A DNA stretch of 35,411 nucleotides. Origin: Holospora curviuscula. Lineage in GTDB: Bacteria; Pseudomonadota; Alphaproteobacteria; Holosporales; Holosporaceae. Position 1 is the stretch's first letter. The number at the start of each line of letters is the position of its first letter. Where the stretch lies: NCBI RefSeq assembly GCF_002930195.1, contig NZ_PHHC01000096.1:22599-58009 (forward strand), given 5' to 3'. Positions 1 through 35,411 of the stretch are shown piece by piece. The notes beneath the pieces are model-generated. The model did no database searches and was not told the DNA's origin. It saw only the letters and a list, made by a program, of their open reading frames with translations. The translations under genes and the position numbers were made by a program.

Positions 1-162
1 AAGGTTCAACGGAGACGATGGGTTGTAGAACGAACATTTGGATGGCTTGGTAGAAATAGAAGGCTATCAAAAGAATACGACTTGCTTTGTTCTTCTACAG
101 AGAATAACATTTACATGTCACTTAACAGACTACTCTTGCGCAGATTCTTTCCTCCTAATTAA
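1..162 (+). pseudogene. IS5-family transposase, C-terminal fragment
   Basis: The first 53 codons of the window are open and end in TAA at 160-162. They read as the C-terminal DDE region of an IS5-family transposase: [22 protein letters not shown], with the catalytic Glu in VVERT, followed by a leucine/arginine-rich tail. The 5' part lies outside the window, so it could be a complete gene that is cut by the window edge. The sequence differs from the IS5a family repeated elsewhere in this window, so it represents a separate element. Confidence 0.75.
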
Positions 163-178
163 TTTGCGGATAAGCTCT

Positions 179-816
179 TATAGTAATTTAGCTTGAAAAT
201 GGGATTTGAAACAATTCAAGCAAGGTCTTATGGTCATCCAATACATTGAGTAATGTTACAGTTAATCCATCGTTTCATAGTAGTCCAGAATTGCTTAATG
301 GGATTCAGGTTAGGTGAATATGGCGGTAAGAAAAATAGCTCGTAGCCAAGCGATTCAATTCATATTTCTGTCTTATAAGCGTTATGGAATGAGCCCGTTA
401 GGGGTGCTATGGATTGATTATTCCAGCTATACTATAAATTCTCTTGTAATACTTACCACGCCTTTTACAAACTAGTTTTTCACTTTTCTTACCCCACCCT
501 CTGTCTTTTCAAAGAGTCATTTCTATACCACTCTCCTCACTTTATGAAAGAATTTCAGATACTATATAGGTTATTATTCTTGATATTTATTTCGCTTTTA
601 TTCAAAAACTTTTAGCTGGTTTAGATCTATGTTTGCTTTTCTGCTTAACCTTATCTTAGGCGCGATTACTTTTTCTTTTTCCGACCGTACCCACCTTCTA
701 CTTACGCTACTTTTACTCACTATAACTATTTTTCTCTTATCCTTTGATCATTATCTGTATTCTATTCCGCTTTTCTTTAAGGCTAGGCTGTATTTTTTTC
801 ATTTTATAACAATGAT
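179..816 (-). mobile_element. IS630-family remnant, truncated by an IS5 insertion
   Basis: The low-coordinate end at 179-206 (TATAGTAATTTAGCTTGAAA and on) recurs almost unchanged at 22865, 33018 and partly near 35296, so it is probably the terminal repeat of one element family. Read on the minus strand, about 440-240 gives WNNQSIAPLTGSFHNAY and then LGYELFFLPPYSPNLNPIKQFW, the C-terminal signature of IS630 transposases. About 816-640 (minus) matches the N-terminal end of the copy at 33018. The middle is lost and stops interrupt the frame. The right side is cut by the IS5a copy that begins at 819. Confidence 0.7.
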
Positions 817-818
817 AA

Positions 819-1297
819 GAATCTGTATTCATGGCTAAAAGAAGGCAGTATAGTCAAGCTTAGAAGTAATAAGAATGAGTGATCTAAGAGATTTAACAGC
901 TTATGAATAAAAGCTCATTAAGAATCATTTTGAATAAGGCAAGTATGGTAATACAAGTAAACACCAGAAGAAAGAGCGTGTTAATGGAGTAGTTTACATA
1001 ATAACGACCGGCTGCCAATAGCGAATGCTTCTTAAAGATTTTTCGCCATACTCCACTGTACATTCGTTTTATCGAAGATTCAGGATCAAAAGAATATGGG
1101 AAAAAGTACTGAGCGCGCTTGTCAAGATAAGGCGGGGCAAAGCTGGTGGAAGTGAATACCCGAGCTATCGCAGGATTGATTCACACAGTGTCAAAACTAC
1201 CAAGGCTTGTAAACAGCGGGGAATTGACGGAGGAAAAAAAAGGAACCTAAACGCTATAGTGTTGTGGCATACACAAGGCACTCTGGTGCACGGTAAT
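819..1297 (+). mobile_element. IS5a copy A, 3'-truncated
   Basis: This is a decayed copy of a repeated IS5-family element (called IS5a here). The left terminal repeat GAATCTGTATTCATGG starts at 819 and is preceded by TAA, the TNA-type target of IS5-like elements. The remaining transposase reads MLLKDFSPYSTVHSFYRRFRIKRIWEKVLSALV from 1025, then RIDSHSVKTTKAC with the first catalytic Asp, then GIDGGKK. Similarity to the fuller copy at 4214 fades near 1297, so the 3' half and right end are missing. The remnant stops just short of the TrmH-like gene on the other strand. Confidence 0.75.
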
Positions 1298-1341
1298 GCC
1301 ACTATTTTTAGGTGTTGCACGCCTTACCCAAGATTAAGGCT

Positions 1342-2073
1342 TTATCTTAAAACACCATATAATTGAGAAAGCGCTATCGCGCCCGCCACAGACACATTGA
1401 GCGTAGAAAATTCCGGACATACCCGTAACTTCCACAAAATATCACATTGCTGTCGTGTCAGTAGCCTTAGCCCCTTTCCTTCTTGTCCAACAACCAATGC
1501 CACTCCCAGCCCTTGAAAGATTTGATTGGGATCCAATAATTCTCCTGTTTCACACAGCCCTACACAAAAAAAACCAAGTCTTTTTAATTCTTCTAAAGCT
1601 CGGCTTAAATTCACAACACTCACATATGGAACCTGCTCCAGTGCGCCAGACGCTGCTTTTGCCACAACACCTTCGTGTTTTAAGTGTCCCGGTTGCACAC
1701 TTCTTTGAGTCAAAAAAATTATGGCTTGGGCTTGAAAGGCGGCGGCACTTCGCCATAATGCACCAACATTATAAGGATCCACCACCTGGTCCAACACCAA
1801 AACAGGTCCTCTTTTTGGGTTCAAGTCTTCCAATATTACACAGGGAGAAGGATTAGTACGCAACGCAACCCCTTGATGCACCGCATCTCTAGGAACCACA
1901 CGCTCAATATGTGAAATAGAGCAAGAACGACCACCAAAACATTTAAATCGCTCTGCTCTAGAAGGTATGCACAGCAATTCATACACCGGTCGTTTTGCTT
2001 TTAGTGCAGCTTCCACGCTGTGCAGACCCCAAATCCAAATCTCTTTTTTCTTTAAGTTCTCTCGTGTACTCAC
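1342..2073 (-). CDS. rlmB: TrmH/RlmB-family rRNA or tRNA 2'-O-ribose methyltransferase
   Basis: A SPOUT-class methyltransferase that should use S-adenosylmethionine to methylate a ribose 2'-OH, most likely G2251 of 23S rRNA if it is a true RlmB. Of its 243 residues, the N-terminal part (WGLHSVEAALKAKRPVYELL, about 15-34) is the substrate-binding domain typical of RlmB/Trm3. The knot motifs follow: LDQVVDPYNVGALWRSA (94-110, with Asn102), VVGQEGKGLRLL (194-205) and LNVSVAGAIAL (225-235). The start is GTG at 2073, overlapping the upstream stop as GTGA and preceded by a strong GAGGAGG ribosome-binding site, so it is translationally coupled to the RNase HI-like gene. A short hairpin (GCCTTA/TAAGGC, 1321-1340) lies after the stop. 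The symbol is by family; tRNA targets cannot be excluded. Confidence 0.85.
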   Translation of the reverse strand: MSTRENLKKKEIWIWGLHSVEAALKAKRPVYELLCIPSRAERFKCFGGRSCSISHIERVVPRDAVHQGVALRTNPSPCVILEDLNPKRGPVLVLDQVVDPYNVGALWRSAAAFQAQAIIFLTQRSVQPGHLKHEGVVAKAASGALEQVPYVSVVNLSRALEELKRLGFFCVGLCETGELLDPNQIFQGLGVALVVGQEGKGLRLLTRQQCDILWKLRVCPEFSTLNVSVAGAIALSQLYGVLR

Positions 2074-3332
2074 GATCCTCCTCTTTTAGCATTCCAAATA
2101 TGCTGGTCATAAACCCATCCTTCGTAGTGTTCTTTTAAGAGACGAACATACACCCAGGGACCTTCCTGCTTAAGGCAGAACGCCAGTACACCTTTTTGTA
2201 AATAAGCCTTAATAGCACTGGAAACAGACGGCTCTACTCTTAAAGGGGTTTTCATGTATAAAATAAATGCCACTCTTCGGAAAGTCAATAAATTACCATG
2301 CACCCATCCTATAGCGCCTTTCACATCCTCTACTTGACACCAGTAACTCCATCGTTTACGAATAAAAACTGGCCACCCAGGACAGGTGTAACTCCACAGA
2401 ACTGCATGCTCGGAGCCAGGCCCTGCCCGCCAATAGACACGCTTGGCTTTAAGATAGGCATGGCATTGCATTTTAGAAGAGGAATCTAATGCCTGAACTT
2501 CTAAAGTTCCAAAAATTCCTAAAACTGCTCCTAAAACTTTAGCCCAGAGAGGAAAAGAAGTATTTTCAGTTTTTGGATAAAATCCAAAGGCTTGGTAAGC
2601 TTCTGTTTCTTCAGGACACGGAGCCACTATTACGCGAAATTCAGAAGTGTACCAAAGAGGCGCACTTTTTATGAGACGGGTTAATGTCTCTAAACAGGAA
2701 ATTTGCCACGCACTTCCGGTAAAAAAGACCGGTATACGCTCTTTAAAGTGAAGGATCCGGGTACAAAATTCCAGGGGAAAAGAGGTGAGCATTCCTTGTA
2801 CTCCCGCTTCGTCTCCAAACCATAATCCAGAAATAGGGGGCTTTGAAATGGTGGGTTCTAAAGAGACATTGGGTACAGCCTCCACTAAGCTTTTCAAAGA
2901 GTGCTGTCCTGCTTTCAAGGTCACTTGAGCCAAATTATCTGCGTCAATATTTCCTTGATGAGTACCGTGTCCTTTTACCCACTTCCAATACAGCGTCGGA
3001 AATCTCTGACTTTCTATCAGAAGCGATTTCCATAAATCTTGATTCTCTACAGGTTTTTTTTGTGTATTTATCCAACCGTTTTTTTGCCATTTTTCAACCC
3101 ATGATTCCATACCTTTAACAAGATACGCGCTGTCTGAAACAATTGTTAAAGGTGCTTGAGTGTCTAATGCCATCAACCCGTATAATGCGGCGCTAAGCTC
3201 CATACGATTATTGGTAGTCTGAACCTCATATCCCGATGCTTGAAGGCGTCTTTCATTGTCTTGAAAAATCCACGCCCAAGCACCAGGACCTGGATTTCCA
3301 GAACATGCACCATCTGTAAAAAGCCAAACCAC
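2070..3332 (-). CDS. rnhA: RNase HI fused to a transmembrane segment and bacterial SH3 domains
   Basis: The N-terminal ~135 residues are a complete RNase HI (cleaves RNA in RNA/DNA hybrids): FTDGACSGNPGPGAW, NNRMEL, VSDSAYL and KGHGTHQGNIDADNLA, with catalytic Asp7, Glu45, Asp67, Asp132 and His122. Residues about 140-260 are unrecognised. Residues 262-281 (LWAKVLGAVLGIFGTLEVQA) look like a signal peptide or membrane helix with an AxA-like end. After that comes an alphaproteobacterial SH3-domain protein (COG3807-like): RVYWRAGPGSEHAVLW, then WCQVEDVKGAIGWVHGNLL, and a second SH3-like repeat ending YEGWVYDQHIW. RNase HI alone is about 150 residues, so at 420 residues this is a fusion. The reading frame is unbroken, with no ATG/GTG/TTG just before the signal-like segment. 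Start is GTG at 3332; first gene of the operon with the TrmH-like gene. Confidence 0.85.
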   Translation of the reverse strand: MVWLFTDGACSGNPGPGAWAWIFQDNERRLQASGYEVQTTNNRMELSAALYGLMALDTQAPLTIVSDSAYLVKGMESWVEKWQKNGWINTQKKPVENQDLWKSLLIESQRFPTLYWKWVKGHGTHQGNIDADNLAQVTLKAGQHSLKSLVEAVPNVSLEPTISKPPISGLWFGDEAGVQGMLTSFPLEFCTRILHFKERIPVFFTGSAWQISCLETLTRLIKSAPLWYTSEFRVIVAPCPEETEAYQAFGFYPKTENTSFPLWAKVLGAVLGIFGTLEVQALDSSSKMQCHAYLKAKRVYWRAGPGSEHAVLWSYTCPGWPVFIRKRWSYWCQVEDVKGAIGWVHGNLLTFRRVAFILYMKTPLRVEPSVSSAIKAYLQKGVLAFCLKQEGPWVYVRLLKEHYEGWVYDQHIWNAKRGGS

Positions 3333-3361
3333 ACTTATACTCTATACCGTCTGCTTATTTA

Positions 3362-3390
3362 AAAATATCATTTCTGTTGAAGGGATTCAA
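3362..3390 (-). promoter_or_regulatory. Possible sigma70 promoter for the RNase HI-TrmH operon
   Basis: On the minus strand, TTGAAT (3390-3385) and TATTTT (3367-3362) are separated by 17 bases and lie about 30 bases before the GTG start. The match is moderate in an AT-rich background. Confidence 0.4.
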
Positions 3391-4210
3391 CTTAAATAAC
3401 ACAACGGAAACCTCATGAAAATTTTTGTTGCAAAGAGGATATCTGAGTAGTTCATTCGACTATTTTGCGTAATCGATTTACAGAGATTATCCCTTTATTT
3501 GACTCTTAGCAAGCTGTAATAAATTAAAGGCTATAATTCCGCTCATTATTAATCATCACTTGTGGAGCATTTTAATTATCGCCAAACGACATATCCAATA
3601 CCCAATGGAGAGAATTTGGTATAGCCTAATTACGTATTCTCTATTACAGTGTTTTTTTAGATTTTGTACAAGCGAAGAGGTACAATATCTTGTCTTTTAT
3701 TTCACGAAATGAATCTATAAAAACTATGCTTTGTATATTCTCCCAATCCCAATAATTCTTTTTTTAGTCAACGACATAGCTACCTATAGAATATTTTCTA
3801 TGCTCTAGAACCTGTCTTCACAGATTAGGGAAGTTTTTTAATAAGAGTAATGGGGTAAGGAATTATAATAATCTTGTCAGCTGACTTAATGGCTATTTCA
3901 TAATCTTTAGATAAGTGATTTAGCCAGAGAAAAGATGCGCTCTACCCTCTAATTTTTTAGCGAGAACAGTGCATTTAGGAGCCTAGATCTCAATACTTTT
4001 TTGACAAACGGTTTGAACAAATTTTTTCATAGGTTTTCTATAGAGCGCATCAGCACATACACCCTTTAGAGTGGGATAATGCTTCAAAGAAAATCAAAAA
4101 ACACTATAGTAAAGAAGTTGAATTGTAATATAAAAATGATATATTAATCAAAAAAAATTTAGTATTTCAACAAGTCTATACAGTATTTAAAATAACTTAA
4201 CTTAGTTTAT
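3391..4210. other. Gene-free AT-rich stretch with a very degenerate IS5a-like trace
   Basis: No credible coding region is seen. About 3960-4100, read on the minus strand, resembles the part of IS5a around the GVCADAGYGKTML segment of copy B (compare ATAGAGCGCATCAGCACA with the copy B codons), but it is too decayed for a reading frame. The rest has no recognisable content. Confidence 0.4.
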
Positions 4211-4213
4211 TAA

Positions 4214-5010
4214 GAACCTGTATTCATGGATAAAAGGAGGCAAGCTTGAAGGTAATAAGAATGAGGGATCCAAGAGATTTAACAGATCATAAATAAGCGC
4301 TCATTAAGGATCATTTTGCATGAGTCAAGTATAGTAATAAAAGTAAACACAAAAAGAAAGAGCGTGTTAATGGAGTATTTTACATAATAAAGAGCGGCTG
4401 CCCATGGCAGATGCTTCTTAAAGATTTTCCGCCATACTCCACGCTACATTCGTTTTATCGAAGATGCAGCATAAAAGGAACATGGAAAAAAGTACTGAGC
4501 ACGCTTGTCAAGATAGGGCGGATCAAGGCTGGTGAAAGTAAAAACCCGAGCGATCGCAGGATTAATTCACACAGTGTCAAAACTACCAAAACTTGTGAAC
4601 AACGCGGCATTGATGGAGGAAAAAACCTAAACGCCATAGTGTTGTGGATACACAAGGCAATAGTGCACGGTACTGTTGATAACGTTAATCACAGTAGGGG
4701 GTGCAATGTTTTTTAAAAGGCTTTGCAAAGTATCCGACACTCAAAGGCGTTTGCGCCGATGCCGGGTATGGAAAAACCATGCTAGCGTTTATGAGAAATG
4801 GTCTTAACAAGACCATTGAAATTTCAGAACCCCAGAATAGGCTGCGCTCGCCAAAAGATGGGTCGTTGAACGAACCTTGGCTGGGCTCAAGCGTTATCCA
4901 AGATTGTCTAAAGCGTAGGAAATGGCTTTAGCAGCTGCCGAAAATAGGGTGAGGATCGTGCATTCTATGGGGCTTGTTAAGGCGGATCGCTCATCCATAA
5001 ATACAGGCTC
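4214..5010 (+). mobile_element. IS5a copy B, near full length, transposase inactivated
   Basis: The best delimited IS5a copy, 797 bp. Terminal inverted repeats are GAACCTGTATTCATGGAT at the left and ATCCATAAATACAGGCTC at the right, and both ends are flanked by TAA (4211-4213 and 5011-5013), a 3-bp TNA target duplication typical of some IS5-family groups. The transposase is spread over frames: ALIKDHFA before 4380, MLLKDFPPYSTLHSFYRR with RINSHSVKTTKTCEQRGIDGGK (4411-4716), then FAKYPTLKGVCADAGYGKTMLAF and ISEPQNRLRSPK (4701-4931). The first catalytic Asp is replaced (DSHS to NSHS) and frameshifts break the gene. Confidence 0.85.
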
Positions 5011-5013
5011 TAA

Positions 5014-5517
5014 GAGGCGGAGCTCTTTCCCCGATGATGTAAAGGGTACGAGAAAAGTGGGTATCATGCATTACAAAATATAAGCCTCACTACAGGGCTT
5101 TCCTTTAAGAAAAGCAAAAATAGGCCCATAAACCCAGATGCAATAAAACAGTCTTCCCAATGTGGGTAAACGTTGAACAGGAGCTTGCGTAGCTCAAAGT
5201 TTTTAATACTCGAATGCTAAAAAAATACAGAAAAAAAGTACCCCTAGCATCATTAATCTCAAAAACCCATTCTGTAACATCTAAAAAATGTTATGATTAG
5301 AACCACACTACTCTATTACCTACTCCCTTAAACGCTCTTTTATTTTAGGTCTAAGAACTAGGTCTACTTAGATATTTTTATTTTTGTAACCTGCATTCAA
5401 TTTAATTTACTCTAGTGTGAAGAGTTATAGATGCGTCCCACTAAATTGCTTATGTACTCTAGGAAACATAAACTATTTTATATATTATAGAGTAAGAAGA
5501 ATTTTTATTTTTTATAA
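5014..5517. other. Stretch without recognisable genes
   Basis: About 500 bases between IS5a copy B and the zinc-ribbon gene. Only short reading frames are present; none resembles a known protein. The last ~60 bases are AT-rich with a purine run (AGAGTAAGAAGAA) upstream of the 5518 ATG and may carry its promoter, but no clear -35 element is visible. Confidence 0.4.
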
Positions 5518-6126
5518 ATGATTGTCAAATGTAATATGTGTTCCATACGCTATCACTTAGATGATGATGTTTTAGGATCAAAAGGAGGATATGTACGGTG
5601 CTCCTCCTGCAAGCATGTTTGGTATCAAAATCCTCCCGCACTTTCTCCGTACACACTGGTACCCGTACTGGAGGCGCCTTTAATGTTAGCATCCCATACA
5701 ACGCATAATTCACCTCATCTACGATTTTTTTGGGTGGGTTTTACACTGTTGACCTCTCTTTGTTTAGGGAGTACACTGTTTGTATTGTATCAAAAAAATC
5801 TAGTCTGGTCTTCTTTACAAAGCTGGTCTGATTTGTTGAAACCGAAAGAATTTTGTCAAGAAGAAAAAATTCGCATTCAAAATATTGTATATCGATACAC
5901 AGAGAATAGCGTAATTTGCAAATTAGATTTTATCAACATTACCAAGGAATTGCGTTATATTCCAACACTATTTATTAATATCCAAAAAGAAGGAAAAGTC
6001 CTACAGAAAATAAAATATTTTCCGCCTAAAACTCCGCTGTTACCCGGTGAAGAAAAATCTCTGTACATGGAACTCAAAGATGTTCCTGAATCTTTTTCAA
6101 AAATTAGTGTAGGGTTTTTACCCTAA
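5518..6126 (+). CDS. MJ0042-type zinc-ribbon, single-pass membrane protein
   Basis: A 202-residue protein of the zinc-ribbon/DUF3426 architecture common in proteobacteria; its molecular role is not established. The N-terminus MIVKCNMCSIRYHLDDDVLGSKGGYVRCSSCKHVW is a finger-like MJ0042 domain with paired cysteines 5/8 and 29/32 that should bind zinc. One membrane helix follows (about 70-92, FFWVGFTLLTSLCLGSTLFVLY). The C-terminal ~100 residues form a beta-rich domain ending in a GEEKSLYMEL stretch typical of DUF3426. The zinc finger would face the cytoplasm and the C-terminal domain the periplasm. The gene is an isolated intact unit between IS remnants. The ATG at 5518 places the finger right at the N-terminus, as is usual for the family. 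Confidence 0.75.
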   Translation: MIVKCNMCSIRYHLDDDVLGSKGGYVRCSSCKHVWYQNPPALSPYTLVPVLEAPLMLASHTTHNSPHLRFFWVGFTLLTSLCLGSTLFVLYQKNLVWSSLQSWSDLLKPKEFCQEEKIRIQNIVYRYTENSVICKLDFINITKELRYIPTLFINIQKEGKVLQKIKYFPPKTPLLPGEEKSLYMELKDVPESFSKISVGFLP

Positions 6127-6689
6127 CTTTTCTATTAGCTTTCCTGCATTAATCATCTGTTAAAAAAATAGCAATCAATGACAAGAACTACTTACTGTTA
6201 CTGCTGCTTACTGTACATCAATTTTTTCATACAGCGTGTAAGAAACGTTTTGTATACCTACAAAATATCGACATTTAGGATGAAAGACCATTAATTTAAG
6301 CATTGTAACATGAGGGGGCGTATTTTATAAGATTTAAGAAGAGATCAATAGTTCAAAAGGTAGTTTTCCTGGGAAAATAAGAAATAGAGGGTGGAGGCTA
6401 TGATAGTGTACGATATCTAGTAACACTAATGTGAAAGACTAGAACAGGTTCGCCCTGGAATGCATTGCTCAAAGCGCAACGGAATATAAAAAATTCCTAG
6501 CACAGGAAAAAGCTGGGGTTTGGATGAAGACATTCAATACCTTGGTAAAGGTGGATAATAATTGACGTTTGATAAAAACGACTTCTGGTGCTTTAACACA
6601 ATATAAAAACTGGTATGCAAAAACAAAGGGTAGAAACGTGTTAGCGTTATGCTGTATGGTGATGCGCTTGAAACCCCAATTGTATTCTT
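6127..6689. other. Stretch without recognisable genes
   Basis: About 560 bases with no reading frame that resembles a protein and with stops in all frames. Its position next to IS5 wreckage suggests decayed accessory DNA, but nothing specific can be named. Confidence 0.4.
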
Positions 6690-7255
6690 TAGACCGCTTG
6701 CATAACGAGATGTCAGGATAACTCCATGTTGTAAATAGCTGCTATTAGATTGAATCTGAGTCCAAATTTTTTACGTCTATTTCTGTATTGATCAAATATG
6801 ATTTTGAACCGTTTAATCATGCCTATGACCTTTTCATTGGCTACTCTTTCGCAAGCCAGATCTTGATTTTTCTTTTTATCTTCTTTTGTTAAAGGTATTT
6901 TCTTGGTTTTCTTTTTTGGCAATTTGGATTTGATATACAGCTTTTGTATTCCTTGGTATCCAGTGTCAGTAATCCATTGCACTTGTAGGATGTATTTTGG
7001 TTCCGGATTCTTTAAACAGCCTAAAATTAATAGCCTTTCTTCCATCGCTAGCGCATTTGGTTTTCCACCTCTTGCTTTTTTATTCTTCTCAGCCTCTTCC
7101 AGTAGTGCTATTATCTTTTTAAATGTAGATCTCTTTACACCACTTAATCTACGAAACTATTCATCTTTATAATTTTTGATTTTTTCGTTATTTCATCTCA
7201 ACCTCCTTTATGGAGCTGAGTTAACACTTATTGCTTAGGTTATGCAACAAGTCTA
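6690..7255 (-). mobile_element. IS5-family remnant (IS5c), internally deleted
   Basis: Ends resemble inverted repeats: TAGACCGCTTGCATAAC at 6690-6706 and, on the other strand, TAGACTTGTTGCATAAC at 7255-7239. On the minus strand a start-like region at about 7195 reads MK-(stop)-(KNQKL region), then, in an adjacent reading, FRRLSGVKRSTFKKIIALLEEAEKNKKARGGKP. From 7045 it continues MEERLLILGCLKNPEP, joining directly to ITDTGYQGIQKLYIKSKLP, LACERVANEKVIGMIKRFK and YRNRRKKFGLRFNLIAAIYN to 6713. The N- and C-terminal parts of an IS5-type transposase are present, but the central part with the first catalytic region is deleted and stops interrupt the start. Only 566 bp remain. Confidence 0.7.
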
Positions 7256-7960
7256 TTAACTTAATCAAGAAAATGAACGCTCTACACCTTGTCGCCATTG
7301 TTTTACAATGCTTAGTAAAGATCCTTACGTATGAAGATAAACTCACTGGTTTAAATCACTTTGATAGCCTTGATGTGCTAAAATGTTCACCAGCCTTACA
7401 AAGTTTTCCTTCAAGCCAAATAAGGCTCTTTTGGTACACATACTATCACGAGGATTAGCGCTGTGCACATCACCATTTAGCCGATAGCCTAAGGTGCTGC
7501 CCCCTAGATGTCTTTTTCTATCCGCTACTTTCTTACCTCCATCTCTTCATTATTTAAAAGCGCGTGGGTTCACGCTTTGGATATCGATAATTCCTATGCT
7601 AGGACTTTGCTCTTTTCCCCTCTTCATTATGACGATATCTCTGGGTTTATTCATGAATGCTTGAATGATCCCTCTATGCGTTAGCCTGGTAAAGTCATTC
7701 AATACGCTCTTCCATAGCCCAAACGCTTTAGGGAGATCTCTCCAAAACCAGCCGTTTTTTGTAATATAAACGATGCCGCTCCATACCCGCCTAGCATCCT
7801 TAGGCTGCGGCCTTACTTGCTTCTCTTTTCTCTCATTAATCCTTTCTTTTATAACTTTTCACGCTTCGTCTTTTAGATTACTTGTATAGCTTTTTGATCT
7901 CTCTCATCTCTATTTGATGTCAATCCTATACTTGATTCCCGCTATTTCAACTTTTTACGT
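7256..7960 (-). mobile_element. IS5-family transposase remnant (IS5d)
   Basis: Minus-strand translation across several frames gives fragments of another IS5-type transposase: RRVWSGIVYITKNGWFWRDLPKAFG with WKSVLNDFTRLTHRGIIQAF (about 7790-7660), SIGIIDIQSV (about 7595-7565), RKRHLGGSTLGYRLNGDVHSANPRDS (about 7520-7445), VRLVNILAHQGYQSDL (about 7410-7355) and QWRQGVERSFS (about 7300-7265). Frameshifts and stops separate them and no clear ends are visible. It abuts IS5c directly. Confidence 0.65.
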
Positions 7961-8090
7961 GATGGTTTCTTAATTTATTCGTTACATATACCCTAGAAAA
8001 AATAATTGAAAATTTTGAGTCTATACTTCCTTTTTCCATAAAAAATATGGTACGGTTTGCATAAAGACTAATGTTCATAAAAAATAACTT

Positions 8091-8780
8091 ATGATTCGCC
8101 TTTTTGTATCGACTAGCTTATTTCAAGGAACGATTTCTTTATCTGCTTCACAGATTCATTATATATACACTGTGATGCGATTAAAACCTGGAGCTTGGAT
8201 CGAAGTATTTAATGGAAAAGACGGAGGATGGAAAGCTGTTTGTCTAGAAAAAACAGAACAGCGTCTTTATGTGAAAGAATGTATTCACGATCAGCCGGAA
8301 GCTTTACCCTGCCTGCATCTCTATATTTCATTATTTAAACGTCTAGACTGGGTTTTAGAAAAAAGTACAGAATTAGGAGTTACGCATATTCATCCTGTCC
8401 TCACACAACGTAGTTCTGTGCGTCATTTTAATGTAGAACGGGCATACCGTATTGTCCAAGAAGCCAGTGAGCAGAGCGGACGGTATACGCTTCCAAATAT
8501 TATGCCTTTAATATCCTTTGAAGATGCACTGAGGAAAGCGCCTAAAGGATGGGTAGCCCATATGAATTCTTGGGATACAAAAAAAAATTCTTTTACGCAA
8601 GTAAAGTTTCCTATTAATTTATGGATAGGTCCAGAAGGAGGGTGGAGTGAATGCGAATTAGAAATTTTTCAACGTTATAAAGAAATTTATCCTTTACCTT
8701 TAGCACAGTTTTGTTTACGCGCAGAAACTGCGGTTGTCGCAGCACTGATAACTCTTCAAAATAAGGCCCAGGTTTCTTAG
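8091..8780 (+). CDS. rsmE: 16S rRNA (uracil-1498-N3)-methyltransferase
   Basis: RsmE methylates N3 of U1498 in helix 44 of 16S rRNA using S-adenosylmethionine. The 229 residues fit the family. The N-terminal PUA-like part is followed by the conserved LDWVLEKSTELGVTHIHP (85-102), EASEQSGR (124-131), the SPOUT motif LWIGPEGGWSECELE (177-191) and the knot LRAETAVVAAL (209-219; RTETA/RADTA in relatives). Start ATG at 8091 gives the usual N-terminus (IRLFV). The gene stands alone and converges with parA, leaving only 20 bp between the two stops. All signature motifs are intact, unlike the IS debris to the left. Confidence 0.92.
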   Translation: MIRLFVSTSLFQGTISLSASQIHYIYTVMRLKPGAWIEVFNGKDGGWKAVCLEKTEQRLYVKECIHDQPEALPCLHLYISLFKRLDWVLEKSTELGVTHIHPVLTQRSSVRHFNVERAYRIVQEASEQSGRYTLPNIMPLISFEDALRKAPKGWVAHMNSWDTKKNSFTQVKFPINLWIGPEGGWSECELEIFQRYKEIYPLPLAQFCLRAETAVVAALITLQNKAQVS

Positions 8781-8800
8781 ATCTATTTAAAAATAAAACA

Positions 8801-9568
8801 CTACCAAGAATAAATGGTTAATAAATAGTGAGTAAGCTCTAAATATCTTAAAGCTCCTAGACTTTTCCTGTCATAAAAAATAATTGGCTTTCCATGAGAA
8901 GATGCTTCTGCTATTTTTATATTTCTTGGAATCTCCACAGGTAAAATAAGATGTTTAAAATATTCTCGCACGTTTTGTGCAACTTGTTGATTCAATAGAC
9001 ATCGTCCATCGTACATAGTAAGCAAAATACCTAAAATTTTTAAATCTGGGTTAAAAGTTTGTCTTATGGTTTGAACGTTTGCCAATAAACGACTTAAGCC
9101 ATCCAAAGCATAAAATTCGCACTGCAGAGGAATAAGGACAAAATCACAGGCTACTAGTGCATTTAACGTTAACAATCCTAGAGAGGGAGGGCAATCGATA
9201 AATATGTATTGATATTTTGTCTTTAGCGCTTCTATCGCAGAGAGCAGATGTTTTTCTCGATCTAGAAGAGGAACCAGTTCAATTTCTGCGCCTGCTAATT
9301 CATTATTAGACCCCACTAATTTTAAACAGGGTAAAAACGTCTTAATAATGACGTCTTGTAAAGGTCTTAAGTGCATTAATGCTTCGTAGACGGTATGTTT
9401 TAAATGAAAAATTCCCACACCAGTGGTGGCATTTCCTTGAGGATCTAGATCTATAAGTAATACTTTATGTTCTACTGCAGCAAAGGCTGTGGCTAAATTA
9501 ACTGCAGTGGTAGTCTTTCCCACTCCCCCTTTTTGGTTCATAACGCAAATAATTTTTGATTTTTTCAT
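8801..9568 (-). CDS. parA: ParA/Soj-type chromosome-partition ATPase
   Basis: A deviant-Walker ATPase of the ParA/MinD superfamily, 255 residues, the usual size of chromosomal Soj/ParA. Visible motifs: KGGVGKTT (13-20, with the signature lysine), switch-I region LLIDLDPQGNATTG (37-50) and Walker B YIFIDCPPSLGLLTLNAL (121-138). Such proteins act with the ParB centromere-binding protein in origin segregation. Here the gene is the last of a minus-strand operon, starting at ATG 9568 that overlaps the upstream stop as ATGA, and no parB follows: downstream is the convergent rsmE. The usual rsmG-parA-parB order is therefore broken, and ParB would have to be encoded elsewhere. Confidence 0.9.
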   Translation of the reverse strand: MKKSKIICVMNQKGGVGKTTTAVNLATAFAAVEHKVLLIDLDPQGNATTGVGIFHLKHTVYEALMHLRPLQDVIIKTFLPCLKLVGSNNELAGAEIELVPLLDREKHLLSAIEALKTKYQYIFIDCPPSLGLLTLNALVACDFVLIPLQCEFYALDGLSRLLANVQTIRQTFNPDLKILGILLTMYDGRCLLNQQVAQNVREYFKHLILPVEIPRNIKIAEASSHGKPIIFYDRKSLGALRYLELTHYLLTIYSW

Positions 9569-10950
9569 ATTTTTTTCTCAATGAGTTGTCTTTTGTCCAT
9601 CGCATTCTGTCTCATCAAGTTGGATCGATTGTTCCACGTGGAGCAATATAAAATTTTTCCAACCACCCAAGCAATTCCTCCCCATCCTAATACAAAAAGG
9701 TGAGAAATGATTCCAAAAAATGAAAGATAGATGGTAAACATATACACGCATATTCCAAGAGTTACCGATGCAAGAGGATGATAGCGATCGTGCCACATTT
9801 TTACGCCCATCATTATTAATATAACGCTTATCATTACTATGCCAATGCATCCAAAGCATAATTTAAGATCTAAAAACAAACAATGCGTATGAGAAGGGAT
9901 AATGTTTACCATTTTTTTTTCCATTCCTTTATACGATATACCTTTCATAATAATTCGCCAAAATTCACCAACTCCCATACCAAACCAAAATATCGGTGGG
10001 GTTATTTTATCAAAATAGTGCCAAAACATTAATCGTTCATAAAAGCTTGTATTTAAAAAAGCAATTTTTCTCAACATATTAAGTTTCAGTACCCATTGAA
10101 AAGCAAATATTACGCCATTGGCTCCTACACTCCATAATCCTTGTAGGGTCCATAATGTAAGTTTTGGATAATGTAAAAACAAATATCTTACGCTTAGAGC
10201 AGAAAAAATTCCTATCGTTCCTAATCGACACTGAAAGTAGCCGCTTAAAAAGAGTACACATCCTAAAATTCCTATGGCTTTTTTTTTGCACTGTATATCC
10301 ATAAAATACCAAATGAGGGGTAACGTTATTAGACTTAAGTACATAACTCGATGTTTTACATTCAGACCAGAACAAGGACTTTGATCTAAAAAATTTATAC
10401 TCCATACAACGCTATAGCTCAAGAAAAATATCCAAATAAACCCAATTTCAGAGCACAATTTGGAGTAATGACGCGCAACCTTTAAGCTACTGGTGATAAT
10501 GTTACGCCATTGCATGATACATATACTCAAACTTACAGGAAATAATAGCGTTTTTAAAAACCAATAAGGATTTTTATATTGAATGGCAAGGGCGTCACTA
10601 TATCCGAGAAATACTATACCATACCCCATCCATAATACTTTCATGATTAATGATTTGCTATGCAGTATTCTATTAACGGGAAGTAACACTCCTATACAAG
10701 CGCCTACCCAATAAATTTCTGCACTGCGCCCTATAACATCTAATACCCATATTATTAAAGTAAATAGAAACAGTCCTCCTACTTTCTCAAAAGACAATGG
10801 ATATAAAAAAAATCTCATTCCCAATAAAAAAATTGTCAGTATACACGTGTGCTGAGGCAATATTAAGCCTGCGATCCATCCCAAACATCCTAAACTTAAG
10901 CCGATACAATCTTTCCAGCCCCATAGTTTATTCTTCTGGAGAATCATCAT
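9565..10950 (-). CDS. O-antigen ligase/polymerase-like polytopic membrane protein
   Basis: About 461 residues, almost entirely hydrophobic with 10-12 predicted membrane helices. The most diagnostic part is the periplasmic segment WFGMGVGEFWRIIMKG...IIPSHTHCLFLDLKLCFGCIGIVM, which matches the G-x-G-x-(F/W) and PHNxFL...G pattern of the WaaL/Wzy-C family (lipid-A-core:surface polymer ligases and polymerases). The substrate cannot be told from sequence. An ATG at 11010 is in frame, but it would overlap the upstream gene by 83 bases; the paired ATGs at 10950/10947, within the last codons of the antiporter gene, are more plausible. Its stop overlaps the parA start (ATGA), so the three minus-strand genes form one operon. 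Confidence 0.7.
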   Translation of the reverse strand: MMILQKNKLWGWKDCIGLSLGCLGWIAGLILPQHTCILTIFLLGMRFFLYPLSFEKVGGLFLFTLIIWVLDVIGRSAEIYWVGACIGVLLPVNRILHSKSLIMKVLWMGYGIVFLGYSDALAIQYKNPYWFLKTLLFPVSLSICIMQWRNIITSSLKVARHYSKLCSEIGFIWIFFLSYSVVWSINFLDQSPCSGLNVKHRVMYLSLITLPLIWYFMDIQCKKKAIGILGCVLFLSGYFQCRLGTIGIFSALSVRYLFLHYPKLTLWTLQGLWSVGANGVIFAFQWVLKLNMLRKIAFLNTSFYERLMFWHYFDKITPPIFWFGMGVGEFWRIIMKGISYKGMEKKMVNIIPSHTHCLFLDLKLCFGCIGIVMISVILIMMGVKMWHDRYHPLASVTLGICVYMFTIYLSFFGIISHLFVLGWGGIAWVVGKILYCSTWNNRSNLMRQNAMDKRQLIEKKI

Positions 10951-12613
10951 AACGCTCAATATTTTCCATAAATAAGGTTTTTGGAGTTGTTTTTGCCATA
11001 TGAGCAGCATGTTCTTTAGAAAATCCTAAACATTCCAAACTGATAGCGGCCATCTGCAATCCAGACTTTAATGCTTCAGGGTACACTAAAAATATATTAA
11101 GTCCTTGAAAATGCTGTGCTTGTTGTGCACTTTTTACGTGCACCGCAATATAAAGTTGTGGAAATTTAGTACGTACATTTCTCACTAGCTCTACACAAGT
11201 GCTGGAATGGCCAAATGTTAATAATAATACTTTAGCATCTCCAATGCCTGCTTTTTTTAAAAATTCTATATTACGTGCTTCCCCATGCAAAATAGGATAA
11301 CCCAAAGTCTTTGCTTTCTCCAAACGTACAATATCGTAATCCACTACAAGGAACGAAATGAAATTTAGTTCCAGAGCCACTGCTACGGTTTGTCCGACGT
11401 GACCAAAGCCTGCTAAAATAACATCTGCTTTATCTTTTCCTCTATACCCTTGAGAAAAGTTTTCTCGGCGTTCTAAAAATTTCAAGAGATAACGGGTAAG
11501 TGAAAATAAAATGGGTGTCAACACCATAGAACAAAACGTAATACCAAATCCGATTTGTTGAGTGACGGAAGAAAAATGACTTTTAAATTCAGGATGAGAA
11601 ATTAGAATAAACAGGAATTCACTGGTTCCTGCAATCAAGATTCCTAGTTGTAAACAAACACTCCAAGAAAATTTCCATATTCTACCTAATATTAACATAA
11701 CCAACAGTTTGGCCAAAAATAAGGTTGTAACACCGTATCCAATCCATTGCGCTTGTTCCAAACAGATCCTCAAATTTATTTGTGTTCCCGCCATGAAAAA
11801 GAAAAAGGCAAAAAGAATGGTACGAAAGGGATGAAGCTCGTCGTTTAAATGATGACGCCACGATGTGCCCGCAATACTTACTCCCGTTAAAAACGCTCCA
11901 AGTTCTGAAGATAGTCCAAAGTAGTGCGTCATAAAACTTCCTGCCAATACCATAACAAATATAAAGGCGAGCCCAATATCTCTTTGACTATAGCGTGTCA
12001 TAATATGTTTGCATGTCCAAGATACAAAAAAAACCCACAGACCGGATAGTATAGCTCCAAGACTCCAATTGAGAAGATTCGTTCCCAGTGAAGCCTTTTG
12101 AACATCGATTCCAAGATACGCAAACATCCCAATCACAGCCAAATCTTGAAACAATAGAATGCCTAAAGATACACGTCCTACCGTGCTGGTGAGCTCAAAG
12201 CGTTCAGAAAGAATTTGAATGATCACTGCAGTGGAGGAAAAAGCTAAACTTAGAGAAAACAATCCCAAAAATACAGAATCTTGAATCTTTAAAATGGGCT
12301 GAATATATAAAAGTCCAGCAATAAATAGAGCGCATACTATTACTTGCGCAACACCTACACCAAAAATATATCGCCTTAAGGCCACTAATCTATGCCATGG
12401 AATTTCTACACCTAGGGTAAAGAGAAAAAGACTGATTCCGAGCTCTCCTAAATGCGAAAGTAAGAGCGTATCATCTAAAACATCTACGCCACTTCGGCCA
12501 AGCACAATACCCATAATCAAGTATCCCAAAATCAAGTTTACACGCAAACTTTTGCATATAACAAAAGTTGCCAACCATGCAATTAATAAAAACAAAAGGA
12601 TATTGGGTATCAT
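10928..12613 (-). CDS. KefB/RosB-type monovalent cation:proton antiporter with NAD-binding domain
   Basis: About 561 residues. The first ~380 form the CPA2-type transporter with about 12 membrane helices, including LGYLIMGIVLGRSGVDVL, LFLFTLGVEI, LAFSSTAVIIQIL, GILLFQDLAVIGM and the SELGAFLTGVSIAGT helix. Then a Rossmann TrkA-N/RCK domain begins at about 398: ADVILAGFGHVGQTVAVALE, ending the nucleotide-binding strand with VVDYD. Members are glutathione-gated potassium efflux systems or general K+/H+ or Na+/H+ exchangers; the ion cannot be assigned. The C-terminal tail is short. GTG 12616 and ATG 12613 are both possible starts; ATG is preferred. First gene of the operon with the O-antigen ligase-like protein and parA, an unusual combination. 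Confidence 0.85.
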   Translation of the reverse strand: MIPNILLFLLIAWLATFVICKSLRVNLILGYLIMGIVLGRSGVDVLDDTLLLSHLGELGISLFLFTLGVEIPWHRLVALRRYIFGVGVAQVIVCALFIAGLLYIQPILKIQDSVFLGLFSLSLAFSSTAVIIQILSERFELTSTVGRVSLGILLFQDLAVIGMFAYLGIDVQKASLGTNLLNWSLGAILSGLWVFFVSWTCKHIMTRYSQRDIGLAFIFVMVLAGSFMTHYFGLSSELGAFLTGVSIAGTSWRHHLNDELHPFRTILFAFFFFMAGTQINLRICLEQAQWIGYGVTTLFLAKLLVMLILGRIWKFSWSVCLQLGILIAGTSEFLFILISHPEFKSHFSSVTQQIGFGITFCSMVLTPILFSLTRYLLKFLERRENFSQGYRGKDKADVILAGFGHVGQTVAVALELNFISFLVVDYDIVRLEKAKTLGYPILHGEARNIEFLKKAGIGDAKVLLLTFGHSSTCVELVRNVRTKFPQLYIAVHVKSAQQAQHFQGLNIFLVYPEALKSGLQMAAISLECLGFSKEHAAHMAKTTPKTLFMENIERYDDSPEE

Positions 12614-12642
12614 CACAATCTATTTTTTTACACATAATTCTT

Positions 12643-12670
12643 ATTTTAATAAAAAAGCAAAATAAATCAA
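12643..12670 (-). promoter_or_regulatory. Possible sigma70 promoter for the kefB-like operon
   Basis: Minus strand TTGATT (12670-12665), a 16-base spacer and TAAAAT (12648-12643), about 30 bases before the start codon. It lies back-to-back with the tRNA-Tyr promoter. Confidence 0.4.
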
Positions 12671-12769
12671 TGTTTTTAGAAATTTAAAAATTACACTATT
12701 TATATATGATAATATGAAAAAAATAAATCCAGTCTACAAAAATATATTAAGGTAGTTAAATTACGGGGA

Positions 12770-12799
12770 TTGACACTATGCTGTAATCTAGGCTATATT
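12770..12799 (+). promoter_or_regulatory. Sigma70 promoter of the tRNA-Tyr/tRNA-Gly unit
   Basis: A perfect -35 TTGACA at 12770-12775, then CTATAT (12793-12798, spacer 17) or TATATT (12794-12799, spacer 18). The tRNA starts 10 bases later. Confidence 0.75.
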
Positions 12800-12808
12800 T
12801 CCCGAGAA

Positions 12809-12891
12809 GGAGAGATGGCCGAGGGATCAAAGGCAGCAGACTGTAAATCTGCCGACGTACGTCTACGTAGGTTTAAATCCTACTCTCTCCA
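12809..12891 (+). tRNA. tRNA-Tyr (anticodon GUA)
   Basis: Acceptor GGAGAGA (12809-12815) pairs with TCTCTCC (12884-12890), with discriminator A at 12891. The anticodon arm GCAGA-CTGTAAA-TCTGC shows GTA. The variable arm is long (class II, about 83 nt), as expected for bacterial tRNA-Tyr. The 3' CCA is not encoded. tRNA-Gly follows after 6 bases, the common bacterial Tyr-Gly order. Confidence 0.95.
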
Positions 12892-12897
12892 GTGCAT

Positions 12898-12969
12898 GCG
12901 GATGTAGCTCAGTGGTAGAGCTTCAGCCTTCCAAGCTGACTGTCGTGGGTTCGACTCCCATCATCCGCT
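12898..12969 (+). tRNA. tRNA-Gly (anticodon UCC)
   Basis: Acceptor GCGGATG (12898-12904) pairs with CATCCGC (12962-12968); discriminator T at 12969. Anticodon arm TCAGC-CTTCCAA-GCTGA gives TCC, and the T arm has the standard GGGTTCGACTCCC. No complete CCA is encoded at the 3' end. Probably co-transcribed with tRNA-Tyr. Unlike many bacteria, no EF-Tu gene follows. Confidence 0.95.
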
Positions 12970-13077
12970 CCGTTCTAGAGTTCGTACTAAAACAAATGTT
13001 CATTTAAGATAGTTATGTTGTGTTAAATATCAAAAACACTTTTCGATGAGATCCCTAGGCGTCGGTAGAATGTTTCT

Positions 13078-13824
13078 ATGAAAATAAAGCGTCTTCAAGG
13101 TAAACTTCAAAAAACTTTTTTATTTTGGTTTTTTTTACTCATTAGTTTTCCAGTTTGGATTTTCGTGTTTATTGAAGTGTTACTATGGTATTGTATTGGA
13201 AATTTAATGAAATTTTTATTTCCTAAACGTTATCAAAAAATAATTTTTCAATATAGTAAACGTATCTTAGATGTTAGTGTAAGTATTACGGTGCTCCTGA
13301 TCGCTTTTCCTTTCCTCCTTTGTATTATGACGTGTAATTGGGTCATATTGGGTTCCCCAATTTTTTTTATTCAACCTCGGATCGGACGTGCTCAAAAAAA
13401 ATTTTTAATTATTAAATTTCGTTCTATGTGCCAAAAAAATCTTTCTGGGGCGCTAATGTCTCCCGAAGAAGTCCAAATATCTCCCTACGGATCTTTTATT
13501 CGCGCCTATAGCTTTGATGAACTTCCTTCGTTGTGGAACGTATTAAAAGGAGATATTAGCCTTGTAGGACCTCGTCCTTTGGTGCCAGAATTTATTAATG
13601 ATCATACGCCTAAGCAGCGACACTGCGTACGGCCAGGACTTACGGGTCTTGCACAGATTAACGGACGAAATTTTCTTCACTGGGATGAAAAATTTGCTTA
13701 CGATATTTATTATGTTCATCACCAAAATTACGTACTAGATTTAAAAATTTTATTACGCACGCTCTGTGTGTTATGCTCGGGAGAACACTCCCAACTAGCT
13801 TCGTTGGAAAAATTTTTTCCGTGA
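13078..13824 (+). CDS. Bacterial sugar transferase (polyprenyl-phosphate phosphoglycosyl transferase, PglC/WcaJ family)
   Basis: Transfers a sugar-1-phosphate from a nucleotide sugar to undecaprenyl phosphate, the first committed step of surface polysaccharide assembly at the inner membrane. The 248 residues have one or two hydrophobic N-terminal segments (about 16-48), then the family core: KRILDVSVSITVLLIAFPFL (re-entrant helix), PIFFIQPRIGRAQKKFLIIKFRSM, and the catalytic dyad region FDELPSLWNVLKGDISLVGPRPL, ending RPGLTGLAQINGRNFLHWDEKFAYDIYYV. The Asp-Glu dyad is intact. It could supply the lipid-linked sugar to the O-antigen ligase-like protein encoded nearby. The ATG at 13078 has only a weak ribosome-binding site. 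Confidence 0.9.
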   Translation: MKIKRLQGKLQKTFLFWFFLLISFPVWIFVFIEVLLWYCIGNLMKFLFPKRYQKIIFQYSKRILDVSVSITVLLIAFPFLLCIMTCNWVILGSPIFFIQPRIGRAQKKFLIIKFRSMCQKNLSGALMSPEEVQISPYGSFIRAYSFDELPSLWNVLKGDISLVGPRPLVPEFINDHTPKQRHCVRPGLTGLAQINGRNFLHWDEKFAYDIYYVHHQNYVLDLKILLRTLCVLCSGEHSQLASLEKFFP

Positions 13825-13836
13825 ATAGTGTTCAAG

Positions 13837-13892
13837 AAAATCTTTTAAGTTAAAGTATTGGATTATTAGTCAATATCTAAAAGATTTTTTTA
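13837..13892. terminator. Bidirectional intrinsic terminator
   Basis: AAAATCTTTTA (13837-13847) is perfectly complementary to TAAAAGATTTT (13878-13888), enclosing a second short stem (TATTG/CAATA), and is followed by T-rich sequence. It lies between the convergent sugar transferase gene and tRNA-Lys and could end both transcripts. Confidence 0.65.
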
Positions 13893-13918
13893 TATAAAAC
13901 TAATAAAGTGCATTGAAC

Positions 13919-13991
13919 TAGGCCCTGCAGGGTTCGAACCTGCGACCCTCTGATTAAAAGTCAGATGCTCTACCAACTGAGCTAAAGGCCC
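13919..13991 (-). tRNA. tRNA-Lys (anticodon UUU)
   Basis: On the minus strand the acceptor GGGCCTT pairs with AGGGCCT, including G-U pairs at 1:72 and 6:67. The D arm is GCTCAGTTGGTAGAGC, the anticodon arm TCTGA-CTTTTAA-TCAGA shows TTT, and the T arm is GCAGG-TTCGAAC-CCTGC. Discriminator A at 13919; 3' CCA is not encoded. 73 nt. Confidence 0.95.
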
Positions 13992-14002
13992 TTTCTGTGC
14001 TA

Positions 14003-14031
14003 AGTATCTTCTTTATTTTATCAAAAGTCAA
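14003..14031 (-). promoter_or_regulatory. Sigma70 promoter of tRNA-Lys
   Basis: Minus strand TTGACT (14031-14026), 17-base spacer, GATACT (14008-14003), 11 bases before the tRNA 5' end. Confidence 0.6.
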
Positions 14032-14100
14032 GCCTTAGAAGTCCAAAACTTTCTTTCACTACACACAGTACTTTCCTATCTTTTTAAGGCCCGTAATTGA

Positions 14101-14129
14101 TTGTTTTTTTTCCAAATTTTATGTATAAA
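14101..14129 (+). promoter_or_regulatory. Possible promoter of the amino-acid ABC importer operon
   Basis: TTGTTT (14101-14106), 17-base spacer and TATAAA (14124-14129), 40 bases before the ATG at 14170. Confidence 0.35.
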
Positions 14130-14169
14130 TTAGATAGGAAATAAAAAAGTTTTGGAACGTTAAATCCCC

Positions 14170-14919
14170 ATGAAGTTACGCTTTAAACAATGGAAGTGTT
14201 TACTTCTCTCGCTTCTATCGATAGAGACACTGTGTATTATAGGGTGCACTTCTAAAAAAAATTCTCAGCTTTCTCAGAACATTACGGTTGTCACCTGCGC
14301 AGATTATCCTCCCTTTGAATATTATACAGCAGAGCGAAACTTAGAAGGATTTGACATTGAACTCATTCAACTCATTGCAAAAATTTTAAAAAAGAAGGTA
14401 CACTTTGAGGTATTAGAGTTCAGTGGAATTCTTGCAGCTCTTGAAACACACCGAGCAGATGTGGGAATTGCCACTATCTCTATTACACAAGAGCGTCAGA
14501 AACAATTTAAGTTTTCTAAACCTTACTATACTCAGGTTTTATACGCTTTATTTCGAAAGGGAGATTCTAAAAAGTTTTCAGGAAAAATTTTAGGTTGTCA
14601 AATGGGTACCACTATGGAAGATTGGATTAAAATCCATCATCCAAAAGAACAGTGTGTAATCATGGATGAGAATTTACCCTTAGTAGAAGCATTAAAAGCA
14701 AAAAAAATAGATCTTATAGTGTTGGATGCATATCAAGCAAAGGAATTTTGTCAAATGAATCCAGAATTACAGAGAGTTCCTTTGGGAAAGAGTACTAGCA
14801 GTTACGGTATTGTATTTCCTAAAAATTCTGTACTTTGTGAAGCGGTGAACGCAGCTTTGGAGGAGCTAGAACAGAGTGGTGCCTTACAAAAACTCAAATA
14901 TAAATATCATATTGAATAA
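14170..14919 (+). CDS. Polar amino-acid ABC transporter, substrate-binding lipoprotein
   Basis: A 249-residue family-3 solute-binding protein. The signal sequence ends in a lipobox (IIGC, Cys26), so the mature protein is probably lipid-anchored. The mature part starts ITVVTCADYPPFEYYTAERNLEGFDIELIQLIAKIL, the typical first lobe of His/Gln/Arg binding proteins. It continues with ALETHRADVGIATISITQERQKQFKFSKPYY and the return lobe DENLPLVEALKAKKIDLIVLDAYQAKEF, ending in YGIVFPKNS. It delivers an amino acid to the permease and ATPase encoded immediately downstream. The exact substrate is not evident. The ATG at 14170 gives a normal lipoprotein signal; the ribosome-binding site is weak. Confidence 0.9.
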   Translation: MKLRFKQWKCLLLSLLSIETLCIIGCTSKKNSQLSQNITVVTCADYPPFEYYTAERNLEGFDIELIQLIAKILKKKVHFEVLEFSGILAALETHRADVGIATISITQERQKQFKFSKPYYTQVLYALFRKGDSKKFSGKILGCQMGTTMEDWIKIHHPKEQCVIMDENLPLVEALKAKKIDLIVLDAYQAKEFCQMNPELQRVPLGKSTSSYGIVFPKNSVLCEAVNAALEELEQSGALQKLKYKYHIE

Positions 14920-14922
14920 TCC

Positions 14923-15564
14923 ATGACAGTAGTAGAACAAGTTTTATTTATCGGAAAAGGATTAGGTGTTACGCTTATTCTTTTTTTTGGAGCCTTAGCG
15001 ATAGGTGGAATTTTAGGAATAAGCGTTTCAGTATTAAGACGGTCTTTTAAAATTTTTCGACTTTTTGTTGATAATGTGATTTCGATTCTTCGAGGTACAC
15101 CAGTTATATTACAACTAAGTTTTGTCTATTTTACGCTACCAAGTCTAGGGATTTCGATAGGATTTCTTACAGCTGGAGTTGTTACATTGGGCATAAATAG
15201 TGCGGCTTATATAGGCGAAATATTTCGTTCTGGTATTGATGCGCTACCCTCTGGTCAATTTGAAGCAGCGCGAGTATTAGGGGTTACTTCGTATAGGCTT
15301 TGGAAAGACATTATTATGCCTCAGGTATTGCGAAACGTTTGGTCTTCTTTGATCAATGAATCCATCGCCTTACTGAAAGAAACAGCATTGATTTCCACTA
15401 TTGGAGGAACGGATATTTTGAAATGTGCAAAACATTTGGGATCTATACAATTTACTTATTTTGCACCTTTAGTGATTGCCGGCGTTTACTATTATGGTAT
15501 TGTATTGTGTATTGAGTATTGCGGAAAATATGTAGAAAGGCGGAGTTTTCCATGGTCAGCATAA
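14923..15564 (+). CDS. Polar amino-acid ABC transporter, permease
   Basis: HisM/GlnP-type inner-membrane permease, 213 residues with about five membrane helices. Family landmarks: VLRRSFKIFRLFVDNVISILRGTPVILQLSFVYF (about 38-71), GINSAAYIGEIFRSGIDALPSGQFEAARVLG and the EAA coupling loop EAARVLGVTSYRLWKDIIMPQ, which docks on the ATPase. Only 3 bases separate it from the binding-protein stop, and it overlaps the next gene by 13 bases, so the three are one operon. With a single permease gene it probably forms a homodimer. Confidence 0.9.
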   Translation: MTVVEQVLFIGKGLGVTLILFFGALAIGGILGISVSVLRRSFKIFRLFVDNVISILRGTPVILQLSFVYFTLPSLGISIGFLTAGVVTLGINSAAYIGEIFRSGIDALPSGQFEAARVLGVTSYRLWKDIIMPQVLRNVWSSLINESIALLKETALISTIGGTDILKCAKHLGSIQFTYFAPLVIAGVYYYGIVLCIEYCGKYVERRSFPWSA

Positions 15565-16208
15565 CCAATGCAACAAAATATTTTGGGAATGAATGTGTAC
15601 TTCACCACCTAAATTTACAGATTTCTTCGATAGAAATTGTAGGGCTTGCAGGATCATCGGGAAGTGGTAAATCAACACTTTTAAGATGTATTCAAGGATT
15701 AGAAGTTTTAGATGAAGGTGTTATTAAGCGCCCAGACCATACTGGATTTATGTTTCAGGACTTTCAACTTTTTCCCCATATGACAGTGTGGGAAAATATA
15801 CTTTACGCTCCCTTACGGGAAAAAAAGCCTCAGTGTACCGAGAATGCCCAAGAACTTTTGCACTCCCTAGAGATTTTTTCTCAGAAACATATCTATCCTC
15901 AGCGTCTATCGGGAGGACAAAAACAACGGGTGGCACTTGCACGGGCATTAATGATGGATCCTCAACTTTTGTTATGCGATGAACCCACTTCAGGATTAGA
16001 TCGAGGAAATATTCGAAGCGTTGTTCAAATTTTAAAGCGAGTACACGAAAAGGGAGTAATATTGCTCATTGCTTCCCATGATTTAGACTTTCTTTGTAAT
16101 TTGTGTCATCGTATTTTAATGATGCGTTACGGAAAAATTATCTTAGATGTATCTCCTCAACAAGAAGGATTTCGTGAAGAGCATCTTTACGAATTTTATC
16201 AAAAATAA
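15552..16208 (+). CDS. Polar amino-acid ABC transporter, ATP-binding protein
   Basis: A 218-residue importer ATPase: Walker A GSSGSGKST, Q-loop FMFQDFQLFPHMTVWENI, signature LSGGQKQRVALARAL, Walker B LLLCDEPTSGLD and H-loop SHD are all intact. ATG 15552 is preferred over a TTG at 15519 because AAGGCGGAG lies 6 bases before it and it gives the usual start (VSITNATKYFG). The C-terminus is slightly short of the 240 residues of typical GlnQ/HisP. The TAA stop codon (16206-16208) is exactly the target-site copy of the IS5a insertion that begins at 16209, so the gene ends where the element starts, yet its reading frame is not extended into it. Confidence 0.92.
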   Translation: MVSITNATKYFGNECVLHHLNLQISSIEIVGLAGSSGSGKSTLLRCIQGLEVLDEGVIKRPDHTGFMFQDFQLFPHMTVWENILYAPLREKKPQCTENAQELLHSLEIFSQKHIYPQRLSGGQKQRVALARALMMDPQLLLCDEPTSGLDRGNIRSVVQILKRVHEKGVILLIASHDLDFLCNLCHRILMMRYGKIILDVSPQQEGFREEHLYEFYQK

Positions 16209-16241
16209 GAGCCTGTATTTATGGATTAGCTATTCGCCTTA

Positions 16242-17016
16242 GAGTGTGTCGATATTTATAATTAAGTGTTGTAAAATTAAGGTATTTAGTTACAAGAGAA
16301 GATAATATTCCAAAGAATATCAGACGACCAATGGGAAGGAATAAAAGAAAGTTTGCCTGGGAAAGAAGGAGATTCAGGACGTGCTGGTAACGATAGGGAT
16401 TGCCTGCAAGGGTTCAGCGTGACGTGCCTTGCCAGAATCTTACAGGAAATGCTCGAGGATTCACAAACGATTTATAAGATGCTCCAAAGCCGGTCTGTGG
16501 TAAATAATTTTTAGTACTCTGGCAGCAGATGCTGATACGCAATGGATCATAATTGATTTCACAATGATGCGCTCCCATCCTCACCTCGCGGGCGCCAGAA
16601 AAAAATAGACCCACTGGTACACAAGAACAAGCGCTGAGGCGCTCAGCAGGCGGTTTTAGCACGAAGATTCACGCTTCCATGAGATGCTTTAGGCACCTCC
16701 ATCAGATTCGTTCTATCGCCTGGTCAGTACTATCACTATACAAAAGCTTTTGATTTAATGAAGAATTTTGATTTTAAAACGCTACTGGCGACTAAAGGCT
16801 ACAATGTCGATGACATGGTTCATTATGCTGGCAGCAACAAAGCCAGCATCCCCCCACGATTTATGCGAAAAATCTAGTTGAGCGAATGTTCAACAAGTTA
16901 ACCCATTTCAGGCGCATTTCACCTAAAGAGGACACACTTGTACACGCTTTTTTTCTTTCCTTCATTTTGCTGTAGCACTCATAATATCTAAAGTAAATTT
17001 AAATGTCGACACACTC
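16242..17016 (+). mobile_element. Second IS5-family element (IS5b) nested in IS5a copy D
   Basis: The ends are inverted repeats GAGTGTGTCGATATTTA (16242-16258) and TAAATGTCGACACACTC (17000-17016). Plus-strand fragments of an IS5 (IS427-like) transposase lie between: ISDDQWERIKESLPGKEGDSGR (about 16317-16382), MMRSHPHLAGA near 16562, GTSIRFVLSPGQYYHYTKAFDLMKNFDFKTLLATKGYNVDDMVHYAG (about 16690-16830) and IPPRFMRKI. Several frameshifts and a missing N-terminal half make it non-functional. It sits at the CTTA of the IS5a right end. Confidence 0.8.
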
Positions 17017-17972
17017 TAGGTGTTTGATCCCAGAGAGTTATGGTATATATTATGAAGATAATAATGTATGGAGAAAAAGCTTATGGGACAAGTATTACAC
17101 GCAAATGCCAGAACAACGGAGGCAATCCGTAGAGAGATCCATGATAGTAAAGAGAGCATAGGAAAAGCGGCTAAAAGATTTAATATTAACCCAAAAACAA
17201 TCCTCAAGTGGAGAAAAAGAGAAGATACGAAAGACCTTCCCATGGGACCTAAAAAGATAAAATCTACAGTTCTATCAGAGACAGAAGAAGAGGCGATTGT
17301 GACTTTCAGACCGCTTACACCATTGCCTCTTGATGATGTTTTGTATAGCTTACAAGAAACTATTCCACATTTAAGTCGATCAACCCTTCATCGTTGCTTA
17401 AAGCGTCATGGCTGCTCTGTTTTGCCTAAAAAAGAAAGATCTACCTCTGCTGACAAAAAGAAATTTAAACACTATCCTATGGGTTACTTGCATATAGATA
17501 TAGCAGAAGTAAGGACAGCTGAAGGTAAGTTATATTTTACGTAGCAATAGATAGAACATCAAAATTTGCCTATGCAGAGCTCCATAAAAGCCAGACTAAG
17601 ATGATTGCCGCAGAGTTTTTACGTTACCAATCATGATCATCATAAAAATGCTTTTACTCATATCGTTGAGCGTGTTTGCAATGAGCATCAGGTAGAGCAT
17701 AGAAAGACTAAGATCAAGCATCCTTGGACTAATGGGCAGGTAGAACGAATGAACAGAACGCTTAAAGAGGCAACTGTAAACAATTTCTATTATGCATCTC
17801 ATGATGAGCTGAAACAGCATCTGCATGCCTATCTAATGGCTTATACCTTCGCTAAACGACTTAAAGCCATCAAAGGCAAAACTCCTTGGCAATTTATTCT
17901 AAATCAGTGGATAATTCATCCAGAATATTTTACAATTAATCCTAACCATTTCTTGGCGGGACTAAACACCTA
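17017..17972 (+). mobile_element. IS481-family element abutting IS5b
   Basis: Inverted ends TAGGTGTTTGATCCC (17017-17031) and, on the other strand, TAGGTGTTTAGTCCCGCC (17972-17955) bound the element (956 bp). It follows the IS5b terminal repeat without a gap and ends directly at the resumed IS5a sequence, so the order of arrival was IS5a, then IS5b, then IS481 (or a joint insertion of the last two). Confidence 0.8.
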
Positions 17973-17973
17973 A
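17083..17973 (+). pseudogene. IS481-family transposase, frameshifted and deleted
   Basis: Begins MGQVLHANARTTEAIRREIHDS with a helix-turn-helix (SIGKAAKRFNINPKTILKWRKRE), then the integrase core MGYLHIDIAEVRTAEGKLYF with the first catalytic Asp. An extra two bases near 17540 end the frame; in the next frame VAIDRTSKFAYAELHKSQTKMIAAEFLR follows. At about 17620 the sequence jumps straight to TNHDHHKNAFTHIVERVCNEHQVEHR, skipping the ~25 residues that contain the second catalytic Asp (TDNG block). It then runs TKIKHPWTNGQVERMNRTLKEA (catalytic Glu) to PNHFLAGLNT. An upstream ATG (17068) is also in frame. One catalytic residue is absent, so it is inactive. Confidence 0.85.
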
Positions 17974-18911
17974 CAAGCCCATAGAATGCGCGATTCTCAC
18001 CCTGTTTTCGACAGCTACTAAAGTCATTGTGTACGCTTTAGACAATCTTGGATAATGATTGAGCCCAGCCAGGACTCGTTCAACGACCCATCTTTTGGCG
18101 AGTGCAGCCCATACTGGGGTTCTGAAATCTCCATTGTCTTGTTAAGAACGTTTTCCACAAACTTTAGCATGGTTTTTCTATACCCGGAATCGACGAAAAC
18201 GCTTTTGAGTGTCGGATATTTTGCAAAGCCTCTTAAAAAAAATTGCACCCCCTACTGTATTATGTTGATTCACTTCATGAACAGTACCCTGCACGAGAGT
18301 GCCTTGTGTATCCATAACACGATGGCGTTTACGTCCCTTTATTTTTTTTCCTCCGTCAATTTCTTGTTGTGCACAAGGCCCAGCAGTTTTGACACTGTGT
18401 GAATCAATCCTGCGATCGCTCAAGTCTTCACTTTCACCAGCCTTGATTTAATATATCTTGACAAGCGTGTTGAGTACTTTTTCCCATATTCTTTTGATCC
18501 TGAAGCTTCGATAAAACGAATGTATCGTCGAGTATTGCGGAAAATCTTTAGGAAGCATTGGCCATGGGCGGCCGCTCGTTATTATGTAAACTACTCCATT
18601 AACACGCTCTTTCTTCTGGTATTCACTTCTATTACTATACTTATCCCATTCAAAATGATCCTTAATGAGCTTTCATTCATAATTTGTTAAATCGCTTAGA
18701 CCACGCGTTCTTATTAGCTCCAAGCTTGACTATACTCCCTCCGTTTATCCAGGAATACAGGTTCTAAAACGCTAAAGCGAAAACAAGACACAATAAATAA
18801 CTTTCTCTTCAGTGGGACGAGAGGAGAAAAAACTACTTATTGATGTAGATAGGAGATACTGTTCCAGGAGAATAAAAACTAAGTTTTAAGCGCACAAATA
18901 TTTTAAGGCGC

Positions 18912-19523
18912 TTATGCAAACCGAATGAGTAGAAAGGGATTAAGATTGTTAAAAATTGAATTTTCCTATGAGCAAGAAAGTCATGAGCTTGAAGGGTGAC
19001 ATACCCTATTCTCGTATCTTACGCTTTACTTTCTAAATGACGGAGTTAAAGTCTTCTAAAATTCCATTATTGATCTGGTTTTTTCTTCAGCGTAAAATCC
19101 TATCCCAGTAATTTTTTTCTACCTTTTTAATGGGTTCCAGCCTTGAATGAGGTGCCCAAAAATACCATGCTCTTAAACGAGGGATGCGAACTACCCAATA
19201 GCACTTATGCTCAAAGAAATTCAAATAGCTCCAAGTACTTTATTTTTGTGTCGTAAGCCTGGTATTCCTTGATTTTTCTTGTCTTTTCAGTCTCGTGCTT
19301 AAAAGTCCGCTACAAGGGCAAACTCCACATTAATCTCTAAGCGTTACTTGGCGTAACACCTGTAATGATCCAGAGAGATTCTATGTCAAATGCCTTACTG
19401 AAAAAAGTCTCTCTATTCATGCTCGCCTCATCCTCTCTAGATAATTTAAGAAAAGACTCGCAAATTTTATGACTCAACGAAACCTTTCACTTAGTCTCTA
19501 CCCACTCGGTTTGCATAAGCGCC
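18912..19523 (-). mobile_element. ISL3-family remnant with inverted ends
   Basis: GGCGCTTATGCAAACCGA near 18912-18929 and its near-complement near 19506-19523 are terminal inverted repeats. They continue inward with one or two mismatches to a length of about 27. Minus-strand translation near 19190-19000 gives YFWAPHSRLEPIKKVEKNYWDRIL, then QINNGILEDFNSVI and KVKRKIRE, the C-terminal signature of ISL3 transposases (INNGxLEGxNSxIQ). The N-terminal half is gone and stops interrupt what remains. Confidence 0.65.
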
Positions 19524-19559
19524 CATTTTAGTACCGTTGCAATCTGATAATTTTTCCTT

Positions 19560-19790
19560 TAAAAGGTTTACAAACTAGGTTTTATTAAGGTGGACATAAA
19601 GCGGCCTGAACTATGGGACAGATCGATGATTTTAAAGGTAAACATTTAAATTAGCTAGAATAATCAATCTATAGCACCCCTAACGAGTTTTTTTACGGCA
19701 ACAGAATTGATACAATCGGGTTCTTCTAATCTTGTAACTCATGTTCAACCTTCATTGTTTTGTATACGGAACTTAATTAACGTATTTTTA
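19560..19790 (+). mobile_element. IS630-family fragment
   Basis: Plus-strand translation of about 19654-19720 reads NNQSIAPLTSFFTATELIQSG, the segment also present in the remnant at 179-816. No ends are seen. The piece stops just before the tRNA-fMet promoter. Confidence 0.5.
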
Positions 19791-19833
19791 AACAATTGAA
19801 GAGATAGAAAAAAGAAAAATAATTTTTTTTCTC

Positions 19834-19862
19834 TTGACAAGCTTGTACGTTAGAAATATAAT
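19834..19862 (+). promoter_or_regulatory. Consensus sigma70 promoter of tRNA-fMet and downstream genes
   Basis: TTGACA (19834-19839), exactly 17 bases, then TATAAT (19857-19862): both hexamers are perfect. The tRNA starts 7 bases after the -10 element. Confidence 0.85.
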
Positions 19863-19869
19863 CAAATTT

Positions 19870-19943
19870 CGCGGGGTAGAGCAGTTGGTTAGCTCGTCAG
19901 GCTCATAACCTGAAGGTCGTAGGTTCGAATCCTACCCCCGCAA
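19870..19943 (+). tRNA. Initiator tRNA-fMet (anticodon CAU)
   Basis: Acceptor CGCGGGG (19870-19876) against CCCCGCA (19936-19942) leaves a C1-A72 mismatch, the hallmark of bacterial initiators. The anticodon arm TCAGG-CTCATAA-CCTGA carries CAT and has the form seen in alphaproteobacterial initiators instead of three G-C pairs. Discriminator A at 19943; no encoded CCA. A protein gene begins 17 bases later. Confidence 0.95.
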
Positions 19944-19960
19944 TACAAATGGGAGTCCGT

Positions 19961-20629
19961 ATGAAACTTTTTGAAAGAGTTGACGCTGTTTTTTTTGACT
20001 GGGACGGAACATTGGTAGACACGGTACCATTCGGCTTGTCTGTGATGAATAGTTTTCTTTCTCATAGAGGAAAAGAAGAAATTAGGAAAAAAGTGTATTT
20101 AACATCTCCATCTCTTTCAGTACGAGATGCTTTTAAGTCGATGTTTTTACCCCATGAGTACGAAGATGCAATACGGGACTTTAGGTTATTCTTAGAAAAA
20201 AACACTAAAAAAATTGTTCCTTTTGATAGTTCTTATAGTGTGCTAAAACTATTGCGTAGTAAAAGTATTCCCATGGGAATTGTTAGCAATCAATATGGAG
20301 ATGTGTTACGTCGTCAGGTAAAAGAATTAGCATGGGAGTCGTATTTCTGTTCTATTACGGGTTCAGGAGATTGGGAGGAAGATAAACCGTCTCCTTTACC
20401 TTTAGTACAATCTTTAAAGACTATAGGAATCAACCCTAGCACATCCGTACTTTTTGTGGGGGATTCATTCGTAGACATGATGTGTGCTGGACGTGCAGGA
20501 TGTACCCCAGTATCCGTAGGGCCACAAGCAGAAACTTTTGAGGGAAATTTTATTTCTTTTAAAAATATTTTTGATTTTTATGATGGAATTAAGTGTTCAA
20601 TAGACAATAATTTTTTAGGAGAAAGATAA
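19961..20629 (+). CDS. HAD-superfamily phosphatase (phosphoglycolate phosphatase-like)
   Basis: A 222-residue haloacid dehalogenase-type hydrolase: motif I FFDWDGTLVDT (nucleophile Asp13, Asp15), an inserted helical cap (about 20-85), motif II GIVSNQ, motif III Lys in DKPSPLP and motif IV VGDSFVDMMCAG. Gph/PpaX-like proteins dephosphorylate small phosphate esters; the substrate here is unknown. An in-frame ATG at 19949 lies only 5 bases after the tRNA-fMet 3' end, but the ATG at 19961 has GGGAG 5 bases before it and is the better start. The stop overlaps the hfq start (TAATG). Likely transcribed with tRNA-fMet. Confidence 0.85.
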   Translation: MKLFERVDAVFFDWDGTLVDTVPFGLSVMNSFLSHRGKEEIRKKVYLTSPSLSVRDAFKSMFLPHEYEDAIRDFRLFLEKNTKKIVPFDSSYSVLKLLRSKSIPMGIVSNQYGDVLRRQVKELAWESYFCSITGSGDWEEDKPSPLPLVQSLKTIGINPSTSVLFVGDSFVDMMCAGRAGCTPVSVGPQAETFEGNFISFKNIFDFYDGIKCSIDNNFLGER

Positions 20630-20931
20630 TGTTTACTCAGAAAAATCTTCCCGGTGAGCCTTTGAAGGGAGTATTCGAAGTGCCTACTTTGAGAAAAGAC
20701 TTTTTGCTGGTGTTGTGTATGCAGAAAGTTTCTGTGACGGTATTTCTTATGAGTGGTATTAAGTTACAAGGGTATATTGAGCAGTTTAGTGATGATTGCC
20801 TCATTCTTAGAAAAGATGGTATTGTTCAGATTTTGTATCAACATGCGATCTCTTCCATTATGCCGGTCACTCCTTTTACAGCACCTAATTTTTCGACTTC
20901 TAGTTTTATGGGGTCAGGTCCTGTGACCTAG
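20629..20931 (+). CDS. hfq: Hfq RNA chaperone, divergent
   Basis: A 100-residue Sm-like protein that should form the hexameric RNA-chaperone ring. The Sm1 core VSVTVFLMSGIKLQGYIEQF and Sm2 YQHAISSIMP are clear. Against the alphaproteobacterial pattern FDNFCVLLRRDG...YKHAIS, several proximal-site residues differ: Phe42 becomes Asp (FSDDC), Lys56 becomes Gln (YQHA) and Gln8 becomes Arg. The arginine-rich rim (R16, R17) reads Cys-Met. The N-terminus has about 20 extra residues before the first helix and the C-terminal tail is short. Coupled to the HAD gene by TAATG with GGAG upstream. The fold is surely Hfq; U-rich sRNA 3'-end binding may be altered. Confidence 0.9.
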   Translation: MFTQKNLPGEPLKGVFEVPTLRKDFLLVLCMQKVSVTVFLMSGIKLQGYIEQFSDDCLILRKDGIVQILYQHAISSIMPVTPFTAPNFSTSSFMGSGPVT

Positions 20932-20934
20932 AGT

Positions 20935-21951
20935 ATGAATAAACTCAAAAAATTTAAACTTTTTTCTCGTGCGCGCTGGTTAAAAAAAGTACTTTTATTT
21001 TTAATTATTATATGTTTCACTTGGATTTTTAATATTAAAAGTTTATTTATTTTCCCAAATTCCGTAACGTTACCTTCTTACTTGTCTAAAATTGGGGTTT
21101 CAGTTTTTCCTGAACAAAGTTTAGAAAAAGAAAACTCTAAAGTTTGTGTATTTATTATTAATTTGGATCAAGATGTTAATCGTTATCGTTCTATTGTACC
21201 TCTGGTCACGCAGTTAAACTTTCCTTATCAGAGAGTCTCAGGCATTCTGGGAAGCACCCTTTCTAAAGCTTTTTTTAATAATTTTGTCGATAAAAAAATA
21301 TATAAGCTGGCGTTTAATGGTGCTAACCCTGGCGCTGGAGAGGTAGGATGTTTTTTGAGTCATGTCAAAGTTTGGACGCTGTTTCTAAATTCTAATGCTC
21401 AATTCGCATTAATTCTCGAAGACGATGCTAAGTTTAACCCTATTTTTTTGGGTCCAATGATAAGAGAACTCATAAAAAATAAAAATAGTTGGGATATTTG
21501 TTCTTTATTTTTGCCTACTACACCTTTAAAAACAGTGTTAATATCAGACCTTCTATTTTCTCATAAATTGGTAAGATTTTTAACTGAAACCACAGGGGCT
21601 GTAGGACTATTATTGAATCGTAAAGCGGCAAAAGCCCTGTTATCTAAGGCAGAAAAATATACCCTTCCAGTAGATCATTATATTCAGCGTACTTGGGAAT
21701 TTGACACTCCTCTTCAGTTTACTGGTGTTGTACCAGGTCTTATTTCAGAAATGGGACATCCCTCTTCCATTGAACAGCAAGGACGAAGACAGTGCGCTTT
21801 AAAAATTTTGGGTGAAGGTGCATTACAACGTATGCGTAGTCAAATATTCCATGGAAAATCTCGACTTATTTACTTTTTGTATAATGGTTATCTTACATTA
21901 TCTCAATTTTTTAGCACTCCTACACAAAAGACAGAAAAAAATAATGGATAA
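20935..21951 (+). CDS. Glycosyltransferase family 25 (LPS biosynthesis type), membrane-anchored
   Basis: A 338-residue protein starting 3 bases after the hfq stop. A basic N-terminus and one hydrophobic helix (about 18-34) suggest an inner-membrane anchor, which many GT25 enzymes lack. The catalytic domain shows GT25 features: VFIINLDQDVNRYRSI (INLDxxxxR motif), GEVGCFLSHVKVWTLF, the metal-binding ALILEDDAKF and TTGAVGLLLNRKAAKALLSKAEKYTLPVDHYIQRTW, finishing with PSSIEQQGRR. Such enzymes add galactose or related sugars to lipooligosaccharide. It could act on the envelope glycans served by the sugar transferase and ligase-like proteins in this window. No terminator hairpin is obvious after it. 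Confidence 0.85.
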   Translation: MNKLKKFKLFSRARWLKKVLLFLIIICFTWIFNIKSLFIFPNSVTLPSYLSKIGVSVFPEQSLEKENSKVCVFIINLDQDVNRYRSIVPLVTQLNFPYQRVSGILGSTLSKAFFNNFVDKKIYKLAFNGANPGAGEVGCFLSHVKVWTLFLNSNAQFALILEDDAKFNPIFLGPMIRELIKNKNSWDICSLFLPTTPLKTVLISDLLFSHKLVRFLTETTGAVGLLLNRKAAKALLSKAEKYTLPVDHYIQRTWEFDTPLQFTGVVPGLISEMGHPSSIEQQGRRQCALKILGEGALQRMRSQIFHGKSRLIYFLYNGYLTLSQFFSTPTQKTEKNNG

Positions 21952-22864
21952 AAAAAATTAAAAAACTAAAAAAACAAGAATTGTTTTAAATTTTCGGAGA
22001 TTAGAGATGGTCAAAGACTAACGAAGATCATAAGTATATTTAGGAATTTTTAAGTTTGTCGGAGAGGTTCAGTCATAATACACAAATGTCTGAGCAAAAA
22101 TTTTTAAGGTATGTTAGTTTTAATCGTAATGATTCCCCAAAAATGATGGTTAATCTAAAGACTGTATTCTCTAATGTACTGCGATATTGTGATAATTTTC
22201 TTTTCTATTCCCAACCTCTACTTTTTAAAACCTTGTCTTGACAATAAAGCCACTCTGTAAACCAAAAGGATTGAGTAGAGTATCATAGCGTTACTTTCGG
22301 ATGATTGAGTGCTTGTTGCATAATCTTTAGAGCATCATTTAAAATGATTTATTACTCATCTTTTTGCTAACATTGTCCAGCCTAGTGTAGTTCGTTTCGC
22401 AATTTTTACAATTTTTTCAGTACTTTTAAAAAAAATTCTTCAAATGTTTTACGATAATCCGCATAAGCTTTGAAGCAACACATTGTTTACAATCCCTGCA
22501 TTAAATACCGCGTATGCTGAAACAGTATTAGGGGTATTTTCTATCTGGACCGTGCTATAAAAAATATACCACTGAGGATCCTTGACAATGTTAGGTTTAC
22601 GCTATTTAATTTTTTTTCCCCTATCAATTCCGAGATTCACAGCTTTTTTTGTTGTGCTCAGGCTTTATTAATCAATTTGGCTGTATCTTACATTGGTATT
22701 TTTATTATTATTTAATCAGCTTTTTTCAACAAAATCCTTCATCATTTTCTCCAAAATCCTATTTTTTGCTCTTATCTAAAAATTGTAAACGCTTTTTTAT
22801 AGTAGATATTCTTGCGGTAAAAAAACGCCATTAAAAGCCTGTTTTTATGAGATAAATACCTCAT
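21952..22864. other. Stretch without intact genes, with a degenerate IS5-like trace
   Basis: No credible gene. About 22370-22660 read on the minus strand resembles the IS5a segment around GGKKIKGRKR (TTTTTTTTCCCCTATCAAT against the copy D equivalent), heavily mutated. GCCTGTTTTTATGAGAT at about 22837 resembles an IS5a end. The rest is AT-rich and unidentified. Confidence 0.4.
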
Positions 22865-23690
22865 TATATTAATTTAGTTTGAAAATGGGATTAGGTTTGT
22901 TATGATTGTCAAAAAATGACAAAAAAAATACAAAATAAACTTAAAATAAAAACGAGTAAAAAATATAATATTGGTTAATGATCAAATTATAAGCCAAATA
23001 ATAGTTATAGTGGGTAAAATTAGCATAACTAAAAGGTAGATATGCTAGGAAAAAGAAGGAGTCATCAGGCCTAAAGCATGATTAGAACGCAAAGAAACCG
23101 TAGATCCAAATCAGCTAAAAATATATGTTGAAAATAACGAAGCTAAAACATGAACAGAGATCGCTAAGCTTGCTACTTTTGTCTATAGAAGGCTTAAAAA
23201 ATTAAACTATAACAATAAAAAACTTTTACCTCTAGAGGCTCAGCTCGTGAAGAAATACATATCAAAAAACAACCAATAATATGGCGCCTGAAAGTCTTAT
23301 GTAGAGTGACGAGAATGATATAGAGAAGAGGATTTGCAAAGATAGAGGGTGGGGGCAAGAGAAGTAAAAAGTACCTAACGTAAAAATATGGTCGCTATTA
23401 AGAAAAGAATCAATATTATATTAGCTTAATGGATACTCAATCCATAACACCTATAACTCTTTTTAATCATTGTGGAGAATAGTATTACATGAAAGCGCTG
23501 AACCCCAGCCTGATTTTGGAGCTTGCTTCATTCCATAACTTTTATAAGACAAAAGCATTGATTGAATTGGTTAGCTGTGGTTAGTTTTCTTTCCGCCATG
23601 GTCGCCTGATCTGCACTTCCTTGAGACATTTCGGGCTATTATAAAACGATGGATTAACCGTACCATTACTCAATTTACGGAATGATATAA
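22865..23690 (+). mobile_element. IS630-family remnant
   Basis: The left end TATATTAATTTAGTTTGAAA matches the terminal repeat at 179 and 33018. Decoded fragments on the plus strand are ERKETVDPNQLKIYVENNEAKT and EIAKLATFVYRRLKKLNYNNKKL (about 23080-23230), then FFPPWSPDLHFLETFRAIIKRWINRTITQF (about 23595-23685), the C-terminal IS630 motif. Multiple stops and a lost central domain; right end not seen. Confidence 0.65.
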
Positions 23691-24535
23691 GGCCTGACTT
23701 GAGCCTCAAACAAAATAAATTGTGATTCTAATCATAATACTTTTTAGATGAAGAAAAATCAGTTTTTTAGATTCATGATATCAGTGATAATTTTGAACTT
23801 AAATATTTTCCTTGTTTCTTTATTTTTCGTAGCGCTGGGCTGGAATTTAAAAGATTGTGAGCTGAGTAAATCCATGTTCAACATTTACCTTTATTAGCAC
23901 AAGTACTAGGGTGCATCTGGTCCTCAAGGCTTGTTTTGACTTTTCTTAAAGGGCACCTTTATGGTGGGGGGTTTAATTTTGTGATGTTAGATAACCCAAT
24001 GTCTACACAAGCTTTACATCCTCGGGAAAAAGGCCCTACTTCTTGTTGTGTATAGCTTAGGTCGTCAAGCAGACACATTATCGCTTCAAAGATTAATTTG
24101 AAGTTAAGCCCAAGTTTTGTAGCGGCATAGCCGAAAATCTACTTTTTCCACAAAGCATAGACTTCTTGATTTATTTTTTCTTCCTGATACGGTGTCACAC
24201 TCAATAATCTCAAAAAATTCTTGGAAATTTTACAATATTTGTTTACCCTGATGACCTTAGGAACTTTTTTTTAGGATCTGCCTATACTTTTCTTACCTAA
24301 CATTCACCTTTTTATTTTTAAATTTAGTGAGTGCTTACGCAGAAGGTCTATTATAGTAAATTTAGGATTAGCCTTATCAGTGCTTGATAGTGGTGTAAAT
24401 AAGGAAGCTTTGGTTATAAAAATCCTTTATCTATCGTTAACTAAGGAACGCATTGTGTCCTGTAAAGACGGGTATCGGGCAATTATTAAGTGCTCGTTCC
24501 GTCCTAACAGCTTTCCTTCAGAAACGCTTTTATTC
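23691..24535. other. Stretch without recognisable genes
   Basis: About 850 bases of broken frames. A short frame at 24380-24664 runs convergently into the tail-fibre-like gene and shows no family features. Nothing else is identified; it looks like decayed coding DNA. Confidence 0.35.
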
Positions 24536-24967
24536 TTACTTTACTTGCTTTGGGAGCGTCTGTTTTTCTCCCCCCAAAACTTGAAAAGGAAGCTTTTCCC
24601 AAGCGGACGAGACAAACGGGGACTCGCAAGTAGATTCACAGCATCGGTACACCGCTTGTTCTAGAAGGACTAAATTTCCTGGATAATACTGTGCATCCTG
24701 AGTCCAATCTCCTTTAAATTGCCAAAGAGGAAGATGAATTTCATGTACTTCTCCTAAGGGATCCGTTAAACTAATAATATTCTCTTTACACAATAAACTT
24801 ATTTTTTTTTCATCACTTTTAGGCATAGACACAAGATCCGTAATACGCGCTTCTAGAACTTTCAAATACTTTTCTAATTGCGTTAATTCTTTCACAATGT
24901 GCTCAAAATTACCATCCACTTCTTGAACACTGAGAGGACTTTCACGATCTCTCCAATAAATAATCAT
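24536..24967 (-). CDS. Phage tail-fibre-like protein with a carbohydrate-binding-like C-terminus
   Basis: A 143-residue protein. The start IIYWRDRESPLSVQEVDGNFEHIVKELTQLE matches the W-x-R-x-x-x-PL-(S/T)-x-x-EVD-x-NF pattern found at the head of many phage tail-fibre and tail-associated proteins, followed by a short coiled coil (about 24-45). The end, FKGDWTQDAQYYPGNLVLLEQAVYRCCESTCESPFVSSAWEKL, has the Y-x-x-G-x-x-V...Y...P...W layout of CBM5/12-like or tail-fibre carbohydrate-binding modules. Start ATG 24967 has AAGGAG 9 bases upstream. It follows the gene at 25016-25705 by 48 bases and should be in its operon. Could be a relic of a phage or of a contractile injection system; no other structural genes lie nearby. 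Confidence 0.55.
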   Translation of the reverse strand: MIIYWRDRESPLSVQEVDGNFEHIVKELTQLEKYLKVLEARITDLVSMPKSDEKKISLLCKENIISLTDPLGEVHEIHLPLWQFKGDWTQDAQYYPGNLVLLEQAVYRCCESTCESPFVSSAWEKLPFQVLGGEKQTLPKQVK

Positions 24968-25015
24968 TTTGATCTGCTCCTTTTTCTTATTTGTTCTATA
25001 AAAAATACTCCAGAA

Positions 25016-25705
25016 TTATTTTTCAGAACTATGAATTCCTATAAAAGTTATCCAAAGATCATTATTCTTGAAATGGTACCGCTGAGAGCGATATTGTTGG
25101 TAATACGTTTGATATACAAGATTACAAAAAACTTCTCCCTGTTCGATGTTTTCCTTAAGAGAGGGCACGGTATCAGCGCTATTGTATTCCAGGCTTGAAC
25201 ACCAATCCAGGGCAGTGCAGCTTCCTGCAGTCCTGGGAAGGCAGTACCACAAAATACAATCTTTTGGATCTATACATTTTTTTATCCCACAAGGCAAAGG
25301 AAAACTATAGCTGTTCAATACACAGTGTTTTTTCGTAAAAGGAAACTCTTGAATAAATCTACAGGACGCTGGATCTAAACGATAATAAGGATTCTCTTCG
25401 AAGGCTTCTAAGTGTTGTTCAAACTCACTCCATCCCACGTCATGTAGAATCAGAGATACGCTCTTAAAAAAAGTCTCGGTTTGATACAGTACGGCGCCTG
25501 TTAAGGGAGGCTCTTGAGGATCTCGTTGCATTTGGATGACAGGACGTAAAGCAATAGCTTCGAACTCCAAATGTGCTTTCAATTCAATACGTAACGGAAA
25601 CAAATCAGGTACCTTTATTTGTTCAAGTTCTTGGCAATCGAGCACTAAAAAAGGATCATCCTGATTTTCAAAGACGGTACTGTTAACATAATAAAAATCT
25701 TTCAA
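25016..25705 (-). CDS. Hypothetical protein, cysteine-rich second half
   Basis: 229 residues, not recognised. It starts with TTG at 25705 (KDFYYVNSTVFENQDDPFLVLDCQ); no ATG or GTG is available nearby. The first half is acidic and beta-rich in appearance (IELKAHLEFEAIALRPVIQM). The second half is dense in cysteine and aromatic residues: KKHCVLNSYSFPLPCGIKKC, then DCILWYCLP, AGSCTALDWCSS and YQTYYQQYRSQRYHF. There is no signal peptide or membrane helix. Because it precedes the tail-fibre-like gene on the same strand, it may be a partner (for example a tail- or spike-associated protein), but this is inference. The intact 690-bp frame amid decayed DNA suggests it is, or recently was, under selection. 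Confidence 0.5.
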   Translation of the reverse strand: MKDFYYVNSTVFENQDDPFLVLDCQELEQIKVPDLFPLRIELKAHLEFEAIALRPVIQMQRDPQEPPLTGAVLYQTETFFKSVSLILHDVGWSEFEQHLEAFEENPYYRLDPASCRFIQEFPFTKKHCVLNSYSFPLPCGIKKCIDPKDCILWYCLPRTAGSCTALDWCSSLEYNSADTVPSLKENIEQGEVFCNLVYQTYYQQYRSQRYHFKNNDLWITFIGIHSSEK

Positions 25706-25775
25706 AAGGTGATTATAATTTTGTTTTTACTTTTAAAGTATACAATACATAAAAAGCCAGCACCAAATTATACAA

Positions 25776-26174
25776 ATGAAAAAAATTATAGTTCTTGGAT
25801 ATGTTATGGTAGGATTCAGTATACCAGCATTTACGGACCCTTTATCCCCCCATCATCCTGTTCATCCTGGAGGTATTATTTCAGCGCATGATGCGGAAAA
25901 ACTAAAAACACCCGATGCGCGAGATGAAGTACTCATAGCATTCCGAGACGAGAAAGCACTGCCCGGTATTATGTCGTTACTAAGCGAGATTCGTATTATT
26001 TTATCGGAACTAGAAGGGACGAATACAGAAGCAAAAGAAGCATTAAACTCGATTGAACAGTCTATTTCACAAAATTCTAATAATCCAGCTGTATTGGAAG
26101 AAGTTTTGAAAAAAATGCGTACATTATATAGTCAAAAGCAATTAAATTTAATAAAAATGAAAAGTATTTACTAG
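25776..26174 (+). CDS. Small exported helical protein of unknown function
   Basis: 132 residues with a signal peptide (MKKIIVLGYVMVGFSIPAFT, cleavage near residue 20). The mature N-terminus is His/Pro-rich (DPLSPHHPVHPGG). The rest is predicted helical: DAEKLKTPDARDEVLIAFRDEK, MSLLSEIRIILSELEGTNTEAKEALNSIEQSIS and PAVLEEVLKKMRTLYSQKQ. No family is recognised. It is divergent from the tail-fibre-like operon; only 70 bases separate the two starts, so both promoters must lie there. It is the first of several signal-peptide genes in the right third of the window. Confidence 0.55.
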   Translation: MKKIIVLGYVMVGFSIPAFTDPLSPHHPVHPGGIISAHDAEKLKTPDARDEVLIAFRDEKALPGIMSLLSEIRIILSELEGTNTEAKEALNSIEQSISQNSNNPAVLEEVLKKMRTLYSQKQLNLIKMKSIY

Positions 26175-26363
26175 ATCAATTGCATGAGAAGAAGTAAATT
26201 TTTTTAGAAAGCTTTTGCCCTTTTTGAGATCAAGAAAAAGCATTGTTTATACTACTTCTTTCTTTAAAAAGGTTAAATTTTTGTCACTTACTTGATAAAA
26301 TATATTCCTTCGTTACAAACAATAGAGAGTATATTATGGTCAAAAAGTGATATACACATCCAA

Positions 26364-27031
26364 GAACCTGTATTCATGGATCAAAGGAAGGAGTATAGTC
26401 AAGCTTGGAGCCAATAACGAAGGCGTGCTGAAAATTTTTCGCCATACTCCACTATACATTCGTTTTATCAAAGATTCAGGATCAAAGAAATATGAGAAAA
26501 AGTACTGAGCGCGCTTGTCAAGATGAGGTGGATCAAGGCTGGTGACAGTGAAGACCCGAGCTGTTGCAGAATTGATTCACACAGTGTCAAAACTACCAGG
26601 GCTTGAGAACAACACGGCATTGACGGAGGAACAAAAATAAAAGAACCTAAACGCCATAGTATTGTGGATACACAAGGCATAGTGCACGGTACTGTTCATG
26701 ACGCTAATCACAATAGGGGGGTGCAATGTTTTTTAAGAAGCTCGGCAACACTATCCGACACTCAAAAGCGTTTGCGCCGATGCCGGTTATGGAAAATCCA
26801 TGCTAACGTTTGTGAGAAACAGTCTTAACAAGAAAATTGAAAGTACAGAACCCCAGGATGGGCGGTGTTCGCCAAAAGATGGGTTCTTGAACAAACCTTG
26901 GCTTGGCTCAATCATTATCCAAGATTGTCTAAAGCGTACGAAAGTGCTGTAGCATCTGTCGAAAATAGGGTGATGATCGGCGCATTCTATTGGCTTGTTA
27001 AGGCGGATCACTAATCCATAAATACAGGTTC
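26364..27031 (+). mobile_element. IS5a copy C, internally deleted
   Basis: Ends are GAACCTGTATTCATGGAT (26364-26381) and AATCCATAAATACAGGTTC (to 27031), flanked by CAA at the left and TAA at the right (a mutated TNA duplication). The copy is 668 bp against 797 for copy B: about 150 bases between the left end and the segment encoding SPYSTIHSFYQRFRIK are missing. Later parts encode QRKRLRRCRLWKIHAN-like and TEPQDGRCSPKDGFLNKPWLGS readings in shifted frames. Inactive. Confidence 0.8.
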
Positions 27032-27239
27032 TAAGAAAAGTCTCAGAAGTTCCCCCTCTGTTCACGAGACAGGGAGTGTAGTAAACGTCAATGTATTTTT
27101 GCATTAAAAAAAAGAATTTAGGATTGTATTCAAAAGCGACTTGACCACGGGAAATTTGGTGATGACTCTAACAAAACGTTCTATAACCAAAGCAGTCTAA
27201 ACAGAGCATAACAAGAGTAAAAAAGAAAAATAATATAGC

Positions 27240-28020
27240 GTTAGAAGCGTATATATGAATAGATAGAACATATTCAATAGATTGTAGAAAAGAATTATTA
27301 CGCTTCTTCAACGAGATTCAAGGTATCTAAATAAACGCTAAAGCAGAACTTTCATAGAGTGAAGTTTCGGATAGATTTGGAACATCGAGAGCAGCGATAT
27401 TCAGATGGAGCAATAAGTTGCAGCCTCAAAACACTAAGAATAAGCCTTGAAAAAACCTGAGCAAAGACAGTTTAAGAAATAATATAGAGCAGTTTCCAGA
27501 TAGCGATCGTCGAGAAAGCGGCGAAAAATTAGAACTTAGCGAGCCTGGTATAAATATGCACCAAAGCCTTTAGGCGTAGCCTATAAAAAAAACACTCTAT
27601 CCTGCGAGAACAGATCTAGAAAAAAGATCTATGTCCTGTCAAAGGATTGAGGCACAAGAAAAAGACGGAAAATCAATGGTTTACCTAGAAAAAAGTTCCA
27701 GAATATGCCACGGACGCACGGCTATTCTTGGAAGGGAAGGCGTTGTAAGGGATTCATGATGGGGGGGGGAAAAACAAAAGGGGTAGTGTCATGAACAATG
27801 CTTTTTTCCACAAGAGAAAAGATAGGCAGCCGATGAGTGAAAGTGCTGGTCATGTTTTCTTTGATTAACCTTCCGTATTCTCCTGACCTTAAGCCCATTG
27901 AGAAATAATGGGATTAGGCTAAAGACATTAGAACATCCTGAAATTGCTCCATCGATGCGTTATTTCCGCTCTATTTTTCATGGTCATTTTATGGTGACTG
28001 GGCTATAATAAGTTTTTGAA
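27240..28020 (+). mobile_element. IS630-family remnant (second type, IS630b)
   Basis: Fragments in order on the plus strand: EVSDRFGTSRAAIFRWSNKLQPQNTKNKP (about 27362-27448, helix-turn-helix), NNIEQFPDSDRRESGEKL (about 27479-27530), PKPLGVAYKKN, IEAQEKDGKSMVYLEKSS (about 27645-27700, around the position of a catalytic Asp, here Glu) and LINLPYSPDLKPIEK (about 27862-27906). Stops and frameshifts throughout; a run of eight or more G near 27760 marks one break. It ends close to the palindrome at 28064. Confidence 0.6.
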
Positions 28021-28063
28021 TGACTAAAATAAACAAAACATTAGATTTTATTGAGGCGATTAT

Positions 28064-28105
28064 TAAACATGTTTTTAATATAAATTTATATTAAAAACAT
28101 GTTTA
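28064..28105. repeat. Perfect 42-bp palindrome
   Basis: Each 21-base half (first half TAAACATGTTTTTAATATAA plus A) is the exact reverse complement of the other, with no spacer. It lies between an IS630-type remnant and a promoter. It could form a cruciform or a long hairpin. Confidence 0.9.
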
Positions 28106-28248
28106 TGCTCCGGAACGTGTCGAAATGGTGAGAAATTAAACTCTAACAATGCTACAGAACGCAGACCAATTCATCCCAAGTTTTATGCATAATTCTTTTT
28201 TAAGCATCGATCTAAAGGGCTATATAAAAAATTTTTTATACCTAGGCC

Positions 28249-28277
28249 TTGACAGAAAGTGATTTAATAAATTAATA
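28249..28277 (+). promoter_or_regulatory. Possible sigma70 promoter of the repeat protein gene
   Basis: A perfect TTGACA at 28249-28254, 17 bases, and a weak TTAATA at 28272-28277, 34 bases before the ATG at 28312. Confidence 0.5.
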
Positions 28278-28311
28278 TTAGTTTATTAAAATTATTAAAG
28301 AGAAATTTTTC

Positions 28312-29133
28312 ATGAAAAAATTTAATCCTATATGTATCCTACCTTCTTTTTTAATGCTTTTTTCGGTAGAAGGTGTAAGTGGAAAAGACAGAAAGGCTAC
28401 AATCAGAGCAGAAAAGGCAGCAATTAAAGACGAAAAAAAGACTATATCGCTCTCTAAATGTATCTACAAACAACGAAATTATGTTAAACGTTCTTTTATG
28501 CGACAAAACCATTCAATCTCTTCGTTGGGGCTAGAAGATCTTTTAAATGATTTCCAAAAGGTTACAATATCTAAAAAAATAAGAAAAAATAGAAAAGTGA
28601 CCATAGAGACTGATGCAAAAAGAGAAAAAATTTCTGATAAATTTTCAGAAACAATTATAGAAGGTTTTAATAAGTATCCTTTCATAGAGATAATGATAGG
28701 CACTGATAGTATTGAAGAACTTTCCGATTACTATGGCGAGAAATATGCGAACAGTGTGAAAATTACAGAATTCGATGACATTATGGACAAAATGGATAAA
28801 ACTCTGGAAGAAGTAAAGCACTTTGAAGACTTTAATCCAAGCAATCTTACGATACTCTCTAAAACAATTATAAACTACTTCATTCCTGCGGTTCAACAGA
28901 GCATACTGACGCACAAGAAAGATTCTAGCAAAGTCGTAGAGGATCTTTCTAAAAAAGTCGTGGAGGATCTTTCTAAAAAAGTCGTGGAGGATATGAAAAA
29001 AACGTTTTTCTTTAACAAAGAGGGTAAAAGTATGCGCATTGTTTCAACCCAAAAGGGTAATAGTATGCCCATTGTTTCAACCCAAAAACCACAGATAATC
29101 TTCCTTAAAAAAAAAGATAATCCTTCTCAATAA
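28312..29133 (+). CDS. Exported lysine-rich protein with short tandem repeats
   Basis: 273 residues, not recognised. The signal peptide is MKKFNPICILPSFLMLFSVEGVSG (cleavage near 24). The mature part is highly charged (KDRKATIRAEKAAIKDEKK) and mainly helical, with two polar middle blocks (SISSLGLEDLLNDFQKVTISKK, TDSIEELSDYYGEKYANSVKITEFDDIMDKMDKTLEEVKHFEDF). Near the C-terminus are two sets of in-frame DNA repeats: a 24-bp unit encoding SKKVVEDL about three times (about 28930-28995) and a 33-bp unit encoding GxSMxIVSTQK twice (29023-29088). Its promoter is probably the TTGACA box at 28249. The exported nature, low complexity and location suggest a host-directed or surface protein; that is inference. 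Confidence 0.6.
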   Translation: MKKFNPICILPSFLMLFSVEGVSGKDRKATIRAEKAAIKDEKKTISLSKCIYKQRNYVKRSFMRQNHSISSLGLEDLLNDFQKVTISKKIRKNRKVTIETDAKREKISDKFSETIIEGFNKYPFIEIMIGTDSIEELSDYYGEKYANSVKITEFDDIMDKMDKTLEEVKHFEDFNPSNLTILSKTIINYFIPAVQQSILTHKKDSSKVVEDLSKKVVEDLSKKVVEDMKKTFFFNKEGKSMRIVSTQKGNSMPIVSTQKPQIIFLKKKDNPSQ

Positions 29134-29972
29134 GCTTCCATAAACCAGCACTGTCGCAATTTTTCTAGAGTATGTTTCTAAACTAATTTAGGAAATATGC
29201 TCTTACGACTTAAGTGAAACGTAAGAGTAGCAATCCAAAAAAGTCGTTATTGATAACATATTATTAGGTCCTAAGCCTACCCTCTCTTCATAAAAGCTGC
29301 GTTCCCGGTAATTTCTAGAGGGAAACTTTTAAATGATTTACTAGAATATAGGGTATAAAAATCCATTGATAAGAATTACAATGGTGGATGCAAAAACAGA
29401 AAAATTCTTTAGTATAATGGTGAGCTTGAAAAAAGATAGTCCTCACGAATAGTCCAAGGTGGATGGCAGTAACGTCGTTAGACGGCACTAACTACAAAAG
29501 GGGATGCTATAGCAAGGTAATAGGCTCAAGCGTTGATTTTTTGGGAATATCAGTTTTTTTAATGAAGAAGCGGAGCAAAACACAAATTGTAACAAGAACT
29601 TCCATTAATTTTTTCTGATGATTCTCAGTACTTGTTTTCGAGAATACATAAGATAATGGTGCGCTAAGAAATTTTTTCAAATTGGTGAAAGTTCTGCTAT
29701 ACATCAATAACAACACGCTATGGTATTGATAAAAACAATTTTAGGCCAGAATTTTCGTGTAGTTGAAAAAGATAACAAGATCTCGGAACGCATTTTAGTT
29801 CAAAAAATTAAAGAATAATCATTTTTTTAGTGGACATTGGCTGAAAAATATTATATGGTCATTTCTGGAATTACAACTGAGAACTAACAATAAATTACTT
29901 AAGCGTACTTTGGCGAAGCTGTTATAAACTAGTTTTTTATGAAATTAATGCTATTTATAGAAGTTTTCTATT
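29134..29972. other. Stretch without recognisable genes
   Basis: About 840 bases. Only short frames occur, for example MVLIKTILGQNFRVVEKDNK at about 29719-29820, with no identifiable relation. No IS motif, RNA gene or clear terminator is seen. Confidence 0.35.
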
Positions 29973-31289
29973 ATGTATAAATCCTTTACTTTATTACTTT
30001 GCTTTTCCTTTACAGTAAGTTCTTACCCTTCTTTAAAAGAAGTATGTTTAGCGCATCGTAGCTTTATCCAAAATGCTTCTGATCGCTATTTCAAGAATAA
30101 TTTATTAGAAAAATACAACGATTCACCTAAAGAAGTTCAGGCTCTTTTTTCTTGCTTTCTTATGATGCTTCTAACACCCAAAATTTTGTTTCCGCTTTAA
30201 AATCTTTTTTGAAGAAAAATGATCCTATTCGAAAAGTAGAACAAAATATAAAAAGAAACGCAGATCTTTTGGCAGAAAATCGTCTAGCACTTTCTACAAT
30301 GCTTCAAAGAGACTATTTATTTTCATCTTCTATGGACAGCTTTCCGTTGTATGAGTACGAAATAGAGCTCCATATTCAACAGCTGGAGTTGAATATTTCT
30401 AGAGATGAAAAAAATATTAAAGATAAATTAAAAGAAGTATCCCTTAAGCTTACTTCGCACGAAATCCAAGTTGCTAAAATGCTTTCTCTATTAGCACAAC
30501 CCAAAGTGGCACTTATAATAAATTTTCCCTTTGCAAAATCAGAAAACTCTTTTAGGGTTATCGATCCAGGACTTCTCGATGTAGCAGATGTTTTAAGTGT
30601 AGAAACGCTAAGTACGATGAAAGAAGGTATGGAAAAAATTCTTGGGCGTCCGGTAAGAATTATTCTTAAAAATGAGACGCACTACTCTGATATATTTGCT
30701 CCCTACATTAAAAACCAAAACGTCATGAAATACCAAGAAGAAATGAAAAAACTTTGTGATGCAAGGGAGATTGACTATCTTCCTTTTGAAACCGTTCTTA
30801 AAGATGGGGTATTAATTCAAGACTATTTAAAAGAAGAAAGCGGTAATTTTTTACGCTTTACACCTTATATACACCATGAGTGCGGAATTGAGGACCGAAG
30901 AGAAGCGGAACAAATTGCAAAAAAATATTGTCAGATGAAAAATTTTATCACAAACAATGTGGATCCGATAAAGATCAGGAGCGTAGTTTGGCCAAGAATG
31001 TGACCCGCTCTCGGCAAGCATTCATGGTAATGATTACAAGACAACACTGAGTAAATTACCCATTTCCTTCATGCCTTACGCCATAGATCCCACTACCCAT
31101 AACCCGCAGCATCACAGTTGTTGTATCACTTTTAATGAAAAGCAAAACAAAATTGTGGAAATATTTATGACGCACGCTCAACCCAATCCATTGAAAAAAG
31201 TTAAATTCAATGCAAAAGATGCTGATTGTATTCTTCTTAAAGGAGAAGAGATGAAAGTGTATAAATGTTTTATAAGAAAGGAAAAATAA
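29973..31289 (+). pseudogene. DIT1/PvcA-like (isocyanide synthase family) protein with signal peptide, copy 1, frameshifted
   Basis: Three overlapping frames join into one ~430-residue protein. Frame 1 (29973-30200) gives a signal peptide (MYKSFTLLLCFSFTVSSYPS). The second (about 30152-31003) carries LIINFPFAKSENSFRVIDPGLLDVADVLSVETLSTMKEGMEKILGRPVRIILKNET and MKYQEEMKKLCD, which parallels the PxFPxKSPN...LPDMAE...Y.PGAKI...AY core of DIT1/PvcA. The third (about 30980-31289) ends LSASIHGNDYKTTLSKLPISFMPYAIDPTTH...ILLKGEEMKVYKCF, like the C-terminal LSIH...TPWH block. Breaks lie near 30145 (a run of six T) and 30980. The family makes isonitriles from Tyr/Trp or related dityrosine precursors. 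The core is more diverged than in copy 2, and canonical DGR is replaced by KNET. Function unproven. Confidence 0.6.
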
Positions 31290-31290
31290 G

Positions 31291-32280
31291 ATGATTTTTA
31301 TATGTATTGGCATAGCTTGTATTTATGGACTTAGTTCTTTTGGAAATATAGTGTGTCCTAACGAATACTTTAGAGAAATTCAATTAATTTCTAAAGTTTT
31401 AGAGCAATATTTTTTAAAAGAAGATATCGAAAAACGCTCTGTAGGTTTGGATTCAATACCCGCTAATGCTTTTAAAAACCTAGATAAATTGCATGACAAA
31501 ATTAAAACTTTTATCCTGCAGAAAAAACCTTTAAAATTTACGCTTTTAGGATTTCCGTTTAAATCACCAAATCGAGAAAACTGCGTTATAGATGGAAGAT
31601 CAGATATGGCAGAGCGATATGCTTTAGAACAGCTAGAACGCTTGGCTAAAGAGATACAAAAAGTTTACTCTCCTGGAGCGAAAATTTTGATTCTTTGTGA
31701 TGGTATTACCGTGGGAAAAGCCTTTGAAATTCCTTACTCTGAGATTGTGGCCTACGAGGAAATTATAAAAAAAATTACTTCAGATCTTAAAAATCTTAAA
31801 ATTTTAACGTTTCGAGATTTTTTTCCTGAAAAAACTCCTCAAGCCATTGATGAAAGTGTGTTAAATCAATGTTCTAATCCTCACCTGGCGTACACTAAAG
31901 AACGAATAAATGTTATGAGTGCACGGTTAAAAAGCAAGCGCTGAATTCGCTTCAAGGACGAAACTTGATGACTAAAAAAGACGTGGTAAAGGAAATGCTT
32001 TTGCGAATTTACGCCCCCAATCAATTTGCTCGACAACATTTTCATAAAAATAGTATTGTTCTTTCGGTATATTATTCTCAAGACTTAGGAGATAAGGGGG
32101 TGTTAAAGTTAGTTCGAGTCTTTTATTTCCTCACTTAGGAAACGCCGCACAAACAGAGAAAAATTTTACAATACGTCTAAAAAAAGATGTCCATCCTAAA
32201 AAGTACCAGTGGACTTATACTACAATTAATAGAGTACAATTAGGATATTTTAAAAAAGTTTCTCCGAAAAAGTCTTTGTA
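31291..32280 (+). pseudogene. DIT1/PvcA-like (isocyanide synthase family) protein with signal-like N-terminus, copy 2, frameshifted
   Basis: The main frame (31291-31944, 217 residues) begins with a hydrophobic, signal-like MIFICIGIACIYGLSSFG. Its core KFTLLGFPFKSPNRENCVIDGRSDMAERYALEQLERLAKEIQKVYSPGAKILILCDGITVGKAFEIPYSEIVAYEEII aligns closely with PvcA/IsnA (FPxKSPN, PDMAERxALEFL, YxPGAKIxIxSDGRVFSD, VxAY). The conserved Arg of SDGR is Ile here. After a frameshift near 31930 (a run of five A) a second frame reads MTKKDVVKEMLLRIYAPNQFARQHFHKNSIVLSVYYSQDLGDKG (LSIH block). Another shift near 32115 leads to a last frame ending at TAA 32278-32280. It starts 1 base after copy 1 ends, with AAGGA upstream of ATG 31291, so the two form an operon closed by the terminator at 32299. 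Confidence 0.7.
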
Positions 32281-32298
32281 ATACTTTGATTCCATGGC

Positions 32299-32323
32299 GA
32301 GGGCGAAAGCCCTTCCTTTTTTT
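32299..32323 (+). terminator. Intrinsic terminator after the DIT1/PvcA-like pair
   Basis: AGGGC-GAAA-GCCCT, a GC-rich stem with a GNRA-type tetraloop, followed by TCC and seven T (32317-32323). It lies 20 bases after the last stop codon of copy 2. Confidence 0.85.
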
Positions 32324-33017
32324 ATCATGATGTTCTAAAGTTACTCAGGTAAATCTTGAAGTGTACACAAAGTATACAGTACTTTTGAAAGGATAAAAAA
32401 AAGCCTTTGGGACGTGATTTAGAGAAACTAACTTTATATTCTATCAAGTTTGTACTGCGAAATTGAACAACAAAAAATTTTAGAGTAAATGATCTTAAGA
32501 ATTTAGCTCCGTATAATAAATCATATTGAATTAGGTTCATGAAAGCGCTGTTTTAACGCATTGTAGAGATGGATAAACTCAGTAATGTAGCCGAAAATTT
32601 TTCTATTGAGTTCAAATTTTGTGCACAAGGGAAGAAAAAAATTACCCTAAAAAACAATAAGTTTAGTAAATTCTTTTGTTTTCTGAAATTGTCGAAATGA
32701 CGTATAATCTCATCACAACTTGATCAGTTTTTAACTTAAAAACATATTTGACCCAATGACTAAAATATTCAGTGTTGGAAGATTGGCTAGATAAACCGAC
32801 TACTTTCTCGTCTTTATTTCACTTTTCTGCACGTGCTTTCTTATAGATAAAGGCTTTTTTTATAGCTGAATTCTAGCTTTTTTAATACGACTGAATACTC
32901 TTTAGGTACGCTAAATTCAGAGCCTACGCTATTCAATTTCGCATTCTCATATCTCTCAATTAAGGGTACTGTTTGTAGACTAAGCATTTTTTAACTTCAT
33001 AGTCTTCTTCTTTCTTA
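32324..33017. other. Stretch without recognisable genes
   Basis: About 690 bases with only short frames on both strands (for example 32325-32540 minus) and no family resemblance. It ends at the terminal repeat of the next IS630 remnant. Confidence 0.35.
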
Positions 33018-33300
33018 TATAGTAATTTAGCTTAAAAATGGGATTAGAGTTATTATAGTGATCAGAGAATAAGAAAAAGACACTAGAGCCTCGACTTAAA
33101 GGAAAAAAAATAGAATACATAAAATTGGGTAATGATCTCAAAAGACAAACGTCAAGTAGTTATGGTGAGTAAAAGTAGTGTAGGTAGAGAGTGAAGCCGG
33201 TATGAAAAAGAAAGAGCAATCAAACTTAAAGTAAGATGAGGAAGAAAAAGAATCATAGATCCCAATTTGATAAAAAATGTTAGAGATCTTTTTTCTGGAT
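33018..33300 (+). mobile_element. IS630-family left-end remnant
   Basis: Starts with the recurring terminal sequence TATAGTAATTTAGCTTAAAA. N-terminal transposase traces include VKLR-(stop)-GRKRIIDPNLIKNVR near 33227-33280. The copy ends near 33300, where minus-strand IS630b sequence begins, giving a head-to-head junction. Confidence 0.55.
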
Positions 33301-33600
33301 CCCTCTTTGGATGATTTAAAGTTTTTTTTATAGCGAACCCCAAAACGTCTCAGGACTTTCAAAATGCTAACAGTTCTAACCACAACGCGCTTCGCTCGCT
33401 CTGGCTGATCGGTATCCGGATATATTGTGTGATATCGTGTTCTAAACAGTCCGTGTCTATTGTAATGGCTGGCTTATAGCGAACGAATTTTGTTCTAAAC
33501 GCTTACTTTCTCTGTAGTTTTCTTAGCCATTCCAAAATGTTTACCAGAGTCCTTATAGCTCACCCCTTCTTTCGTGTTCATTCCTAAATCCTTATTACGA
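33290..33600 (-). mobile_element. IS630b-type transposase fragment
   Basis: Minus-strand translation gives a broken N-terminal domain: FRTKFVRYKPAITIDTDCLEHDI, YPDTDQPERAKRVV (other frame), then VRTVSILKVLRRFGVRYKKNFKSSKEGSRKK (33380-33290). The last part is typical of the linker before the catalytic core in IS630 transposases. The catalytic domain is absent. Confidence 0.55.
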
Positions 33601-34135
33601 AAATCTCATGAATATCAAAGCTTTAAATTATCTTCTCTTTGCTTCAATTATAACCATTCTATCGTTATTTGGCTATATATAGTAGCTAAACATTCTGGAT
33701 AAAAGATAATGTAAGATTTAAATCATTGAACAAAAGCTCAACGAAACTACCGTAAATCCTACTTCATGACACGTCATTACAGTAAAATCTAGCATTAAAG
33801 CCAACAAACGTAGTGAGGTTACGGTGTAAAAGAGGATACCAATAGTATTTTTTTTACCCTATATTCTCCAGGGTATACCCTTGTTTATTATTTTTACAAA
33901 CGCTTTAAAGACAAAGATATTTGGCTAAAAATAATGCTCAATTGAGTGATAAAATGATCAAAATCTCCTGCATAATCATTAGTAGACTCTATCGATTTTA
34001 CTCATGCAAACAGTACGAAAACGTTCTTCACCTCATGCACAACAGCTTAAGTAAAATTAATTATTGAAAATGATTGACAATATTATTTTTTTGATTTATA
34101 ACGAATTTTAGAAATTATAAAAATTTAAAAATTTT
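33601..34135. other. Stretch without recognisable genes
   Basis: AT-rich, no frame with protein-like composition, no IS motif recognised. Confidence 0.35.
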
Positions 34136-34752
34136 ATGTTTAAGAAAAAAAATTAATCCTTGAAATAATACTCTTGTTTTTTTAGTGTTTAACTCACACA
34201 CTTTAAAAGCAGATAAACATAAAAAGAAAAAACAATCGAAGACTGAATTAAACAATGAACATACGAGTTTAGAAAAAAAATAAGCACCCCCTCTGTTTCT
34301 GATGAGCCTTCTTCTTTTATTCCTCCTCAATCTATTTATTTTGTGCGCTATTTTCCCTTTATTCTTTCTGCTCCTTTACTTCAAGAACTTTATCCTTGTC
34401 CTAATCAGTTTCATTTATCTAAAAAAAGACTCAAAATTTAAAAATTTTTCAAGAACTCTCTTTCTTGCTTTTTCCTAATTTAAACAAGATCTCTACAGCC
34501 TCCTCTGTTACTTTTTTGGACCGGATGCATAAAAAGAACTTGACCGCTTGTTTATTGAAGCAATTCCTAGAGGAACAATCTTTGGAACATGGACAAAGAA
34601 ATGTTTTAGAACAATTGGGACAAATAAATTTTGAAAATATCTTAGAATGTCTTGAGTTTCAGAAAAAATTAAATACAGGTTCAAGCCATAACCAAAATAA
34701 TGCGAAAGATTCGTTAACTGAAAAAATTTCTAAGCTTCAAATAAATGAATAA
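34136..34752 (+). pseudogene. Decayed gene for an exported protein
   Basis: Reading frames on the plus strand join across several shifts: an ATG at 34136 (MFKKK), then a hydrophobic stretch NNTLVFLVFNSHTLKADKHKKKKQSKTELNNEH to a stop at about 34282. In the next frame STPSVSDEPSSFIPPQSIYFVRYFPFILSAPLLQELYPCPNQFHLSKKR follows, then NLKIFQELSFLLFPNLNKISTASSVTFLDRMHKKNLTACLLKQFLEEQS to LTEKISKLQINE (stop 34752). The start resembles a signal peptide and the following lysine-rich segment recalls the protein at 28312. Total about 200 residues. The family is not recognised; at least three disruptions make it a pseudogene unless the sequence has errors. Confidence 0.5.
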
Positions 34753-34885
34753 TGTTAGAAAATGAAAGTATAAATTATATTAAAAAAAGTAGTGTAAACA
34801 CTCTTTCAGGTGTTTGGTAAGACTTTTTAGAGAAATATAACTAGCTCAGTATAAGTTTCTGAACCCATTTTTTAGAATTTCTCTA

Positions 34886-34925
34886 CCCCCCTTATTAAGA
34901 GACGCCCTAACTTAAGCCAGGGGGG
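34886..34925. repeat. Interrupted inverted repeat (CCCCCC/GGGGGG arms)
   Basis: CCCCCC (34886-34891) faces GGGGGG (34920-34925), with a second stem TTAAG/CTTAA inside. There is no T-run directly after on either strand, so it is not a clear terminator. It may be an IS end or a structured relic. Confidence 0.45.
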
Positions 34926-35059
34926 CATTAAAGCAAAAAGAATGACATCTAGAAAATTTTAAAAGTTTTATCATAGCTTAAGACACGGACTCTGTATTCT
35001 TTTCTTTAAGGCTCTACTCTTATCATAGGCATCAGATAGACACTCATGATGGAATAAAA

Positions 35060-35285
35060 AAAATACTGTCCAACAAGCCTATAGAGTAACGATGTACCCA
35101 TGCTATAGAACGTTTAGGAGGTAAGCCTAGAGCGTTGAAAAGCACCTTTTTCTCTGGGGAATCAGAGAAAGAAAAACGAGAGGGATATCTAGAAGTGATA
35201 AAAAGTATACCCAAGAAAAGTCTTGTATATATTGATGAAAGTAGTATTGATGGGGCGATTTACAAAAAAAACAGATAGTGAAAAA
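35060..35285 (+). mobile_element. IS630b-type transposase fragment
   Basis: About 35145-35275 reads FFSGESEKEKREGYLEVIKSIPKKSLVYIDESSIDGAIYK, the block around a catalytic Asp of IS630 transposases (YIDES). The frame ends at a TAG right after, and the start is not visible. Beyond it, near 35296, another terminal-like sequence (AATAATTTAGCTTAAAA) probably begins a further element that leaves the window. Confidence 0.6.
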
Positions 35286-35411
35286 ACGATAAGCTACAAT
35301 AATTTAGCTTAAAATTAATATGCTTTTTTAAAATTTTCTACCCTTAATCTCATTTTTGATTGAGTGTGTTTTGAGAGCAAAGGCGTTGGTAAAATTTTAA
35401 GGGTACAGGCA

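Follow-up and report, generated by a model that had tools for sequence, protein, structure and literature searches.

Isonitrile synthases have been studied as cytoplasmic enzymes of secondary metabolism, most of them paired with PvcB. The locus analyzed here raises the question of what two adjacent genes of this family, both with an export-type N-terminus, represent in the genome of Holospora curviuscula. This bacterium is an intranuclear symbiont of Paramecium with a published genome of 1,715,500 bp (PMC5911502). The best reading of our data is that the gene pair is what remains of a so far unreported variant of the isonitrile-synthase fold, made up of two proteins and located outside the cytoplasm; among the papers searched, none dealt with exported isocyanide synthases. 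That the pair is a decayed member of an exported two-gene branch of the PF05141 (DIT1_PvcA) family is very probable. The fuller reading, in which a decayed B-type gene is followed by a decayed A-type gene of this branch and the mechanism proposed below is included, seems to us somewhat better than an even guess.

The window, i.e. the whole stretch of 35,411 nucleotides that was analyzed, contains two PF05141 genes on the plus strand at 29973-32281, which lie head to tail in the same orientation with copy 1 directly upstream of copy 2. Using tblastn and profiles from intact relatives, copy 1 could be followed through frames 3, 2 and 3, and copy 2 through frames 1, 3 and 2. Copy 1 (B-type) begins with an N-terminal piece with a signal-peptide-like start (29973..30150, frame 3, with a frame switch near 30150), which resembles the N-terminus of the intact B protein of G327 (YPSLKEV / YPFLDEV). 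A central piece with a diverged PF05141 core follows (30152..31003, frame 2 to about 30958; 23.2 bits, E 5.7e-5, under the curated cut-off of 26.4 bits), and then a C-terminal piece in frame 3 (about 30987..31289), which matches the B profile (E 7e-5) and was also recovered by tblastn with the B protein of G397. Copy 2 (A-type) comprises a hydrophobic N-terminal segment together with the N-terminal half of PF05141 (31291..31944, frame 1 to about 31929) and two displaced C-terminal pieces, one in frame 3 (about 31935..32117; A profile E 6.9e-8) and one in frame 2 that ends with TAA (about 32099..32281; A profile E 3.7e-7). Its PF05141 match is well above the cut-off (83.1 bits, E 3.1e-23), it matches the solved PvcA structure 3e59 (E 1.3e-14), and it scores 168 bits with the A profile compared with 75 for the canonical and 59 for the B profile. 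The central piece of copy 1 scores nearly equally with all three (A 24.6, B 21.4, canonical 22.5 bits), and the assignment of copy 1 to type B thus leans on its position and its terminal pieces.

Searching the whole 35-kb window by tblastn with two PvcB proteins gave no match. A stem-loop followed by a T run at 32299..32314 (plus strand) resembles an intrinsic terminator, but such sites are about as frequent in shuffled sequence and their number is not significant (3 sites versus 1.9 expected). Just upstream of the pair, 28312-29133 encodes an exported-looking protein of 273 amino acids with internal repeats (KKVVEDLS, STQKGNSMPIVSTQK), for which no Pfam match above cut-off was found; kinship with an exported protein near the orthologous pair of genome G004 was rejected (E 0.09). 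The short protein at 25776-26174 likewise gave no Pfam match above cut-off, and its start resembles a signal peptide. About 14 kb from the pair, three genes at 14170-16208 read as a putative amino-acid ABC importer (binding protein, permease, ATPase), and the protein encoded at 20629-20931 looks Hfq-like by eye, with an unusual N-terminal extension.

Relatives were located by a scan of the whole collection and by genome searches. The patterns used for the scan would miss more divergent A genes, and the true spread of the branch is therefore probably wider than its occurrence in Holosporaceae, other alphaproteobacteria and Candidatus Dependentiae recorded here. Open A genes are present in alphaproteobacterial MAGs (L017, the G397 protein, and L018, the G327 protein) and in three of 101 Candidatus Dependentiae genomes (G404, G459 with two loci, and G485); the intact relatives known to date thus come from a small number of bacteria with small genomes. 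B adjoins A wherever the contig continues, and intact or near-intact exported pairs are found at G397/L017, G404/L020 (with two B genes), G459/L036 and L037, and G485/L038; in G327, A stops at a contig edge and B starts near the beginning of another contig. In the B gene of G397, a clear signal peptide (MSVLNRLLLLALIFVSVPAAQA) is followed by one frame change; the B gene of G327 also has a signal peptide and, close to its end, a single TAG. The A and B genes of Dependentiae are open, with a run of N near the start of B hiding part of the frame at the C73 locus of G459. The two A/B pairs of G459 (L036, L037) show opposite gene order, and the type of ABC-importer gene next to them differs between the two. 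Viral contigs contained no relatives of A or B; plasmid records yielded only matches below 60% identity, and the four loci fetched from them (L047-L050) are all of the cytoplasmic type.

Both copies in the window start with a hydrophobic segment (MYKSFTLLLCFSFTVSSYPS in copy 1 and MIFICIGIACIYGLSSFGN in copy 2), a signal peptide or membrane anchor is found at the start of every A gene, and a hydrophobic N-terminus in every B protein whose start is readable. Export was called from the sequence and from hydropathy, the latter taken as the highest 15-residue average near the N-terminus. The values range from 1.47 to 2.67 for the six open A proteins and from 1.4 to 2.6 for B proteins with a readable start, compared with 0.43 to 1.33 for eight canonical proteins; the hydrophobic N-terminus is thus kept in A and B across two phyla, whereas canonical members lack it. 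Judged by eye, the A proteins of Dependentiae appear to carry an uncleaved membrane anchor, and the B proteins and alphaproteobacterial A proteins a cleavable signal. For the pair itself, the sequences suggest export across the inner membrane and nothing beyond it; the host-directed protein considered in a preliminary description would go further than that.

In the final tree, from which long-branch fragments as well as L004, L005 and L006 were omitted, copy 2 belongs to clade A, together with alphaproteobacterial MAGs and Candidatus Dependentiae and separate from canonical PvcA/IsnA proteins (support 100/99 for A, 97/96 for Dependentiae B and 100/98 for the canonical clade). Even when the long-branch fragments were included, 84% of the bootstrap trees recovered A as a single group. 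The omitted L004 (1375-2520), L005 (1318-2175) and L006 (1192-2037) are divergent alphaproteobacterial PF05141 genes without hydrophobic N-termini; they form very long branches of unsure placement, and L006 is under the PF05141 cut-off. Intact A proteins score 139-166 bits and Dependentiae B proteins 44-122 bits against PF05141, and the profiles of A and Dependentiae B match across the whole domain (probability 99.8%). The alphaproteobacterial B protein that was tested (G397) gave no PF05141 match in the Pfam search; the profiles of alphaproteobacterial and Dependentiae B align weakly but colinearly (hhalign probability 30%), and the label B here also draws on where the gene lies and on motifs like FKSAN and SIHVED. 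None of the proteins scored with the equivalog model for L-tyrosine isonitrile synthases (NF045653, PvcA/IsnA; cut-off 600 bits) comes near its threshold (111.4 for the intact A of G327, 85.5 for the A of G404 and 58.8 for copy 2).

The predicted fold was compared with 9dh4, 9dhm and 3e59 using intact relatives rather than the broken copies of the window. The model of an intact A protein (pLDDT 83.9) is closest to PIsnA (Z 31.0) and PvcA (Z 30.4), with tyrosyl-tRNA synthetase as the next-best fold (Z 10.4). For an intact B protein the model is poorer (pLDDT 67.6), but PIsnA and PvcA are again on top (Z 17.9 versus 9.3 for the next fold). The PIsnA structures 9dh4 and 9dhm were solved with L-tyrosine (according to the title of 9dh4) and with the isonitrile product.

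At the site of the canonical SDGR/SDGH motif, copy 2 reads CDGI and copy 1 NETH, and clade A in general has DG[LIMT] instead of SDG[RH]. The other family positions are kept in A, namely FPxKSxN, DxAE, DG, the His of RL(S/T)(V/L)H, KxGI and TP[WY]HG. In canonical proteins the residue following DG is R, H or Y (the latter once), and in the solved PIsnA it is His; the Arg alone is therefore not decisive for activity. Yeast Dit1, also a PF05141 protein, was reported to produce formyl-tyrosine and not an isonitrile (PMC7345447), which indicates that the chemistry can drift within this fold. The B proteins of G459 retain most motifs (SDGH, SDGY), and those of G404, G485 and the alphaproteobacteria have lost several; such a graded loss is as expected if B is a partner turning into a pseudoenzyme.

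Most of what a preliminary description had read from the window alone is borne out by these comparisons. It had described two adjacent PvcA/DIT1-type genes with export-type N-termini, both devoid of the Arg of SDGR and with no PvcB gene next to them, and all of this holds, with copy 1 under the PF05141 cut-off. The exported branch that it proposed exists. Neither of the findings that it named as refuting its reading was made: the match to PF05141 is significant, and the intact members L017, L018, L020 and L036-L038 have the hydrophobic N-terminus and lack SDGR. The pairing of paralogues is real and conserved in relatives, and the structural comparison with PvcA/IsnA that it suggested places the predicted models of both proteins in this fold (Z 30-31 for A, 17.9 for B). 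Its term "catalytically altered" fits only in part: the remaining family motifs are intact in clade A, and the Arg has no diagnostic value given the His of PIsnA.

An adjacent PvcB gene is usual, though not universal, for PvcA/IsnA genes. PvcB adjoins six of the canonical loci (L019, L021, L022, L023, L047, L049), and no PvcB-type Fe/2OG oxygenase was found at any A/B locus. A Burkholderia gene of the isocyanide synthase family (L050, 2327-3337) has SDGY and adjoins an MFS efflux gene, with no PvcB in the stretch read. At three of the four Dependentiae loci, A and B are adjoined by ABC-importer genes, which are TrpX-like at two of them. The gene order is A-B1-B2-binding protein-permease-ATPase in G404 and permease-ATPase-binding protein-B-A, all on one strand, at the C73 locus of G459. 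The two binding proteins match the TrpX family with 137 and 155 bits (cut-off 390), and share 21% identity with each other. At the C90 locus of G459, a GlnQ-like ATPase gene ends about 10 bases before A. No importer was found in the stretches read at G485 and the alphaproteobacterial loci.

In its working form, as the intact relatives show, the module consists of A, which has the whole PvcA fold, and its paralogue B, which evolves faster; both carry an export signal, their genes are adjacent, and PvcB is absent. A would either stay attached to the inner membrane or be set free into the periplasm, and B would be periplasmic and act together with A. The pair probably acted on host-derived aromatic amino acids. 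A might be an enzyme using these compounds, as the PIsnA fold binds L-Tyr, and might form a product of the isonitrile or formyl type outside the cytoplasm; B might support or regulate A, having lost catalytic motifs in some lineages, and substrate or product might be taken up via the TrpX-type importer where this is adjacent. The family positions retained in A favor an enzyme. Known isonitrile synthases need ribulose-5-phosphate, which is not expected in a periplasm, and this doubtful supply, together with the importers, favors a function in binding only. We propose an enzymatic mechanism for A and B, whose chemistry we infer, only tentatively. Its most specific version, an extracytoplasmic heteromeric enzyme that forms isonitriles or formyl compounds from host aromatic amino acids and is coupled to a dedicated ABC importer, appears rather doubtful; if true, it would be the first case of such chemistry outside the cytoplasm, spread between symbiont phyla.

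Alternatively, A and B might be repurposed extracytoplasmic receptors that have lost isonitrile chemistry and pass host aromatic amino acids or their derivatives to the TrpX- or GlnQ-type importer. The importer genes at three of four Dependentiae loci, the L-Tyr bound in a solved relative (9dh4), the loss of the SDG[RH] residue in A and of several family motifs in B, and the ribulose-5-phosphate that a periplasm would generally not be expected to hold are all consistent with this idea. However, the Lys, Asp/Glu, His and TP[WY]HG positions common to canonical enzymes are intact in A, the importer loci already encode a binding protein of their own, and the pairs of G485 and the alphaproteobacteria have no importer beside them, so that we regard receptors as a rather unlikely explanation.

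Whatever the function of the exported pair was, it is lost in H. curviuscula, where both copies are pseudogenes with at least two frame changes each, i.e. at least four within 2.3 kb. The tandem arrangement had been recognized in the preliminary description without the pseudogene state being made explicit, and its notion of a working dedicated unit does not hold here: both copies are broken, neither was found in the two other Holospora genomes searched, and the pair is broken in G004 as well. Illumina MiSeq reads seldom produce indels. It might nevertheless be argued that errors in assembly or sequencing account for the frame changes and that H. curviuscula has two intact exported genes, since the assembly is a draft of 152 contigs and the single frame change in the B gene of G397 is possibly an error. 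However, the H. curviuscula assembly is based on paired-end and mate-pair sequencing with Illumina MiSeq (PMC5911502), and elsewhere in the window many long conserved genes are open, which makes sequencing error unlikely. In addition, the related genome G004, which belongs to the same family and consists of a single contig, has the orthologous pair broken by in-frame stops, three in copy 1 (TGA once, TAA twice) and two in copy 2 (TAG and TGA); stop-codon reassignment was rejected for this genome, as all three stop codons, TAA, TAG and TGA, interrupt the reading frames of its pair. Two intact genes are thus a very improbable explanation. Only remnants of both A and B are found in a third lineage, G247 (L046, 2400-3900), with a stop inside the B signal peptide, which represents repeated decay of the module; within the Holosporaceae, the repeated decay of A and B records that such a function was lost.

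That the pair represents ordinary PvcA/IsnA genes of secondary metabolism, horizontally acquired and now decaying with incidentally hydrophobic N-termini, is hardly credible despite the similarity in fold and motifs to PvcA/PIsnA, given an N-terminus kept across two phyla and missing from canonical proteins, the lack of PvcB, the separate clade, and 111 bits against an equivalog cut-off of 600. The branch of which the pair is very probably a remnant is exported and paired, has no PvcB, and is common to alphaproteobacterial symbionts and Dependentiae; it suggests a role at the symbiont-host interface and a link to the uptake of aromatic amino acids that can be tested. It also illustrates that a DIT1_PvcA annotation by itself cannot be taken as isonitrile biosynthesis.

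Among known systems, PvcA of Pseudomonas aeruginosa (3e59) shares with A the fold (Z 30.4) and the motifs FPxKSPN, PDxAER, DG, RLSIH and PWH, but it has SDGR, is encoded in an operon with pvcB and lacks an export signal, whereas A is exported, has DG[LIMT] and is paired with B. PIsnA, an L-Tyr/L-Trp isonitrile synthase (9dh4, 9dhm), likewise shares the fold of A (Z 31.0) and differs by its SDGH, while the paralogues A and B are both exported and either have DG[LIMT] or have lost DG. For yeast Dit1, we know of no paired paralogue. In contrast to the exported pair, this eukaryotic protein was reported to reside in the cytosol of the spore (PMC7345447). The TrpX-type tryptophan ABC transporter (NF041285) corresponds to the binding protein, permease and ATPase adjoining A and B at two Dependentiae loci; it is, however, a separate system, and these neighbors are far under its equivalog cut-off of 390 bits.
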